Assembly: GCF_009184905.1 (NCBI RefSeq) | Contig: NZ_WESC01000007.1 | Span: 1 to 64,000, forward strand | Length of the DNA stretch: 64,000 nt | From: Parvibaculum sedimenti | GTDB taxonomy: Bacteria > Pseudomonadota > Alphaproteobacteria > Parvibaculales > Parvibaculaceae | Direction: 5' to 3' | Shown: positions 1-64,000 of the stretch, one piece after another | Layout of the letters: every line of letters starts with the position of its first letter | Numbering within the stretch: the stretch's first letter is position 1 | Program-made: the position numbers and the translations under genes | Notes under the pieces: model-generated | Told to the model about the DNA's origin: nothing | The model's input: the letters and a program-made list of their open reading frames with translations, nothing else | The model's database searches: none

Positions 1-43
1 ATCCGGCTTCAATGAGGTCGCGCACCGCGCCAAGCCAGACCAT
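1..43 (-). other. Possible start of a leftward gene cut by the window edge
   Basis: On the minus strand an ATG at 43 opens a frame reading MVWLGAVRDLIEAG that runs off the left edge. It lies in GC-rich DNA, unlike the AT-richer HNH fragment just upstream, and overlaps that fragment's 3' end in another frame. Only 14 residues are visible and there is no clear Shine-Dalgarno, so this may be chance. Confidence 0.18.
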
Positions 44-299
44 CACCGCCGCGCGACCTCACAGAACCCTCCAGATTTAAATCTCTCGCTAAATCTGATT
101 CCCACTTGTGGCCGCTCGTGTTGTTGCATCTTACACACAGAAAGCCCCTCACTTTGAGGCGGCCACCAATAGAATTAGGAATCACGTGCTCACGCGAGTC
201 TGTCCCCTTAGTAAGGACGTTGTTGCAGATGATGCAGCGTGACGGCACGGCAGCCAAACTCTCTCTCCTCATGGCAATTGGAACATTTAATATGCTCAC
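9..299 (-). pseudogene. HNH endonuclease, 3'-truncated (96 aa)
   Basis: This is the N-terminal part of an HNH-type nuclease. A CIIC zinc-knuckle pair (about residues 22-25) is followed by the EHVIPNSIGG core near residues 38-47, where the His is the presumed catalytic residue. A second pair, CVRCNN, and the HKWESDLARDL tail follow. Complete HNH_5-like proteins usually continue for a further 100-200 residues; here the reading frame passes into arginine- and glycine-rich sequence after about residue 75, where the DNA becomes GC-rich, and then stops. That junction suggests truncation by deletion or by insertion of other DNA. The start could be the GTG at 299 or an ATG ten codons in. It follows the thioesterase gene on the same strand. 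Function of the remnant is unlikely. Confidence 0.55.
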
Positions 300-343
300 A
301 CGCTGAAGATTCGGCGCCTAGAGTTTTTGATACAGGCGATAAG

Positions 344-796
344 CTAAGAAACCGAGCTCACCTCGTCGGGCACCTTGTGGCGGCCCATGAGCTTGAAGAC
401 GCCCGTGGCCTTCAGCACGGCGCGGGGACCGACGAATAGCTCCGCCTCGCAGAAGACGACCGAGCGCGTCGCCCTGGTGACGCGGGCCGTGCCCTCCAGC
501 CAGTCCCCCGGCCGGGCGGAGGACAGGAAATCCGAATTCATGCGAATGGTGAGTGCGACCGTCTTCGTCTCGCGGAATACGGCGGTGCCGAGCAACCCAT
601 CGGCAAAGGCCATCAACATGCCGCCATGCGTGATGCCGCGCGAATTGCAGTGCCGGTGCTTGATGCGCACCCCGTGCCAGAAGCCCTCCGCCGTCACCTT
701 GTGATAGAAGGGGCCGTTATGCGTGGTGTAGGGACCGCGCGAAACGGAGAGGACGTAGCCCTCCGGCGGATTATCGTCTGGCTCTGAACTGGACAT
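344..796 (-). CDS. PaaI-family hotdog thioesterase
   Basis: A 150-residue protein with the single hotdog fold of PaaI/YdiI-type acyl-CoA thioesterases, predicted to hydrolyse an acyl-CoA in the cytosol. The signature HGGMLMAFADGLLG lies near residues 57-70; the HGG turn and the Asp on the hotdog helix are the usual active-site elements. The strand SDFLSSARPGDWLEG that follows matches the family's fourth and fifth strands. Length is normal for the family. The first 20 residues are polar and probably disordered. It stands alone, convergent with nothing and upstream of the HNH remnant on the same strand. The acyl substrate cannot be told from sequence. Confidence 0.85.
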   Translation of the reverse strand: MSSSEPDDNPPEGYVLSVSRGPYTTHNGPFYHKVTAEGFWHGVRIKHRHCNSRGITHGGMLMAFADGLLGTAVFRETKTVALTIRMNSDFLSSARPGDWLEGTARVTRATRSVVFCEAELFVGPRAVLKATGVFKLMGRHKVPDEVSSVS

Positions 797-887
797 GAGG
801 CTCGGCGCAACTGGAGACAGGAAAGCGCGGCCTGCCGGGGCGCAAGCTCAACGCTCTCGCCCCATGACCGCCACACACTTCTAGATG

Positions 888-1439
888 TCAGCTTTCCTGG
901 TCCGAGGCAATCTCGGCGACCATCAGCCCCTTGGGACCTTCACCGAAACGAACCTTGAGGCTTTGCCCGGGCACCAGATCGCGAATGTCGAAGCGCCGAA
1001 GCGTCTCCATATGGACGAAGATGTCCGGCGTCCCCTCGCCGCGCGTCACGAAGCCGTAGCCACGCGCGCGGTTGAACCATTTGACGATCGCCGTTTCGAA
1101 ATCGCCGATCGGCACCACGCCCGCCGTCGGCGAGCGAGACGTCAGTCCACGGAGCGCTTGCGGATTGGGCGCCACCGCCGTCGTGTCATCGACGTCGATG
1201 ATACGCAAAGCCTGAAAGCCTTTTGGTCGCCGCACGACCTCGCAGATGACGGTCGCGCCCTCGTCGAGCACTTCTCGCCCTGCCTGCTTCAAACATGAAG
1301 AATGGATAAGAATATCGTCGCGACCATCGTCAGGAATGATGAAGCCGTAGCCCTTGACCGCATCAAACCACTTCACGGTGCCGCTAATCTCGAACGACGT
1401 ATCGACGCCACTCGTCGCAGATTCCAAACGCTGTTCCAT
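888..1439 (-). CDS. Cold-shock protein with two CSD domains
   Basis: A 183-residue nucleic-acid-binding protein built from two cold-shock domains. The first begins [16 protein letters not shown] (about residues 19-34) and the second [15 protein letters not shown] (about 117-131). Both keep the RNP1 motif (K-G-Y/F-G-F-I/V) and RNP2-like strands (ILIHSS, IFVHME). Tandem-CSD proteins of this length are common in Alphaproteobacteria, where they act as RNA chaperones or regulators; that role is from family knowledge. An alternative GTG start at 1448 would add three residues; neither start has a strong Shine-Dalgarno. The gene is divergent from the antiporter operon, with about 270 bp between them. 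Confidence 0.9.
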
Positions 1440-1715
1440 CCCTACCACGACTTCATACCGAACCGCATCAAGCCTACTGAGCGTAGAACCATCGCCGCCG
1501 GAGTTTCCGTCCCGGTTCGTGGTTTCCCACGAGCCCCCCCATCACGTAAGGTCTGAAACTATAACAGCGTCCGACCCGTATTAAAAGCGTCGCTCAATCT
1601 TAGGCATGTCGGAATACACTTACCTAGCGCCAATATGCTTCTAAAATGAGAATCAACGTGCTGAGTGTGGCTACGCATTCCGCGCAATATGAACCCATCT
1701 GGAGAGATCATCACG

Positions 1716-2192
1716 ATGCACAAGGCGATAGCACTCGGCGCTGCGCTCTTCGCCTTCTGGCTTGTCCTCTCCGGTCACTACACACCCTTCCTGCTTGCTA
1801 TGGGCATGTTCTCCGTGCTGCTCACGTTGCTCATCGTGCAGCGCATGGACGCAATCGCTCCAGAAGTGACGCCGAGTCATTTGCGGCCCGGCCTCATCAC
1901 CTACTGGTGCTGGCTCGCTGTCGAGATTATCAAGTCGAGCGCTGCCGTCGCCCGCGTCATCCTCAGCCCCCGCCCGGCGATTGCACAGAAAATAATCTTC
2001 GTACCAACCAGTCAGACGAGCGACATGGGCCGGGTCATCTTTGCAAATTCGATCACGCTGACGCCCGGAACGGTCACCGTCGAAACGCAAGATGGGTATT
2101 TCACCGTGCATGCGCTCAACGAAGCGGCTGCCGACCTCGCCGCGCTCGCTGCAATGGACAAGCGCGTCAGCGCAGTCGAGGCGCGCAGATGA
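1716..2192 (+). CDS. mnhE: Mrp-type antiporter subunit E
   Basis: First gene of the antiporter operon, 158 residues. MnhE/MrpE subunits are small membrane proteins of the Mrp cation/proton antiporter, and of Mbh-type complexes where the homologue is MbhA. Two hydrophobic segments near the N terminus (AIALGAALFAFWLVLSG, FLLAMGMFSVLLTLLIV) are followed by the family's conserved soluble part with SITLTPGTVTVE near residue 108. I chose ATG 1716 because a GGAGAG box lies about 10 bases upstream; longer in-frame starts at 1665 and 1689 have no such site. The stop overlaps the next start (ATGA). Confidence 0.9.
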   Translation: MHKAIALGAALFAFWLVLSGHYTPFLLAMGMFSVLLTLLIVQRMDAIAPEVTPSHLRPGLITYWCWLAVEIIKSSAAVARVILSPRPAIAQKIIFVPTSQTSDMGRVIFANSITLTPGTVTVETQDGYFTVHALNEAAADLAALAAMDKRVSAVEARR

Positions 2193-2488
2193 ACATGTTT
2201 GCCGCAGCCTGCGCCGCCCTGTTCGTCGCGATGCTTCTAATTCTTATTCGCAGCTTTATGGGCCCGACGCTTTATGACCGCGTTCTGGCCGTTAACGCCT
2301 TCGGAACCCTGACCGTCCTTCTGATCGGCACCATGGGCTTTCTGACGGGGCGTCCTGATTTTCTTGATATAGCGCTGCTCTATGCGCTCATCAATTTCAT
2401 CGGCACCATCGCAGCGCTCAAATTTTTCCGCTACCGCTCGCTCGGCAAAGCCGCGCCGAAGGGCGCCGCCAGACAGGAGGACGCATGA
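2189..2488 (+). CDS. mnhF: Mrp-type antiporter subunit F
   Basis: A 99-residue hydrophobic protein of the MnhF/MrpF/MbhB family, with three predicted transmembrane helices. The family motif GPTLYDRVLAVNAFGT lies near residues 25-40, and PDFLDIALLYALINFIGT forms the third helix. The start ATG at 2189 overlaps the stop of mnhE by four bases, so the two are translationally coupled. A much longer frame through this region extends upstream inside mnhE and is a frame shadow there. The C-terminal tail is short and basic. The protein is structural or ion-path-forming in the antiporter membrane arm according to family knowledge. Confidence 0.9.
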   Translation: MNMFAAACAALFVAMLLILIRSFMGPTLYDRVLAVNAFGTLTVLLIGTMGFLTGRPDFLDIALLYALINFIGTIAALKFFRYRSLGKAAPKGAARQEDA

Positions 2489-2835
2489 TCGGCATTCTCG
2501 TTCAGGGCGCGAGCTGGCTTTCGCTCGGGATCGGTGCGGCTTTCATCCTCATCGGCGCTCTCGGGATCATCCGGCTCCCCGATTTCTGGTCTCGCATTCA
2601 TGCCGCAGGCATCATCGACACGGCCGGTGTCGGCTTCATCACGCTGGGGCTTATGCTTCAGGCGGGCTTCACCCTCATCACGCTGAAACTGCTGCTCATC
2701 GCCGTGTTCATTTTCATCACAGGGCCAACGGCAACACACGCCATCGCCAATGCCGCCTTCGCGGCGCGCCTGCGGCCGTTCGCTCTTGCCGGAGATGAGA
2801 GCGGCACATTCGACTCCGGGAAGAAGAAATCGTGA
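2485..2835 (+). CDS. mnhG: Mrp-type antiporter subunit G
   Basis: A 116-residue membrane protein of the MnhG/MrpG/MbhC family. Three hydrophobic helices are visible. The family signature (LGIIRLPDFWSRIHAAGIID, about residues 28-47) is complete, followed by GVGFITLGLMLQAG and a third helix ending TGPTATHAIANAA, the conserved end of MrpG proteins. The ATG overlaps the mnhF stop by four bases, and the stop overlaps the GTG start of the next gene. It is expected to sit in the small-subunit half of the complex with E, F, B and C. Confidence 0.92.
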   Translation: MIGILVQGASWLSLGIGAAFILIGALGIIRLPDFWSRIHAAGIIDTAGVGFITLGLMLQAGFTLITLKLLLIAVFIFITGPTATHAIANAAFAARLRPFALAGDESGTFDSGKKKS

Positions 2836-3383
2836 GCCCCCTCTTCATCGACATTCTTCTCTTCACCCTGCTCGCGATGACCGCGCTCGCCATCGTGCGC
2901 CTGCGTAATCTTTTTGCCGTGACCATGCTCGCAAGCATTTTCAGCCTGCTTGCGGCGGGCCTTTTCGTGAATCTCGACGCCGTCGATGTCGCCTTCACGG
3001 AAGCGGCGGTTGGCGGCGGGATCTCGACAGTGCTGATGCTCTGCGCGCTGACGCTGACGAAGCGGGATGAAAAACGCACAGGCCACACGGCCTGGCTCGC
3101 GCTGCTGCTCTGCGCGGTCACCGGCGCGGGCCTCGTCTACGGCACGCTCGACATGCCCGCTTTCGGCTCTCCCGATGCGCCGATCCACACCCATGTCGCG
3201 CCGGATTATATCGCTCGCGCCAAGGCGGAAACCGGCGTCCCCAACATCGTCACTGCCGTGCTCGCTAGCTATCGCGGCTACGACACGCTGGGCGAAACGA
3301 CGGTGATCTTCGCCGCTGGCATTGCCGTTCTGCTTCTCCTCGGCTTCAAGCGCAGCGATAAGCGCGAGGGAGGCGAAGAATGA
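2832..3383 (+). CDS. MbhD/MbhE-like subunit (MrpA C-terminal equivalent)
   Basis: A 183-residue membrane protein that appears to join two small subunits found in Mbh and Mrp complexes. Residues 1-75 resemble MbhD/DUF4040, with SIFSLLAAGLFVNLDAVDVA and FTEAAVGGGISTVLM. Residues 135-170 resemble MbhE or the extreme C terminus of MrpA, with ASYRGYDTLGETTVIFAAGI. In canonical Mrp operons both parts are fused to the end of the large MrpA; here they stand alone, as in archaeal Mbh clusters. The start is GTG at 2832, overlapping mnhG. It may be annotated elsewhere as MnhB-like or DUF4040. Family placement rests on motif recall, with no search run. Confidence 0.8.
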   Translation: MSPLFIDILLFTLLAMTALAIVRLRNLFAVTMLASIFSLLAAGLFVNLDAVDVAFTEAAVGGGISTVLMLCALTLTKRDEKRTGHTAWLALLLCAVTGAGLVYGTLDMPAFGSPDAPIHTHVAPDYIARAKAETGVPNIVTAVLASYRGYDTLGETTVIFAAGIAVLLLLGFKRSDKREGGEE

Positions 3384-3817
3384 GCCATCATCTGGTACTG
3401 CGCGTCGTCGCCAATCTCCTGCTGCCCTTCATTCTTGTCTTCGCGCTCTATGTGCAATGGCATGGCGACAACGGTCCCGGCGGCGGCTTTCAGGCGGGCG
3501 TCGTCTTCGCGGCGGGAATGATCCTTTACGCGCTCGTCTATGGCGTCGATGCGTTGAAAAAGGTGATCCCGGCGAAGACATCCATCATTCTCATGTCGCT
3601 CGGCGTCCTCATCTATGCGGGAACGGGCCTCTCCTCGCTTTTCCTCGGGCATGACTTTCTGGACTATTCGGGCCTCGCTGCCAATTCCACGCAAGGACAG
3701 GAGCGCGGCATCCTGATCGTGGAACTCGGTGTCGGCATCGCTGTGGCAGGCGCAATGATCGCGATCTTCACCGCATTCGCCGGACGCACGCCCGAAATCG
3801 AGGACAAGGAATGGTGA
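3380..3817 (+). CDS. mnhB: Mrp-type antiporter subunit B
   Basis: A 145-residue membrane protein of the MnhB/MrpB/MbhF family with four predicted helices. The conserved HGDNGPGGGFQAGVV stretch sits near residues 29-43 and EVxGIAVAGAM-type sequence (ELGVGIAVAGAMIAIF) near residue 113, both expected for MrpB. The start overlaps the preceding stop by four bases and the stop overlaps mnhC. The first residues (LVLRVVANLLLPFILVFALYV) form the first helix. It is a membrane-arm subunit of the antiporter. Confidence 0.92.
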   Translation: MSHHLVLRVVANLLLPFILVFALYVQWHGDNGPGGGFQAGVVFAAGMILYALVYGVDALKKVIPAKTSIILMSLGVLIYAGTGLSSLFLGHDFLDYSGLAANSTQGQERGILIVELGVGIAVAGAMIAIFTAFAGRTPEIEDKEW

Positions 3818-4215
3818 CGATGGACTCCGTGCTCTCGCTGATTTCAGGCCATTACAATTACTGGATGGGCATCGTTCTGATGATGCTCGGCCTTTATGTC
3901 GCCATCTCGCGCGGCAATCTCATCAAGAAGGTGGTCGGGCTCAATCTCTTCCAGACCTCCGTCTTCATGCTCTACATCTCCATGGGCAAGGTTACGGGCG
4001 GCACCGCGCCGATCCTGACCGGCAAACCCGACACTATCTATTCCAACCCGCTACCCCATGTGCTGATCCTCACGGCCATTGTCGTCGGCATTTCGACGAC
4101 CGCGCTTGCGCTGGCGCTCATCGTGCGCATCCGCGAAGCCTATGGAACCATCGAGGAGGATGAGATCGCCGCCATCGAGCGCCAGTTCGAATTCCCGAAA
4201 GATCGGGTCGCCTGA
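3811..4215 (+). CDS. mnhC: Mrp-type antiporter subunit C (NuoK-like)
   Basis: A 134-residue protein of the MnhC/MrpC family, homologous to NuoK of complex I. Three helices are visible, with YWMGIVLMMLGLYVAIS first, then GLNLFQTSVFMLYISMG, and a third containing DPLPHVLILTAIVVG-type sequence (NPLPHVLILTAIVVGISTTA) that is diagnostic for MrpC. The last 35 residues are soluble and acidic. ATG 3811 overlaps the mnhB stop by seven bases; an in-frame ATG at 3820 is a possible alternative. Its stop overlaps the mnhD start. Confidence 0.93.
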   Translation: MVTMDSVLSLISGHYNYWMGIVLMMLGLYVAISRGNLIKKVVGLNLFQTSVFMLYISMGKVTGGTAPILTGKPDTIYSNPLPHVLILTAIVVGISTTALALALIVRIREAYGTIEEDEIAAIERQFEFPKDRVA

Positions 4216-5717
4216 TGCCTGAAGCGCTCTTCCATCATCTGCCGGTCTTGCAGGTCGTCCTCACGCTCGTCGCGGCGCCGCTCTGCGCGCTGGCCGGTTC
4301 GCGTTGGGCCTGGTCCATCGCCACCGCCGCGAGCATCATCGCCTTTGCCATCACCGTCACGCTCTTTTCAAGCGTGCTCGACGGCACGGTGATTTCCTAT
4401 CATATAGGCGGCTGGGCCCCGCCGATCGGCATCGAATACCGGGTCGACATTCTCAACGCCTTCGTCCTGCTCATCGTTTCCGGCATCGCCGTTCTGACGC
4501 TCATCTATGCGCAGAAGAGCGTCACGGCTGAAATCGGCTCCGAAAAGCACGGGCTTTTCTATGCGGCCTTTCTTCTTTGTCTCACGGGCCTCATGGGCGT
4601 CGCAATCACGGGCGACGCGTTCAACGTCTTCGTCTTTCTCGAAATCTCGTCACTATCGGCCTATGCGCTGATCGCAACCGGAGCGGACCGGGACCGCCGC
4701 GCGCTCACCGCCGCTTACAACTACCTGATCATGGGCACGATCGGCGCCACCTTCTTCGTCATCGGCCTTGGCCTGCTCTACATGCTGACCGGGACGCTCA
4801 ACATGGCGGATCTCGCGCAGCGCCTTTTCGACCATGGCGACAACCGGACGTTGCGCACGGGCTTCTGTTTCGTGCTGATCGGCCTCACGCTGAAACTCGC
4901 CATGTTCCCGCTGCATCTCTGGCTGCCCGACGCCTATTCCCGCGCGCCATCTGCGGTGACGGCCTTCCTGTCCGCAACCGCGACCAAGGTCATGGTCTAT
5001 GTGTTGCTGCGTTTCCTTTTCGCGATCTTCAGCTTCAGCTTCGCATTCGAGGCCAGCGTTCTGCGTGTGCTCGTCCTGCCGCTGGCCATGATCGGCATCG
5101 TCGTCGCCTCCGTGGTGGCTATCTTTCAGGACGACCTCAAGCGCATGCTCGCATATTCGAGCATCGCGCAGATCGGCTACATGCTGCTCGGCCTTGCACT
5201 CGTCTCCCAGACCGGTGTCATGGCAAGCATCATCCATCTCTTCAATCATGCGATCACCAAGGCGGCGCTCTTCATGGCGGCGGGTTGCTTCGTGCTTCAG
5301 GCAGGGACGACATCCATCCGCGAGCTGCGGGGCATCGGCCGCGACATGCCGTGGACGATGGCGGCCTTCGTCGTCGGCGGGCTGAGCCTGATCGGCGTTC
5401 CGTTGACCGTCGGCTTCATCAGCAAATGGTATCTCGTCGAAGCATTCATCGCCGAAGGCTGGTGGCCTGTCGCCCTTCTGATCGTCGCCTCATCGCTTCT
5501 CTCCTTCGCCTATGTCTGGCGTGTCGTCGAAGCGGCCTATCTGCGCGATGCGCCCGAAGGCGTCGTGCGGAAGGAAGCGCCGCTTTCGATGCTCGTTCCG
5601 ATGTGGACGCTTGCGGGCATGAGCATCTATTTCGGCGTAGATTCGAGCCTGACAAGCGCGGCGGCAAGCCGTGCGGCCAATGCGCTGATCGGCGCATCCA
5701 ATCTTTTCTGGCAGTGA
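4215..5717 (+). CDS. mnhD: Mrp-type antiporter subunit D (proton-translocating)
   Basis: A 500-residue protein of the Proton_antipo_M family (NuoN/L/M-like), the ion-pumping subunit MrpD. Fourteen or so hydrophobic helices are evident. The key charged residues are present: the helix-5 glutamate in VFVFLEISSLSAYAL, the helix-7 lysine in LIGLTLKLAMFPLHLWLPDA, and the helix-12 region KAALFMAAG with the SIRELRGIGRDMPWTM loop. Length is normal for MrpD. This is the first of three MrpD-like genes in the operon. Its start overlaps the mnhC stop. An alternative naming is NuoN-like, but the E-F-G-B-C neighbours make MrpD the sensible call. Confidence 0.93.
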   Translation: MPEALFHHLPVLQVVLTLVAAPLCALAGSRWAWSIATAASIIAFAITVTLFSSVLDGTVISYHIGGWAPPIGIEYRVDILNAFVLLIVSGIAVLTLIYAQKSVTAEIGSEKHGLFYAAFLLCLTGLMGVAITGDAFNVFVFLEISSLSAYALIATGADRDRRALTAAYNYLIMGTIGATFFVIGLGLLYMLTGTLNMADLAQRLFDHGDNRTLRTGFCFVLIGLTLKLAMFPLHLWLPDAYSRAPSAVTAFLSATATKVMVYVLLRFLFAIFSFSFAFEASVLRVLVLPLAMIGIVVASVVAIFQDDLKRMLAYSSIAQIGYMLLGLALVSQTGVMASIIHLFNHAITKAALFMAAGCFVLQAGTTSIRELRGIGRDMPWTMAAFVVGGLSLIGVPLTVGFISKWYLVEAFIAEGWWPVALLIVASSLLSFAYVWRVVEAAYLRDAPEGVVRKEAPLSMLVPMWTLAGMSIYFGVDSSLTSAAASRAANALIGASNLFWQ

Positions 5718-5724
5718 GGCGCGC

Positions 5725-7233
5725 ATGATCATTTCCCTCGCGCTTTATCTGGCAATCTTCCTGCCCTTCGCAGCGACGGGACTTCTCGCCGCGCTCGACC
5801 GTTGGCCCAATGCGCGCGATGCGGTTAGCGTCGTCACCGCGCTCGTTTCTTTCGGGCTGGCTCTCACCGTTCTGCGAGGTTTCCTCGGCGGCGACGGCGG
5901 CTCCTTCTCTCTTCTGGAAGTGATGCCGGGCCTGCCGATCGTTTTCGGCGTTGAGCCGCTTGGTATGGTCTTCGCGCTGCTCGCTTCCGGCCTCTGGATC
6001 GTCGTCGCCATCTACGCCATCGGCTATATGCGCGCGAACGAAGAGAGCCATCAGACACGCTTTGCGATCTGCTTCGCGCTCGCCATCGGCGGCGCGCTCG
6101 GCATCGCCTTCGCAGGCAATCTCTTCACGCTCTTCATCTTTTATGAGGCGTTGACGCTATCGACCTATCCGCTCGTCGCACACAAGCAAACGCCGGAGGC
6201 GCGCGCGGGCGCCAGGATCTATCTGACGATCCTGCTCACCACCTCGATAGGATTCTTCCTTCCTGCCATCATCTGGGTCTGGACGGCAGCCGGCACGCTC
6301 GATTTCTTTCCGGGCGGCATTCTCGAAGGCCGCGTCGATCCAGCCGTCGCGCCGCTCCTTTTGGCCCTCTTTGCCTATGGCATCGGCAAGGCGGCGCTGA
6401 TGCCCTTCCATCGCTGGCTTCCTGCCGCCATGGTCGCGCCGACGCCGGTCAGCGCCCTGCTCCATGCCGTTGCCGTGGTGAAGGCGGGCGTCTTCACGTT
6501 GCTCAAGGTCGGCGTCTACATCTTCGGCATCGGTTATCTGTCGCATACCGGCGCCTCGCTCTGGCTCGCCTGGGTCGCAGCGGCCTCGCTCATCATTTCC
6601 GCTGTCATCGCGCTCACCAAGGACGACCTCAAGGCCCGACTCGCCTATTCGACCGTGAGCCAACTCGCCTATGTCACTCTGGGCGTCGCGCTGGCAAACC
6701 AGATGGGCATCATTGGTGGCACCATGCAGATGGTCATGCACGCCATGGCAAAGATCACCCTCTTCATGTGCGCGGGCGCAATCTATGTGACGACGCACAA
6801 GACGCGCGTAAGCGAGCTGACGGGGCTCGGGCGGCAGATGCCCTTCACTTTCACGGCCTTCCTGATCGCATCCGTCAGCATCATCGGCCTGCCCCCGCTT
6901 GGCGGCGCATGGAGCAAATGGTTCCTGCTCATGGGCGCCGCCGACGCCGGGCAGACAGTCCTGATTGGGGTGCTGGCACTCGGCTCGCTGCTCAGCGTCT
7001 TCTATCTTCTGCCGGTTGCAGGCAAGGCACTCTTCCTGCCGCCACGCGGCGCGAATACGCTGGTCGCCGGGGATGCCGTGATAGCGGGAATTTCCGAGGC
7101 GCCTTTGCTGTGCCTGCTGCCGATCTGCGCAACGGCTCTTGGGTGCGTGGCTCTCTTCTTCTTCGGCAATGAACTTTACGCCTTTCTGCTGCGTATTCCG
7201 CTGCTCGCCGTCGCGCGGGAGGCCGCGCCATGA
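5725..7233 (+). CDS. Second MrpD-like proton-conducting subunit
   Basis: A 502-residue paralogue of MrpD starting seven bases after it. Features of the Proton_antipo_M family are clear: FIFYEALTLSTYPLVAH carries the helix-5 glutamate, YGIGKAALMPFHRWLPAA the helix-7 lysine, and AVVKAGVFTLLKVG the helix-8 lysine. The loop DDLKARLAYSTVSQL matches the broken-helix region of complex I pumps. Compared with the first copy it is more NuoL/M-like around helix 8. It may fill the place of the N-terminal domain of MrpA, which is absent from this operon; that role is inferred. The next gene overlaps its stop by four bases. Confidence 0.88.
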   Translation: MIISLALYLAIFLPFAATGLLAALDRWPNARDAVSVVTALVSFGLALTVLRGFLGGDGGSFSLLEVMPGLPIVFGVEPLGMVFALLASGLWIVVAIYAIGYMRANEESHQTRFAICFALAIGGALGIAFAGNLFTLFIFYEALTLSTYPLVAHKQTPEARAGARIYLTILLTTSIGFFLPAIIWVWTAAGTLDFFPGGILEGRVDPAVAPLLLALFAYGIGKAALMPFHRWLPAAMVAPTPVSALLHAVAVVKAGVFTLLKVGVYIFGIGYLSHTGASLWLAWVAAASLIISAVIALTKDDLKARLAYSTVSQLAYVTLGVALANQMGIIGGTMQMVMHAMAKITLFMCAGAIYVTTHKTRVSELTGLGRQMPFTFTAFLIASVSIIGLPPLGGAWSKWFLLMGAADAGQTVLIGVLALGSLLSVFYLLPVAGKALFLPPRGANTLVAGDAVIAGISEAPLLCLLPICATALGCVALFFFGNELYAFLLRIPLLAVAREAAP

Positions 7234-7520
7234 AGTCCTACATCACGAACAAAGTGCTTCTCGGCCTCGGTGCCATCTGCCTTGCGCTGGCCATCGCGGA
7301 TTTTCTGCGCCACAGACATGGCGTATTCGAGGTCGAGCGCTCGCCGCTCTTCTTCGCCGTCTTTGGTTTCGTCGTTTACGCCACACTGATCTTCCTCTCC
7401 CGCGTTTTGAGGCGGCTGGTCATGCGGCCCGAGGATTACTACGGCGAGCGTGCCACCGACGAGGAAGACGAAAGCTCCGCCGGCACCGAAAAACACCTGG
7501 ATGAGGCGCCGGATGCCTGA
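7230..7520 (+). CDS. Small two-helix membrane protein within the antiporter operon
   Basis: A 96-residue protein I do not recognise. Two hydrophobic segments are visible, KVLLGLGAICLALAIADFL (about residues 8-26) and PLFFAVFGFVVYATLIFLSR (about 39-58). A short loop HRHGVFEVERS joins them, and an acidic C-terminal tail (DEEDESSAG and onward) follows. It overlaps the gene before it by four bases and the gene after it by eight, so it is firmly embedded in the operon. The pattern suggests an accessory or linker subunit joining two MrpD-like pumps, but that is speculation. The gene is shielded by its coupling, and codon use matches the neighbours. Confidence 0.75.
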   Translation: MKSYITNKVLLGLGAICLALAIADFLRHRHGVFEVERSPLFFAVFGFVVYATLIFLSRVLRRLVMRPEDYYGERATDEEDESSAGTEKHLDEAPDA

Positions 7521-9204
7521 GATATTGTCCCCCGCCTTCGTCTATGTCGCCGGTGCGTTTGCCGCGCTGATACCGTGGCGCATTCCGCGCGCCGTCATCC
7601 TCCTCGCCATTCCGCTCGTTGCGCTGGCGAGTTTCGTTTCGCTGCCCTATGCAAATTACGACCTTCTGAACATCTTCGATCTTCAACTCGGCTTCCTGCG
7701 GCTGGATGCGCTCTCCTTCGTCTTCGCGCTGGTCTTTTCGCTCGCGGCCTTTCTCTCTCTGCTCTTCGCCTTCCATCTTCGCGACCGGCTGGAGCAGGCG
7801 GCGAGCCTCATCTACGCGGGCGCGGCGATCGGCGCGGTTTTCGCCGCCGACCTGCTGACGCTCTTCATCTTCTGGGAGGGAACGGCCCTCGCCTCCGTCT
7901 TCCTCATCTGGGCGCGGCGGACCGAAGGCGCCTGGTACACGGGCCTGCGCTACCTCGCGATCCAGATCGGCTCCGGCCTGCTTCTGCTCGCCGGGCTCAT
8001 CCTGCGCTATCACGATACGGGCTCCATCGCCTTCGAACACATGGAGCTGGACAGCCTCGGAACCTGGCTGATTTTCCTCTCCTTCGGCATCAAATGCGCC
8101 TTCCCGCTGCTCCACAACTGGCTGCAGGATACTTATCCGGCCGCGACGCTCACAGGCTCGGTGACGCTATCGGCCTTTACTACCAAGCTCGCCGTCTACG
8201 CGCTGGCGCGCGGCTTTGCTGGCACCGAAAGCCTCATCTATATCGGCGCAGTGATGACGATCTTCCCGGTCTTCTTCGCCGCGATCGAAAACAATCTCCG
8301 CCGGGTGCTCGCCTACAGTATCAACAACCAGATCGGCTTCATGGTGGTCGGCATCGGCATAGGTACGCCCCTGGCCCTCGACGGCACGGTCGCGCACGCC
8401 TTCGCGCATGTCATCTACAAGGGCCTGTTGTTCATGAGCGTCGGCGCGGTCATGTACCGGACCGGGACCGCCAAGGCGTCGGAACTCGGCGGATTGTGGA
8501 AGTCGATGCCTCTGACCATGGCCTTCTGCGTCGTCGGCGCGATGTCGATCTCGGCCTTCCCGCTCTTTTCGGGCTTCGTGTCGAAGAGCCTCATCCTGTC
8601 GGCAAGCGCCGACACCGGACATTTCGTCGTCTGGCTGACGTTGCTCGTCGCCTCGGTCGGCGTTCTCGAACATTCGGGCATCAAGATTCCCTATTCGATG
8701 TTCTTCGGTCACGACCGCGGGCTCAAGGTCAAGGAAGCGCCGCTTCACATGCTCATCGCGATGGGCCTCGCGGCGGCGCTTTGCGTCGGCATCGGGATAT
8801 GGCCGCAACCGCTTTATGGTCTTTTGCCCTATCCGGTTGACTTCCATCCCTACACGACAGACCACGTCGTGACTCAGCTTCAGCTCCTGTTCTTCGCCGC
8901 CCTCGCCTTTGCCATGCTGATAAGGTACGGGCTCTACCCGGTCGAGCTACGTTCGATCAATCTCGATTTCGACTGGTTCTACCGGCGCCTGCTCTCCGGC
9001 ATGATGATTGTCGTCGCCGATCAGGTCCGGACCGCCTGGCGCGGCCTCGTTCGCAGCGTCGACTACCGCCTCGACCGGCTGCTGGTGGCGGTCTATCGCA
9101 CACATGGGCCCGAGGGTATTCTCGCCCGCACCTCGCAGACCGGCGCAATGGTGTTCTGGATTGCGGTTCTCCTTGGCATCACGCTTGCGCTGACTTACCT
9201 ATAG
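7513..9204 (+). CDS. Third MrpD/NuoL-like proton-conducting subunit
   Basis: A 563-residue Proton_antipo_M protein, longer than its two paralogues. The helix-5 glutamate is in LFIFWEGTALASVFL, the helix-7 lysine in SFGIKCAFPLLHNWLQD, and a helix-8 lysine in SAFTTKLAVYALARG. The extra C-terminal part (about residues 480-563) has a charged, probably amphipathic stretch (DFDWFYRRLLSGMMIV, then SVDYRLDRLLVAVYR) followed by a final helix, reminiscent of the long lateral helix and last helix of NuoL. The start ATG at 7513 overlaps the small membrane protein by eight bases; an upstream frame to 7450 lies inside that gene. It ends the operon. Its stop is about 37 bases before coxG, so read-through is possible. 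Confidence 0.88.
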   Translation: MPEILSPAFVYVAGAFAALIPWRIPRAVILLAIPLVALASFVSLPYANYDLLNIFDLQLGFLRLDALSFVFALVFSLAAFLSLLFAFHLRDRLEQAASLIYAGAAIGAVFAADLLTLFIFWEGTALASVFLIWARRTEGAWYTGLRYLAIQIGSGLLLLAGLILRYHDTGSIAFEHMELDSLGTWLIFLSFGIKCAFPLLHNWLQDTYPAATLTGSVTLSAFTTKLAVYALARGFAGTESLIYIGAVMTIFPVFFAAIENNLRRVLAYSINNQIGFMVVGIGIGTPLALDGTVAHAFAHVIYKGLLFMSVGAVMYRTGTAKASELGGLWKSMPLTMAFCVVGAMSISAFPLFSGFVSKSLILSASADTGHFVVWLTLLVASVGVLEHSGIKIPYSMFFGHDRGLKVKEAPLHMLIAMGLAAALCVGIGIWPQPLYGLLPYPVDFHPYTTDHVVTQLQLLFFAALAFAMLIRYGLYPVELRSINLDFDWFYRRLLSGMMIVVADQVRTAWRGLVRSVDYRLDRLLVAVYRTHGPEGILARTSQTGAMVFWIAVLLGITLALTYL

Positions 9205-9241
9205 TGGCCTGAAGCGTCCCCCCTACCGAAGGAACCCTCCC

Positions 9242-9889
9242 ATGGAAATGTCCGGCGAATACAGAATTCCGGCACCCCGCGAGAACGTATGGGCGGCGCT
9301 TAACGATCCCGAGGTCTTACGGGAAACGATTCCCGGCGCGGAATCGGTCGACAAGATCGCCGATGACGAGTTCGAGGCTGTCGCCAAGGCCAAGGTTGGC
9401 CCGGTCAGCGCGCGCTTCAAGGGCAAGGTGAAACTCACCGACATCGACCCGCCGAACGGTTATACGATCAACGGCGAAGGCAATGGCGGCGCGGCGGGCT
9501 TTGCCAAGGGCTCGGCGAAAGTTCGCCTCACCGATGACAATGGCGTGACCGTGCTGACCTATACCGTCAATGCGCAGATCGGTGGCAAGCTCGCCCAGAT
9601 TGGCCAGCGCTTCATCGACTCCACCGCATCGAAGCTCGCCGACGAGTTCTTCGGCAACTTCTCGGCGGCGCTTGGCGGCGCGAAGGTCGAACCTGCGGCC
9701 GGTCTGGCGCCGGAACTCGTCGAGGAAATCGCGGAAGGCCTCGTCAAGTCGCCGGATCAGGACGCTATCGCGCCGACCGGCGTTCCCATGCTGCCTGACG
9801 AGGAAGCCGGCCAGGGCCTCTCGCCCTGGATTTGGGGTAGCGTCCTCATCATCGCCGTGGTCGCGCTGATCTTGATCTTCGGTCGTTGA
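9242..9889 (+). CDS. coxG: CoxG-like SRPBCC protein
   Basis: A 215-residue protein of the CoxG/SRPBCC family. The N-terminal 150 residues form the START-like fold typical of CoxG, beginning MEMSGEYRIPAPRENVWAAL and including the conserved NDPEVLRETIPGAES. A single C-terminal hydrophobic helix (about residues 196-213, SVLIIAVVALILIFG) should anchor it to the membrane. In Afipia (Oligotropha), CoxG is proposed to recruit CO dehydrogenase to the cytoplasmic membrane; that is family knowledge. It precedes coxS by about 110 bases. An AAGGAA box lies just upstream of the start. Confidence 0.88.
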   Translation: MEMSGEYRIPAPRENVWAALNDPEVLRETIPGAESVDKIADDEFEAVAKAKVGPVSARFKGKVKLTDIDPPNGYTINGEGNGGAAGFAKGSAKVRLTDDNGVTVLTYTVNAQIGGKLAQIGQRFIDSTASKLADEFFGNFSAALGGAKVEPAAGLAPELVEEIAEGLVKSPDQDAIAPTGVPMLPDEEAGQGLSPWIWGSVLIIAVVALILIFGR

Positions 9890-10000
9890 TCTGCGTTCAC
9901 TGAACTTTCTGTCAGTGAACCACGGTCTTCATTCGACCGCGCTTGACGCCGCATGCCCAAGCGCGGAGACTCATAAAAACATTTCGAGGGAGGCCTGCCC

Positions 10001-10465
<465 letters not shown>

Positions 10466-10502
10466 ACGATCTGGGCTCAAGCTACTCTGGGAGGAGTTCT
10501 GG

Positions 10503-12881
10503 ATGTCCGATCTATCCGAGCAAGGCGTAGGCAAACCGGTTCGCCGGAAGGAAGACTTCCGCTTCATTACCGGCAATGGCCACTACACCGACGATATCAG
10601 CCGCCCGCATCAGACGCATGGCTACTTTCTGCGTTCGCCGCATGCCCATGCAAAGATCCGCAGCATCGACACGAAAGCTGTACTGGCAGCACCCGGCGTC
10701 CTCGCAATCTTCACCGGCAAGGACATCGCCGCCGACAAGCTCGGCGGGCTCATCTGCGGCTGGACCGTGCATTCGAAAGACGGCTCGGCGATGAAGGTCG
10801 GACCGCATCCCGTGCTCGCGCTGGACACGGTGCGCTATGTCGGCGATCACGTCGCGCTCGTCGTCGCGGAAACGCATGAAGAGGCGAAATCGGCAGCTGA
10901 GTTGATCGAGGTCGATTACGAAGAACTGCCCGCTATCGTGTCCCTCGCCGATTGCGAAAAGCCGGGCGCGCCGCAGGTACACCCCGAAGCGCCGCACAAT
11001 ATCTGCTTTGAGTGGGAACTTGGTAACAAGGCCGAGACGGAAGCCGCTTTTGCCAGGGCTACGAAGGTCGTGAAGATCGACCTCGTCAACAACCGGCTGA
11101 TCCCCAACGCGATGGAGCCCCGCGCGGCCATTGGCGAATATGACAAGGGTACGGGTGGCTACACGCTCCACACCACGAGCCAGAACCCACATGTGGCGCG
11201 GCTCGTTCTTTCCGCCTTTGTCGGCGTCGCGCCGGAACACAAGCTGCGCGTCATCGCGCCCGATGTCGGTGGCGGCTTCGGCTCGAAGATTTTCATCTAT
11301 GCAGAGGAAACGGCCTGCGTCTGGGCGGCAGCCAAGGTCGGCCGCCCCATCAAGTGGACGGCGGAACGCTCCGAGAGCTTCATGTCGGACGCGCATGGCC
11401 GCGACCATCTGAGCCATGCGGAACTGGCGCTCGACGCGAACGGCAAGATCCTCGGCCTGCGTGTGAAGACCATCGCAAATCTCGGCGCCTATCTCTCGAC
11501 CTTTTCCGCCGCCGTACCGACCTATCTCTACGGCACGCTGCTTTCGGGCCAATACGACATCCCGGCGATCTATGTCGAGGTCGACGGCGTCTACACGCAC
11601 ACCGCGCCGGTCGACGCCTATCGTGGTGCGGGACGGCCCGAAGCGACATTCCTCATCGAGCGCATCGTCGAGACGGCGGCGCGCGAAACGGGCCTCGATC
11701 CGGCAGAGTTCCGGCGACGCAATTTCATCCGCGCCTTCCCGCATCAAACGCCCGTCATCATGAATTACGATGCGGGAAATTACGATGCCTCGCTCGACAA
11801 GGCGATGGAGATTGCCGACGTGAAGGGCTTTGCCGTGCGCAAGGCCGAAGCGGCGCGGCGGGGCAAGCTGCGCGGGCTCGGCTATTCCACCTATATCGAG
11901 GCTTGCGGCATTGCGCCCTCGGCTGCCGTCGGCTCTCTCGGCGCAGGCGTGGGCCTTTGGGAATCCGCCGAGGTGCGCGTCAATCCGACCGGCAATGTCG
12001 AAGTCCTGACGGGGTCGCACAGCCACGGTCAGGGCCACGAGACGACCTTTGCGCAGCTCGTCTCCTCGCGGCTCGGCATTCCGATCGACCAGATCGAAAT
12101 CGTGCATGGCGATACCGACAAGGTGCAATTTGGCATGGGCACTTATGGCTCGCGCTCTGGCGCCGTCGGCATGAGCGCCATCGTCAAGGCGCTGGACAAG
12201 GTGGAGGCCAAGGCGAAGAAGATCGCCGCGCATCTGATGGAAGCCGCCGTCGAGGACGTCGTCTTTCAGGAAGGCCGCTTCACCGTTCAGGGCACCGACA
12301 AATCGCTCGCCTGGGCAGAGGTCACGCTTGCGGCCTATACGGCCCACGGCTTTCCATCAAGCGAGATCGAGCCGGGGCTCAAGGAAACCTCCTTCTACGA
12401 CCCCTCCAACTTCACCTTCCCCGCCGGCTGCCACATCTGCGAAGTCGAGATTGACCCTGAAACCGGCGTCCTCGATATCGCGAATTTCGTAGCGGTCGAC
12501 GATTTCGGTACCATCATCAACCCGATGATCGTCGAGGGACAGGTGCATGGCGGCATCGCGCAGGGCGTGGGACAGGCGCTGCTCGAACTCGGTGTCTATG
12601 ACAATGACTCCGGCCAGCTCGTCACCGGCTCCTTCATGGACTATTGCATGCCGCGAGCAGACAATGTTCCAAGCTTCCGGCTCGGCTTCACCAAGACCGA
12701 ATGCCCCTCCAATCCGCTGGGCATGAAGGGCTGCGGCGAAGCTGGCGCCATCGCCTCGCCACCCGCCATCATCAACGCCATTACGGATGCTCTCGGTATC
12801 CGCGATATCGAAATGCCGGCAACGCCCGCGCGCATCTGGAAGGCCATTCAGTCTTCCCGTCCGCGAGCCGCCGCCGAATAG
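10503..12881 (+). CDS. coxL: Form II CoxL-type molybdenum hydroxylase large subunit
   Basis: A 792-residue molybdopterin-binding catalytic subunit. The loop that separates the subtypes reads AYRGAGR at residues 372-378, the form II (BMS-type) signature. Form I CO dehydrogenases carry AYxCSFR with the copper-binding cysteine, which is absent here. The catalytic glutamate is in GCGEAGA (Glu746), and VGGGFGSK and [11 protein letters not shown] match molybdopterin-contact segments. Whether form II enzymes oxidise CO physiologically is disputed; other aldehyde- or purine-like substrates are possible. A GGGAGGAG box lies close upstream. A large open frame opposite it is a composition shadow. Confidence 0.93.
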
Positions 12882-12891
12882 GAGAGACGTC

Positions 12892-13689
12892 ATGTACCAG
12901 TTCAACTATGTCCGCCCGAAGTCGCTCGCCGATGCGGAAGCGCTGCTAGCCAAGGCAGACGATCCGAAGCTTCTCGCGGGCGGCCAGACGCTGATCCCGA
13001 CGCTGAAGCAGCGCCTTGCCATGCCGAGCGACGTCATCGACATCGGCAGCCTCAAGGAACTCGCCTTCATCAAGGTCGAGGGCGAGGCCATCATGATCGG
13101 CGCGGGCACCAAACATTTCGACGTCGCGAATTCTCCCGACGTGAAGAAACACATTCCGGCGCTGGCCGAGCTCGCCGGCATGATCGGCGATCCCGCCGTG
13201 CGCCACATGGGCACGATCGGCGGCTCCATCGCGAACAACGACCCCGCTGCCGATTACCCCGCCGCCTGCCTCGCGCTCGACGCCAAGATCCACACGACGA
13301 AACGGCTCATCGCGGCAGATGAATATTTCAAGGGCATGTTCGAGACCGCGCTGACCGATGGCGAGATCATCAAGGAAGTGACCTTCCCGCACCCCGAGAA
13401 AGCCGCCTACATGAAGTTCCCGAACCCGGCCTCGCGCTACGCCATGGTCGGCGTCTTCGTCGCGAAGGGCCCCTGGGGTGTGCGCGTCGCCGTCACCGGC
13501 GCAGGCCAGAACGGCGTCTTCCGCGTCAAGGAGATGGAGAACGCGCTGGCGAAGAACTGGTCGCCGGATGCCGTTGCCTCGATCAAGGTCCCGGCGGACG
13601 GACTCCTTTCCGACCTTCACGGCAGCGCGGAATATCGGGCGCATCTCGTCACCGTAATGGCAAAGCGGGCCGTCGCTGCGGCGGGCTGA
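12892..13689 (+). CDS. coxM: Molybdenum hydroxylase FAD subunit (CoxM)
   Basis: A 265-residue FAD-binding subunit of the xanthine-oxidase family. The two flavin motifs are present: LLAGGQTLIPTLKQR (about residues 27-41) and TIGGSIANNDPAADYPAA (about 110-127), with the CO_deh_flav_C domain after residue 160. It completes the S-L-M trio. I chose ATG 12892 because a GGAGAG box lies seven bases upstream; an in-frame start at 12787 would sit inside coxL. The product takes electrons from CoxS and hands them to an unknown acceptor, probably quinone or a cytochrome. Confidence 0.93.
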   Translation: MYQFNYVRPKSLADAEALLAKADDPKLLAGGQTLIPTLKQRLAMPSDVIDIGSLKELAFIKVEGEAIMIGAGTKHFDVANSPDVKKHIPALAELAGMIGDPAVRHMGTIGGSIANNDPAADYPAACLALDAKIHTTKRLIAADEYFKGMFETALTDGEIIKEVTFPHPEKAAYMKFPNPASRYAMVGVFVAKGPWGVRVAVTGAGQNGVFRVKEMENALAKNWSPDAVASIKVPADGLLSDLHGSAEYRAHLVTVMAKRAVAAAG

Positions 13690-13760
13690 CCAATCGAGGG
13701 GATGCGAAATCCCCTCCGGCCCGCCTTTCCGACCGCGCGCCAAGCGACTACATTCTTCAC

Positions 13761-14672
13761 ATGACCATTCCCGCTTCCATCGACGAGACCGTCGAACTTC
13801 TGGCGCGCGGCGCCTATGTCGCCGACCGCTCACTCGCCACCGTGATTTTTCTCGCCCTCAAGATGGGCCGTCCGCTGCTGCTCGAAGGCGAGGCTGGCGT
13901 CGGCAAGACCGAGATCGCCAAGGTCCTCGCGTCTGCCCTTGGGCGCCGGCTCATCCGCCTCCAATGCTATGAAGGTCTCGATACGGCGAGCGCGGTCTAT
14001 GAGTGGAACTATCAGGCGCAGATGATCGAGATCCGTCTTGCCGAAGCCGAGGGCAAGCAGGACCGCGACACGCTGGGCAAGGACGTCTTCTCCGAACGCT
14101 TCCTGATCCGCCGCCCTATCCTTCAGGCACTCGAGCCCGACGTCGCGGGCCCGCCCGTGCTGCTCATCGACGAACTCGACCGCACCGATGAACCGTTCGA
14201 AGCCTATCTGCTCGAAGTGCTCTCCGACTTTCAGGTGACAGTGCCGGAGATCGGCACGATCAAGGCGAAAGAGCCGCCCATCGTCATCATCACCTCGAAC
14301 CGCACGCGCGAAATCCACGACGCGCTGAAGCGGCGCTGCCTCTATCACTGGGTCGATTATCCGGACGCCGAGCGAGAGTTGAATATTCTGCGGCTCAAGG
14401 CGCCGGGCGCCGATCAGCGTCTCTCGCGCGAGGTCGTCGCCTTCGTGCAGTCGCTCCGCAAGCTCGACCTCTACAAGAACCCCGGCGTCGCCGAGACGAT
14501 CGACTGGGCGCAGGCCCTGACGCAGCTCGATGCGCTCGCCCTCAACCAGCAAGTCGTCAACGATACGCTGGGGGCGCTCCTCAAATATCAGGACGACATC
14601 GCCCGCGTGCAGGGAAGCGAGGCCGCCCGCATTCTCGCCGAGATCAGGGCGGGCGCGCAGGCGGCGCAATGA
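13761..14672 (+). CDS. coxD: MoxR-family AAA+ ATPase (CoxD)
   Basis: A 303-residue MoxR-type ATPase. The Walker A is GEAGVGKTE (about residues 43-51) and the Walker B is VLLIDELDRTDE (about 133-144). Sensor 1 is in IVIITSNRTRE, with the arginine-rich DALKRRCLYHWVDYP stretch after it. CoxD in Afipia is proposed to help mature the active site of CO dehydrogenase, in partnership with the VWA protein CoxE; this is family knowledge. Its stop overlaps the coxE start by four bases, which fits a working MoxR-VWA pair. There is a 70-base gap after coxM. Confidence 0.92.
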   Translation: MTIPASIDETVELLARGAYVADRSLATVIFLALKMGRPLLLEGEAGVGKTEIAKVLASALGRRLIRLQCYEGLDTASAVYEWNYQAQMIEIRLAEAEGKQDRDTLGKDVFSERFLIRRPILQALEPDVAGPPVLLIDELDRTDEPFEAYLLEVLSDFQVTVPEIGTIKAKEPPIVIITSNRTREIHDALKRRCLYHWVDYPDAERELNILRLKAPGADQRLSREVVAFVQSLRKLDLYKNPGVAETIDWAQALTQLDALALNQQVVNDTLGALLKYQDDIARVQGSEAARILAEIRAGAQAAQ

Positions 14673-15853
14673 CCAATCAGGGCCGCATCGCCGAGAACAT
14701 CGTGCATTTCGCGCGGGTTTTGCGGCGGGCGGGTCTCAAGGCGGGGCCGCAGCAGGTTCTGGACGCCATCGCGGCGGTGGAAGCCGCAGGCTTCAATAGC
14801 CGCGAGGATTTCTACTGGACGCTCCATGCGACGCTGGTGAAGCGCCATGAGGACGAGGTGATCTTCGAACAGGCCTTCCACGTCTTTTGGCGCGATCCGC
14901 AATTGCTCGACCGCATGATGGCGCTAATGCTGCCGGAGATCAGGACGCCGGATAACGAGGATCGCGAAAAAGCGAACCGCCGCATATCCGATGCCCTTTT
15001 CGCCAATGAACCGAACAAGCGGGAGCCGGACGAGCCGGAACTCGAGATCGACGCGAGTGAAACCTTTTCCGCTTCCGAGGTGCTGAGGAAGAAAGACTTC
15101 GAGCAGATGACGGCCGCCGAGCTTGCGGAAGCCAAGGCCGCCATAGCCCGCCTCCGCCTGCCGCTCGACGAGGCGCGGACGCGGCGCACCGCGCCCTCCG
15201 CTCGCGGCCGGATCGTGGACATGCGGGCAACGCTCCGCGCCTCGCTCCGCGCTGGCGGCATCATTCCGCTCAAAAAGCGTGACTATCGCCACCGCCGCCC
15301 GCCCCTCGTCGTGCTTTGTGACATTTCGGGCTCCATGTCGGCCTATAGCCGCATCTTCCTCCATTTCCTCCACGCGCTGACCAATGACCGCGACCGGGTG
15401 CATGTCTTCCTCTTCGGCACGCGGCTGACCAACGTGACCCGCGAATTGAAGCATCGTGACGTGGACGACGCGCTTGCCCGCGTTACCGCCGCCGTCGGCG
15501 ACTGGGACGGCGGCACCCGTATCGGCGAGACGCTTCACCGCTTCAACGTGGATTGGGGCCGCCGCGTTCTCGGTCAGGGCGCAGTCGTTCTCCTTGTCAC
15601 CGACGGGCTCGACCGTGATGCGGGCGAAGGCGTCGAGCCCGAGGTCGCCCGCCTCCACCGGCAGGCGAAACGCCTCATCTGGCTCAACCCGCTCTTGCGC
15701 TATGATCGCTTCGAACCGAAGGCGCAGGGGATCCGGGCCCTGCTCCCGCATGTCGACGAGTTCCGTCCCGTTCACAACATCGCGTCGCTGGCCTCGCTCA
15801 TCGAAGCTCTGAGCGCCCCTGCCGCAACGAAGCCCGAAAGGAGGGCCGCATGA
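14669..15853 (+). CDS. coxE: VWA-domain protein CoxE
   Basis: A 394-residue protein of the CoxE family. The C-terminal half is a von Willebrand A domain with an intact MIDAS motif, DISGSMSAYS, near residues 216-225. A threonine in the loop follows, and the DGGTRIGETL segment completes the metal site. The N-terminal half is the helical region typical of CoxE-like proteins (NIVHFARVLRRAGLKAGPQQ at about residues 9-28). It should act with the MoxR ATPase CoxD as a chaperone-like pair that matures the molybdenum enzyme. It overlaps genes on both sides by four bases. Confidence 0.92.
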   Translation: MTNQGRIAENIVHFARVLRRAGLKAGPQQVLDAIAAVEAAGFNSREDFYWTLHATLVKRHEDEVIFEQAFHVFWRDPQLLDRMMALMLPEIRTPDNEDREKANRRISDALFANEPNKREPDEPELEIDASETFSASEVLRKKDFEQMTAAELAEAKAAIARLRLPLDEARTRRTAPSARGRIVDMRATLRASLRAGGIIPLKKRDYRHRRPPLVVLCDISGSMSAYSRIFLHFLHALTNDRDRVHVFLFGTRLTNVTRELKHRDVDDALARVTAAVGDWDGGTRIGETLHRFNVDWGRRVLGQGAVVLLVTDGLDRDAGEGVEPEVARLHRQAKRLIWLNPLLRYDRFEPKAQGIRALLPHVDEFRPVHNIASLASLIEALSAPAATKPERRAA

Positions 15854-16182
15854 CCGAAACCCTCGACCATGAAAAGGTGCTGGAGCAAGCCGCGCGCTGG
15901 AAGGCTGACGGCCACGGCGTCGCCCTCGCCACCGTTATCGAGACCTGGGGCTCGGCCCCGCGCCCGGTCGGCAGCCAGCTCGCCATCCGCGATGACGCCT
16001 CCTTCATCGGCTCGGTCTCTGGCGGCTGCATCGAGGGCGATGTCGTGACCAGGGCGCTCGACACGCTCGAAACCGGGAAACCGGAAGTCCTCGAATATGG
16101 TGTCAGCGACGCCAAGGCATGGGAGGTCGGCCTCGCCTGCGGTGGCCGCATCCGCGTCTTCATCGAGCCGGTGACCGCCTGA
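15850..16182 (+). CDS. XdhC/CoxI N-terminal-domain protein
   Basis: A 110-residue protein matching only the N-terminal XdhC_CoxI domain. It contains the conserved TVIETWGSAPRPVGSQLAI (about residues 27-45) and GSVSGGCIEGDVV (about 54-66), whose Cys is thought to bind molybdenum cofactor in XdhC. Full XdhC proteins carry an additional Rossmann domain, which here is a separate gene starting one base into this stop (TGATG overlap). Family knowledge gives XdhC a role in holding and inserting sulphurated Moco into xanthine-oxidase-type enzymes. The split organisation is also found in other form II cox clusters. Confidence 0.88.
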   Translation: MTETLDHEKVLEQAARWKADGHGVALATVIETWGSAPRPVGSQLAIRDDASFIGSVSGGCIEGDVVTRALDTLETGKPEVLEYGVSDAKAWEVGLACGGRIRVFIEPVTA

Positions 16183-16859
16183 TGCACAGCGAAATCCTTC
16201 AGCGCCTACTCGAAGATCGCACTGCAAAGCGCCCTGTTGTGCTCGCCACTCGCCTCTCGGACGGGATCCAGAAACTTTTGTATTATTCTGATACAAAAGG
16301 AGAAAATGCACTTCTTCATGCTGCGAATGAAGCGCTTGCGTCTGACAAGGGCCGTATCGTCGCCGCATCCGACGGCGAATGGTTCCTCAATGTCTTCAAC
16401 CCGCCGCTCCGGCTGATCATCGTCGGCGCTGTCCACATCGCCCAGCCCTTCGCACGCATCGCGGCATTGGCTGGCTATGACGTAACGGTGATCGATCCGC
16501 GCACAGCCTTTGCGTCGGAGGATCGCTTCCCCGGCATCCGTCTCGTCACCAACTGGCCGGATGAAGCCATGGCGGCGGAGGCGCCGGACACGCGAACGGC
16601 TGTCGTCACCCTCACCCACGATCCGAAGCTCGATGACCCGGCTTTGCACGCCGCACTCAAAAGCCCCTGCTTCTACATCGGCGCGCTCGGCAGCAAGAAG
16701 ACCCACGCATCCCGCATGGAGCGGTTGACCGCTGCAGGCTTCGACGAAGCGGCCCGCGCCCGCATCCACGGTCCGGTCGGACTTTCCATCGGCGCCAAGA
16801 GCCCCGCCGAGATCGCCATCTCGATCATGGCGCAGATCACCGAAAAGCTCCGCACATGA
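16182..16859 (+). CDS. XdhC/CoxI Rossmann-domain protein
   Basis: A 225-residue protein equivalent to the C-terminal half of XdhC. The Rossmann motif is LRLIIVGAVHIAQPFARIA (about residues 76-94) and conserved GALGSKKTHASRMERL lies near 167-182, with GPVGLSIGAKSPAEIAISI near 195-213, the family ending. The usual GxGxxG glycine pattern is altered to VGAVHIA. The first 60 residues are poorly conserved. ATG 16182 overlaps the preceding stop; a longer frame from 16119 lies inside that gene. It is probably part of a two-piece Moco chaperone together with the gene before it. Confidence 0.87.
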   Translation: MHSEILQRLLEDRTAKRPVVLATRLSDGIQKLLYYSDTKGENALLHAANEALASDKGRIVAASDGEWFLNVFNPPLRLIIVGAVHIAQPFARIAALAGYDVTVIDPRTAFASEDRFPGIRLVTNWPDEAMAAEAPDTRTAVVTLTHDPKLDDPALHAALKSPCFYIGALGSKKTHASRMERLTAAGFDEAARARIHGPVGLSIGAKSPAEIAISIMAQITEKLRT

Positions 16860-18493
16860 TCTTCGGGGAGATCGAGACAGGCGATGCGGAAGGCGCGATC
16901 CTTGCCCACTCGATCCGTGCAGGCACGCTGAGTTTCAGGAAGGGCCGCAAGCTCTCCCCGGCGGACGTCGCAGGCCTTCAGGCCGCGGGCATTGAACGCA
17001 TCGTCGCGATCAGGCTCGAACCCGGTGACGTGCCGGAGGACGAGTCCGCAGCCGTCCTCGCCCGCGCTTTGGCCGGGCCGGGCCTCAGCGTCGCCGAACC
17101 ATTCACCGGCCGCGCCAACCTTTATGCCGAAGCCGACGGGATCCTCGTCTACGACCGCGAGCGCCTCGACCGCATCAACCTTCTCGACGAAGCGCTCACA
17201 GTGGCGACGCTGGCTCCCTTCGAAACGGTGGCGGCCCGGCAGATGATCGCGACGGTGAAGGTCATTCCCTTCGCGGCGCCACGGACAAGCCTCGACCGCG
17301 CAGCGGCTCTTGCCCGCGAAGGCGGGCCCCTGCTTGCGCTCCATCCCTTTCTTCACCATCGCGCGGCGCTCATTGCGACGCGCCTCCCTGCCACCAAGGA
17401 AAGCGTGCTCGACAAGACGCGCGAGATCCTCGCGGCGCGGCTCGGCAGCATGGGCAGCGAGATTGCGAAAGAGTACCGGGTGCCGCATGAGGCGCAGGCC
17501 GTGGCGGGGGCCGTCCGCGACGCGCTCGCGGAAGGCTTCAGCCCCGTTCTCGTTTTCGGCGCCTCCGCCATCACCGACCGGCGCGACGTGGTGCCTGCTG
17601 GCATCGTCGCTGCGGGCGGCGAGATCCTGCATTTCGGCATGCCCGTCGATCCCGGCAACCTGATGCTCCTCGGACGGCATGGGACGACGCCGGTGCTCGG
17701 CCTGCCGGGCTGCGCGCGGTCGCCGAAGCTCAACGGCTTTGACTGGGTACTGGCGCGGCTTCTCGCCGGGCTCACGGTCACGCGCGAGGATGTCATGCGC
17801 ATGGGCGCCGGAGGACTGCTCAAGGAAATCGCCACGCGCCCGCAGCCGCGCGAGGGCCGCCGCGAAGATGCGCCGCCGAAGCCATTCGCGCCACGCATCG
17901 CTGCGCTGGTGCTGGCCGCAGGTAGATCGAGCCGCATGGGCGCGACGAACAAGCTCACCGCCGAAATCGAGGGCCAGCCCATGGTCGCGCGCGCGGTCGA
18001 CGCGGCGCTTGCCAGCGATGCCTCGCCCGTCGTCGTCGTGACCGGGCACGAAGACAACGCCGTTCGCGCGGTGCTTGCAGGCCGCAAGATCGAGATCGTC
18101 CACAATCCGGATTACGCCGAAGGCCTCTCGACCTCGCTTCGCGCCGGTGTCCAGGCGTTGCCGGACGATGTCGATGCCATCTTCGTTTGCCTGGGCGACA
18201 TGCCCGACATAACGCCCACGCACCTCAACCGTCTCGCCGCCGCCTTCGACCCGGAAGAAGGCCGCACCATCTGTGTACCGACATTCTCAGGGAAGCGGGG
18301 CAATCCGGTCCTGTGGGGCGCGCAATACATGGCCGAGATGCGCGATCTCAAGGGCGACGTCGGGGCCAAGCATCTCATCGGCGAGCACGAGGATGCGGTC
18401 TGCGAAGTACCGATGCCGGACGAAGGAATTTTCAGGGACATCGACACGCCCGACGACCTGAAATGGCGCAACGACCACCTCTCCCGCAAATAA
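16856..18493 (+). CDS. MoeA-like / MocA (Moco cytidylyltransferase) fusion
   Basis: A 545-residue two-domain protein. The N-terminal region (about 1-330) resembles molybdopterin-binding MoeA-like proteins, with GDAEGAILAHSIRAG at the start and a MoCF-type core (PVLVFGASAITDRRDVVPAG near residue 235). The C-terminal region opens with the nucleotidyltransferase motif LAAGRSSRMG from residue 353 and continues with CLGDMPDITPTHL and GNPVLWGAQY, as in MocA, which adds CMP to Moco for xanthine-oxidase-type enzymes. This makes cytosine-dinucleotide cofactor for CoxL the likely job. It overlaps the XdhC Rossmann gene by four bases and ends the operon. Confidence 0.9.
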   Translation: MIFGEIETGDAEGAILAHSIRAGTLSFRKGRKLSPADVAGLQAAGIERIVAIRLEPGDVPEDESAAVLARALAGPGLSVAEPFTGRANLYAEADGILVYDRERLDRINLLDEALTVATLAPFETVAARQMIATVKVIPFAAPRTSLDRAAALAREGGPLLALHPFLHHRAALIATRLPATKESVLDKTREILAARLGSMGSEIAKEYRVPHEAQAVAGAVRDALAEGFSPVLVFGASAITDRRDVVPAGIVAAGGEILHFGMPVDPGNLMLLGRHGTTPVLGLPGCARSPKLNGFDWVLARLLAGLTVTREDVMRMGAGGLLKEIATRPQPREGRREDAPPKPFAPRIAALVLAAGRSSRMGATNKLTAEIEGQPMVARAVDAALASDASPVVVVTGHEDNAVRAVLAGRKIEIVHNPDYAEGLSTSLRAGVQALPDDVDAIFVCLGDMPDITPTHLNRLAAAFDPEEGRTICVPTFSGKRGNPVLWGAQYMAEMRDLKGDVGAKHLIGEHEDAVCEVPMPDEGIFRDIDTPDDLKWRNDHLSRK

Positions 18494-18620
18494 TTTTTAT
18501 CTCACGCACACATCACTGCCCGGTATCTCTTGCAAATGCCCGGATGCGCTTATACGCGGGCATGGACGCAGGCTGAATCCTTTGTCATGATTCTCTCGCG
18601 AGACAAGAGAGGGGACAGCC

Positions 18621-19283
18621 ATGAAGCTCTTGTTCATTGTGCCGTCGGCAGCGCTTCTATTCGCGACGCCCGCTATCGCATATGAGCCCTTTACCGCCTG
18701 GTCCGGCTTCTTTGCCGGCGCCGAGGTCAACTATGGCTGGGGCCGTGCCAATCTCCCCGACGCGAAGGCCTCTGCTGGCCACGCGACCTACACCACTAAC
18801 GTCACACAGATCGACGGCGTCACCGGTGGCGTTCATGGCAGCTACGATCTCAAGACGGGGGCCTGGGTCGTCGGAGCGGAAGCGGATCTGGGCCGTGCCA
18901 ATGTAAACGCAGACCTTCCCGAATGGGCCTTTGGCGACTACGGCAAGTCGGATATCGATTCACAAGGCGCCGCCAGATTCCGCGCCGGCTACGCCATCAG
19001 CCATACACTCTATTACGCGTTGGGCGGCCTGGCGTTGGCGCATACGCAGGCTAACTTCTCCGACATGCCAGCCTTCGCCAGCAATTCCGACAGCAAGAAT
19101 GGCTGGACGCTCGGCCTCGGTGCGGAACACGCGCTGACCGACAAATGGACCACTCGTGTCGAATATCGCTATTCCGATTTCGGCCGGTTCGGCGAACCGA
19201 ACGCATCGACGAACCTGGGCTGGAAGGACTACAACAAGATCAGCGAACACGTGATCCGGCTGGGACTGAACTACAAATTCTAA
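18621..19283 (+). CDS. Outer-membrane beta-barrel protein (Omp25-like)
   Basis: A 220-residue exported protein. Residues 1-20 are a Sec signal peptide ending ATPAIA-YE. The rest alternates in the way of an eight-stranded porin-like barrel of the Omp25/Omp31 type: GFFAGAEVNYGWG early, WVVGAEADLGRA mid-protein, and TTRVEYRYSDFGRFG near residue 175. It ends RLGLNYKF with the C-terminal phenylalanine used in outer-membrane insertion. GAGAGGGGA lies upstream of the start. It is followed directly by a strong terminator, so it is probably monocistronic. Its function beyond outer-membrane structure is unknown. Confidence 0.85.
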   Translation: MKLLFIVPSAALLFATPAIAYEPFTAWSGFFAGAEVNYGWGRANLPDAKASAGHATYTTNVTQIDGVTGGVHGSYDLKTGAWVVGAEADLGRANVNADLPEWAFGDYGKSDIDSQGAARFRAGYAISHTLYYALGGLALAHTQANFSDMPAFASNSDSKNGWTLGLGAEHALTDKWTTRVEYRYSDFGRFGEPNASTNLGWKDYNKISEHVIRLGLNYKF

Positions 19284-19305
19284 AAGCCCGTTCCCAAACG
19301 AGCAT

Positions 19306-19334
19306 TGCCCGGCTCCAATGCCGGGCATTTTTTT
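19306..19334 (+). terminator. Rho-independent terminator after the barrel gene
   Basis: TGCCCGGC and GCCGGGCA form a perfect 8-bp stem with a six-base loop (TCCAAT), followed by seven T residues on the plus strand. It lies 23 bases after the barrel-gene stop. The LysR gene reading leftward ends at its edge. Confidence 0.93.
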
Positions 19335-20247
19335 AGCCGCGCTTTTTGTCCGACGCTGCCGCTCGACCAAGATCGAGACCCGCAGCGAAATACCCCCCGA
19401 AAAAATCCATCACGGCCCTAACACGCGGGATATTGCGCAGCCTTTCGCTCGTCAGAAGCCATATCTCCTGCGCCTCAAGGTCCGGCGTGAAGCAATAGAC
19501 GAGCGAGGGATCGCCGGCACAAACGAAGTCCGACATCATGGTCACGCCGACGCCCGCCTTGAGGCTGGAATGGAGGCCGGTGATATTGTTCGGCCGCAGC
19601 ATGATGGCGCTGTCGGGAACATGGGCGCTTACCCAGTCGGTGGTCGGTCCGGGATAGTCGCGCGGGTCGACTGAAATGACGGCATGCCGCGCCAGATCCT
19701 CCGGCCCGTCGGGCTTACCATGCGCGGCCGCATAATCCCGGCTGCAATAGAAGCTCCACACATCCTTGGCGACGCAGCGGCCGACGAGATCGGGCTCCGT
19801 CGGGCGGCGGCCCGCACGAAGCGCCACATCGGCCTCGCCCTTTCTCAGATCTAGCAGATCGTCCGTTGCGACGAGATCGAGGCGAAGCGCGGGATAGGCC
19901 GCGCGGAAGTCTCGTATCGCCTGCATGAGGAGCAGATTGGCAAATGTCTGGTTGGTGGTGAAGCTGACCGATCCCGTCAGCCCGCGCTTCATGGCATCGG
20001 CCCTGGCCTTGGCGAGCCGCGCTGCCGCCTCCACGCCCTCGGCAGACTCCAGCAGTTCCCGGCCCGCTTCCGTCGGCACGTAACCTGAGGGGCGCTTCTC
20101 GAAGAGCTCCAGCCCGAAGGCCTCCTCAAGCGCAGCAATGCGGCGCGATACCGTGCTCTGGCTCACCTGAAGCGCCCGCGAAGCCCCAAGAGTCGTTCCC
20201 GACCGGGCCACCGCGAGGAAAAATTTGAAGTCGTTCCAGTCGGGCAT
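19333..20247 (-). CDS. LysR-family transcriptional regulator
   Basis: A 304-residue LysR regulator. The N-terminal winged helix-turn-helix runs from MPDWNDFKFFLAVARSG through GASRALQVSQSTVSRRIAAL (about residues 20-39), and the linker RPSGYVPTEAGRELL follows. The remaining 210 residues are the periplasmic-binding-like effector domain. A longer frame to 20385 is open, but ATG 20247 gives the standard LysR length. It is divergent from the glutathione S-transferase with about 136 bases between starts, so that gene is the most likely target. The inducer cannot be inferred. Confidence 0.92.
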   Translation of the reverse strand: MPDWNDFKFFLAVARSGTTLGASRALQVSQSTVSRRIAALEEAFGLELFEKRPSGYVPTEAGRELLESAEGVEAAARLAKARADAMKRGLTGSVSFTTNQTFANLLLMQAIRDFRAAYPALRLDLVATDDLLDLRKGEADVALRAGRRPTEPDLVGRCVAKDVWSFYCSRDYAAAHGKPDGPEDLARHAVISVDPRDYPGPTTDWVSAHVPDSAIMLRPNNITGLHSSLKAGVGVTMMSDFVCAGDPSLVYCFTPDLEAQEIWLLTSERLRNIPRVRAVMDFFGGYFAAGLDLGRAAASDKKRG

Positions 20248-20383
20248 ACGGAGGATTATGCATTTTTGGTGAACGAGCGCGCAAGAACGGTGTTTGAGGC
20301 CGAGCGGGCTGAAGCCTACATCCACGCTACGGACCTCGCCGCCTTCCCCCAACCTGCAAGGTCCGCAAGCGGAGGACTGAACC

Positions 20384-21040
20384 ATGAAGCTCTATTACGA
20401 TCCGATCTCGACGACATCGCGCGCCGTTACGCTGTTCCTGGCCGATCAGGGCATCTGCCTCGACGAAGAAATCGTGAGTCTCCATGCGGGCAAGCACCAG
20501 ACACCCGAATTCGCAGTCATCAATCCAAACATGCAGGTGCCGGCGCTTGTCGATGATGGGCTGGTGCTCACGGAAAGCAGCGCGATCCTGAAATATCTCG
20601 GTGAAAAACTTGGCTCCCCTGCCTACCCGACGGACCTCCGGATGCGTGCCCGCGTCAACGAGGCGCTCGACTGGTTCAACACCGGCTTTCATCTGAATTT
20701 CTGCGTCTTCCTCGTCTATCGCCGCCTGCTGCCCGATTTCGCCACGCTCGACGCCGCCGCGCATAAGGCAATCGACAACCTCGGCCAGCACCGTGCCCAA
20801 AAATATCTCGATGTGCTCAACCGTCACATGATCGGCGGACAAAATTTTGTCTGCGGCGATCAGATCACGCTCGCTGACTATCTTGGCGCAACCTATGTGA
20901 CGCTAGGCGAGTTCGTCGGGTTCGACCTCACGCCTTGGCCCAACGTGCGGCGCTGGATCGCTGGCCTGAAAGCGCGGCCCTCATGGGACGCCGCCTATGC
21001 GGGCTTCAACGGGCTCCTGAGCGCAGCCCACGCCGCCTGA
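20384..21040 (+). CDS. Glutathione S-transferase
   Basis: A 218-residue cytosolic GST. The N-terminal thioredoxin-like domain opens MKLYYDPISTTSRAVTLFLA, with the catalytic Ser/Thr region near residues 9-12, and VPALVDDGLVLTESSAILKYL near 45-66 carries the cis-Pro and the Glu-Ser glutathione contacts. The C-terminal helical domain includes ITLADYLGATYV near 166, the conserved N-capping Asp motif. A GGAGG box precedes ATG 20384. It is divergent from a LysR regulator and followed after 38 bases by a cytochrome c gene. The theta-like class is a guess. Confidence 0.92.
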   Translation: MKLYYDPISTTSRAVTLFLADQGICLDEEIVSLHAGKHQTPEFAVINPNMQVPALVDDGLVLTESSAILKYLGEKLGSPAYPTDLRMRARVNEALDWFNTGFHLNFCVFLVYRRLLPDFATLDAAAHKAIDNLGQHRAQKYLDVLNRHMIGGQNFVCGDQITLADYLGATYVTLGEFVGFDLTPWPNVRRWIAGLKARPSWDAAYAGFNGLLSAAHAA

Positions 21041-21078
21041 GGCGCCACACCGGCCAGCCCCCTACAAGGTCAAAGCAC

Positions 21079-21945
21079 ATGAAAATTCTTCTGCGGATCG
21101 CCGCCATCGCGGCGATAACGATCCTGCTCGCCCTGTCGTCGCTCTACGCGGCATCCGAATGGCGGCTCGCCCGGCATTATGACGTGCCGCTGACGCCGCT
21201 GCGTATCGCGCCCGCCACGGCGCTTGTCGCAGAGGGCGAACGGCGTGCGCATATATTCGGCTGCACGGGCTGCCACCACGAGGCCGGCAACGTCCTGTTC
21301 AAGGCGCCCGGCGTCGGGCGCCTTGTCGCGCCTAATCTGACGCGCATGGCGCCGCTTTATTCCGACGCGGAACTCGCGCGCCTCGTTCGCCACGGCGTGA
21401 AGCGCAACGGTACCAGCGCCATCGCCATGCCGGCCGCCGCCTTCAGCGGGCTATCCGATGAGGACCTAGTATCTATCATTGCATGGCTCAGAACGCGCCC
21501 CCGCATGGCCGATGCCGAACCGGCGCAGACGGCATGGGGGCCACTCGGCTGGTTCGCCGTCGCCACTGACAAGGTTCCTTTCAGCGCCCCCCGCGCCCGC
21601 GAAGTTGCGCCGCCGGTCGACCGGCCCCGCGCCACGCCGAGCCAGCAAGGCGCCTATCTCGTCCAGTCCATCTGCAGCGACTGCCACAAGCTCGACGAGG
21701 CCAACGACAATGGCTGGGGCATGCGCACCCCGCCGCTGCGCATGATGGGGCAAGCCTATTCCCTCGCCGATTTCCGTGCGCTGATGCGAACCGGCAAGGC
21801 TATGGGTGACCGCGAGGTCGGCACCATGTCCAGTGTCGCGCGGGGCGACTTCTCACACATGACCGACAACGAAATCGAGGCAATCCACGCATATCTCAAC
21901 TCAACCGATAAGAGCGGTTCAATCGCCGCCGTTAGCGCGAAATGA
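21079..21945 (+). CDS. Membrane-anchored dihaem cytochrome c
   Basis: A 288-residue protein with an N-terminal signal or anchor helix (ILLRIAAIAAITILLALSS, about residues 3-21) and two c-type haem sites, CTGCHH near residue 68 and CSDCHK near residue 206. Distal methionines are available in SAIAMPAAAF and GTMSSVARGDF. It belongs to the group of dihaem cytochromes related to alcohol or aldehyde dehydrogenase subunits, and should act on the periplasmic face of the inner membrane. ATG 21079 is preferred; upstream in-frame sequence to 20935 is inside the GST gene. Its redox partner is not evident here. Confidence 0.88.
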   Translation: MKILLRIAAIAAITILLALSSLYAASEWRLARHYDVPLTPLRIAPATALVAEGERRAHIFGCTGCHHEAGNVLFKAPGVGRLVAPNLTRMAPLYSDAELARLVRHGVKRNGTSAIAMPAAAFSGLSDEDLVSIIAWLRTRPRMADAEPAQTAWGPLGWFAVATDKVPFSAPRAREVAPPVDRPRATPSQQGAYLVQSICSDCHKLDEANDNGWGMRTPPLRMMGQAYSLADFRALMRTGKAMGDREVGTMSSVARGDFSHMTDNEIEAIHAYLNSTDKSGSIAAVSAK

Positions 21946-21946
21946 G

Positions 21947-22075
21947 ATGCGCAGCATTGAGCAACCGCATATCGAGAACTACATCTTCACGCCCCTCCTG
22001 AAGCGCGGCGTCAAGGTAATCCATAGCGACCTCAAGGAAGACGAAGGCGTCGACATCGCCGGCACGCTTGGGCAT
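21947..22075 (+). pseudogene. Possible methyltransferase gene remnant
   Basis: Two bases after the cytochrome stop an ATG opens a frame reading MRSIEQPHIENYIF, LLKRGVKVIHSDLKEDEGVD and IAGTLG. This looks like the start of a class I SAM-dependent methyltransferase, with an acidic end to the second strand. GC-rich third positions hold for about 42 codons and then the frame turns into arginine-rich shadow sequence opposite the glucosidase. The call rests on resemblance only; it could be chance coding. The rest of 22076-22204 holds nothing I can support. Confidence 0.25.
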
Positions 22076-22204
22076 GTAGGACGCAGCGCAATCAAATTCT
22101 TCATGTTCTGGCGTGGGCGGGCGGAAGCTCGACGCGGATCGCGTTTCCGGGCACGATCCCGAGATCAAACTGGGTCGGATCGGCGGGCGACGTGCATATG
22201 TGCG

Positions 22205-23821
22205 TCAGAGGCTGAAGACCGCGCCGGAACGGGGACCGAGTTTCAGGCTCGTGCCGTCCCGTGTCACGGCGCCGACATTCAGCACCTCGCCCTTGGGCGC
22301 GGCGGGAAGCAGCCACACGGTCTCGTTGCGGCTCAGATTGAAGACGCAAAGAAGTCTCTCGTCCGCACTCACGCGCTCGAAAACGAGAATGGCGTCGCCC
22401 TCCGCTTCGATGAAGCGAATTTCGCCGGTGACAAGCGCCTCATGCGCCTTGCGCCTGGCGATGAGGTCGCGGGCGAAGGCGAGGACCGAAGCGGCGTCCT
22501 TCTCTTGCGCATCGGCGGCGCGAACACGGTGATAATCGGGCACGGGAAGCCAGGGCGCTCCGCTCGTGAAGCCCGCTTCCGGCGCCGCTGCCTCCCAGGG
22601 CATGGGTGTACGGCAACCGTCGCGCCCCTTGCTGAATGGGAAATAGAGATCGCCGACGGGATCCTGAATCCATTTTCGTTCGAGATCGACCTCGGGCAGA
22701 CCAAGTTCCTCGCCCTGATACATCAGCACCGTGCCCTTGAGCGTCATCAGCAGCATGAGCGCGAGCTTGGCGAGCTGATCGTCGCCCTGCCCGCCGCCCC
22801 AACGGGTCACGGGCCGCACGATGTCATGGTTGGAGAACGTCACGCAGGGCCAGAGATGTTCGAGCGGCATGAGCAACTCGTCGAAATAGGTGCGGAAGAC
22901 TTTCGGCTGGAAAGTCCAGTCTTCGAGAAAATCGAATGTGTAGCCTGTGTGAAGCCGGTCCATGCCGCCTGCATAGACGCCGAACATGGAAGGCTCCTCG
23001 GAGAACTCACCGAAAGCGAGCCGCTCGTCATATTCATTCATGACCTTGCGCACGCGCTTCATCGCCCATTCGTTCTCGGGCGTGTTCGCGTCGTAAATAT
23101 GACGCTGAAGCCGAGGCGCGTGTGCCCAGTTCGCGAAGGTGCGCTCCGCCATGGGCACGGGCGGATTATCGCGCAGATGCTCGTCATGAACATAGGAATT
23201 GGCGACATCGAGGCGAAAGCCATCGACACCGCGGTCGAGCCAGAAGCGCAGCACATCCATGCAGGCGTCGACCACATCCGGATTGTGAAAGTTGAGCTTC
23301 GGCTGACTCTTCAGGAATTTGTGAAAGTAATATTGCTGTCGCAACGGATGCCACGACCAGGCCGCGCCTCCAAAGGCTGCGAGCCAGTTGTTGGGCGGCG
23401 TTCCGTCTTCCTGCGCCTCGGTCCAAACATACCAGTCCGCCTTCGGATTGTTACGCGACAGCAGGCTCTCCTGAAACCAGGGATGCTGGTCCGAGGTGTG
23501 GCTCAAAACCTGATCGAGGATGAGCTTGAGACCCCGCGCATGGGCCTCCTTCACCAGACGGTCGAAATCCTCCATCGTCCCCATTTCGGGCGCGATACCG
23601 CAATAATCGGACACGTCATAGCCGAAGTCCCGGTTGGGCGAGGGATAGATGGGTGACAGCCAGACCGCATCGACGCCGAGCGAGGCCACATAGTCGAGCT
23701 TTCGCTCGATGCCCTTCAGATCGCCGACGCCGTCTCCGTTCGTGTCGAGAAAGCTGCGTGGATAGATCTGATAGACCACAGCCCCTTGCCACCAGGGCTT
23801 CTTGCCGGCTTCCGCACCCAT
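22205..23821 (-). CDS. GH13 alpha-glucosidase
   Basis: A 538-residue glycoside hydrolase of family 13, oligo-1,6-glucosidase/alpha-glucosidase group. It opens WWQGAVVYQIYPRSFLDTNG. Conserved region I is DQVLSHTSDQHPWF; region II GVDGFRLDVAN carries the nucleophile Asp; region III AFGEFSEE carries the acid-base Glu; and region IV FSNHDIVR the transition-state Asp. QPKLNFHNPDV is typical of the group. No signal peptide is visible, so it should act in the cytosol on imported malto- or isomalto-oligosaccharides. No sugar transporter is nearby. A long open frame opposite it is a shadow. Confidence 0.94.
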   Translation of the reverse strand: MGAEAGKKPWWQGAVVYQIYPRSFLDTNGDGVGDLKGIERKLDYVASLGVDAVWLSPIYPSPNRDFGYDVSDYCGIAPEMGTMEDFDRLVKEAHARGLKLILDQVLSHTSDQHPWFQESLLSRNNPKADWYVWTEAQEDGTPPNNWLAAFGGAAWSWHPLRQQYYFHKFLKSQPKLNFHNPDVVDACMDVLRFWLDRGVDGFRLDVANSYVHDEHLRDNPPVPMAERTFANWAHAPRLQRHIYDANTPENEWAMKRVRKVMNEYDERLAFGEFSEEPSMFGVYAGGMDRLHTGYTFDFLEDWTFQPKVFRTYFDELLMPLEHLWPCVTFSNHDIVRPVTRWGGGQGDDQLAKLALMLLMTLKGTVLMYQGEELGLPEVDLERKWIQDPVGDLYFPFSKGRDGCRTPMPWEAAAPEAGFTSGAPWLPVPDYHRVRAADAQEKDAASVLAFARDLIARRKAHEALVTGEIRFIEAEGDAILVFERVSADERLLCVFNLSRNETVWLLPAAPKGEVLNVGAVTRDGTSLKLGPRSGAVFSL

Positions 23822-23901
23822 GACGACATTCTCCCCTTTCGCCTTGTTTCATGACACTCTAGCCTCTCCCGGATGCATCGCAATCACCGGAGCAAAGGAA
23901 G

Positions 23902-24390
23902 ATGGTGGATGAGCGCGTGGAAGTGATCGGCGTCGATCACATCTATCTGACAGTCTCGGATTTCCCTCGGGCCGAACGGTTTTACGACACCGTTCTCGGC
24001 TTGCTCGACTTCCGTAAATCCGATCGGGAAATTGCCGGAGCGCCGCATCGGCACTATTTCAACAAGGTGCTTCAGATCACCATCCGTCCGGCCCGGGACG
24101 GATATCATCCTTACGATTCCTATAGTCCCGGCCTTCATCACCTCTGCCTGCAGGTAGGCACCCCGGCCGATGTCGACCGCTTCGCCGCCGCGCTGAAGGC
24201 CAAGGGGATATCGACGAGCGCCCCCGCCTTCCACAAGGAATATGCCGACGACTACTACGCTACGTTCTTCGAGGACCCGGATGGGCTCCGCCACGAGGTG
24301 ATGGCTCGTCGCGCTGGCCGCGATCTCATCGTCGCGCGGTGGAATGAGCTCACGGACTTCCTGAACCCGGTTCAGAAGCTCAAGGCTTGA
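23902..24390 (+). CDS. VOC-family protein (glyoxalase/dioxygenase fold)
   Basis: A 162-residue vicinal-oxygen-chelate protein with two beta-alpha-beta-beta-beta modules. Candidate metal ligands are His in GVDHIYLTV (about residue 13), His in GLHHLCLQVG (about residue 78) and Glu in LRHEVMARR (about residue 134). The family includes glyoxalases, fosfomycin-resistance enzymes and extradiol dioxygenases; the substrate is not evident. A GGAAG sequence sits upstream of the ATG. It is convergent with the sirtuin gene, the stops being two bases apart. Confidence 0.82.
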   Translation: MVDERVEVIGVDHIYLTVSDFPRAERFYDTVLGLLDFRKSDREIAGAPHRHYFNKVLQITIRPARDGYHPYDSYSPGLHHLCLQVGTPADVDRFAAALKAKGISTSAPAFHKEYADDYYATFFEDPDGLRHEVMARRAGRDLIVARWNELTDFLNPVQKLKA

Positions 24391-24391
24391 G

Positions 24392-25132
24392 CTAGTTCAG
24401 CATGGCGATCGGCGCGAGTGTCGGCCCGATCTCGTCGTGTATGACGAGGTCGGCGATGGAGTCGAGATCGGTCGGCTCGCGGTTCAGAATGACCAGCCGC
24501 GCGCCGTTGCGTTTGGCGATAATGGGAAAGCCCGCGGCGGGGAAAACCTGGAGCGACGAACCAATGGCGACGAAAAGATCACAGGCGAGCGTCGCCTCCT
24601 CTGCACGGCGCATTTCCCTCTCCGGCATCGCTTGGCCGAATGAAACTGTCGCCGACTTGATGAAGCCGCCGCAGGCGCGGCATTCGGGGCATTCGCCTGT
24701 CTCGTCGAAAATCGCGCGCACCTCTTCCAGCTCGTAGCGCTCGCCGCAATCGAGGCACCTCGCATACGTGCCGTTGCCATGCAGCTCGATGATCTTCTCG
24801 GGCGGCACGCCGGAGTTCTGATGCAGATTGTCGATATTCTGCGTTATGACATGGGCAACGATGCCCATATCGACGAGCTTCGCGATGGCCATATGCCCCT
24901 TGTTCGGATCGGCCTGCTGCACTGTCTTGTCGATCTCGAATTTGCGCCGCCATGCCTCGCGCCGAAGCGCCGCCGAGCGCAGGAAATCATTGAAGTCGAT
25001 CGGCGCCATCTTGGTCCAGAGCCCGCCGGGGCTTCTGAAATCGGGAATGCCCGATTCCGTGCTGATGCCCGCGCCGGTGAACACGACCACGCGCGAAGCC
25101 TCGTCGATCATCCGCTTCAATTCGCTGTTCAT
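24392..25132 (-). CDS. cobB: SIR2-family NAD-dependent deacylase
   Basis: A 246-residue sirtuin. The NAD-binding motifs GAGISTESGIPDFRS and TQNIDNLHQNSG are complete, the catalytic His is in ELHGN, and the zinc ribbon has CLDCGERYELEE followed by CPECRACGG. It removes acetyl or other acyl groups from protein lysines. I chose ATG 25132 because GAGG lies about six bases upstream; an in-frame ATG at 25174 would add 14 polar residues. The neighbouring glyoxalase gene is divergent. Confidence 0.9.
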   Translation of the reverse strand: MNSELKRMIDEASRVVVFTGAGISTESGIPDFRSPGGLWTKMAPIDFNDFLRSAALRREAWRRKFEIDKTVQQADPNKGHMAIAKLVDMGIVAHVITQNIDNLHQNSGVPPEKIIELHGNGTYARCLDCGERYELEEVRAIFDETGECPECRACGGFIKSATVSFGQAMPEREMRRAEEATLACDLFVAIGSSLQVFPAAGFPIIAKRNGARLVILNREPTDLDSIADLVIHDEIGPTLAPIAMLN

Positions 25133-25224
25133 CGCGTCCTCAGTTTTGACCTTTGCCGCCGTTTCGTGAATCATGCCCCAAATTCCAGCAAAGCCAAATC
25201 AGGCAATAAGGAAGGCGGAGAGCC

Positions 25225-25644
25225 ATGAAATATCTCCATACGATGGTGCGCGTCGGCGATCTCGACAAGTCGCTCGATTTCTATTGCGACAAGCTCGGCC
25301 TCGAGAACAAGGGCCGCTTCGACATCGAGGCTGGCCGCTTCACCCTCGTCTTCCTCGCCCCGCCCGGACAGCCAGAAGCACAGATCGAACTGACGCATAA
25401 CTGGGACCCTGAAGAGCTGGGCGAAGGGCGCAATTTCGGCCATCTCGCCTATGAGGTGGATGACATCTACGCCTTCTGCGACCGGCTGATGAAGGCCGGC
25501 GTTACCATAAACCGGCCGCCCCGCGACGGTCGCATGGCCTTTGTGCGCTCGCCCGACAACGTCTCCATTGAACTTCTGCAGAAAGGCGCGCCGCTCCCCG
25601 CGCAGGAACCCTGGGCTTCCATGCCGAATCTTGGTCATTGGTAA
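25225..25644 (+). CDS. gloA: Lactoylglutathione lyase (glyoxalase I)
   Basis: A 139-residue glyoxalase I, converting the methylglyoxal-glutathione hemithioacetal to S-lactoylglutathione. The start MKYLHTMVRVGDLDKSLDFY holds the first His ligand, AQIELTHNWD the first Glu, GHLAYEVDDIYAFCDRL the second His, and NVSIELLQKG the final Glu, which is the standard His/Glu/His/Glu nickel or zinc site. GGAGAG sits just upstream. This is a standard-length single-domain enzyme that forms dimers. Confidence 0.93.
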   Translation: MKYLHTMVRVGDLDKSLDFYCDKLGLENKGRFDIEAGRFTLVFLAPPGQPEAQIELTHNWDPEELGEGRNFGHLAYEVDDIYAFCDRLMKAGVTINRPPRDGRMAFVRSPDNVSIELLQKGAPLPAQEPWASMPNLGHW

Positions 25645-25692
25645 TCTTGCGCCATCTGGCGGGCTCACTCGCGCGGGTATAAACTTTTACTT

Positions 25693-26019
25693 ATGAGCAA
25701 GTTCACGCGACATCTTATCGCCGGTCTTGCCGGTTCGCTGCTGGCGCTTTGCGGCAGCGCGGCCATGGCCGGCGGCGGCCTCACGGTCGGCGACGCGCTT
25801 TCGACCGGCCCGTTCATTGAAATGCACGAACCCATGTTCGTCGGCGAAGGCCCCTTCGATGGCGATCCGCCGCCACCCGGACATCCCTGCAGCAAGGTCG
25901 TGCGCGACGGACCGACCGCGGACGGCCGCATGGCACATTGGAGCGCCCTGCGTTGCTACGACGCCGCCGGGCGGCCCTATATCGTGCGCGGCAGCGAGCG
26001 CATCGAAAATTTTCACTGA
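25693..26019 (+). CDS. Small exported protein of unknown function
   Basis: A 108-residue protein I do not recognise. Residues 1-26 are a clear Sec signal peptide (HLIAGLAGSLLALCGSAAMA with an AMA-GG cleavage site). The mature part is about 80 residues with a proline-rich PFDGDPPPPGHPC stretch and two cysteines (near residues 66 and 86) that could form one disulphide. It ends in a strand-rich YIVRGSERIENFH. It is probably periplasmic and may be monocistronic. It is convergent with the kinase gene with only six bases between stops. Confidence 0.7.
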   Translation: MSKFTRHLIAGLAGSLLALCGSAAMAGGGLTVGDALSTGPFIEMHEPMFVGEGPFDGDPPPPGHPCSKVVRDGPTADGRMAHWSALRCYDAAGRPYIVRGSERIENFH

Positions 26020-26025
26020 GCCCGC

Positions 26026-27084
26026 CTAGCTCGAAAGCGGCAATCTCAGTTCCACCCGATATCCGGGCGCGAGTTCCGTTCGCTCGATTTCGCCCCTGAT
26101 CTGTTGCGCCAGCGCATTGACGAGGCGCGAGCCCAGTCCCGTGCGGCTCCGATCGAAAACGACTTCACCCTCATCCTCGATCGAGAGTTTCAGTTCGCCC
26201 TCCGCCGCGCGTAGCGCGATGCGGATAGGGCCCGCGCCGCCGGGATAGGCATGCTTCAAGACATTGATGATGAGTTCGTTGACGATCAGCGCCAGCGGCA
26301 CCGCGATGTCGACCGGAAGCTCAAGCGCCTCCGCCTCGACATCGAAGTTCCAGCGCGCGCTCCCGTTATTCGCCGACGAAGCAATATCCGCGCATAGCTC
26401 GCGCAGATAAGAACTCATCTCGACAGCGGTATGGCTCTCAGTGCGGAAAAAACGCTCATGCACCGAGGTGATGGCGGCGACGCGCGACGCAGCGGATTCG
26501 AGATGGGATCTTATGCGCTCGTCGTTCGCGGCCGTCGCCTGAAGGTTCAGTATACTGACGACAAGTTGCAGGCTGTTCTTGATCCGGTGGCTGACTTCCC
26601 TGAAGAGAATATCCTTCTGGACCAGCATTTTTTCGCGCTCGGCGAGGGCGCGCTCCAGTGCCAGCTCGCGCTCGCGGCGGATGGGTTCCGTAACATCCCT
26701 GAGCTTGAGAACGATGCAGGCCATGCGCCCGTCGCCCCCGAAAACCGGCTGGATGCGCGGATTCCAGTAACGCTCATCAATTCCGCCACCCTCTTCCTCA
26801 GGCAGCACGATCTCATATTTTCCGGCAGTCAGGGTTTCCGCCTCGCCCGTCGCCAGCGCTCGCTCGAGCGACCTGCGCACCTTGCGAAATGCGGCTGCGA
26901 GTTCGACATTTGCATCGGCAGGCAGCAATTCGATGAATGGTTTTCCGATCACGTCCGCGCGCGCCGCGCGCATCAGCGCAAGTTGCCGGTCGCTCGCCGC
27001 CATAACCGTGAAGCGCCCATCGGCGCTCAGCAGCAGGCAGGCATCGGGCAATGCGTCGAAGACGTCGCCAAAATCTACGGCCAT
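26026..27084 (-). CDS. PAS/HisKA_2-type sensor histidine kinase
   Basis: A 352-residue soluble sensor kinase. Residues 1-150 are a PAS domain (FGDVFDALPDACLLLSADGR at about residues 4-23, PAC-like sequence KLRDVTEPIRRERE near 145). A coiled stretch leads to the phospho-acceptor box REVSHRIKNSLQLVVSI, which is the HisKA_2/HWE-like type rather than classical HisKA. The HATPase_c domain has LIVNELIINVLKHAYPGG for the N box. No transmembrane segment is visible. ATG 27084 is supported by a GGAAG upstream; the longer frame to 27318 is not. No response regulator is adjacent, so its partner is unknown; general-stress pathways often use this kinase type. Confidence 0.88.
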   Translation of the reverse strand: MAVDFGDVFDALPDACLLLSADGRFTVMAASDRQLALMRAARADVIGKPFIELLPADANVELAAAFRKVRRSLERALATGEAETLTAGKYEIVLPEEEGGGIDERYWNPRIQPVFGGDGRMACIVLKLRDVTEPIRRERELALERALAEREKMLVQKDILFREVSHRIKNSLQLVVSILNLQATAANDERIRSHLESAASRVAAITSVHERFFRTESHTAVEMSSYLRELCADIASSANNGSARWNFDVEAEALELPVDIAVPLALIVNELIINVLKHAYPGGAGPIRIALRAAEGELKLSIEDEGEVVFDRSRTGLGSRLVNALAQQIRGEIERTELAPGYRVELRLPLSS

Positions 27085-27184
27085 AGGTGGCTTCCGTTGG
27101 CGGAGTTTCTTTTGAGTATTGCCTTGGGTCGTCGCTCCCTCTCGATCAGCATGCCACCATTGCGGCGGGAGCAGCAAGCGCGGG

Positions 27185-27754
27185 CTATATCTCGAAATGG
27201 TGCGGCAGGTCGGCGAGCAGCGGATGCTTGCGGTCCTTGTCGGAGAGAACGGGTTCCGTCGTCGCGAGTTGCCAGTCGATGCCGAGCGCGGGATCGTTCC
27301 ACAAAAGGCCGCCATCATTCGCCGCCGAGTAGAAATTCGAGACCTTGTAGAAAACTTCCGTTTCAGGCTCCAGCGTCACCAGCCCATGCGCGAAGCCGAT
27401 CGGCACCAGAAGCTGCAGGCCGTTTGCAGCGCTGAGCACAACCTTCTCATGCTGGCCGAAGGTCGGCGAGCCGTGACGGATATCGACCACCACATCGAGA
27501 ATGCTGCCCCGAAGAACCCGGACGAGTTTGTCCTGCGCGAAAGGGTACGTCTGGAAGTGAAGCCCGCGGACCGTGCCCTTGTCTGCCGAGCACGACTGGT
27601 TGTCCTGCACGAAGGCAATATCGATACCCGCCTCGGCAAAGGCACGCTGACTGTAGGTTTCAGAGAAGAAGCCCCGCGCGTCTTCGAAGCGCCGCGCCTC
27701 GATGAGCTTCACATCCGGGAAGCGGCCGAGTTGCGTCACCTTGATGCCGGACAT
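27185..27754 (-). CDS. rfbC: dTDP-4-dehydrorhamnose 3,5-epimerase
   Basis: A 189-residue RmlC-type cupin that epimerises dTDP-4-keto-6-deoxyglucose on the way to dTDP-rhamnose. Conserved elements are DARGFFSETYSQRAF (about residues 25-39), VQDNQSCSADKGTVRGLHFQ (about 49-68, with the catalytic His at its end), and PIGFAHGLVTLEPETEVFYK (about 118-137). The other rml genes are not beside it, which is unusual. The 44-bp partial tRNA-Glu repeat that marks an integrated element lies about 80 bases upstream of its start, so its upstream region may have been altered by that insertion. Confidence 0.93.
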   Translation of the reverse strand: MSGIKVTQLGRFPDVKLIEARRFEDARGFFSETYSQRAFAEAGIDIAFVQDNQSCSADKGTVRGLHFQTYPFAQDKLVRVLRGSILDVVVDIRHGSPTFGQHEKVVLSAANGLQLLVPIGFAHGLVTLEPETEVFYKVSNFYSAANDGGLLWNDPALGIDWQLATTEPVLSDKDRKHPLLADLPHHFEI

Positions 27755-27830
27755 GATTTTCCCGCTCCCAATTCACGAAAGCCGGTCGAGAATATCGTCT
27801 GGGGAATGCGGCCATCCGGCCGCTGCAGCA

Positions 27831-27874
27831 TGGTACGTCCTAGGGGAGTCGAACCCCTCTTTCCAGAATGAAAA
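27831..27874 (-). repeat. Partial tRNA-Glu copy (distal attachment-site repeat)
   Basis: These 44 bases repeat the 3' half of the tRNA-Glu gene at 30017-30060: CCA end, acceptor 3' strand, T arm, variable loop and part of the anticodon arm. They match with one mismatch (T at 27838 against C at 30024), so 36 bases are identical without a break. Immediately beyond 27874 the similarity ends. This is the layout of an attachment-site duplication left when an element integrates into a tRNA gene. Confidence 0.9.
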
Positions 27875-27927
27875 CCTACAAGCATTTGTAGGCGCATACA
27901 GGCCCAATGTAGATGCATTTCAAGAAA

Positions 27928-28308
27928 TCAATCTGTTGGCGCCTGCCGCAACCACCTTGAGACTCTCGCAAGCTCACGTGCGACTGTAGCGTTCTTTTTT
28001 CCTCTCACCTCTGTATGTGCAAAATTTTGGTCCAGAGGCTCGTGAACGACATCTTGTTTGAGCGCCCGCGCCGCTCCGGCGGGAAAGGTGACAACGCCAG
28101 CGGATGGATCTGCGCTCAATGTTTGATCCCAGTCTTGACCATCACGCTGAAGCAGTTCCAATGCATCGACCGACATATTCGGGTCCCGGAATGCGGCAGA
28201 TGATGGGCGCTTTCCTCCATTACCGTCGGGAACATGCTGATCAGAACGGACTCTCCTCAATAAGCTCCATTCGTCGGCAATCTCCACCTTTTGCTGCAGC
28301 TCTGCCAT
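27928..28308 (-). CDS. Uncharacterised protein, third gene of island operon
   Basis: A 126-residue soluble protein. After a short N-terminal stretch it shows a compact motif block: RPSSAAFRDPNMSVDALELL (about residues 34-53), then GVVTFPAGAARAL, VVHEPLDQNFAHTEVRGKKN (about 87-106) and a final helix VARELARVSRWL. I recall uncharacterised bacterial proteins with the same order (S-S-x-F-x-D-P, V-V-H-x-P-L-x-x-N-x-A-H, G-K-K), so I take it as real, but no function is known to me. It starts 13 bases after the preceding gene and completes a three-gene operon. No catalytic pattern is obvious; conserved His and Asp residues are worth testing. Confidence 0.68.
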   Translation of the reverse strand: MAELQQKVEIADEWSLLRRVRSDQHVPDGNGGKRPSSAAFRDPNMSVDALELLQRDGQDWDQTLSADPSAGVVTFPAGAARALKQDVVHEPLDQNFAHTEVRGKKNATVARELARVSRWLRQAPTD

Positions 28309-28321
28309 ACGGAGCGCACCA

Positions 28322-28825
28322 CTACGCGCGAACAGTGAGAGCGATCACAGCCTCATCCAAACGACGAAAATCGTTCGAGATTGTATCCTCAATGCTCTCT
28401 CCGCGATCTCGATCCTCAAACCAAAAGTCTGCGTCGTATGGCCCTGCGACGTGAACCTCCAAGTCTAGCGCGTTAGTGTGCCACTCAAACTGGATTCCAC
28501 CGATGGACGACGGCACAACAGACGGCGTAGGGGTCCGTTCCCTCATGACAGACTGGAGCATTTGAATCGCGAACATTGCGGTTTCGCGTTTTATTGGAGC
28601 CGCGCCATAAGTGTCCCAGTTGCTTTTAAGATCAAGCAATCCACAGACCTCACGCAGCACTGTGGTCGACCACTGCTCCGTCGGCGCATGCTCGCGCAAT
28701 CGCTTCCTGGGACCGAGCGGAACAAAATTCCTGGGACGAGCTGTTGGCGCCTTCTCAACCATGCCCGACGGAATTGTGTATTCGTCGTCGCTCAGCGCAC
28801 GAGAAGATTTATTAGTCGCTGACAT
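28322..28825 (-). CDS. Uncharacterised protein, second gene of island operon
   Basis: A 167-residue soluble protein I cannot assign. After about 50 disordered, basic residues it has a core LLDLKSNWDTYGAAPI (about residues 63-78), a helix ETAMFAIQMLQSVM, then PSSIGGIQFEWHTNALDLEV (about 105-124) and the strand DADFWFEDRD. The W-D-x-Y-G-A and G-G-I-Q-x-E-W-H motifs recur in small phage- and island-borne hypothetical proteins as I remember them. Its ATG lies 14 bases inside the 3' end of the TIGR04255-like gene, so translation of the two is coupled. The strand order suggests a small alpha/beta fold. Confidence 0.68.
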   Translation of the reverse strand: MSATNKSSRALSDDEYTIPSGMVEKAPTARPRNFVPLGPRKRLREHAPTEQWSTTVLREVCGLLDLKSNWDTYGAAPIKRETAMFAIQMLQSVMRERTPTPSVVPSSIGGIQFEWHTNALDLEVHVAGPYDADFWFEDRDRGESIEDTISNDFRRLDEAVIALTVRA

Positions 28826-29627
28826 TCTTCAGACCCCAAAGCTCATGCATTTTAGCCGTTGTCAGACCCGCAAAGCTCTTCACAATAGCCTCATGGCATT
28901 TTTCAATAGTTGCCCTTGCCGCATCAACCGTATCCTGCTTAGGCTTTGCTCTTGCCGTCAGTTGGAATTGTATGGCTGCTCTCTGAGTTTCATTATGAAA
29001 AGCCGGCAAAAACTCGGCATGAAGGCGTCCGTAGGGCGCGCCCTCCTCATCCTGCAGCAAAAATCTCACGGAGCCGGTCGCGTTATCAAACGGAAAGCCC
29101 TCTTGAGGCGGCATATCCTTCGCCCAGAACCGAAATACGTCGCCTAAGTACGCGTAGGGGTTTCCCTCTCCTTCAGTATAAATATGATTTATATATGTCA
29201 CTTCAACTTGGTTGATACTCAGATCGCCAATATTTTGGTCCTGAAGAAACTTTTGCCAAGCATCAAGCTCAAGGACGAACTCGGAAAACAACTTTTTGAA
29301 ACGTGGATACTTGTCAGATGCCTGCGTTTGTCTCCAATTATGAAGAAAGCGGTCATTCTGTATTTGGATCAGTTCGCAATCGTCTTCAGTAACAAACCAG
29401 TACCGCGTTGGCGTCCGACCGAACTGCAGATGAAACCCCGACTGCACGGGATTTGGGCCAAATGTTTCAAATATCGCCGCCAACGGATCCTGCTCGGACA
29501 CCTTTGGAAAACGCTTCTTCATACGCTCATAGAACATCCCAGCGTGAACATTCGAGAACTGTGTTGTCGCATTCTGAATGCCTATGATCACCTCGGTGAC
29601 CGGGGGCTGATCGAAGTCAGGCAGCAT
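28812..29627 (-). CDS. TIGR04255-like protein, first gene of island operon
   Basis: A 271-residue protein that resembles the sporadically distributed TIGR04255 family. Visible hallmarks are the N-terminal FDQPPVTEVIIGIQ (about residues 4-17), the middle block YWFVTEDDCELIQIQNDRFL followed by NWRQ and YPRFKKLFSEF, and SINQVEVTYINHIY (about 152-165). The C-terminal half is less conserved and ends in a helix with MHELWG. No function is established for the family as far as I know. It leads a three-gene operon with coupled downstream genes, and its own start has only a weak GGA upstream. Codon use is less GC-rich than in flanking core genes. Confidence 0.72.
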   Translation of the reverse strand: MLPDFDQPPVTEVIIGIQNATTQFSNVHAGMFYERMKKRFPKVSEQDPLAAIFETFGPNPVQSGFHLQFGRTPTRYWFVTEDDCELIQIQNDRFLHNWRQTQASDKYPRFKKLFSEFVLELDAWQKFLQDQNIGDLSINQVEVTYINHIYTEGEGNPYAYLGDVFRFWAKDMPPQEGFPFDNATGSVRFLLQDEEGAPYGRLHAEFLPAFHNETQRAAIQFQLTARAKPKQDTVDAARATIEKCHEAIVKSFAGLTTAKMHELWGLKNVSD

Positions 29628-29722
29628 TCGTTGGGGTCCGCCTTCTCTCTATCCGCCGACCAAGCCAACGGCGGGTTTTCGTACCTTCTTTTATAATAGA
29701 TAATGCAGTGATTCCCTAAAAT

Positions 29723-29947
29723 GTGAGAGTGGCTTCCCTATCCCTCTCCTATTCCCTCGGGCGGCCAGTGGCGGGCAGCGATCTTGCCGACGCGAGCGAG
29801 AGCGAGAAGGAAATTGCCGCCGTGCTCGGCCACCGCACGCTACGCATGGTCCAGAACTACACGAAGTCCGCGGCGCAGAAGCGCCTCGCCAGCTCGGCGA
29901 TCAAGCGGCTCGAACGCGCCGACAAAATGCGGAAATCAGAGGGCTGA
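29723..29947 (+). pseudogene. Tyrosine-integrase C-terminal remnant
   Basis: The frame encodes the last 60-70 residues of a tyrosine recombinase: EKEIAAVLGHRTLRMVQNYT contains the LGH box (the second catalytic His or Trp position, then Arg) and the nucleophilic Tyr, followed by a basic helical tail KRLASSAIKRLERADK. The catalytic domain's first Arg, the HxLR box and the whole DNA-binding part are missing, so it cannot be active. It lies 69 bases from the tRNA-Glu 3' end, the usual place for an island integrase. The start codon given is only the edge of the open frame. Confidence 0.8.
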
Positions 29948-30016
29948 GAGAACGGGAACGGAACGGGAAAGTGTCTAACCCTGTCGATCCGAAGTGTCTA
30001 ACCTTTGAAAAAACGC

Positions 30017-30060
30017 TGGTACGCCCTAGGGGAGTCGAACCCCTCTTTCCAGAATGAAAA
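30017..30060 (-). repeat. tRNA-side attachment-site repeat
   Basis: Right copy of the 44-bp direct repeat, lying within the 3' half of tRNA-Glu, including the encoded CCA. The left copy is at 27831-27874. The intact tRNA shows that integration restored the gene's 3' end. Confidence 0.9.
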
Positions 30061-30091
30061 TCTGGCGTCCTAACCGATAGACGAAGGGCGC
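30017..30091 (-). tRNA. tRNA-Glu (anticodon TTC)
   Basis: The minus strand folds into a full cloverleaf of 75 bases including an encoded CCA. The acceptor stem GCGCCCT pairs with AGGGCGT (first pair G-T), the D arm is GTCTATCGGTTAGGAC, the anticodon stem CCAGA/TCTGG encloses the loop with TTC (30056-30058), and the T arm is GGGGTTCGACTCCCC. The tRNA is the integration target of the neighbouring element; its 3' end faces that element. Confidence 0.95.
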
Positions 30092-30195
30092 ATATGCGCT
30101 TGTGGCCCCGGAGGACCGGCGCGGCCGATGATGGCCGCTGGCGGGGCTTATAAGGGGATAATTCTGTGCTGACAAGTACATGTCGCAACGAAGTT

Positions 30196-32004
30196 TCAGG
30201 GCGTCGCGTCTCGCGTCAGAACGGCGTCCTCGATATTGAACTGGACGTCGCGGCGGCCCCGCCAGTCATCGGCCTTGAGCCGGCCCGCGACATGGATCGA
30301 GCCCGTTCCACGGTCCAGCAAGGCCTTGCCGAGCGGTGTTTCCGCGGCCCTGAAGGCAATCGCCTTGAGCCGCGCTCCATCCTCGCCCGTGAGCGTGCAG
30401 CGCACGTGAGCGCCCCCTACGAGGTCCACATGGGCGATCCGCATGGCGGGAAGCGCGAAGCGGGGCTCGGGGTTCCCGGCGCCATAGGGCCCCGCCTGCT
30501 CCAGCAGGTCATAAAGGGCCCGGTTGGCGCCCCGGGCGCTCAATGCGCCGTCGAGGCGCAGGGCCTTTGATTCGGAAGCCGTCATCACATCCTCGGCCAG
30601 ACGGGCCTCCAGGAACTCGGAGAGGCCTTCAAGCTTGTCCTCGCGCACCGTCAGGCCGGCAGCCATTGCGTGGCCCCCGCCATTGACGAGGAACCCGGAT
30701 TCAAGCGCCGCTGTGACCGCGCGGCCCAGATCGACGCCCTGAATGGAGCGGCCCGAGCCCTTGCCCTCCCCCTTGCCGTCCAGAGCCACAACAATGGCCG
30801 GGCGCTCGTAGCGCTCCTTCAGCCGGGCGGCGACGATGCCGATGACGCCCGGGTGCCAGCCCTTGGAGGCGGCAAGGATAACCGGCGGGGGCGCATTGCG
30901 GCGGCTGGCGCCGAGCGCCATGTCCACCTGCGCCAGTGCCTCTTCCAGCACTTGCGCCTCGATGGCCTGACGCTCCTTGTTAAGCCGGTCGAGCTCAGCG
31001 GCAATGGCCGCGGCTTCCTCGGCGTCCGAAGTGGTCAGCAGCCGCGCCCCGAGATCGGCCCGGCCGACACGCCCGCCCGCATTGACGCGCGGGCCGAGCA
31101 GGAAGCCCAGATGATAGGCGGCAGGCGTGCCCTCAAGCCGCGACACATCGGCCAGCGCCTTGAGGCCGATATTGCCCCGCCGCGCCAGCACGCGCAGCCC
31201 TTGCGCCACATAGGCGCGATTGAGACCGACCAGCGGCACCACGTCGCAAACCGTGCCGAGCGCGACGAGATCGAGCAGCGCGAGAAGATCCGGCTCGTCA
31301 TGCGTCGCATACCAGCCGCCGTCGCGCAGTGCGCGATTGATGGCGACGAGGAACAGGAAAGCGACGCCGACGGCGGCGAGCGTCCCCTGCCCGCTCGTAT
31401 CGTCGAGCCGGTTCGGATTGACCAGCGCCAGCGCGGGAGGCAGCGCGGGCTCGGCCTGATGATGGTCGATGACGATGATTTCGAGGCCCGCATCGGCGGC
31501 CAGACCCAGAACCTTGTGCGCCATGGTTCCGCAATCGACGGTGACGATGAGCTTGTAGCCATCGTCGCGCAGCTCCATCAGCGCGGGTGCGTTGGGGCCA
31601 TAGCCTTCGCGGATACGATCGGGAATATAGATGCGGATATCGTGGCCGACGGCATTGAAGAACCGCTTGAGAAGCGCGCTCGACGTCGCTCCGTCCACGT
31701 CATAATCGCCGAAGACCGCGACCTTCTCCCCACGCATGATCGCCTCCGCGATGCGACGCGACGCGCGATCCATGTCGAGCAAAGACGAGGGATCGGGAAG
31801 CAGATTCTTCAGGCTGGGGTTCAGATAGGCCGCGCAATCTTCCGGCGCGACACCGCGCCCCGCGAGAACGCGGGCCACGATTTCCGGCAAGCCCTCTCGC
31901 TGCGAGATGGCAAGTGCAAGGCGATCATCGGCAAGGCGGCTCACCCAGGCGCGGCCGGTCAGCGACCGTTCTACTCCCAGGAAGTGCGCTGTCCCCTCGC
32001 CCAA
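30196..32004 (-). CDS. recJ: Single-stranded-DNA-specific exonuclease RecJ
   Basis: A 602-residue RecJ, the 5'-3' single-strand exonuclease of recombination and mismatch repair. DHH-family motifs are present: FGDYDVDGATSSALL (motif I, about residues 97-111), TVDCGT (motif II), IDHHQAE (motif III) and VALGTVCDVVPL (motif IV). The DHHA1 domain has VNGGGHAMAAGL near residue 440, with the C-terminal OB-like region after. Length is normal. It is the last gene of hom-glpX-recJ, 12 bases after glpX. A 747-codon open frame opposite it is a shadow. Confidence 0.95.
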   Translation of the reverse strand: MGEGTAHFLGVERSLTGRAWVSRLADDRLALAISQREGLPEIVARVLAGRGVAPEDCAAYLNPSLKNLLPDPSSLLDMDRASRRIAEAIMRGEKVAVFGDYDVDGATSSALLKRFFNAVGHDIRIYIPDRIREGYGPNAPALMELRDDGYKLIVTVDCGTMAHKVLGLAADAGLEIIVIDHHQAEPALPPALALVNPNRLDDTSGQGTLAAVGVAFLFLVAINRALRDGGWYATHDEPDLLALLDLVALGTVCDVVPLVGLNRAYVAQGLRVLARRGNIGLKALADVSRLEGTPAAYHLGFLLGPRVNAGGRVGRADLGARLLTTSDAEEAAAIAAELDRLNKERQAIEAQVLEEALAQVDMALGASRRNAPPPVILAASKGWHPGVIGIVAARLKERYERPAIVVALDGKGEGKGSGRSIQGVDLGRAVTAALESGFLVNGGGHAMAAGLTVREDKLEGLSEFLEARLAEDVMTASESKALRLDGALSARGANRALYDLLEQAGPYGAGNPEPRFALPAMRIAHVDLVGGAHVRCTLTGEDGARLKAIAFRAAETPLGKALLDRGTGSIHVAGRLKADDWRGRRDVQFNIEDAVLTRDATP

Positions 32005-32016
32005 TTCGCCTCCGCC

Positions 32017-32988
32017 TTACTTGAAGATGTCGATGGAGGGATGAAGCGCCTTCACCCAACGCACCGTGCCGCGCGACGAGCGCATGACGACCGTATGCGT
32101 GGTGATGCCGCCGCGTACATGGCGGATACCTTCGAGCATGTTGCCGTCGGTCACGCCGGTCGCCGCGAAGATCACGTCGCCCGACGCCATTTCGTGCATG
32201 TCGTACTTCTTGTTGAAGTCCTTCACGCCCATCTTGGCGGCACGGGCCTTCTGCTCGTCGCTGGACGTAACGAGACGCCCCTGCATCTGGCCGCCGGTGC
32301 AGCGCAGAGCGGCAGCGGCAAGCACACCTTCCGGCGCGCCGCCCGTGCCGAGATAAATGTCGATGCCGGTCGTCGGATCGGTCGTGTTGATGATGCCCGC
32401 GATGTCGCCATCGGTGATCAGAGAGACGCGCGCGCCCGTCGCGCGCACGGCGGCGATCAGATCCGCATGGCGCGGCCGGTCGAGGATGCAGCAGTTGATT
32501 TCGGAAATGTCGACGCCCTTGGCCTTGGCAAGCGCGGCGATGTTTTCCTTCGGCGTCGCATCGAGATCGACAAGGCCGGCTGGATAGCCTCCGCCGATGG
32601 CGATCTTGTCCATATAGGTATCCGGCGCATGGAGAAGGCTGCCGCCTTCCGCCATGGCGAGCACAGCCAGCGCGTTCGGCATGCGCTTGGCGCAAAGCGT
32701 CGTGCCTTCGAGCGGATCGAGCGCAATGTCGACCTTCGGGCCGTTGCCCGTACCGACCTTTTCGCCGATGTAGAGCATCGGCGCTTCGTCGCGCTCGCCT
32801 TCGCCAATGACGATGGTGCCGTCGATGTCGAGACGGTTGAGTTCCTTGCGCATCGCGTCGACAGCCGCCTGATCGGCCGCCTTCTCGTCGCCGCGTCCCG
32901 CCAGCAGGGATGAAAGAATTGCCGCTCGTTCGGTGACTCGCGTCACTTCGAGCGTCAGCATCCTGCTAATTCCAACTTTACCAGTCAT
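32017..32988 (-). CDS. glpX: Class II fructose-1,6-bisphosphatase
   Basis: A 323-residue GlpX-type enzyme hydrolysing fructose-1,6-bisphosphate in gluconeogenesis. Metal and substrate motifs are GTIVIGEGERDEAPM (about residues 54-68), DIALDPLEGTTLCAKRMPNA (about 85-104), and LITDGDIAG with the conserved GIYLGTGGAPEG-like sequence (IDIYLGTGGAPEGVLAAAAL). It lies between hom and recJ, an arrangement familiar in Alphaproteobacteria with no obvious functional link. The upstream gap of 33 bases suggests co-transcription with hom. Confidence 0.94.
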   Translation of the reverse strand: MTGKVGISRMLTLEVTRVTERAAILSSLLAGRGDEKAADQAAVDAMRKELNRLDIDGTIVIGEGERDEAPMLYIGEKVGTGNGPKVDIALDPLEGTTLCAKRMPNALAVLAMAEGGSLLHAPDTYMDKIAIGGGYPAGLVDLDATPKENIAALAKAKGVDISEINCCILDRPRHADLIAAVRATGARVSLITDGDIAGIINTTDPTTGIDIYLGTGGAPEGVLAAAALRCTGGQMQGRLVTSSDEQKARAAKMGVKDFNKKYDMHEMASGDVIFAATGVTDGNMLEGIRHVRGGITTHTVVMRSSRGTVRWVKALHPSIDIFK

Positions 32989-33021
32989 CGATCTTTTCCT
33001 TCGCCAAGCCTTTGCTTCTGC

Positions 33022-34326
33022 TTAACGTGATTCGCCGTCTTCGATCCGGATCACGAGCGGAGTGCCCGCCACATCTACCAATTTCAACAAATGCGCCAGC
33101 GCCTGGCGCATCGAGCTTTCCTGCGTCTTGTGCGTCACGAAAACGACAGGCTTGCGTCCAGTATCGCCCTCATCGCCTCGCTGCACGATGCGTTCGATCG
33201 ACACGGAGGCATTGGCCAGGGCCCGCGTGATCTCGGCCATGCTGCCCGCGCGATCGACCGCGTTGAACCGCAGGTAGTAAGCGCTTTCGGGCCCGCCCTC
33301 TGCCGCCTTCGCAGGCGCCTTGAGGTGGCTCGTCGGCACGATAAAGGGCGGCATGACGAGGCCGCGCGCAATATCGACCAGATCGGAGAGAACGGCGGAC
33401 GCCGTCGGCCCTTCGCCCGCACCGCGGCCTTCGAGAACCAGAAGCCCGACACGATCGCCGCGAACGGCCACCGCGTTGAATACGCCCGAAACGGCGGCCA
33501 AAGGCGAACCCTCGGCGACCAGTGCCGGATGTACCCGCTGCTCCACGCCGCCATCCGATTTCGTCGCGATAGCCAGCAGTTTGATCTTGTAGCCGAACTC
33601 TTTCGCGAACTTGATATCGGCGGCAGTGATCTTCTCGATGCCTTCGATATTCACGCTGCCGAAATCGACCTCTCGGCCAAAGGCAAGGCTCGCAAGAATC
33701 GCAAGCTTGTGCGCGGCGTCGATACCGCCGACATCGAAGCTCGGATCGGCTTCCGCATAGCCGAGTGCCTGCGCGTCCTTCAGCACATCGGCGAAGTCGC
33801 GACCCGTCGTCTCCATCTCGGTGAGGATGTAGTTGCAGGTGCCGTTGAGAATACCGGTGACGCTTTCGATCTCGTTGGCGGCGAGACCTTCGCGCAGCGC
33901 CTTGATGATCGGAATGCCACCCGCGACCGCCGCTTCATAATTGAGCGCGACGCCCTTGTTCTCCGCCAGCTTCGCCAGCGCGATGCCGTGATGCGCGATC
34001 AGCGCCTTGTTCGCGGTGACGACATGCTTGCCGTTCGCAAGCGCCGTTTCTACCAGCGCGCGCGCCACACCTTCTGCGCCGCCGATGAGCTCGACCACAA
34101 CATCGATGTCATCCGCCGTTGCGAGTTTCAGCGCGTCGTCTTCCCAGCGAGCCGAGCCTATATCGATGCCGCGCGCCTTCGCCTTGTTCCGTGCACTGAC
34201 GGCCACAATGTCGATCGAGCGTCCGGCAGCGGCGGCAAGGAACTCCCGCCGTGCGGCAAGAATCTTGACCACGCCAACCCCGACGGTGCCGAGGCCCGCC
34301 ACACCTATCCTGAGTGGTTTCGTCAC
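33022..34326 (-). CDS. hom: Homoserine dehydrogenase
   Basis: A 434-residue enzyme that reduces aspartate-semialdehyde to homoserine, feeding methionine and threonine synthesis. The NAD(P) Rossmann motif is VAGLGTVGVGVV (about residues 9-20), the catalytic region contains ILNGTCNYILTEME and EADPSFDVGGIDAAHKLAIL, and the C-terminal 80 residues (YYLRFNAVDRAGSMAEITRA on) form an ACT domain, so threonine feedback is likely. It overlaps the aminotransferase gene by four bases. MetY, which uses an O-acyl-homoserine, lies further right at 46369. Confidence 0.95.
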   Translation of the reverse strand: MTKPLRIGVAGLGTVGVGVVKILAARREFLAAAAGRSIDIVAVSARNKAKARGIDIGSARWEDDALKLATADDIDVVVELIGGAEGVARALVETALANGKHVVTANKALIAHHGIALAKLAENKGVALNYEAAVAGGIPIIKALREGLAANEIESVTGILNGTCNYILTEMETTGRDFADVLKDAQALGYAEADPSFDVGGIDAAHKLAILASLAFGREVDFGSVNIEGIEKITAADIKFAKEFGYKIKLLAIATKSDGGVEQRVHPALVAEGSPLAAVSGVFNAVAVRGDRVGLLVLEGRGAGEGPTASAVLSDLVDIARGLVMPPFIVPTSHLKAPAKAAEGGPESAYYLRFNAVDRAGSMAEITRALANASVSIERIVQRGDEGDTGRKPVVFVTHKTQESSMRQALAHLLKLVDVAGTPLVIRIEDGESR

Positions 34327-35588
34327 GGGCGGCTCGCTCTCGTCGAATTGGGGTGCTGGACGATGTTGCTCTTGATGCCCGTCCGATCCTCGTATTCCGC
34401 AATGATCTGGTCGGCGTTCTGCATCATGCGCTTCACATTGCGCGCCGCCTGACGGATGCGCTGCTCGTTCTCGACCAGGCCGATACGCACATGGCCATCG
34501 CCATACTCACCAAAGCCGATGCCCGGCGCGACGGCCATATCGGCCTGCTCGAGCAGCAGCGTCGCGAAGCCCATCGAACCGAGATGCCGGAACTTCTCCG
34601 GGATCGGCGACCAGGCGAACATGCTGGCGGGCGGGCTCGGAATGTTCCAGCCAGCGCGGGCCATGCTGTCCACCAGCACGTCGCGTCGGCCCTTGTAGGT
34701 CTCGCGGATTTCCTCGATGCAATCGGTCGGGCCGTTGAGCGCCGCCGTCGCCGCTACCTGAATGGGGGTGAAGGCGCCATAGTCGAGATAGGACTTCACG
34801 CGGCCAAGCGCATTGATAAGCCGCTCATTGCCGACCGCAAAGCCCATGCGCCAGCCCGGCATGGCGAAGGTCTTGGAGAGCGAGGTGAACTCCACCGCCC
34901 GCTCCTTCGCGCCCGGCACCTGCAGGATCGAGGGCGGCGGGTTGCCGTCGAAATAGATCTCGGAATAGGCGAGATCGGAGATGATGTAGATGTCGTGCTT
35001 CGCCGCGAAGGCGACGACATCGCGATAGAAATCGAGATCGGCCACCTGCGCCGTCGGGTTCGACGGATAGGACACGATCAGCGCCGTCGGCTTCGGCACG
35101 CTGTGGCGCACGCCGCGCTCCAGCATGTCGAAGAAGCCGGACGGGCTCTCGAAAGGCACAGAGCGGATGACCGCACCCGAAATGATGAAGCCGAAGGCGT
35201 GGATCGGATAGCTCGGATTCGGGCAGAGCACGACGTCGCCGGGCGCGGTGATCGCCTGCGCCAGGTTCGCGAGCCCCTCTTTCGAGCCGAGCGTCGCGAT
35301 CACTTCCGTTTCCGGATTGAGCTTCACGCCGAAGCGGCGATCATAATAAGCGGCCTGCGCGCGACGAAGGCCGGGGATGCCGCGCGACGAGGAATAGCGA
35401 TGGGTCTTCGGATCGCGCACCGCCTCGATCAGCTTTTCGACGATATGCGGCGGCGTCGGCATGTCGGGATTGCCCATGCCGAAGTCGATGATGTCCTTGC
35501 CCTCGGCGCGCGCCTTGGCCTTGAGCTTGTTCACGCTCTCGAAGACATAGGGGGGCAGACGCTTTATGCGGTGGAACTCTTCGCTCAT
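34323..35588 (-). CDS. AlaC-like class I aminotransferase
   Basis: A 421-residue PLP-dependent aminotransferase, fold type I. It opens EEFHRIKRLPPYVFESVNKL and IIDFGMGNPDMPTPPHIVEK, has YSSSRGIPGLRRAQAAYYDR, and the PLP lysine is in EFTSLSKTFAMPGWRMGFA (about residue 237). The sequence matches AlaC/YfdZ-type enzymes, often annotated as LL-diaminopimelate aminotransferase; alanine-glutamate or aspartate transamination is plausible. Its overlap with hom supports a role in the aspartate family. The upstream gap of about 215 bases includes a 16-bp perfect palindrome at 35718-35733. Confidence 0.88.
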   Translation of the reverse strand: MSEEFHRIKRLPPYVFESVNKLKAKARAEGKDIIDFGMGNPDMPTPPHIVEKLIEAVRDPKTHRYSSSRGIPGLRRAQAAYYDRRFGVKLNPETEVIATLGSKEGLANLAQAITAPGDVVLCPNPSYPIHAFGFIISGAVIRSVPFESPSGFFDMLERGVRHSVPKPTALIVSYPSNPTAQVADLDFYRDVVAFAAKHDIYIISDLAYSEIYFDGNPPPSILQVPGAKERAVEFTSLSKTFAMPGWRMGFAVGNERLINALGRVKSYLDYGAFTPIQVAATAALNGPTDCIEEIRETYKGRRDVLVDSMARAGWNIPSPPASMFAWSPIPEKFRHLGSMGFATLLLEQADMAVAPGIGFGEYGDGHVRIGLVENEQRIRQAARNVKRMMQNADQIIAEYEDRTGIKSNIVQHPNSTRASRP

Positions 35589-35804
35589 GGCCAGATCCTG
35601 AATTGACGCCGGACATTCACCCTAAAGGGGCAATCCGGGCGCCCTTATAGCTCCAAAGCCCCGGCCGGGCCACGTTCAAATGGCCGGAACCGCAGGCAAA
35701 TCCTTGCGTAACGGACGGGGGCCATATGGCCCCTATCCTGAGGCGGGATTGTGACGCATTCGAAGGAAACGGGGAATAAATGATCCCGTCACCCCTCGGG
35801 AGGC

Positions 35805-36644
35805 CTACTTGCCCCCACCGACCGTCGGCTTGACCTCGACCGGGGTGGTCGGAGCGGCGTTGACCGGCTGTTCGGCATTCGGATCCGGCTTCTGCTCAGC
35901 CGGTTCGGCGGCCGCGGCGGGCGCATCCTTGGCCGGCGGCAGGCCCTTGGCCTCTTCAAGCGTCTTGTGGCCACCGCGTGCCGGCACGGGAATGACACCC
36001 GGCTCGAGAACCAGCGCCTTCGCAGGCGCAGCGGGCTCTGCCGTCGGCGCCATGGTCTCCGGCGCAGGCAAGGCTGGAGGCGTCGTCGGTGCGGGCGACG
36101 TCTTGGCTGGCGTCGCGGCGGCAGGTGCAGGCGCCTTCACGACGACGGGCGCCGCCACCGGGGCAGGAGCTTTCACCGGAGCCTTCACGGGCACAGGGGC
36201 AGCCTTCGCCGCCGGCGTGGGCGCAGGCGCAGGCGCAGGAATTGGAGCGGGTGCCTTGGCCGGCACCGCGACGGCAGGCGCCGTCACTGGCGAGGCGGCA
36301 GGTGCTGCGGGCTGCGGTGCAGTCGAGCCGGTACGCAGATTGCTGTCCGTCTGCTGCGCTGCCGCACGGTCGGCGGCCAGGCTTTTGGCAATGTCTTCCT
36401 GCTGCTGCCTGGAGGTCGCGGCGGGCGCTTTGGTCGGAACATTGGCCAGATCGGGGAAGCTGTCGGCGCCCGGCTGAGCCGCCGCGGGCTTGGATTCGCC
36501 GTAGACGGAGGCGGGCTTGGCGTCATCCGGAATCGCGGAGCATCCGGCAAGGGCCGCCGCAACGAGAGCCGCGCTCCCGGCCTGCGTCAGAAACGCCCCG
36601 AGAGTGCCGTTGCGTAATCCGCCGTTCCAACCATGCCGGGACAT
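35805..36644 (-). CDS. Ala/Pro-rich lipoprotein
   Basis: A 279-residue exported protein. The N terminus carries a signal with a lipobox ALAGC (Cys near residue 34), so a diacyl-anchored lipoprotein is predicted. A short conserved-looking block FPDLANVPTKAP follows (about residues 63-74), with DIAKSLAADRAAAQQ after it. Residues 105-205 are low-complexity Pro/Ala/Lys/Val repeats of the APAP and KAPAP type, probably an extended periplasmic spacer. A final segment GVIPVPARGGHKTLEEAKGL ends it. No function is known to me. It is divergent from phaC with about 220 bases between. Confidence 0.72.
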   Translation of the reverse strand: MSRHGWNGGLRNGTLGAFLTQAGSAALVAAALAGCSAIPDDAKPASVYGESKPAAAQPGADSFPDLANVPTKAPAATSRQQQEDIAKSLAADRAAAQQTDSNLRTGSTAPQPAAPAASPVTAPAVAVPAKAPAPIPAPAPAPTPAAKAAPVPVKAPVKAPAPVAAPVVVKAPAPAAATPAKTSPAPTTPPALPAPETMAPTAEPAAPAKALVLEPGVIPVPARGGHKTLEEAKGLPPAKDAPAAAAEPAEQKPDPNAEQPVNAAPTTPVEVKPTVGGGK

Positions 36645-36868
36645 TCATGTAGCTCCTTGACCGCTTTTGGATGCCCTACCCAGGTCCACGACGAGCCAAA
36701 AGGTGTCGCGCTGCCCCTAGGCGAGCGTCGCCAACCGTATAGTATAAGAACGAAACAAAAAACCGTTTGTCGCAGGATCGAAAACCGGCCTCAATTGTCT
36801 TAATGAGCCGCGGCCTGTCGGAAACAGGCTTCAAGAAAATGTCGCGCCCCGGCGCGAAGATCGTTGGC

Positions 36869-38773
36869 ATGACACAAAAGACGACAACGAAAACAAAGCC
36901 GAAGCGCACCAGGACCCCGAAACCCGATCTTCCGCCCGAGCCGGAGGCGTCGGCCAACACCGCTAAAACGGAGGCGGCGGCCGATCAGTCGCCCTACCCG
37001 GTTCCCGACATGGGTGCGCTGGCGGTCAACCTGATCAAGGCAGCGACTCTCGGCCAGAAGGCGGCGCGACTCATGGCCACGAGCGAAGGCCGCAGCGCAG
37101 CCGAATCGACCATGCTGGACGTGCGCCGCATCGGCAAGACCATGCTCGATGTCGCGAGCAGCTATGTGCGCGATCCGGCGCGGCTGGTCGAATCCCAGAT
37201 ACAGCTGTGGAACGGCTATATCGGTCTCTTTCAGACGGCCACCAAGCGCTTCCTTGGCGAAGAAACGAAGCCCGTCGTCGAGCCCGCGCGCTCCGACAAG
37301 CGCTTCAAGGACCCGGAGTGGCAGAACAATCTCGTCTTCGATCTGTTGAAGCAGTCCTACCTCATCGCCAGCCAATGGCTGGCGCAGCAGGTTCAGGCAA
37401 CGCAGGGCATCGACGCGCATACGCGCAAGAAGGCCGACTTCTACGTTCGTCAGTTCGCCAACGCCTTCTCGCCCTCGAACTTCCTGCTGACCAATCCGGA
37501 AGTGCTGCGCACGACGCTCGCCACCAATGGCGAGAATCTCGTGCAGGGCATGCAGCATCTGCTGGAAGACGTGGAGCGCGGAAACGGCAAGCTGCAAATT
37601 CAGCAGACGGACATGAAGGCCTTCCGCCTCGGTGAGAATATCGCGCTGACGCCGGGCAAGGTCGTCTACCAGAACGACCTCATCCAGCTCCTGCAATATG
37701 AGCCGACCACCGACAAGGTTCACAAGCGGCCTCTGCTGATCTTCCCGCCCTGGATCAACAAATATTATATCCTTGATCTCACGCCCGAAAAATCCTTCGT
37801 CAAATGGGCCGTGGCACAGGGTTTCACCGTCTTCGTGGTGAGCTGGGTCAATCCCGATGCACAGCTCGCGATGAAGAGCTTCGAAAGCTACATGTTCGAT
37901 GGCGTCTACGACGCGCTCGACGCGGTGGAAAAGGCGACCGGCGAAAAGGAAGTCAACGCCATCGGCTATTGCATCGGCGGCACGCTACTCGCATCGAGCC
38001 TCGCGCATATGGCGTCGAAGGGCGACAAGCGCATCAAGTCCGCAACCTTCTTCGCGACGCAGGTCGACTTCACCGAAGCGGGCGATCTTCAGGTCTTCAT
38101 CGACGAGGAACAGATATCCGAGGTCGAGCAGCAGATGGAAGCGCATGGTGGCGTGCTCGAAGGCTCGGCTATGGCCTCGACCTTCAATATGCTGCGTTCG
38201 AACGAACTGATCTGGTCCTACGTGGTCAACAACTACCTGCTCGGCCGCGAGCCCGTGCCCTTCGATCTGCTCTACTGGAACGCCGATGCGACGCGCATGC
38301 CGGCGAAGATGCACATCTTCTATCTGCGCGAATGCTATCTGCGGAACAACCTCGCGGAAGGCAGGATGGAGCTTGGCGGCGTGAATCTCGATCTCTCCAA
38401 GGTCACGATCCCCGTCTACCTCCAGTCGAGCCGCGAGGACCACATCGCGCCCTATAATTCCGTCTACAAGGCGACGCGGCTTTTCAGCGGCCCCGTAAAG
38501 TTCATCATCGCCGGGTCCGGCCATATCGCAGGCGTCATCAATCCGCCTACGGCGCAAAAATACCAGTACTGGACCAATGACGAGCGCCCCGCAACGCCAG
38601 ATGCGTGGCTCGCAGGCGCGACGGAAACGGCCGGCTCCTGGTGGCCTGACTGGCACAAATGGATCAAGGAGACGGCGGGCGATCACGTTCCCGCTCGCGT
38701 TCCCGGCGACCGGGGACTCCCCGTGCTGGAAAACGCACCTGGCTCCTATGTGATGGTCAAATCGGACGAATAG
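36869..38773 (+). CDS. phaC: Class I polyhydroxyalkanoate synthase
   Basis: A 634-residue class I PHA synthase, polymerising (R)-3-hydroxyacyl-CoA on granules. The lipase-like box GYCIGGT holds the nucleophile Cys368 in this numbering; the Asp is in SSREDHIAPY and the His in GSGHIAGVINPP. The PhaC N-terminal domain includes FYVRQFANAFSPSNFLLTNP. A basic, Lys/Pro-rich N-terminal extension precedes it. In-frame ATGs at 36839 and 36803 are also possible and none has a strong Shine-Dalgarno. No phaA, phaB or phasin gene is adjacent. Confidence 0.94.
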   Translation: MTQKTTTKTKPKRTRTPKPDLPPEPEASANTAKTEAAADQSPYPVPDMGALAVNLIKAATLGQKAARLMATSEGRSAAESTMLDVRRIGKTMLDVASSYVRDPARLVESQIQLWNGYIGLFQTATKRFLGEETKPVVEPARSDKRFKDPEWQNNLVFDLLKQSYLIASQWLAQQVQATQGIDAHTRKKADFYVRQFANAFSPSNFLLTNPEVLRTTLATNGENLVQGMQHLLEDVERGNGKLQIQQTDMKAFRLGENIALTPGKVVYQNDLIQLLQYEPTTDKVHKRPLLIFPPWINKYYILDLTPEKSFVKWAVAQGFTVFVVSWVNPDAQLAMKSFESYMFDGVYDALDAVEKATGEKEVNAIGYCIGGTLLASSLAHMASKGDKRIKSATFFATQVDFTEAGDLQVFIDEEQISEVEQQMEAHGGVLEGSAMASTFNMLRSNELIWSYVVNNYLLGREPVPFDLLYWNADATRMPAKMHIFYLRECYLRNNLAEGRMELGGVNLDLSKVTIPVYLQSSREDHIAPYNSVYKATRLFSGPVKFIIAGSGHIAGVINPPTAQKYQYWTNDERPATPDAWLAGATETAGSWWPDWHKWIKETAGDHVPARVPGDRGLPVLENAPGSYVMVKSDE

Positions 38774-38958
38774 GTGTCCGGCCTTCCGCGATCACTTCCC
38801 TGACATCGCCCTCGATCGTCGCACAGATGGCATCGAGCCTGATCTATTGCCTCGGTCGAGCGCTCGCCGGATTCCCGCAGGCCCCACTTCGAAAATAGCA
38901 ACTGTCGTCAAGGCGATACGCCAGCTAGCTTTGTGCAAATTAAAGCCGGAGGCCCGTC

Positions 38959-39801
38959 CTGTCCCTTTCCATCACGCTCCTCGTCCTTCTCGCCGCATTG
39001 CTTCATGCCGTCTGGAACGCACTCCTGAAGTCGAATGCCGATCGGCTGTCGATGATGGCTTTCGTCGCCGGCAGCGGCAGTCTGATGATGGTGCCGCTGC
39101 TCTTCTTCACGCCGGTGCCGAGCTGGGAGGTCTGGAAGATCATCCTGCTCTCGCTGGCGCTCCATACCGGCTACAAGGTCTTCCTCATCAAGGCCTATAC
39201 GCATGGAGATTTCGGGCAGGTTTATCCGCTGGCGCGCGGCTTCGCTCCGGCCATTGTCACGCTGGTCGGATTCCTCTTCCTGAACGAAGACCTGCCGGCC
39301 ACGGCCACGATCGGCATCGTCCTCATTCTCGCGGGCGTCGTCAGCCTCGCCTGGCGCTCGAAGAACGGCACACAGACCCCGACCAATCCGCATGCGATCT
39401 TCTACGCCCTCGGCACATCGCTCTTCATCGCCAGCTACACACTCAATGACGGGCTCGGTGGTCGCACCGCGCCGACCCCGAGCGATTACGTCATCTGGCT
39501 CTTCGCGCTCGACGGCATCAGCATCGTCGCCATCGCGCTCTGGCGGCGCGGGCCCGCCCTGCTCCGGCCGCAACGTGCCTGGGCCTATGGCGCCGCCGGC
39601 GGCGTGGCTTCTACCGCCGCCTACTGGATCGTCATCTGGGCGATGTCGGTGACGCCGCTCGGTCCTGTCGCGGCGTTGCGCGAAACGAGCGTCGTTTTCG
39701 GTGCGCTGATCTCCGGCTTCATCCTCAAGGAAGGTCTCGGCTGGCGCGCGGTCATTGCCGCGGCGACAGTCGCGGCTGGCGTCATCCTGCTGAAACTCTG
39801 A
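38959..39801 (+). CDS. EamA/DMT-family permease with probable CTG start
   Basis: A 280-residue inner-membrane transporter of the drug/metabolite superfamily, two EamA repeats of five helices. The first repeat ends with FLNEDLPATATIGIVLILAG and the second with ISGFILKEGLGWRAVIAAAT, both family hallmarks. The only ordinary start codon in frame is TTG at 38998, which would cut into the first helix. A CTG at 38959 lies six bases after a GGAGG box and gives the expected N terminus (SLSITLLVLLAALLHAVWNA). An in-frame stop at 38941 rules out anything longer. The substrate is unknown. Confidence 0.82.
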   Translation: MSLSITLLVLLAALLHAVWNALLKSNADRLSMMAFVAGSGSLMMVPLLFFTPVPSWEVWKIILLSLALHTGYKVFLIKAYTHGDFGQVYPLARGFAPAIVTLVGFLFLNEDLPATATIGIVLILAGVVSLAWRSKNGTQTPTNPHAIFYALGTSLFIASYTLNDGLGGRTAPTPSDYVIWLFALDGISIVAIALWRRGPALLRPQRAWAYGAAGGVASTAAYWIVIWAMSVTPLGPVAALRETSVVFGALISGFILKEGLGWRAVIAAATVAAGVILLKL

Positions 39802-39806
39802 CGCTC

Positions 39807-40367
39807 CTATTCCGTGTCGTCGAAAAGGCCAGTGGGCAATCCGTCGATGCTCACCATGTTCTTTTCGCGGCGATAGGCATCAAGGCCCTCTTCGCCCTTG
39901 CCCTCGGCCCATCGCGTCAGGCCGGGACGCTCTTCCTGATATTCGAAATGCGGAACCGCATAGCCGCAAGACGTCTGCACCATGCCGATGTCGAGCATGA
40001 CCATCTGTCGCGCGCCGGCGGGTTCGACGCCGCCGAACTCCGCCGCCAGCAATCGCGCATATTCCTCGCTGCCGCGCCGCACGACGCGCCCACGCCCATA
40101 AAGACGCAGGATCATCGGCGCGCCCTCGAAGGCGCAGAACATGATCGTCAGCCGCCCATCCGCCTTGAGATGCGCCGCCGTTTCACTGCCGCTGCCGGTG
40201 TGGTCAAGATAGACGGCGCTGTTCGGCCCGAGCACCCGCAGCGCATCGAGCCCCTTGGGCGAGAGGTTGACGCGGCTCTCCGCCGTCGCCGAAGCGACGA
40301 AGAAAATATGCTGGCGTTCGATGAACGCGCGCAGGTTCGGTTCGATGGACGCAAACTGCTTGGCCAT
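39807..40367 (-). CDS. Pyridoxamine-5'-phosphate-oxidase-like flavin protein
   Basis: A 186-residue protein of the split-barrel PNPOx-like family. It begins ASIEPNLRAFIERQHIFFVA and has NLSPKGLDALRVLGPNSAVY (about residues 34-53) and GRLTIMFCAFEGAPMILRLY (about 71-90), the FMN-binding strands of this group. The C-terminal part (CGYAVPHFEYQEERPGL) is common in subfamily members annotated as pyridoxamine oxidase-related. True PdxH function is unlikely because the substrate-binding residues of PdxH are not apparent. It ends six bases after the EamA gene stop on the opposite strand and lies four bases downstream of argC. Confidence 0.82.
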   Translation of the reverse strand: MAKQFASIEPNLRAFIERQHIFFVASATAESRVNLSPKGLDALRVLGPNSAVYLDHTGSGSETAAHLKADGRLTIMFCAFEGAPMILRLYGRGRVVRRGSEEYARLLAAEFGGVEPAGARQMVMLDIGMVQTSCGYAVPHFEYQEERPGLTRWAEGKGEEGLDAYRREKNMVSIDGLPTGLFDDTE

Positions 40368-40370
40368 GGC

Positions 40371-41330
40371 CTACCCCTGAAGATTGACGCCCAGTCCCTC
40401 GTCCAGTCCGAGCATGATGTTAAGGCACTGCACAGCCTGGGCCGAAGCGCCCTTGCCGAGATTGTCGAGCAGCGCCACGAGTCGCGCCTGCTTCCGCTCT
40501 TCATTGCCGAAGACGAAGAGCTTCAACTCGTTCGTGCCGTTGAGGCCTTCCGGGTCGAGCGTCTTCAGCGCTGCGGCTTCGTCGAGCGACGCCACCGAAA
40601 CGAAGCGTTCGCCCGCGTAGGAATCGGCAATCGTCTCATGGACGCGCTTGACCGTGGCGCCGCCGGGCAGCGCCCAGAGTTGCAGCGGCACCTCGACAAT
40701 CATGCCTTGCGCGTAGCGGCCTACCGCGGGCGCGAAAAGCGGCCTGTGGTTCAGCCCGCCATTCACACGGATTTCCTCGACATGCTTGTGCTCAAGGCCC
40801 ATCGCATAAATACGGTACGGCACTTCCGTGTAGTTCGGCGCGGCCTTGTCCTCGAACTCTGCAATCATCTGCTTGCCGCCGCCCGAATAGCCGGAGATCG
40901 CATTGATCGTCACCGGCCAGTCGGCGGGAAGAATGTTCGCGCTCACCAGCGGCCGGATCAGCGAGATCGCACCGGTCGGATAGCAGCCGGGATTGGTCAC
41001 GCGCTTCGCGCCCGCGATTTCTCTCCGCTGCGTCTTGCTCATTTCAGGCAAGCCATAGACCCAGCCCGGCGAGGTCCGATGCGCGCTCGACGCGTCGATG
41101 ACGCGCACGGACGGATTTTCGATGAGCGCCGCCGCTTCCTTCGCCGCATCGTCCGGCAGGCAAAGGATCACGATGTCGGCGGAGTTCAGCGCCTCTTTCC
41201 GGGCGGCCGCATCCTTGCGCTTCTCGTCGCTCAGGCGAATGAATTCGAGGTCGCCCCGCTTCTCGAGCCGCGCCCTGATCTGGAGACCGGTGGTCCCCGC
41301 CTCGCCGTCGATGAAAATCTGCGTGGGCAA
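40371..41330 (-). CDS. argC: N-acetyl-gamma-glutamyl-phosphate reductase (TTG start)
   Basis: A 319-residue type 2 ArgC, reducing N-acetylglutamyl phosphate in arginine synthesis. It opens with IFIDGEAGTTGLQIRARLEK, the type 2 signature of the NADP site, and the catalytic Cys lies in VTNPGCYPTGAISLI (near residue 114). The best start is TTG 41330: a GGAGGA box lies six to seven bases upstream and the encoded N terminus (MPTQIFIDG) matches the family. In-frame ATGs at 41351 and 41372 would read through the palindromic repeat and lack such a site. Confidence 0.92.
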   Translation of the reverse strand: MPTQIFIDGEAGTTGLQIRARLEKRGDLEFIRLSDEKRKDAAARKEALNSADIVILCLPDDAAKEAAALIENPSVRVIDASSAHRTSPGWVYGLPEMSKTQRREIAGAKRVTNPGCYPTGAISLIRPLVSANILPADWPVTINAISGYSGGGKQMIAEFEDKAAPNYTEVPYRIYAMGLEHKHVEEIRVNGGLNHRPLFAPAVGRYAQGMIVEVPLQLWALPGGATVKRVHETIADSYAGERFVSVASLDEAAALKTLDPEGLNGTNELKLFVFGNEERKQARLVALLDNLGKGASAQAVQCLNIMLGLDEGLGVNLQG

Positions 41331-41345
41331 AGCAATTCCTCCAAC

Positions 41346-41432
41346 CGTCATGCCCGGGCTTGTCCCTGGCATCCAGGGCCGCGCTCTCGGGGCGTGTAGT
41401 TCTGGATTGCCGGGTCAAGCCCGGCAATGACG
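41346..41432. repeat. Intergenic palindromic element in the argC leader
   Basis: Two arms, 41346-41376 and 41402-41432, are imperfect inverted copies of about 31 bases; each begins CGTCAT when read inward and ends ATCCAG. Core words CCGGGCTTG and its inverse CAAGCCCGG are shared. A 25-base spacer separates the arms. This resembles widespread alphaproteobacterial intergenic palindromes of the CGTCATTGCCGGGCTTG type. It could form a long hairpin in the argC transcript. Confidence 0.8.
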
Positions 41433-41442
41433 AAACAGGCAA

Positions 41443-41478
41443 ACAAAAAGGGCGCCTCGGAGATACCGAAGCGCCCTT
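41443..41478 (-). terminator. Rho-independent terminator after rpsI
   Basis: On the minus strand AAGGGCGC, then TTCGG, a TATCT loop, CCGAG and GCGCCCTT form a GC-rich hairpin with one bulged pair, followed by TTTTG TTTG. It sits about 22 bases after the rpsI stop and ends the rplM-rpsI transcript. Confidence 0.88.
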
Positions 41479-41499
41479 GATCGTAACCGCGAAAAGCGA

Positions 41500-41973
41500 T
41501 CAGCGCTTCGAGAACTGGAAGCTGCGGCGGGCCTTGGCCTTGCCGTACTTCTTACGCTCGACCACACGGCTGTCGCGCGTCAGGAAGCCGTCCTTCTTAA
41601 GCACAGCGCGAAGCGCCGGCTCAAAGTAGGTCAGCGCGCGAGAGATGCCATGACGGATCGCACCGGCCTGGCCGGAAAGACCGCCGCCGATAACCGTCGC
41701 GGTGATGTCGTACTGCTTCTCGCGCTGAGCGGTGACGAGCGGCTGGTTCAGGATCATGCGGAGAACGGGACGCGCGAAGTAGCGGTCCAGCTCACGGCCG
41801 TTGATCACGATCTTGCCGGAGCCCGGCTTGATCCAGACGCGAGCGACCGCGTTCTTGCGCTTGCCGGTGGCGTAGGCGCGGCCGAACTTGTCAATCTTCG
41901 GCTGGCGAACCTCGGGAGCCTCGGCTGCGATCGCGTCCTTCAGATCCTCGAGCGAATGGGTCTCTTGCGCCAT
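41500..41973 (-). CDS. rpsI: Ribosomal protein S9
   Basis: A 157-residue S9 of the small subunit. The core begins [20 protein letters not shown] (about residues 29-48) and includes [19 protein letters not shown] near 96-114. The C terminus RRSFQFSKR ends in the basic tail that reaches the P-site tRNA. The first 28 residues are an acidic extension typical of Alphaproteobacteria. It shares bases with the rplM stop (TAATG), the usual coupled arrangement. Confidence 0.97.
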
Positions 41974-42437
41974 TATGCAACCCTCACATTCTTGCGATTG
42001 AGCGACGCGAAGTCGATCTTCTGAGGCTGCTGCGCCTCATGCGGATGGCTCGGACCAGCATAGATGTGCAGGTTGCCCATCTGCTTGCGGGCGAGCGGAC
42101 CGCGCGAGATCATGCGCTTCACGGCGAGTTCGAGCACACGCTCGGGGAAACGGCCTTCGAGAAGCTTCTTGGGCGAGGTTTCCTTGATACCGCCAGGGTG
42201 ACCCGTGTGGCGGTAGTAGCGCTTGTCTTCGTACTTCGCACCGGTGAAGGCAACCTTCTCGGCGTTGATGATGATGATGTTGTCACCGCAATCGAGGTGG
42301 GGCGTGTAGGTCGGCTTGTGCTTGCCGCGCAGCCGGTTCGCGATGAACGTCGCGAGACGGCCGACGACAACGCCTTCAGCGTCGATCACGAACCACTTCT
42401 TCTCGATCTCGGCGGGTTTCGCGGAATAGGTCTTCAT
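41973..42437 (-). CDS. rplM: Ribosomal protein L13
   Basis: A 154-residue L13 of the large subunit, with [20 protein letters not shown] (about residues 13-32), [20 protein letters not shown] (about 37-56) and [20 protein letters not shown]-type sequence ([20 protein letters not shown]). ATG 42437 gives the normal length and has an AGGA about nine bases upstream; an open frame extends to 42524 without support. It is followed by rpsI in the conserved pair. Confidence 0.97.
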
Positions 42438-42590
42438 GCGAAAAATCCTGCGGAATCTGCAAAAAGGGCCGGAAATCGGCCCTCGTCTGGACGCGCTTCT
42501 AAGGCAGGTTCGGCATAGTGTCAACGCAAATGGCCAAAAAACCGCTGAAATCCGGCCACTTTCAGGCTGCGGTACGATAATACCGCGTTT

Positions 42591-43967
42591 TTAACGTTTC
42601 ACGGAGGGCTGGACCGAGAGCCGGAGCGAGCTCATGACCATGCCCGCCAGCGCGAAGCCCGCAGCCATGTAAAGCGCCGTGTGTGTCCCGTCCGCCTGGA
42701 GGTTGAAGATCAGGGCAACCATCGCCGCCCCGATCGTCTGGCCCAAAAGCCGCGCCGTGCCGAGCATTCCGCTTGCCCCACCGGTCCGCTCCACCGGGGC
42801 CGAACCGATAATGGTGCGATTGTTGGGCGACTGAAAAAGCGCGAATCCTGCTCCGCAGAGCATCATCCGCCAGATGATGTCGAGCGTCGCCGGTTCCGGC
42901 GGCAGCATGGCAAGCGAAACGAGACCGCATGCGAAGATTGCCATGCCAATGCCACCGAGGAGACCCGAGGGATAGCGGTCCGCCAACCGTCCGGCCAGCG
43001 GCGCAACCACCATGATTGTCATGGGCCAGGGCGTCATCAGCAGACCGGTCTGGACCTCGCTTCGCCCGACTACGGTCTGCATGAAAAAGGGTAATGTCAC
43101 ATAGGCCGCCGCCTGCCCTGCAAAGGAACAGATCGAGGTGCAGATCGACATGGCGAAAACCGGGATCTTCAGCAGATCGATGGGAAGCAGCGGCGACAGC
43201 CGGCCCCGCTGGCGGCGCACTAGCAGCAAGCCGCAAATGGCGGCACCCGCAATCTCCAGACCGATCAGCCAATAGCCGTCCGGGCGCGCCCTGCCGCGGC
43301 CAAAATCGTCGATCGCCACGATCACCAGCGCAATGGTGATGGCGTTGAGGACCGCGCTCGTCCAGTCGAAGCGGTGACTGCCGCGCATCGTTTCCGGCAG
43401 GCTGCGCGAAATCGCGAAGGCAAGAATGCTGAGGGGCACATTGACCGCAAAGAGCCAGGGCCAGGTTGCAATGGACAGAATGCCCGCAGCGATCGTGGGG
43501 CCGAGCGCTGCAGCTGTCGCCACTACAAGGGCTGTGATGCCGATGCCGCGCCCGAGCATCGCCTTTGGATAGGTGAAGCGGGTCAGCGCCGAATTGACGC
43601 TCATGATGCCCGCCGCGCCCGCACCCTGAAGAAGGCGCGCCAGCGTCAGCGTGGTCAGCGAGTCCGCCATGGCGCAGGCAAGCGACGCGATGCCGAAAAG
43701 CACGATACCCCAGCGATAAATTGTCCGATAGCCGACAAGTTCGCCGAGCGACGACAGCGGCAGCAGCGAGACCATCACGATGAGCTGATAGGCGTTGACG
43801 ATCCAGATCGATTCCGCCGCAGTCGCCTTGAGATCCCGCGCGATGGTCGGCAGCGCGATATTGGCGATGGAACCATCGATCACGGCCATGGTAATGCCGA
43901 TCCCGACAGTCAGCGCCGCCCAATGGCGCCGCGGAAGCGGTAACCCGTCTGTCTCGATTGTCGTCAT
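42591..43967 (-). CDS. MFS multidrug-type transporter (DHA2-like)
   Basis: A 458-residue inner-membrane transporter with about 14 hydrophobic segments, as in the DHA2 (EmrB/QacA) drug:H+ antiporters. Motif D1-like IGITMAVIDGSIANIALPTI (about residues 22-41), motif A-like GELVGYRTIYRWGI (near 74), and motif C-like AGIMSVNSALTRFT are visible. I chose ATG 43967; longer frames to 44084 overlap the upstream thioesterase. There is no obvious regulator next to it. The preceding gene ends 13 bases before, so the two may share a transcript. Substrate unknown. Confidence 0.88.
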   Translation of the reverse strand: MTTIETDGLPLPRRHWAALTVGIGITMAVIDGSIANIALPTIARDLKATAAESIWIVNAYQLIVMVSLLPLSSLGELVGYRTIYRWGIVLFGIASLACAMADSLTTLTLARLLQGAGAAGIMSVNSALTRFTYPKAMLGRGIGITALVVATAAALGPTIAAGILSIATWPWLFAVNVPLSILAFAISRSLPETMRGSHRFDWTSAVLNAITIALVIVAIDDFGRGRARPDGYWLIGLEIAGAAICGLLLVRRQRGRLSPLLPIDLLKIPVFAMSICTSICSFAGQAAAYVTLPFFMQTVVGRSEVQTGLLMTPWPMTIMVVAPLAGRLADRYPSGLLGGIGMAIFACGLVSLAMLPPEPATLDIIWRMMLCGAGFALFQSPNNRTIIGSAPVERTGGASGMLGTARLLGQTIGAAMVALIFNLQADGTHTALYMAAGFALAGMVMSSLRLSVQPSVKR

Positions 43968-43980
43968 TTGCGGATTTGCG

Positions 43981-44457
43981 TCATCTGTCAGGCGGGATCG
44001 AATAGGTCGAGGTGACATGGGCGACCGGCCCATCAAGCCCCTCCTGCCACATGAGCACATCGCCGACAGCAAGTCTGCGCCCAAGCTTCAGGAGTTTTGC
44101 CTCGGCGACGATATCGTCCGGGCCGGGCTTCCTGAGGAAATTGATGTTGAGGTTGGTCGTAACCGCGAGCGCTACTGGCCCGACATGTGCGAGCACCACC
44201 GCATACATGGCGTAATCGGCCAGCGCCATCATGGCAGGTCCTGAAATCGTGCCGCCCGGACGCAGATTGCGGTCCGAATAGCGAAGGCGCAGCCGCGCCG
44301 TTCCCGGCCCCACTTCCTCGATCACGTTGAGGCGCCCGCCTTCATGCATCTGCGGAAATGCCATGTCCATGAAGCGGTCGAGTTCCTCGACGCTCATGAT
44401 CGGACTCATATCGGCCAAGCGCGCCTCCATGTTCTTATTTGCCTTGCGCTGCTTCAT
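43981..44457 (-). CDS. PaaI-family thioesterase
   Basis: A 158-residue hotdog-fold protein of the PaaI/YigI type. The helix motif GGTISGPAMMALADYAMYAV (about residues 68-87) replaces the HGG of many members with GGT, retaining the Asp in ALAD. Strands NLNINFLRKPGPDDIVAEAK and GRRLAVGDVLMWQE follow. The start may be at 44457 or at an internal ATG (44430). It is the gene before the MFS pump and is divergent from the GNAT gene by 26 bases. The acyl substrate is not evident. Confidence 0.82.
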   Translation of the reverse strand: MKQRKANKNMEARLADMSPIMSVEELDRFMDMAFPQMHEGGRLNVIEEVGPGTARLRLRYSDRNLRPGGTISGPAMMALADYAMYAVVLAHVGPVALAVTTNLNINFLRKPGPDDIVAEAKLLKLGRRLAVGDVLMWQEGLDGPVAHVTSTYSIPPDR

Positions 44458-44483
44458 ACTAGGGCGACCTCAACCGCTCAACC

Positions 44484-45038
44484 ATGCTCATGCCTGAACG
44501 GCCGACCACAATCATGACCCAACGCCTGATCCTGCGCCCATGGCGCGAGGACGACCTCGATGCGTTCGCTACCATGTCCGCAGATCCAGATGTCGCGGAA
44601 TATCTGGGCGGCACACTCAACCGTGCCGGCGCCGAGGCGAGCATGGCGCGCATCGCTGCCCACTTCGCGGAACATGGCTTCGGCTTCTGGGCACTGGAAC
44701 TTCCCGGCGTGGCGCCCTTCATCGGCTTTACCGGCTTGCAGCATGTGAATTTCGACGTACCTTTCGTCCCCGCCGTCGAGATCGGCTGGCGACTCGCAAA
44801 GCCTTATTGGGGGAAGGGCTATGCGACCGAGGCTGCCCGCGCCGCCCTCGCCTTCGGTTTCGAATCGCTGGATCTCGACGAGATCGTGGCATTCACGGTG
44901 CCCGCCAATCTGCGTTCACGTGCGGTGATGGAACGGCTCGGCATGAAGCGCGATCCGGCAGAGGATTTCGACCACCCCCGACTGGCCGACGGACATCCAT
45001 TGAAGCGGCATGTGCTCTACCGCATCGCCCTCGCCTGA
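44484..45038 (+). CDS. GNAT-family N-acetyltransferase (RimJ/RimL-like)
   Basis: A 184-residue acetyltransferase of the GCN5 superfamily, RimJ/L group. TTIMTQRLILRPWREDDLDA begins the fold, VEIGWRLAKPYWGKGYATEA (about residues 97-116) holds the acetyl-CoA pyrophosphate loop (Q/R-x-x-G-x-G/A in this form), and FTVPANLRSRAVMERLGMKR near 138-157 is the family's C-terminal signature. The acceptor, protein N terminus or a small amine, is not identifiable. It is alone on the plus strand before the enoyl-CoA hydratase gene. Confidence 0.87.
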   Translation: MLMPERPTTIMTQRLILRPWREDDLDAFATMSADPDVAEYLGGTLNRAGAEASMARIAAHFAEHGFGFWALELPGVAPFIGFTGLQHVNFDVPFVPAVEIGWRLAKPYWGKGYATEAARAALAFGFESLDLDEIVAFTVPANLRSRAVMERLGMKRDPAEDFDHPRLADGHPLKRHVLYRIALA

Positions 45039-45095
45039 CGCCCGCGCCGGGGCTATGCTCGCCGACAAAGCAATAAACCGGAAAACGAGGAAGCC

Positions 45096-45911
45096 ATGTC
45101 CCAGCCGGCAACCAAAACAGCCGAACCCGTCCTCCTGCGCCACGACCGCGACAGCATTGCGACACTGACGCTCAATCGCGGCCCGCAGCGCAACGCGCTT
45201 TCCGAAGCACTGATGGCCGCGCTGACGGATGAGCTCGCGCTGATCGCGAAAGATCCCGATGTGCGCGTCGTCGTGATCGCCGCGAACGGCCCGGCCTTTT
45301 CGGCAGGCCACGACCTCAAGGAAATGACCGCGCATCGCACCGATGCCGATCGTGGTCGCGCCTATTTCGAAAAGCTGATGAAACAATGCAGCACGTTGAT
45401 GCAGGCCATCGTGCGGTTGCCGAAGCCTGTCATCGCCCGTGTGCATGGCATCGCCACAGCGGCGGGTTGCCAGCTTGTCGCGAGCTGCGATCTCGCGGTG
45501 GCCGCGGACACCGTTAAATTTGCAACGCCCGGCGTCAATATCGGCCTCTTCTGTTCGACGCCGATGGTTGCACTGTCGCGCAATGTGCATCGCAAGCACG
45601 CGATGGAAATGTTGCTCACGGGCGACATGATCGACGCCTCCCGCGCCGCGCAGATCGGCCTCATCAACAAGGCCGTGCCTGTTGAACAACTCGATGACGC
45701 CGTTTGGGGGATTGCACGGGACATCGCCTCTAAATCCGCTCACACGCTCGCCATCGGCAAGGAGGCCTTTTACATCCAGCTCGAAAAAGGGCTCAGCGAG
45801 GCTTACGACTACGCAAGCGAAGTCATGGTGAAGAACATGCTGGCCCGCGACGCGGAGGAAGGCATTTCAGCCTTCATCGAAAAGCGCGAGCCGACCTGGG
45901 AAGACCGTTGA
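45096..45911 (+). CDS. Enoyl-CoA hydratase-family protein (ECHDC3-like)
   Basis: A 271-residue crotonase-fold protein. The oxyanion-hole segments are NGPAFSAGHDLKEM (about residues 66-79) and ATAAGCQLVASCDLAVAADT (about 117-136). The segment KFATPGVNIGLFCSTPMVAL has Gly where hydratases carry the first catalytic Glu, as in ECHDC3-like proteins, so true hydratase activity is doubtful. Crotonase trimers with altered residues can act as isomerases, hydrolases or have no known role. A GAGGAAG box lies just upstream. The next gene begins four bases after its stop. Confidence 0.85.
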   Translation: MSQPATKTAEPVLLRHDRDSIATLTLNRGPQRNALSEALMAALTDELALIAKDPDVRVVVIAANGPAFSAGHDLKEMTAHRTDADRGRAYFEKLMKQCSTLMQAIVRLPKPVIARVHGIATAAGCQLVASCDLAVAADTVKFATPGVNIGLFCSTPMVALSRNVHRKHAMEMLLTGDMIDASRAAQIGLINKAVPVEQLDDAVWGIARDIASKSAHTLAIGKEAFYIQLEKGLSEAYDYASEVMVKNMLARDAEEGISAFIEKREPTWEDR

Positions 45912-45914
45912 GCC

Positions 45915-46337
45915 ATGGCGTATGACCGTTACGGCCCGGATGAGATCCGGAACATTCTGCAATCCACGAAGGTGATTGCCCTTGTCGGCGCCAGCGCAAA
46001 CCCGGCCCGGGACAGCCATGGCGTCATGCGCTACCTGCAGGCCAAGGGATACCGCGTGATCCCGGTGAACCCTGGCCTCGCAGGCCAGACGCTCAATGGC
46101 GAACTCGTTTATGCAACGCTTAGCTCTATTCCCTACCAAATTGATATGGTAGACATATTCCGCAACTCGGAGGCGGCGGGGCCCGTCTGCGACGAAGCGG
46201 TGGAGATCGGCGCGAAGTCGGTCTGGATGCAGCTCGGGGTCATCAACCCGCAAGCAGCGGCCAGAGCCGAAACCGCCGGACTCAAAGTCGTGATGGACCG
46301 CTGTCCGAAAATCGAAATGCCGAGGCTGGGCCTTTAG
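45915..46337 (+). CDS. CoA-binding-domain protein (YccU-like)
   Basis: A 140-residue single-domain Rossmann protein of the CoA_binding_2 family. It has VIALVGASANPARDSHGVMR (about residues 18-37), YRVIPVNPGLAGQTLNGE and the ending VMDRCPKIEMPRLGL, all hallmarks of the family named after YccU. CoA-binding is from family knowledge; biological role is unknown. It follows the ECHDC3-like gene within four bases, so they probably form one transcript with MetY 31 bases further on. Confidence 0.88.
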   Translation: MAYDRYGPDEIRNILQSTKVIALVGASANPARDSHGVMRYLQAKGYRVIPVNPGLAGQTLNGELVYATLSSIPYQIDMVDIFRNSEAAGPVCDEAVEIGAKSVWMQLGVINPQAAARAETAGLKVVMDRCPKIEMPRLGL

Positions 46338-46368
46338 CCTTCGCGCTCGCCCGAACAAGGAGACCTAA

Positions 46369-47643
46369 ATGGCCGAATATTCCTTCAGCACACTTGCTAT
46401 CCACGCCGGCGCCAAGCCCGATCCGACGACGGGCGCGCGCGCGACGCCGATCTTCCAGACGACCTCCTTCGTCTTCGAGGATGTCGATCACGCGGCCTCG
46501 CTCTTCGGCCTGCAGGCTTTCGGCAACATCTATACTCGCATCACCAATCCGACGACCGCCGTGCTCGAAGAGCGCGTCGCGGCGCTCGAAGGTGGCACGG
46601 CGGCTCTTGCCGTCGCTTCGGGCCACGCCGCGCAGATGATCGCCTTCCATACGCTGCTCGAACCGGGCGATCATTTCGTCGCCGCCAAGCAGCTCTATGG
46701 CGGCTCGATCAACCAGTTCGGCCACGCCTTCAAGAAATTCGGCTGGGAAGTCGACTGGGTCGACATCAACGATCCCGCCAATGTGAAAAAGGCCATCGGG
46801 CCGAAGACGAAAGCCGTCTTTATCGAAAGCCTCGCCAACCCTGGCGGCATCGTCACCGACATCTCGGCCATCGCCAAGATCGCACATGAGGCGGGCATTC
46901 CGCTCATCGTCGACAACACGCTCGCCTCGCCCTACCTCATCCGTCCGATCGAGCATGGCGCGGACATCGTCGTGCATTCGGCGACGAAGTTCCTCGGCGG
47001 CCATGGCAACTCCATGGGCGGCATCATCGTCGATGCGGGCAAGTTCGATTGGTCGAAGGACAACAAGTACAAGACCCTGTCGGAGCCTTGCGACTCCTAT
47101 CACGGCCTCGAAATCCACAAGACCTTCGGCAACATCGCGTTTGCCATCGCCTGCCGCGTGCTCGGCCTGCGCGATCTTGGACCGGCCATCTCGCCTTTCA
47201 ATGCCTTCATGATCCAGACCGGCATTGAGACGTTGCCGCTGCGCATGCAGCGCCATTCGGACTCGGCGCTGAAGGTCGCCCAGTTCCTGAAGTCGCATCC
47301 GAAGGTCAGCTGGGTTTCCTATGCGGGTCTGCCGGACGATCCCTATCACGCGCTTCAGCAGAAATATTCGCCGAAGGGCGCAGGCGCCGTTTTCACTTTC
47401 GGCGTCAAGGGCGGTTTTGAGGCGGGCGTGAACCTCGTGAACGGCGTGAAGCTTCTTTCGCATCTCGCCAATGTCGGCGATACGCGGAGCCTCATCATCC
47501 ATCCGTCTTCGACGACGCATCGCCAGCTCACGGAAGAGCAGCAGGCGGCGGCCGGCGCGGGCAAGGACGTGGTGCGCCTGTCGGTGGGTCTGGAAGAGCC
47601 TGCGGATATCATCGCCGACCTCGACCAGGCGCTGAACGCCTGA
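46369..47643 (+). CDS. metY: O-acetylhomoserine sulfhydrylase
   Basis: A 424-residue PLP enzyme of the Cys/Met-metabolism family, making homocysteine directly from O-acetyl- (or O-succinyl-) homoserine and sulphide. It opens [20 protein letters not shown], the PLP-binding lysine lies in [18 protein letters not shown] (about residue 208), and the tail [17 protein letters not shown] (about 383-399) is typical of MetY. Length of 424 fits MetY better than MetZ (about 400). An AAGGAG box sits upstream. Only 31 bases separate it from the gene before it, leaving no room for a SAM riboswitch in this leader. Confidence 0.92.
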
Positions 47644-47676
47644 TCTATCCGCGCCTTTTTTCAGAGGCTGAAATGC

Positions 47677-47709
47677 AAATGCCCCGCGCGAGCGGGGCAT
47701 TTCCTTTTC
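47677..47709 (+). terminator. Terminator between metY and ctaA
   Basis: AAATGCCCCGC and GCGGGGCATTT form an 11-bp perfect stem with a GCGA loop, followed by CCTTTTC on the plus strand. It begins 34 bases after the metY stop. The near-symmetrical A/T flanks allow it to act on the convergent ctaA transcript as well. Confidence 0.9.
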
Positions 47710-47723
47710 GAGTCAAGCACTGC

Positions 47724-48782
47724 TCAGGCGATGAGCCGCCTCGCATGTACGATCGCAAGCGTGAGGACGATGAGCGCGCCTGCCTGATGCGCGGCGCCGA
47801 GCGGAACCGGCACGGCCCAGAGCAGCGCCCAGATGCCGAGGCCGATCTGCGCGAGAACGGCGAGCGCGAGCCAGATCGCGCTGCGCGTCGCCTGCGCAAA
47901 GCGGCGTGTGGCAAGCCAGTGCCAGCCCACCATGAGCGCGACCAGGTAGGCGACCATGCGGTGATCGAACTGCGCGGTCAGATGGCTCTCGAAGAAGTTC
48001 CGCCACAGCGGCGACTGGTCGAAGAGGCGTGACGGAATGAAGGCCCCGTCAATGAGCGGCCACGTATTGTAGATGTAGCCCGCCTTCAGCCCGGCCACGA
48101 AAGCGCCGAGGAGCATCTGGAAGAAGACAAGCCCCACCAGCGCGAGGGACGCCTTGCGCAAGCCGCCGCTCGCCGCCACCGGCACAGGCTCGCGCCAGAG
48201 GCCGAGCGCGACCCAGATCATATAGGCGTAGATCAACGTCGCGAGGCCGAGATGCGCGGCAAGCCTGTACTGGCTGACATCGACGCGATGTGTGAGGCCA
48301 CTCTTCACCATCCACCAGCCAAGCGCGCCTTGCAGAGCGCCCAGCACGAACATGACGGCGAGCCGCGGCGCCAGCGCCCGCTCGATGCGGCGCGTCGCGA
48401 GGAACCCGAGAAACGGAACGAGAAAGGCAAAGCCGATGAAGCGACCGAGGAAACGGTGCGACCATTCCCACCAGAAGATCGACTTGAACTCGCCGAGCGT
48501 CATGCCCTTGTTGACGAGTTCATATTGCGGGATCTGCTGATATTTCGCGAAGGCGTCGGCCCAGGCGGCGTCGCCGAGGGGCGGCAGCGCGCCCATGACC
48601 GGCTTCCACTCGGTTATGGAAAGGCCGGATTCGGTGAGCCGGGTGAGCCCGCCCACAACGACCATCGCGAAAATGAGCCCGGCCACGGCAAAGAGCCAAT
48701 AAGCAATCAGACGGCGCGAGGCGATCTGGCGCTGGTCCGCTGCGCTCCGCGTGGAAGACGGCGTTTCGATACTCATCGTCAT
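47724..48782 (-). CDS. ctaA: Haem A synthase (CtaA/Cox15)
   Basis: A 352-residue inner-membrane haem A synthase with eight predicted helices, converting haem O to haem A for cytochrome oxidase. Type 2 (Cox15-like) histidines are in FWWEWSHRFLGRFIGFAFLV, VSQYRLAAHLGLATLI, SHLTAQFDHRMVAYLVAL and GAAHQAGALIVLTLA. GGLTRLTESGLSITEWKPVM (about residues 45-64) is the family signature. ATG 48782 has GAGG six bases upstream and is preferred over the longer frame to 48851. It is divergent from a DUF2842 gene, a neighbour often seen in Alphaproteobacteria. Confidence 0.95.
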   Translation of the reverse strand: MTMSIETPSSTRSAADQRQIASRRLIAYWLFAVAGLIFAMVVVGGLTRLTESGLSITEWKPVMGALPPLGDAAWADAFAKYQQIPQYELVNKGMTLGEFKSIFWWEWSHRFLGRFIGFAFLVPFLGFLATRRIERALAPRLAVMFVLGALQGALGWWMVKSGLTHRVDVSQYRLAAHLGLATLIYAYMIWVALGLWREPVPVAASGGLRKASLALVGLVFFQMLLGAFVAGLKAGYIYNTWPLIDGAFIPSRLFDQSPLWRNFFESHLTAQFDHRMVAYLVALMVGWHWLATRRFAQATRSAIWLALAVLAQIGLGIWALLWAVPVPLGAAHQAGALIVLTLAIVHARRLIA

Positions 48783-48868
48783 GGGAAACCTCGAAACGTC
48801 CCTTTGCGACGGCGGGAGGAATGCCGTATCAGAGCGCCATCCACATTCCACCAGGACCGGAGACCGAT

Positions 48869-49081
48869 ATGCGCCGCCTGCCCATTCGCATCCGCAAGCT
48901 CATCGGCACCATCGTGCTGCTGGTCTTTCTGACGCTCTATTCGTTCCTGATCATGACGATCGCGGTCAGCGGCCATCTGCCGGAACATGGTGTCGTGCAG
49001 TTCTTCTACTACGTGATCGCCGGCACGATCTGGGCCTTTCCGGCCCGGTACCTGATGATCTGGATGGTGCGCCCGGACTGA
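48869..49081 (+). CDS. DUF2842 small membrane protein
   Basis: A 70-residue protein with two hydrophobic helices, KLIGTIVLLVFLTLYSFLIM (about residues 10-29) and VVQFFYYVIAGTIWAFPARY (about 43-62), ending LMIWMVRPD. This layout and the P-A-R-x-L-I-x-W-M ending match DUF2842. ATG 48869 has GGAGA six bases upstream; a longer frame to 48821 lacks one. It is divergent from ctaA, with which DUF2842 often travels, so a link to oxidase assembly has been supposed but not shown. Confidence 0.82.
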   Translation: MRRLPIRIRKLIGTIVLLVFLTLYSFLIMTIAVSGHLPEHGVVQFFYYVIAGTIWAFPARYLMIWMVRPD

Positions 49082-49114
49082 GCGCGCGCACCGTCGCAGC
49101 AGAACGGCGCCGTC

Positions 49115-49195
49115 TTAGAAGAACGAACCCGTCATGGTCTTGTTCAGCGCGACGATGACGACGAGGAAGATCACGATCGGAAGAATGGTGGTCAT
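49115..49195 (-). CDS. 26-residue single-helix membrane microprotein
   Basis: A very short frame encoding MTTILPIVIFLVVIVALNKT followed by MTGSFF. Residues 4-18 would span the membrane; the end is short and carries one lysine. It has an AGGAG box seven bases before the ATG, unusually good for a chance frame, and lies between DUF2842 (opposite strand) and tRNA-Pro. It is too short for most gene finders. I know no named family; conservation in relatives would decide it. The stop is TAA. Confidence 0.6.
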   Translation of the reverse strand: MTTILPIVIFLVVIVALNKTMTGSFF

Positions 49196-49293
49196 CTGGA
49201 ACTCCTGAGTCTCTCGAATTGAGCCGCACATTGCCGCAAGGCTGGCCATAAGAAAAGGGCCAACGGGATAAAACCCGCCAGCCCTTTGAAGAA

Positions 49294-49370
49294 TGGTCGG
49301 AGCGGCCGGATTCGAACCGACGACCCCTTGTCCCCCAGACAAGTGCGCTACCGGGCTGCGCTACGCTCCG
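49294..49370 (-). tRNA. tRNA-Pro (anticodon GGG)
   Basis: The minus strand folds into a cloverleaf of 77 bases with an encoded CCA. Acceptor CGGAGCG pairs with CGCTCCG, the D arm is GCGCAGCCCGGTAGCGC, the anticodon stem CTTGT/ACAAG holds loop CTGGGGG with anticodon GGG at 49334-49336, and the T arm is TCGTCGGTTCGAATCCGGC. There is no sign of an integrated element here. Confidence 0.95.
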
Positions 49371-49532
49371 ACAAAACCGGTGAGGAAATGGGCCGAGACC
49401 CCTTCCGAAGGCGCGGAATATAGACGCCGACCTCTCGGGGGGCAACGCCTCAATCCGACCTTTCTGTTGGTAATTTCAATTGCCGCGACAATTCCTGTCG
49501 ATACGGCATTTTCTTCGGCAATCCAGAGGCAA

Positions 49533-50003
49533 TCAGGCCTCGTCGCCCTCCGTTTCCCAGAGCGTTTCGTCGATTTCTTCCTTCAGAACGGTAAGTTCTT
49601 CGAGAATCGACTCGAGTGTCTGCTTGGCCGATGCGTCGAGAGCCGCGCCGCCTTCCGAGGGCTCCTCCTCGCGTTCGCTGCGGCGGACGGCTTCGCGCGC
49701 GAGCTCCGCGAGGGAGGCATCGACCGTGCCCTTGCCGGTCTCGCTGACGAACTTCACGCCCTGTTCGCGGAAGACCTTCTGGACACCTTTGATCGTGTAG
49801 CCGTCGTTGTAGAGAAGTGCTCGCACGCCACGCAGCAGATCGACATCTTCAGGCCGATAGTAGCGACGCCCGCCGCCGCGCTTCAGCGGCCTGATCTGGC
49901 TGAACTTGCTCTCCCAGAATCTCAGAACGTGCTGCGGAACATCAAGTTCGGCAGCGACCTCGCTGATAGTCCGGAAGGCATCGGGCGATTTTTGCGTAGA
50001 CAA
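49533..50003 (-). CDS. MerR-family transcriptional regulator
   Basis: A 156-residue regulator. The N-terminal MerR helix-turn-helix is [20 protein letters not shown], then [20 protein letters not shown] with the wing (about residues 10-49). The effector part after residue 80 is acidic with a final coiled stretch [17 protein letters not shown] and no cysteines, so no metal sensing is evident. This MerR next to ihfA and fabH-plsX is a standard alphaproteobacterial arrangement; target genes are unknown. Confidence 0.92.
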
Positions 50004-50074
50004 AACAATAGCCTGCTGACGTTCCCCGATCTGATCTCTGAATATGGGCAGATCGCGAAAACGCCTCCGGTTGG

Positions 50075-50392
50075 TTATTCCGCAGCGGCAGTCTTGCCGC
50101 TGAGAGCTGCGTTGATGTGTTCCTTGAGCACATGACTCGGACGGAACACCAGAACGCGCCGCGGCTTGATCGGCACTTCCTCGCCGGTCTTCGGGTTGCG
50201 GCCCATGCGGCCACCCTTCTGACGCACCGAAAAAGAGCCGAAGGACGACAGCTTCACGGTGTCGCCATTGGCGAGACTGTCCGAGATGTGCTGAAGCACC
50301 GACTCAACAAGGTCCGCAGACTCGTTGCGCGACAAGCCGACCTCTTGATAGACGGCCTCGCTCAGATGCGCCCGCGTGATCGTTTCCCCCAT
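50075..50392 (-). CDS. ihfA: Integration host factor subunit alpha
   Basis: A 105-residue HU/IHF-fold DNA-bending protein. It begins [20 protein letters not shown], has [20 protein letters not shown] (about residues 43-62) and the DNA-intercalating arm [20 protein letters not shown] (about 64-83). ATG 50392 has a GGAGGAAGAGG run upstream; a longer frame to 50473 is unsupported. It acts as a heterodimer with IhfB, which is not in the window. Position between fabH and MerR is conserved in the class. Confidence 0.96.
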
Positions 50393-50514
50393 GGCCTCTT
50401 CCTCCAATTTCGTCCAAGCGTATTGCGGGCGGAGAAACCCGTCAATATCAATAGGATGGCCCAATTTTCTCAAGGCCGCCCTGCGACTTATTCTTTAAGT
50501 CCCCCAGCCCCCAA

Positions 50515-51492
50515 TTACCAGCGCAGAAGCACCGAGCCCCAGGTGAATCCGCCGCCCATGGCCTCGAGCAGAACGAGATTTCCCCGCTTGATTCGTCCAT
50601 CCTTGAGCGCCGTATCGAGCGCGAGAGGGACGGACGCGGCGGACGTATTCCCATGCTCGCCGACCGTCATGATGACCTTTTCGGGCGGCAGGCCAATGCG
50701 CTTCGCCGTACCGTCGAGGATGCGCTTGTTCGCCTGATGCGGCACGAACCAGTCGATATCCGCCGCCGTGAGCCCGGTCGCCGCGAGCGACTCGGTAATC
50801 GTATCGGCGATGTTGACGACCGCATGGCGGAAGACGTCGCGCCCCTCCATGCGGACATGGCCGACGGTCTGCGTCGAGGACGGGCCGCCGTCGACATAAA
50901 GCTTTTCCTTGTAGCGCCCGTCCGAATGGAGATGCGCCGTCAGGATGCCGCGGTCGGCATTCGTGCCCTCGCCCTCGCCCGCCTGCACGATCACAGCACC
51001 TGCGCCATCGCCGAAGAGTACGCAAGTTGTCCGGTCATTCCAGTCGAGGAGACGCGAGAAGGTTTCCGCGCCGATCACCAGCACCGTCTTCGACTGACCG
51101 GACCGGATGAAGCTATCGGCAATGGTGAGCGCGTAGACGAAGCCCGAGCAGACCGCCTGCACGTCGAAGGCCGCGCCATGATGAAGGCCAAGCTCGGCCT
51201 GCACGGTCACGGCAGTCGCCGGGAACGTGTTGTCCGGCGTTGTCGTACCCAGAATGATCGTGTCGATTTCCTGCGCGTCGATGCCCGCATTGGCGATTGC
51301 CGCCCGCGCCGCCTTGAGCGCCATGTGAGAGGTCAGTTCGCCATCGGCGGCCAGATGGCGCGCATGGATGCCGGTTCGCTCAACGATCCACTCATCAGAC
51401 GTATCCACGATCTTCGAGAGATCGTCATTGGTCACCCGCCGCGCCGGCAGATAGCTGCCACAGCCGGTGACCACACTGCGAATAATGCTCAC
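50515..51492 (-). CDS. fabH: Beta-ketoacyl-ACP synthase III
   Basis: A 325-residue FabH, starting fatty-acid synthesis by condensing acetyl-CoA with malonyl-ACP. The catalytic triad is visible: Cys in [13 protein letters not shown] (about residue 112), His in [14 protein letters not shown] (about 250) and Asn in [14 protein letters not shown] (about 280). It overlaps the plsX stop by four bases (ATGA), so the two are coupled, as is usual for phospholipid and fatty-acid initiation genes. Length is normal. Confidence 0.96.
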
Positions 51493-52574
51493 GATAAAGC
51501 CGCCTCGGTTTCTTCATTATTGTTTTGATTGCGGGCGCGCCCGGCCGCTGCCTCGAAGCCGCTCAGGGCCTCCATATCGACCACGATTTTCTTCACGAGA
51601 TCGGCGGACGCAACATCCACGGCGACATCGATGGCCGACGCAAAGCCGAGCGCATCCGTGCCGCCATGACTTTTCACGACGAGGCCGTTAAGCCCCAGGA
51701 ACAGCGCACCGTTTGACGAACGCGGGTCGAGCTTCTTCGCCAGGATCCTGAACGCGCCTTGCGCCAGCACATAGCCGAGTTTCGAAACCCAGGACCGGTT
51801 GATCGCGGCGCGGAGATAGTCTGCCACCTGCCGCGCCGTGCCTTCGGCGGTCTTCAATGCGATATTGCCGGTGAAGCCGTCCGTCACGATGACGTCGACG
51901 GTGCCTTTGCCAAGATCGTCACCTTCGACGAAGCCGTAGAAGGAAATCGGCAGCTTTGCCTCGCGCAGCATCTGCGCGGCTTCCTTCACCTGCTCGGTGC
52001 CCTTGACCTCTTCCTCGCCGATGTTGAGCAGGCCGACTGTCGGGCGCTCAACACCGAGAATGACGCGCGCATAGGCCTCGCCCATGACGGCGAATTGAAC
52101 GAGCTGGAACGCTTCCGGCGCAATCGTCGCGCCGACGTCGAGCACCACACTCTCACCACGCATCGTCGGCCAGAGCGCCGCGAGCGCCGGACGTTCGACA
52201 TGAGGCATGGTTTTCAGAATGACCTTCGACATGGCCATCAGCGCGCCGGTATTGCCCGCCGAGACCGCGGCTTGAGCCCTGCCCGTTTTCACAGCATCGA
52301 TCGCCAGCCACATGCTGCTGGTCTTGCGGCCCCGGCGAAGCGCCTGGCTCGGCTTGTCGTCCATTGCGATGGAGACGTCGGTGTGAACGATTTCGCTCAC
52401 GGCAGCGACGCGCGGATGCTGCTCCAACACCGGGCGCATTTTCGCCTCGTCCCCGAAAATCAGGAACCGGACGGCCGGATGACGAACGGAGGCGACCTCT
52501 GCGCCGCCAATCACGGTTGCAGGACCATGGTCGCCGCCCATGCCGTCTAGCGCTATCGTAAGTGAACGCGTCAC
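51489..52574 (-). CDS. plsX: Phosphate acyltransferase PlsX
   Basis: A 361-residue PlsX, converting acyl-ACP to acyl-phosphate for phosphatidic acid synthesis. It begins [20 protein letters not shown] (about residues 5-24), includes [16 protein letters not shown] and [35 protein letters not shown], and [15 protein letters not shown] near the end. These are the PlsX hallmarks. It is a peripheral membrane protein in known cases. DUF177 lies about 130 bases upstream; rpmF, which often sits here in other bacteria, is missing. Confidence 0.96.
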
Positions 52575-52704
52575 CTGAGCCCCTTTCCCTTCCCGCCGAT
52601 ATCCGTGGTGCGATCAGCCTCAATCACTCCCGGCGGCCCGCCCAGAAGATACAAGGTTGATAGGGCCTGACAACTGAGTCTTGCCGGCCCGCCAATTGCC
52701 TGAA

Positions 52705-53265
52705 TCAATCTTTTTTCTTGAGTTTTTCGAGCACGGCGAAGGGATTCGGTCTCTTCTCTTCCTTTACCGGTTCGCTGGCGGGCGCCTCATCGACGCTCAC
52801 GCCGGGCTTGCGCGGATAGGGATCAAGCGCGAGCGCGAGCTGCTCGGCAACCATCTCCCCGACGTCAATGTGACCGGCCTCGATAGGCTCTGGCGGCTCC
52901 TCGCTGTCGGTGTCGATGATGATCTCGCGCTCCGAGCCAGGGCCCCCGACCGCCTCTTCCAGCATCTCTGCGGGAAGGTAATGCACCTTGAACTTTTCGC
53001 TGAGCTTTGCCGGCACTGGCTCAAGCGTCACCACGCAAGCCTGCACGACTTCCGCCTCGAACCGACCTTCGAGAGCGACGCCGAGCCTGCGCCAATGCTT
53101 CGCGGTCGCCGTTCCCTTCAGCGATTTCAGCTCTATGAGGTCAAAACGCTTCGTGAGCGCCGCGCGCTCGGCGGCCGTCGCCTCGAACGAGATTTCACGT
53201 CCCTGCGGCGGAATATCGTCAAGGCTGAGCTCGATGCTGAATTCAGGTTTAGGCAGCGTGGTCAC
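52705..53265 (-). CDS. DUF177 protein (YceD-like)
   Basis: A 186-residue protein of the YceD/DUF177 family, linked in plants and bacteria with 23S rRNA accumulation. It has the family's strands FSIELSLDDIPPQGREISFE and the two cysteine-poor core blocks VVQACVVTLEPVPAKLSEKF (about residues 88-107) with an acidic middle, and PIEAGHIDVGEMVAEQLALA (about 130-149). The C terminus NPFAVLEKLKKKD is the conserved DUF177 ending. It overlaps the chaperone gene by four bases. Confidence 0.88.
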   Translation of the reverse strand: MTTLPKPEFSIELSLDDIPPQGREISFEATAAERAALTKRFDLIELKSLKGTATAKHWRRLGVALEGRFEAEVVQACVVTLEPVPAKLSEKFKVHYLPAEMLEEAVGGPGSEREIIIDTDSEEPPEPIEAGHIDVGEMVAEQLALALDPYPRKPGVSVDEAPASEPVKEEKRPNPFAVLEKLKKKD

Positions 53266-53825
53266 GCGTTATTGCTTTCCGAAAATGAGGCCGGCGCATC
53301 GGCAAAGGATAGCCGGCCCGCCAGAATGTCTTCATTCGGCTCACGGCCTAGCACCACAGCGCAGTTTCGTACATAGCCCGCCAGCGCCGCGACGTCGGAA
53401 GCCGTCGGATCGAGCCCGGCAAAGACATTGCGACGGAGAGCATCCTGCAGCGTCGTTTCATCCTGAGCGTCGAGACCCGCGTCATAAGCCGCCATGCGCC
53501 CATAAAAGGCTTGAGCCATGCCCTTGATCTTCTTGCCGACCGCAAGGTCGCTTACACCCATTTCGCGCAGCGTCTGGTCCATATCGTCGAACATGATGTC
53601 GAAAAGGCGCTGCGCAACCTCTTTGGCGGGCTCTCCCGCCGCTTTCAACCGCCGCAGCACCAGAAAGGCATGGAGCGAAACCATCTCAAAACGGCCCTCC
53701 ACAGTGTCCGGCACCCCGGCATGGAGGTAAAACGCCGGCATACGCGCCTGGGCCACCAGCCCCCGGTAGAGCCCAAACGGCACTTCATCGCGGTCCGAGC
53801 GACCGAAAATCCTTTTCCATATCAT
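53262..53825 (-). CDS. Ubiquinol-cytochrome c chaperone (CBP3-like)
   Basis: A 187-residue protein of the ubiquinol-cytochrome c chaperone family, homologous to mitochondrial Cbp3, which assists assembly of cytochrome b of complex III. Motifs include GLYRGLVAQARMPAFYLHAG (about residues 18-37), GRFEMVSLHAFLVLRRLK, FDIMFDDMDQTLREMGVSDL and VGKKIKGMAQAFYGRMAAYD. It precedes DUF177 with a four-base overlap, a pairing common in Alphaproteobacteria. Confidence 0.9.
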   Translation of the reverse strand: MIWKRIFGRSDRDEVPFGLYRGLVAQARMPAFYLHAGVPDTVEGRFEMVSLHAFLVLRRLKAAGEPAKEVAQRLFDIMFDDMDQTLREMGVSDLAVGKKIKGMAQAFYGRMAAYDAGLDAQDETTLQDALRRNVFAGLDPTASDVAALAGYVRNCAVVLGREPNEDILAGRLSFADAPASFSESNNA

Positions 53826-53941
53826 AGCTTACTCCACTGCTCGGGCCTGGGACGTTCATGTCCCGCTCAGAAGCAGATTGAATTTACCGGGCGACAAGGG
53901 TAGGTCAATCTAACATCTATGGGCCAGGAGGGTTCTCCAAC

Positions 53942-54472
53942 ATGACTTCTCAACGTCCGCGGCGCCGCGCGGGTCTGCTGCTCGCCGTGGCTTGCCTGAC
54001 TGCGGTCAGCACCGCCGCCCTTATGGGGTGCTCGCCGGTCGTCGAGCAGCGCGGCTATATCCTCGACGAAAAGAACCTGAAAAGGATCAAACCCCACCAG
54101 ACGACCCTGGAGCAGGTCCAGGACATCATGGGGTCGCCTTCGACCAGTTCGACCATTCAGAACGGTCCGGGCGGAGAAGCCTTCTATTACATCAGCAGCA
54201 AGTTCGAGACGGATGCCTTCTATCCGCCCGAGGAAGTAGACCGCACTGTCGTCGCTATCTACTTCACCAAGGAAAAGGTGGTCGACGAAGTCGCCTACTA
54301 CGGGCTGCAGGATGGCCAGATCGTCGACCTGCAGACACGCACCACGCCGACCCGCGGCAAGGAACTCACCGTTCTCGGCCAGATATTCAGCAACCTCGGC
54401 CGCTTCAACAAGGCGACCGACTCAAAGAAGGGTTCGGGCACGAGCCCGGTTCCGGGTCGCCCCGGCGGCTGA
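53942..54472 (+). CDS. bamE: Outer-membrane assembly lipoprotein BamE
   Basis: A 176-residue lipoprotein of the SmpA/OmlA family, a small subunit of the outer-membrane BAM machine. The signal ends in a lipobox AALMGC (Cys near residue 30). The core has GYILDEKNLKRIKPHQTTLE (about residues 38-57), the conserved VQDIMGSPSTSSTI turn, and FYYISSKFETDAFYPPE with DRTVVAIYFTKEKVV. The final 30 residues are low-complexity Ser/Gly/Pro. A GGAGGG box sits upstream. It is divergent from the CBP3-like gene and ends at a strong terminator. Confidence 0.92.
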   Translation: MTSQRPRRRAGLLLAVACLTAVSTAALMGCSPVVEQRGYILDEKNLKRIKPHQTTLEQVQDIMGSPSTSSTIQNGPGGEAFYYISSKFETDAFYPPEEVDRTVVAIYFTKEKVVDEVAYYGLQDGQIVDLQTRTTPTRGKELTVLGQIFSNLGRFNKATDSKKGSGTSPVPGRPGG

Positions 54473-54506
54473 TCGTTTCCGCAGCGCGCTGCGAATATAT
54501 AAATAC

Positions 54507-54541
54507 AAAAGGCCCCGCGGTTCCCGCGGGGCCTTTTTCTT
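54507..54541 (+). terminator. Terminator between bamE and hppA
   Basis: A perfect stem of 14 bp, AAAAGGCCCCGCGG with its inverse CCGCGGGGCCTTTT, with a TTC loop and T-rich 3' flank. The A-run on the 5' side makes it work in both directions for the convergent bamE and hppA. Confidence 0.95.
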
Positions 54542-54555
54542 TGGGTCGCTGCAGG

Positions 54556-56679
54556 TCAGTGCGCGAGCACGGCGAGCAGCAGCAAGGCCACGATGTTCGT
54601 GATCTTGATCATCGGGTTCACAGCCGGACCGGCGGTGTCCTTGTAGGGATCGCCAACCGTATCGCCGGTAACGGCGGCCTTGTGGGCATCGGAGCCCTTG
54701 CCGCCGTAATGGCCGTCCTCGATGTACTTCTTCGCATTATCCCAGGCGCCGCCGCCTGAGGTCATGGAAAGCGCGACGAAGAGGCCCGTCACAATGACGC
54801 CGAGCAGCATCGCGCCGACAGCCGAGAATGCCTCGGACTTGCCCGCAATCTGCAGCACGACGAAATAGACGACGATGGGCGAGAGAACCGGCAGCAGCGA
54901 GGGAATGATCATTTCCTTGATCGCCGCCTTGGTCAGCATGTCGACCGCGCGCGCATAATCGGGCTTCGAGGTGCCCGCCATGATGCCCGGATCGGCCTTG
55001 AACTGACGGCGCACTTCCTCGACGACGGCGCCCGCCGCCCGGCCGACGGCCGTCATGCCCATCGAACCGAAGAGATAGGGCAACAGGCCGCCGATGAAGA
55101 GGCCAACCACCACATAGGGGTTCGAGAGCGAGAAGTCAGGCGTGACGCCGATGAAGTAAGGATGCGTTTCCGGCGAGGCCGAGAAGAAGTTCAGATCTTG
55201 CGTATAGGCCGCAAAAAGCACCAGCGCACCGAGGCCCGCCGAACCGATCGCATAGCCCTTGGTGACCGCCTTCGTCGTATTGCCCACGGCGTCGAGCGCG
55301 TCCGTCGTCTTGCGGACGTTGGCCGGCAGATCGGCCATTTCGGCAATACCGCCCGCATTGTCCGTAACCGGACCGAAGGCGTCGAGCGCGACGACCATAC
55401 CGGCAAGTGCCAGCATCGTCGAAACGGCGATGGCGATGCCGAAAAGACCGGCGAGATTATAGGTGACGAGAATGCCAGCCACGATGGTGAGAGCCGGCAG
55501 AGCCGTCGCTTCCATGGAGATGGCAAGGCCCTGGATCACGTTGGTGCCGTGGCCCGTGACCGACGCGGCCGCAACGCTGCGCACCGGGCGGAAATTGACG
55601 CCCGTGTAGTATTCCGTGATCCAGACAATGAGGCCCGTCACCGCAAGGCCGCTGACCCCGCAGGCATAGAGGCTCATGCCGGAGAAGGTCTGCGTGCCGA
55701 CCGTGAAGACCGAGTCGAAGCCGACGATCCTGTCCGTGACAAACCAGAGCGCGCCGAGCGACAGGATCGCCGAGGCAATGAAGCCCTTGTAGAGGGCATT
55801 CATGATGTTGTTGCTCTTGCCGAGACGAACGAAGAACACACCGATGATCGAGGTGATGATGCAGGAGCCGCCAATGGCAAGCGGATAGGTCATCATGTCG
55901 ACAACCGACACGCTGCTGCCGCCCGCGAAGAAGATCGAGGCGAGAACCATGGTCGCAACGAGCGTTACCGCATAGGTTTCGAAAAGGTCGGCGGCCATGC
56001 CGGCGCAGTCGCCGACATTGTCGCCCACATTGTCGGCGATCGTCGCCGGGTTGCGCGGATCGTCCTCGGGAATGCCCGCTTCGACCTTGCCGACGAGATC
56101 GCCGCCGACATCCGCACCCTTGGTGAAGATACCGCCGCCGAGACGCGCGAAGATCGAGATCAGCGAAGCGCCAAAGCCGAGCGCGACCAGCGCGTCGATC
56201 ACTTCGCGCGAATTGGCTTCAAAGCCGAGATAGCCCGTAAGCACCGCGAAATAGACCGTCACGGACAGAAGCGCGAGACCGGCGACGAGCATGCCCGTGA
56301 CCGTGCCCGCGCGGAACGCGATGGAAAGACCCGCCGCAAGGCTCTTCGACGAGGCCTGCGTGGTGCGAACATTCGCGCGCACGGAGACCAGCATGCCGAT
56401 GTAACCCGCCGCGCCCGAAAGCGTTGCGCCGACAAGAAAGCCGAAGCCGACCTTGATCCCCAGAAGCCAGGACAGCAGAACGAAAATGACAAGGCCGACA
56501 ATGCCGATGGTGGTGTATTGCCGGTTCAGATAGGCGCCCGCTCCCTCCTGGATCGCCGCAGCGATCTCCTGCATACGCGCATTACCGGGGTCAGCCGACA
56601 GAACCGAACGACCCGCAAAAATGCCGTACAGGATTGCGAGACCCCCGCAACCTATTATTGACCACAACGCAGTGCTCAT
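54556..56679 (-). CDS. hppA: Membrane H+-pyrophosphatase, K+-independent type
   Basis: A 707-residue membrane-bound pyrophosphatase with about 16 helices, using PPi hydrolysis to pump protons. The catalytic loops are [20 protein letters not shown] (with DVGGDLVGK), [18 protein letters not shown], and the C-terminal [20 protein letters not shown]. The motif [15 protein letters not shown] has Lys where K+-dependent enzymes have Ala, the mark of the K+-independent class. I chose ATG 56679, giving normal length; an open frame extends to 56817. It follows thiL on the same strand after 170 bases. Confidence 0.96.
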
Positions 56680-56849
56680 TATTTTTGATTCCCTTTGACT
56701 TAAGTCACCGGGACTGTCGCCTGCGACCACGCGGTCCGGCGAGTCCTCCCCCTCCAGAACGTAGTAGATACGAAAGCATGCCAATTGCCCGGCTGGAAAG
56801 CAACCGGAGGCAGCCATGGGCCGCGCGCTTATGCGACGCAGACGGGGGC

Positions 56850-57839
56850 TTAGAAATGCGTGAATCCAAGCCGGCTGAACGTCAGCGGCCGGCCATGCGA
56901 ATCGACCGCATGGACCCCCTCCTCCCGACTCATGATTGTGCCGATGCGGGTAACAGGAACGTCTGATTCCGTCGCGGCCGCCGCGATGGCGGACGCATTT
57001 TCGGGCGCGGCCGCAAAGAGAAGCTCATAGTCGTCGCCGCCTGTCAGCGCTGTTCCGAACCATGACGAATTGGCGTCCACCGCATGGGAGGCAGCAGGCG
57101 AAAGCGGGATCCGCGCGCCCTCGATGCGCGCGCCGACGCGGGAGGTTTCGCACATATGGGTCAGATCCGCCATGAGCCCATCCGACACGTCAAGCGCGGC
57201 ACTTGCGAGGCCGATGAGGCGCGGCCCCAATGCGTTGCGCGGCTGAGGGCATCTGTAGCGATCAATGAGGAACTGGATATCTTCCAGTGTGCCGCCGAGT
57301 TGCCCTTCGGCCGCGGCCAGTCCGAGCGCACCGTCACCGATCGTGCCTGACACATAAATGTCGTCACCTGGTCGCGCGCCAGAGCGGCGCAGCAATTTGC
57401 CGCGCGGCACCTCGCCTATCGCGGTCACCGAGAACGTGAGCGGCCCCGGCGTCGAAACCGTGTCACCGCCCCAGAGCGATATGCCGAATGTCTGCTGATC
57501 GCGGCACAGTCCTGCCGCGAAGCTCTCGATCCAGGCGAGGCTTGTATCCGGCCGCCACGAAGTCACGAGGAGATAGCCGCGCGGAATAGCCCCCTTGGCG
57601 GCGAGGTCGGAAAGGTTCACCCGCAACAGCTTTTGCGCAATGCCGTCCGCCGGGTCTGAGCTGAGGAAATGCACCCCCTCGACAATGGCGTCGACCGTGA
57701 GCACGAGTTCCATGCCCTCGCCCGGGCTGAAGACGGCGGCATCATCGGTCAGTCCGAATGCCCCCGGCGCTTCGGCCGACAGCGGCGCGAAGACTTGTTC
57801 GATCAGGCTGAATTCGTCAGGACGATCCGGCTGCGACAT
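56850..57839 (-). CDS. thiL: Thiamine-monophosphate kinase
   Basis: A 329-residue ThiL, phosphorylating thiamine monophosphate to the diphosphate. Family motifs: [20 protein letters not shown] (about residues 29-48), [60 protein letters not shown] and [20 protein letters not shown] 57839 lies 23 bases inside nusB's 3' end, giving a coupled overlap; a longer frame to 57944 would run further into nusB. It follows the rib genes, the usual alphaproteobacterial order ribH-nusB-thiL. Confidence 0.95.
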
Positions 57840-58356
57840 CACTCGCACCACCCGCCTTGCGCGCGCTCGCGCCAAGCCTGTCGAGCACGGCATTGACGAC
57901 GCCAGACTCGTCGCCTTCGAAGAAGGCGTGGGCCACATCGACATATTCGTTGATGACGACCTTCACCGGCACATTCTTGCAGCGGCGTAGCTCGTAGACT
58001 CCCGCGCGAAGGATCGCGCGGAGCGTCGCGTCGAGGCGCGTCAGTGACCAGTTCTTTGCCAGCGCGCCATTGATCGCCATATCGATGTCGCGCTGCTCGC
58101 GCACGACGCCACGAATGATGTCTTCGAAATGCGCTTCGTCAGCGCGCGGATAGACGTCGCCCTCGATCTCCTGGCCGAAACGGTGATGCACGAACTCATC
58201 GACGATATCGTCGAGCTGCGTGCCCGCGACATCCATCTGATAGAGCGCCTGCACCGCACCGAGCCGCGCGGCACTGCGCGCGCTGTTGTCGAGATTTTTA
58301 CCGCCCGGTACGGGCGGCTCAGCAGAAGCCATCATTTTGGCTGCACCTTGCGTCAT
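57817..58356 (-). CDS. nusB: Transcription antitermination factor NusB
   Basis: A 179-residue NusB, an RNA-binding factor of rRNA antitermination. The fold starts [20 protein letters not shown] (about residues 28-47) and the C-terminal helices contain [20 protein letters not shown] and [20 protein letters not shown], all conserved. The N-terminal 25 residues are a poorly conserved extension. Its start overlaps the ribH stop by four bases. Confidence 0.95.
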
Positions 58357-58811
58357 GCGCCCAAGCTGCGCTTGAGATCGATCATATCCAGGCAGGCCCG
58401 CGCAGCACCGCCGCCCTTGTTCTTATCCGTCACCCGGACGCGGGCCAGCGCCTGCGCCTCGTTCTCGACCGTCTGGATGCCGTTGCCGAGCGCCAGAGAA
58501 CGCTCGACCGAGAGATCCATTAGCGCACGCGCCGACTCGTTGGAAACAATATCATAATGCGTGGTCTCCCCGCGAATGACGCAGCCGAGCACCACAAAAC
58601 CGTCGATCCGCCGCGACGCCGCACCATGCGCCATGGCATCGAGAGCGAATTTGACCGCCGCCGGGATTTCCAGCACGCCGGGAACCGACACACGCTCCCA
58701 GGTCGCGCCGCGCGCCTCGATTTCGGCAATGGCACCCCGCGCCAGCTCATCGGCGAGATGTTCGTAGAACCGAGCCTCGATGATGAGGATATGGGCCTTG
58801 GTCGTCTTCAA
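58353..58811 (-). CDS. ribH: 6,7-dimethyl-8-ribityllumazine synthase
   Basis: A 152-residue lumazine synthase, condensing the ribityl-uracil amine with dihydroxybutanone phosphate. The early strand [20 protein letters not shown], substrate loop [18 protein letters not shown], and the segment [20 protein letters not shown] (about residues 75-94, with the catalytic His-like position replaced in pattern T-T-H) are visible. It overlaps ribB and nusB by four bases on each side. One lumazine synthase isoform is visible here; others could exist elsewhere. Confidence 0.95.
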
Positions 58812-59959
58812 GATGCGGACTCCTTCGCCTTCTTTTCGCTCTGCCCGCGCTTGCCGGCACTGATCGCCCTCTGGCCGATGATCTTCAGGCCATAGCCATC
58901 GAGGCCGACGATGCTGCGGTCGGTATCGGAAAGAAGGATCATGTCGTGAACGCCGAGGTCTAGCAGGATCTGGGCGCCGACGCCATATTCGCGCAGGCGA
59001 CGCGGCATACGCTGCTCGATGTTTTCACCCTTGCGCAGCAAGAGATCCGAAACGACCGTCGCCGTCGTGTCACGAATGAGCACGACGACGCCGCGCCCCT
59101 CCTCGGAGATGATCTCCATCGCATCCTTCAACAGGTCGGATCGCCCGCCAGACGCGCCGAGAATGTCGTCGAACACGTTCATTGCATGCATGCGCACCAG
59201 AACCGGCTCGGAGGTCGAGATGTCACCCTTCACCAGCGCGATATGCTCGGCATATTCGACAGTGTTCAGATAGACCATCATCTTGAACTCTCCGCCGAAC
59301 TTGCTTTCCAGTTCGGTTTCGATGGCCCGATGGATGAAGTGGTCATAGCGGCGGCGATAGGAAATCAGATCGGCGATCGTCGCGATCTTGAGGCCATGAA
59401 GCTGCGCGAACTGCACCAGATCGGGCAGACGCGCCATGGTGCCGTCGTCATTCATGATCTCGCAGATGACACCCGAGGGATAAAGCCCGGCGAGACGCGC
59501 GATATCGACCGCAGCTTCGGTATGACCGGCGCGGACGAGCACACCGCCATCTTTGGCGACGAGCGGGAAAACGTGACCGGGCGAAACGATATCGTTCTGG
59601 CCCTTGGTCGGGTCGATGGCGACCGAGACGGTATGGGCGCGGTCATGCGCCGAAATGCCGGTCGAGATGCCTTCGCGCGCTTCAATGGAGACGGTGAAGG
59701 CCGTCTGGTTGCGCGACTGGTTGTTCGACGACATGAACTGCAGATTGAGCTGCTTCGCACGGTCGTTGGTGAGCGAAAGGCAGATCAGGCCGCGGCCGTA
59801 TTTCGCCATGAAGTTGACGGCTTCAGGCGTACACATCTGGGCGGGGATGACGAGATCGCCTTCGTTTTCACGATCCTCGGCGTCGACAAGAATGAACATC
59901 TTGCCGTTGCGGGCGTCCTCGATCACCTCTTCGATGGGCGACAGGTATTCCTTGTACAC
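58808..59959 (-). CDS. ribB: DHBP synthase with degenerate GTP-cyclohydrolase II domain (RibBX-like)
   Basis: A 383-residue protein. Residues 1-205 are 3,4-dihydroxy-2-butanone-4-phosphate synthase, with [30 protein letters not shown], and [15 protein letters not shown] and [20 protein letters not shown]. Residues 210-365 have the RibA-like fold ([19 protein letters not shown]), but the zinc ligands of true cyclohydrolase II (a C-x2-G-D pattern with C-x-C after) are missing; there are no cysteines in the loop. So only the RibB reaction is expected, as in RibBX proteins. The GTP-cyclohydrolase II must be encoded elsewhere. It overlaps ribH. Confidence 0.92.
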
Positions 59960-59964
59960 GGGTG

Positions 59965-60588
59965 TCAGTCCTTTTCTGCGAGCCGGGCCACATACCGCGC
60001 CAGCATGTCGATTTCAAGATTTACGGAATTTCCGGCCTTTGCCTGCCCCCAGGTGGTGACGGCCTGCGTGTGGGGAATGATGTTGACGCCGAAACGCGCC
60101 CTCATCTCGTCATCGACGCGGACGTCTTCCACCTCATTGACGGTGAGCGACGTGCCGTCGATGGTCACCGAGCCTTTGGGGGCAATGAATTTGCGAAGCG
60201 CGGCAGGCGCTTCGAACGTAAAGCGCATAGAGTCGCCTTCCGGGTGCATGTCGACGATCCTGCCGACGCCGTCGACATGGCCGCTGACGATGTGACCGCC
60301 GAGTTCATCGCCCGCCTTGAGCGCGCGTTCGAGGTTGATCGCAGTGCCCTGTTTCCAGCTCCCGAGCGTCGTGCAACCAAGCGTTTCGCCCGAAGCATCG
60401 ACCGCGAACCAGTTGCGCTCCGCGCCGCGCCCTTTTTCGATCACGGTCAGGCAGCAACCCGAACAGGCAATGGAGGCGCCAAGTGCGATCGTGTCGGGGT
60501 CGTAGTTCGTCTCGATGACGAAGCGCGTGTCGCCGCGCGTTTCGACGGATTTGATCCGTCCGACATCGGTGATGATACCCGTGAACAT
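59965..60588 (-). CDS. ribE: Riboflavin synthase alpha subunit
   Basis: A 207-residue riboflavin synthase, dismutating two lumazines to riboflavin. Two lumazine-binding domains are visible: MFTGIITDVGRIKSVETRGD with IACSGCCLTVIEK in the first, and ELGGHIVSGHVDGVGRIVDM with GSVTIDGTSLTVNEVED in the second. It lies five bases upstream of ribB and directly after ribD, whose stop abuts its ATG. Length is normal. Confidence 0.95.
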   Translation of the reverse strand: MFTGIITDVGRIKSVETRGDTRFVIETNYDPDTIALGASIACSGCCLTVIEKGRGAERNWFAVDASGETLGCTTLGSWKQGTAINLERALKAGDELGGHIVSGHVDGVGRIVDMHPEGDSMRFTFEAPAALRKFIAPKGSVTIDGTSLTVNEVEDVRVDDEMRARFGVNIIPHTQAVTTWGQAKAGNSVNLEIDMLARYVARLAEKD

Positions 60589-61707
60589 TCAGCCTCGCAC
60601 CACATAGCTTGAAAGAGTGTCCTCGCCGAGGAAGACGGTCCGCGTCAGCGCCAGCGACGGCGCCTTATCGAGCAGCTCGATACCGAGCGACGCAATTCCG
60701 GAATAGCCGTCACCACCAATGATGCGCGAGGCGCGGAACCATTCGATGCGGTCGACAAGATGCGCCGAGATGAGCGAGGCCGCGAGCCGCGCTCCGCCCT
60801 CAACCAACAGCCGCGTCACTCCACGCTCCGCGAGACGGCGCATCGCCGCCTTCATGTCCATCAACCCATCCGTACCCGGCTGAATGTCGATAAGCTCCGC
60901 GCCGCAGTCGACAAAGGCGGCACGCCGCGCAGAGTCCCCGCCCGGCAGCGTGAGAATCCAGAGTGGAATTTTCTTCGCATCGCGCACCAGCTTCGAGGTG
61001 AGCGGCAAGCGCAAGCGCCCATCAGCAATGATGCGCACCGGCGATTGACCTTCGAGGCCCGGGAGGCGGCAGGTAAGTTCGGGATCGTCGACAACCGCTG
61101 TGGCACTGCCGACCATGATCGCGTCATGCGTCGCGCGGAGATAATGGCCGCGGGCGCGGGCGCCCTCGCCCGTGATCCAGCGGCTCTGACCGCCATGCGT
61201 CGCTGTCTTCCCATCGGCGGAAGTCGCGAGCTTCAACGTCACCAGCGGACGATCTTCGGTGACCTTCTGCAGGAAGCCCTGATTGAGATCGCGTGCTTCC
61301 GTTTCGCAGACGTCCTCGACGACCTCAATGCCCGCCTTGCGAAGCATGTCGTAACCCTTGCCTGCGACGCGGGGGTCCGGATCGGAGACGGCGCCGACCA
61401 GGCGGGCGATACCGGCGGCGATCAGCGCTTCGGCACAGGGGGGCGTCTTGCCGTGATGGGCGCAGGGTTCGAGCGTGACATAGGCGGTGGCGCCCCTGGC
61501 GGCGGCGCCCGCTCGGGCCAAAGCCTCGGTCTCGGCGTGGGGTCTGCCGCCCTTCTGGGTCCAGCCGCGTCCAACGACGATGCCATCCTTGACGATGACG
61601 CAGCCGACGGCCGGATTGGGCGCAACAATGCCGAGGCCGCGAGCCGCGAGGCTCAGCGCCATCTTCATGAAATCAGTGTCTTTCGACTTGTTCGTGGCTT
61701 TCGCCAT
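60589..61707 (-). CDS. ribD: Bifunctional riboflavin deaminase/reductase RibD
   Basis: A 372-residue bifunctional enzyme. The N-terminal deaminase has the zinc site HAETEAL and PCAHHGKTPPC, converting the pyrimidine amino group; the C-terminal RibD_C reductase begins LVTLKLATSADGKTATHGGQ and includes DAIMVGSATAVVDDPELTCR and GVTRLLVEGGARLAASLISA. ATG 61707 has a GGGA upstream; a TTG at 61719 would add four residues. It abuts ribE. nrdR lies 35 bases upstream on the same strand. Confidence 0.95.
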   Translation of the reverse strand: MAKATNKSKDTDFMKMALSLAARGLGIVAPNPAVGCVIVKDGIVVGRGWTQKGGRPHAETEALARAGAAARGATAYVTLEPCAHHGKTPPCAEALIAAGIARLVGAVSDPDPRVAGKGYDMLRKAGIEVVEDVCETEARDLNQGFLQKVTEDRPLVTLKLATSADGKTATHGGQSRWITGEGARARGHYLRATHDAIMVGSATAVVDDPELTCRLPGLEGQSPVRIIADGRLRLPLTSKLVRDAKKIPLWILTLPGGDSARRAAFVDCGAELIDIQPGTDGLMDMKAAMRRLAERGVTRLLVEGGARLAASLISAHLVDRIEWFRASRIIGGDGYSGIASLGIELLDKAPSLALTRTVFLGEDTLSSYVVRG

Positions 61708-61742
61708 CTCGCATCCCAATCTGTCTGTTGGGGCGAGATCGG

Positions 61743-62222
61743 TCAGCGGTCGTCGTCGACCTCGTCCCGGCCCGGGCCGCTCAGTTCGCCCAGAAACTCC
61801 TCGAAATCCTTCGCTTCGTGGAAATTCTTGTAGACCGAAGCGAAACGGACATATGCGACGGCGTCGATGGAGCTCAGGCCTTCCATAACGAGCCGCCCGA
61901 CAACAGAGGACGGAATCTCGCTTTCGCCCATGCTTTCGAGCCGGCGCACAATGCCGCTCACCATACGCTCCACGCGCTCCTGCTCAACTGGGCGTTTGCG
62001 CATCGCGATTTGCACGGAACGCATGAGTTTGTCGCGATCGAAGGGAACCCGGCGTCCGCTGGCCTTGATAATGGTCAGCTCGCGCAACTGGACCCGCTCG
62101 AAAGTGGTGAACCGGCCGCCGCAAGCGGTGCAGAAGCGTCGCCTCCGGATGGAGGTATTGTCCTCGGTCGGACGTGAGTCCTTGACCTGCGTATCTTCAT
62201 TTCCGCAATACGGACAACGCAT
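61743..62222 (-). CDS. nrdR: Transcriptional repressor NrdR
   Basis: A 159-residue NrdR, the zinc-ribbon/ATP-cone repressor of ribonucleotide reductase genes. The ribbon is [20 protein letters not shown] with a second pair in [15 protein letters not shown]; the ATP-cone follows from about residue 48 ([20 protein letters not shown]). The final residues are acidic. The position between glyA and ribD is the usual alphaproteobacterial arrangement. NrdR boxes would be at nrd genes elsewhere; none is in the window. Confidence 0.96.
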
Positions 62223-62281
62223 CCCCTCAGACCCCCGCCTTTTTCATCGAACAGACCTCAAATCGCCGCCTTGCGATGACC

Positions 62282-63598
62282 CTACTTCGGACCACCATAG
62301 ATCGGGAACTGCTTGCAGAGACCGAGCACGCGTTCGCGCACCGAGGCCTCGACCTTCGCGTTCCCCTCTTCGCCATTCTGCGAAAGCCCCGTCAGGACCT
62401 CCGTGATGAGCTTGCCGACCTGCTGGAACTCGGCCACGCCGAAACCGCGCGTCGTGCCCGCAGGCGTTCCGAGGCGTACGCCTGACGTGATGGTCGGCTT
62501 CTCGGGGTCGAAGGGAATGCCGTTCTTGTTGCAGGTGATGCTGGCCCGCTCCAGTGCCGCCTCTGCAACCTTGCCGGTAAGCTTCTTGGGGCGCAGATCG
62601 ACGAGCATCAGATGCGTGTCGGTGCCGCCCGACACGATGGCAAAGCCCGCGTCAGCGAGCGTTGCAGCAAGCGCGCGGGCGTTGTCGACGACCGACTGCG
62701 CATAGAGCTTGAAGCCCGGACGCAGCGCCTCGCCAAAGGCGACAGCCTTGCCCGCGATCACATGCATCAGCGGGCCGCCCTGAATGCCGGGGAAGATCGC
62801 CGAGTTGATCTTCTTGCCGATATCCTCGTTGTTCGAAAGGATCATGCCGCCGCGCGGGCCGCGCAGCGTCTTGTGCGTCGTTGTCGTGACCACGTCGGCA
62901 TAGGGCAGCGGGCTCGGATGGACGCCGCCCGCGACGAGGCCTGCGAAATGCGCCATATCGACCATGAGCAGCGCGCCCACGCTGTCGGCGATGGCGCGGA
63001 AGGCCTTGAAGTCGATGATACGCGGATAGGCCGAACCGCCCGCAATGATGAGCTTGGGCTGGTGCTTCTTCGCCAGATCCTCAACCTCATTGAGATCGAT
63101 CTGATGATCCTGCTGGCGCACACCGTACTGCACCGCATGAAACCACTTGCCCGACTGGTTCGGCGCGGCGCCATGCGTGAGATGGCCGCCTGCGGCGAGG
63201 CTCATGCCCATGATGGTTTCGCCCGGCTTCAGCAACGCCATCATGACACCCTGGTTCGCCTGTGAGCCGGAATTGGGCTGCACATTCACGAAGGCGCAGT
63301 CGAAGAGTTTCTTCGCGCGTTCGATCGCGAGATTTTCAGCGATGTCGACGAATTCGCAGCCGCCGTAATAGCGGCGTCCGGGATAACCCTCGGCGTATTT
63401 GTTCGTCATGATCGAGCCCTGCGCTTCGAGCACAGCGCGTGAGACGATGTTCTCCGACGCAATCAGTTCGATCTGCGTCTGCTGGCGCCCGAGCTCCAGC
63501 TCGATGGCGCGCAGGATGTCGGGATCACTCTCCGCAAGGCTGTCGTTGAAGAAACCGGCAGGTACTGCCTGCCCAGTTGCCGCATTGCTCGATGACAT
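62282..63598 (-). CDS. glyA: Serine hydroxymethyltransferase
   Basis: A 438-residue PLP enzyme interconverting serine and glycine with tetrahydrofolate. It has [20 protein letters not shown] (about residues 42-61), [20 protein letters not shown], the PLP lysine in [20 protein letters not shown] (about residue 249), and [20 protein letters not shown] near the end. ATG 63598 gives normal length; an open frame runs on to 63742 without support. It heads the glyA-nrdR-rib transcript, 59 bases before nrdR. Confidence 0.97.
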
Positions 63599-63919
63599 CG
63601 ATTGAACCTTGTTCGCCGGAAAATTGAACCAGACGGGTATTCGGATTGCGGACCCGGATGGCCCAATACTGGACACCGGACCTGGGCTATATTCGGCCCC
63701 GCCTCTGCGCGCGTGATACCACATATCGCCTCGTGAAGCCAACGCGCTACATGATCAACGGGCTGCGCGGGTGGGGCCTGCCGGAGGCGCATTCACGGTC
63801 GGGGAGACGAAGGATTAAGCCGGCGTAATGAAACGGCCGATCTGCACAATCCTCGTCCAAATGTATTCAAATTCATAACACGATTATTACGTCTATACCT
63901 GCTTCCCATCCCGATTTTA
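63599..63919. other. Non-coding stretch upstream of glyA
   Basis: This gap contains the presumed glyA promoter region. Small open frames here (for example 63646-63828 on the plus strand) look like glyA-leader shadow and low-quality basic sequence. I see no RNA gene, repeat or clear hairpin in it. After about 63830 the DNA turns AT-richer. Confidence 0.5.
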
Positions 63920-64000
63920 GTGTCGGTGATCTCCGCAGTGGCCGCGGCGTACCTTGATCTCCACAGACTTAACGAGATAAAACAAACTCAATATTTCGCA
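63920..64000 (+). other. Possible start of a membrane protein cut by the window end
   Basis: From GTG 63920 the frame reads VSVISAVAAAYLDLHRLNEI and then KQTQYFA to the window edge, preceded in the same open frame by RLLRLYLLPIPIL. That pattern is a transmembrane helix followed by a charged segment, like the first helix of a sensor kinase or diguanylate cyclase. No ATG is in frame and no good Shine-Dalgarno is seen, so the true start is unclear. Confidence 0.3.

Follow-up and report, generated by a model that had tools for sequence, protein, structure and literature searches.

A TIGR04255-led three-gene cassette on a tRNA-Glu island of Parvibaculum sedimenti as a candidate modular toxin-antitoxin-like system

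Our findings identify a cassette of three small coupled genes in the alphaproteobacterium Parvibaculum sedimenti, here termed A, B and C, whose order is conserved across phyla and whose first gene, a member of the TIGR04255 family, leads related operons in which the second and third genes differ. Because the order is conserved, gene 1 is constant and gene 3 can be replaced by known toxin-type enzymes, we regard it as an evenly balanced proposition that the cassette belongs, as a subtype, to a modular toxin-antitoxin-like system built from three genes. Such a TIGR04255-based three-gene system is apparently undescribed so far. The DNA analyzed, referred to as the window, comprises 64,000 nucleotides (positions 1 to 64,000 of contig NZ_WESC01000007.1, RefSeq assembly GCF_009184905.1).

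The island and its three genes

An initial annotation, made from the letters of the window, had described three coupled, leftward genes as the only intact cargo of a small tRNA-Glu island with attachment repeats, and this description holds. All three ORFs are intact and on the minus strand; A shares 14 bp with B, and 13 bp separate B from C, as originally reported.

27831..27877, minus strand: attachment-type repeat, a partial copy of the 3' part of tRNA-Glu (compared with 30017-30063)
27928..28308, minus strand: gene C, 126 aa, proposed toxin, of a family related to PDC-M32B (family alignment, AF2, Foldseek)
28322..28825, minus strand: gene B, 167 aa, proposed antitoxin with a conserved C-terminal domain (PDC-M32A match, family alignment)
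28812..29627, minus strand: gene A, TIGR04255 family, 271 aa, the constant first gene and proposed common third component, as scaffold or sensor (NCBIfam and AF2 model)
29723..29947, plus strand: remnant of a tyrosine integrase, C-terminal end (PF00589 positions 135-171)
30017..30091, minus strand: tRNA-Glu (ttc), the integration site (ARAGORN)

The three genes are located between the tRNA-Glu gene and the 47-bp repeat, which is identical to the tRNA at 45 of 47 positions (96%, E 1.8e-14), with the integrase remnant alongside (PF00589, 18.4 bits, E 0.0019, below the cut-off of 27.1). GC content is 0.526 in the island against 0.621 in the window, near the lowest in the window at that length. 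Across the genus the tRNA-Glu gene and recJ are syntenic, and in at least five relatives the tRNA adjoins sir2 and glyoxalase genes, which in the window lie about 4-5 kb from it, with the cassette absent; gene B did not turn up in any of 26 further genomes of the genus that were searched. Taken together, the repeats, the integrase remnant, the low GC content and the relatives without the cassette establish A, B and C as the sole intact genes of a small island that is missing from the sampled relatives.

Between the glyoxalase gene and the repeat (window 25693-27754) there is also a histidine-kinase-like ORF (26026-27318) followed by an rfbC-like epimerase (27185-27754). Since neither is present at the tRNA-Glu flank in the relatives checked, the repeats may understate the size of the insertion. 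The genes neighboring the tRNA-Glu/recJ site vary between genus members (L132-L145, region after tRNA-Glu), as expected of an integration hotspot.

Conserved gene order and exchangeable downstream genes

An A alignment, applied to a set with a single genome for each species, recovered 80 TIGR04255 loci in other species, in which B and C were sought by profile searches of the locus ORFs. The genes occur as A-B-C, in the same order and overlapping or nearly touching, in 51 of the 80 loci and at least seven phyla, a proportion that is not a frequency because the loci were selected by similarity to the A of the window. The larger groups are Pseudomonadota (32 loci), Acidobacteriota (11) and Planctomycetota (3), with single loci in Nitrospirota, Actinomycetota, Gemmatimonadota, Melainabacteria and an unassigned MAG. 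The overlaps between A and B are mostly 4-20 bp long (19 bp in 21 loci), and all four alphaproteobacterial B loci that were read have a TIGR04255 gene before B and a C homologue after it. The trio is also present on viral contigs (L119, L120, L122 and L126) and on a Mycobacterium paragordonae plasmid, where it adjoins mobF. A second, very divergent A-B-C cassette exists in the genome of the window itself (contig C23, L036/L175; L175:5415-7300), with match values of E 3e-6 for B and 0.002 for C, and it stands by itself among unrelated genes, with a transporter on one side and a cytochrome b561-like gene on the other, and no tRNA accompanies it. Because the same order recurs so widely among homologous loci, the trio is more than chance or a local accident. 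The families are thus found together elsewhere, none of A, B or C belongs to a housekeeping family of Pfam or NCBIfam, and the genes are uninterrupted; these results leave the initial view of the genes as one unit in place.

Most of the remaining loci still have A as gene 1, followed by a small gene 2 and a different gene 3. The latter encodes a PIN domain in L065, L080, L103, L104 and L109 (PF01850 above cut-off), in L115 (PF01850 below cut-off) and, by similarity to the other PIN loci, in L071. In 11 loci, including L084:11216-11824 and L107:6399-6986, gene 3 belongs to a family that is marked by a TQxCDL motif, ends in PPYREHLSQAFARFFMRVGLP and matches no Pfam or NCBIfam family, and a relative was recognized by eye in L020, L021 and L034. 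Gene 3 of L018 and L019 is NlpC/P60-like by a weak match that is not significant. The proteins of these two loci (L018:270-935 and L019:243-944) have a conserved DGLTCATFI stretch, and the family is perhaps NlpC/papain-like. Gene 2 also differs between the operons, with an HTH_3 domain above cut-off in L020 and weaker HTH and Xre-antitoxin matches in L021 and L034; in the PIN-type operons its end, judged by eye, resembles that of PIN-partner antitoxins.

The TIGR04255 family model identified 21 places in 16 of 289 alphaproteobacterial genomes; by eye, nearly all have the three-gene layout and most have a C-like gene 3 that keeps R...SV[DN]...H. In a quick tree built from 94 A proteins, which contains long branches, the type of gene 3 changes at least nine times where the minimum for four types is three, the calls for divergent C-like, TQxCDL and NlpC-like genes being partly by-eye readings. 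Gene 3 has thus probably been swapped several times while A stayed the same.

Predicted properties of the three proteins

The proposal that gene 1 is TIGR04255-like is borne out by a score of 84.3 bits against the NCBIfam cut-off of 30, with residues 5-265 aligned to model positions 2-252. TIGR04255 is a curated family for which no function is stated, and no mention of it was found in the literature searched. The AF2 model of A (pLDDT 91.7) is a duplicated beta-helix-beta-sheet-helix protein, predicted to have a duplicated TBP/helix-grip-like scaffold as its fold. Foldseek matched the model to AdoMetDC prozyme and TBP with a probability of 0.99 but a TM of only 0.24-0.28, and then to START/Bet v 1-like proteins. 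As modeled, A looks like a binding scaffold. A sequence profile search of A against the PDB returned no significant match, and A was absent from the phage records searched. Assignment of A as a SecB-like chaperone was considered and is not supported, as the family is TIGR04255 and SecB is absent from the 50 best PDB matches of the model. In the family alignments mean column identity is 33% for A, 21% for B and 22% for C.

Aligned with its family, B varies at the N-terminus and is conserved in its C-terminal domain. Rather than matching the PADLOC model PDC-M32A over its full length, B matches it only at positions 260-348 of 375 (E 8e-9), and 58 of 60 members of the B family match the end region of this model. 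Neither B nor C has a Pfam family above cut-off or an NCBIfam match, and a sequence profile search of B against the PDB found nothing significant. No close relatives of B emerged from a single-sequence search of genome contigs; the first relatives came from other families of the Alphaproteobacteria and share 30-36% identity, and B occurs in 5 of 387 genomes of the class. The plasmids searched contain a single weak match to B, an Acetobacter protein in which the B domain occurs twice in tandem (Acetobacter persici plasmid, L007:4965-6270); this protein overlaps a gene annotated as SspB, the ClpXP specificity factor.

No catalytic motif had appeared clear in the initial annotation, a point that the family alignment of C corrects: S46 and H98 are invariant, and D6, R18, R81 and P91 are nearly so. 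The conserved S46, H98, R18, R81 and P91 would fit a putative active site. PDC-M32B is matched by 7 of 56 members of the C family (best 3e-9) and not by the C of the window. The AF2 model of C (pLDDT 94.8) has no significant Foldseek match in the PDB; although the best E is about 0.7 and the TM about 0.4, the KptA/Tpt1 tRNA 2'-phosphotransferases form a coherent set near the top (probability up to 0.44), joined by HopF (AvrPphF ORF2), an effector with the ADP-ribosyltransferase fold (probability 0.30), and a viral RNA 2'-phosphotransferase is among the matches in BFVD. The predicted fold of C may thus faintly resemble that of KptA and the ADP-ribosyltransferases. As sequence relatives of C, KptA and the RES toxin families were rejected by a null profile comparison (hhalign probability 0.1). 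Sequence profiles against the PDB, family searches, Foldseek and this comparison together gave no significant match of C to known toxins. Our plasmid search found no C, nor did a pattern search of viral contigs.

Proposed mechanism and competing explanations

The PIN proteins as gene 3, the HTH/antitoxin-like proteins as gene 2, a separable B-C pair, the sporadic spread of the cassette on islands and plasmids and the better conservation of A, relative to the more rapidly evolving B and C, point to a division of roles. C, as gene 3, would be the toxic effector, B, as gene 2, the cognate antitoxin neutralizing it, and A, as gene 1, a common component serving different pairs of gene 2 and gene 3. 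The initial annotation had guessed at a defense, toxin-antitoxin or competition module. The toxin-antitoxin or competition part is strengthened because gene 3 of sister operons is a PIN nuclease and gene 2 elsewhere is HTH/Xre-like; the defense part stays weakly supported, by the distant kinship of B and C to PDC-M32, whereas the adjacent genes are mostly unrelated or of housekeeping type. The sister operons resemble VapBC-type PIN pairs in having a PIN protein after a small gene 2, whereas in the window the operon begins with a TIGR04255 gene and has C, rather than a PIN domain, as gene 3.

For the part played by A, the closest comparison is with the TAC systems. The antitoxin of CmdTAC is held by a SecB-like chaperone; when phage capsid protein titrates this chaperone, an ADP-ribosyltransferase is released (PMC11618068). 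By analogy, A probably binds the antitoxin or the complex, and a trigger would set the toxin free through A, as with the chaperone of TAC/CmdTAC; A may act in a comparable way through an unrelated fold. Both systems comprise three genes, which in the cassette would encode a small toxin, an antitoxin and a third protein, and CmdT is an ADP-ribosyltransferase, a fold that the model of C faintly resembles. In contrast to TAC/CmdTAC (PMC11618068), the proposed third component of the cassette is encoded first and is a TIGR04255 protein with a TBP/helix-grip-like model rather than SecB.

Extending this toxin-antitoxin-like reading, TIGR04255 could define a class of three-part conflict systems that spans phyla, with one helix-grip/TBP-like hub that senses infection or stress and controls interchangeable toxin-antitoxin pairs, namely PIN nucleases, the TQxCDL family, NlpC-like proteins and C as a minimal ADP-ribosyltransferase-like toxin. 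We advance this generalization tentatively, as a possibility on the doubtful side.

The sequence models indicate that the cassette partly overlaps the PADLOC candidate system PDC-M32. In the loci found with the PDC-M32A model the B domain ends a longer protein and a C homologue is next to it, in the order of the cassette; PDC-M32A, however, has a different N-terminal part of about 260 residues, and its surroundings showed no adjacent TIGR04255 gene. In L008 and L009 a type I methyltransferase-like gene lies upstream of this pair. Such loci indicate that B-C is a separable pair, to which A would be an added component. Coupled, sporadic and found without A, B-C has the layout of a type II toxin-antitoxin system, a small coupled pair.

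This kinship raises the prospect of anti-phage abortive infection, in which A would sense a phage product and B-C would act as the effector complex, extending PDC-M32; such a reading is compatible with the toxin-antitoxin-like one and adds a trigger to it. Besides the distant relation of B and C to PDC-M32A and PDC-M32B and the adjoining methyltransferase genes, the report of PDC-M32 from a Sinorhizobium prophage, in the one paper mentioning it within the literature searched, and the precedent of CmdTAC as a three-part defense toxin (PMC11618068) argue in its favor. However, PDC-M32 is itself a candidate system, and a defense-gene setting of the cassettes was not evident: in a tally without a background control set, the 145 neighboring ORFs gave isolated type I S subunit, MADS, Dpd and Brx-like matches and were otherwise mostly metabolic. 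A defense role is possible and not favored by the neighborhood, and we rate abortive infection as rather unlikely.

Alternatively, B-C may be a core toxin-antitoxin pair for which A is a repressor, stabilizer or passenger and no sensor. The occurrence of B-C without A, in PDC-M32-type loci and in L124, L127 and L128, would agree with this, as would the presence of TBP, a DNA-binding protein, among the top fold matches of A; but A stands first with several types of gene 3, a constancy that speaks for A being active alongside each of them, and we consider this explanation unlikely. An ordinary metabolic, RNA-processing or stress complex that reached the island by chance would suit the weak fold likeness of C to tRNA 2'-phosphotransferases and the many A-B-C loci amid housekeeping genes (e.g., L175), but is very improbable given the sporadic occurrence of TIGR04255 and B, the lack of B in the other genus members searched, and the replacement of gene 3 by PIN nucleases.

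By placing TIGR04255 at the constant position of operons whose toxin-type genes can be swapped, our findings give the family a testable role and tie it to the PDC-M32 candidate. C, the TQxCDL family and the NlpC-like proteins emerge as several uncharacterized putative effector families, each encoded together with its cognate partners. Should A sense a trigger or hold the antitoxin, these operons would represent a second way of controlling a toxin through three parts, one that does not depend on SecB.
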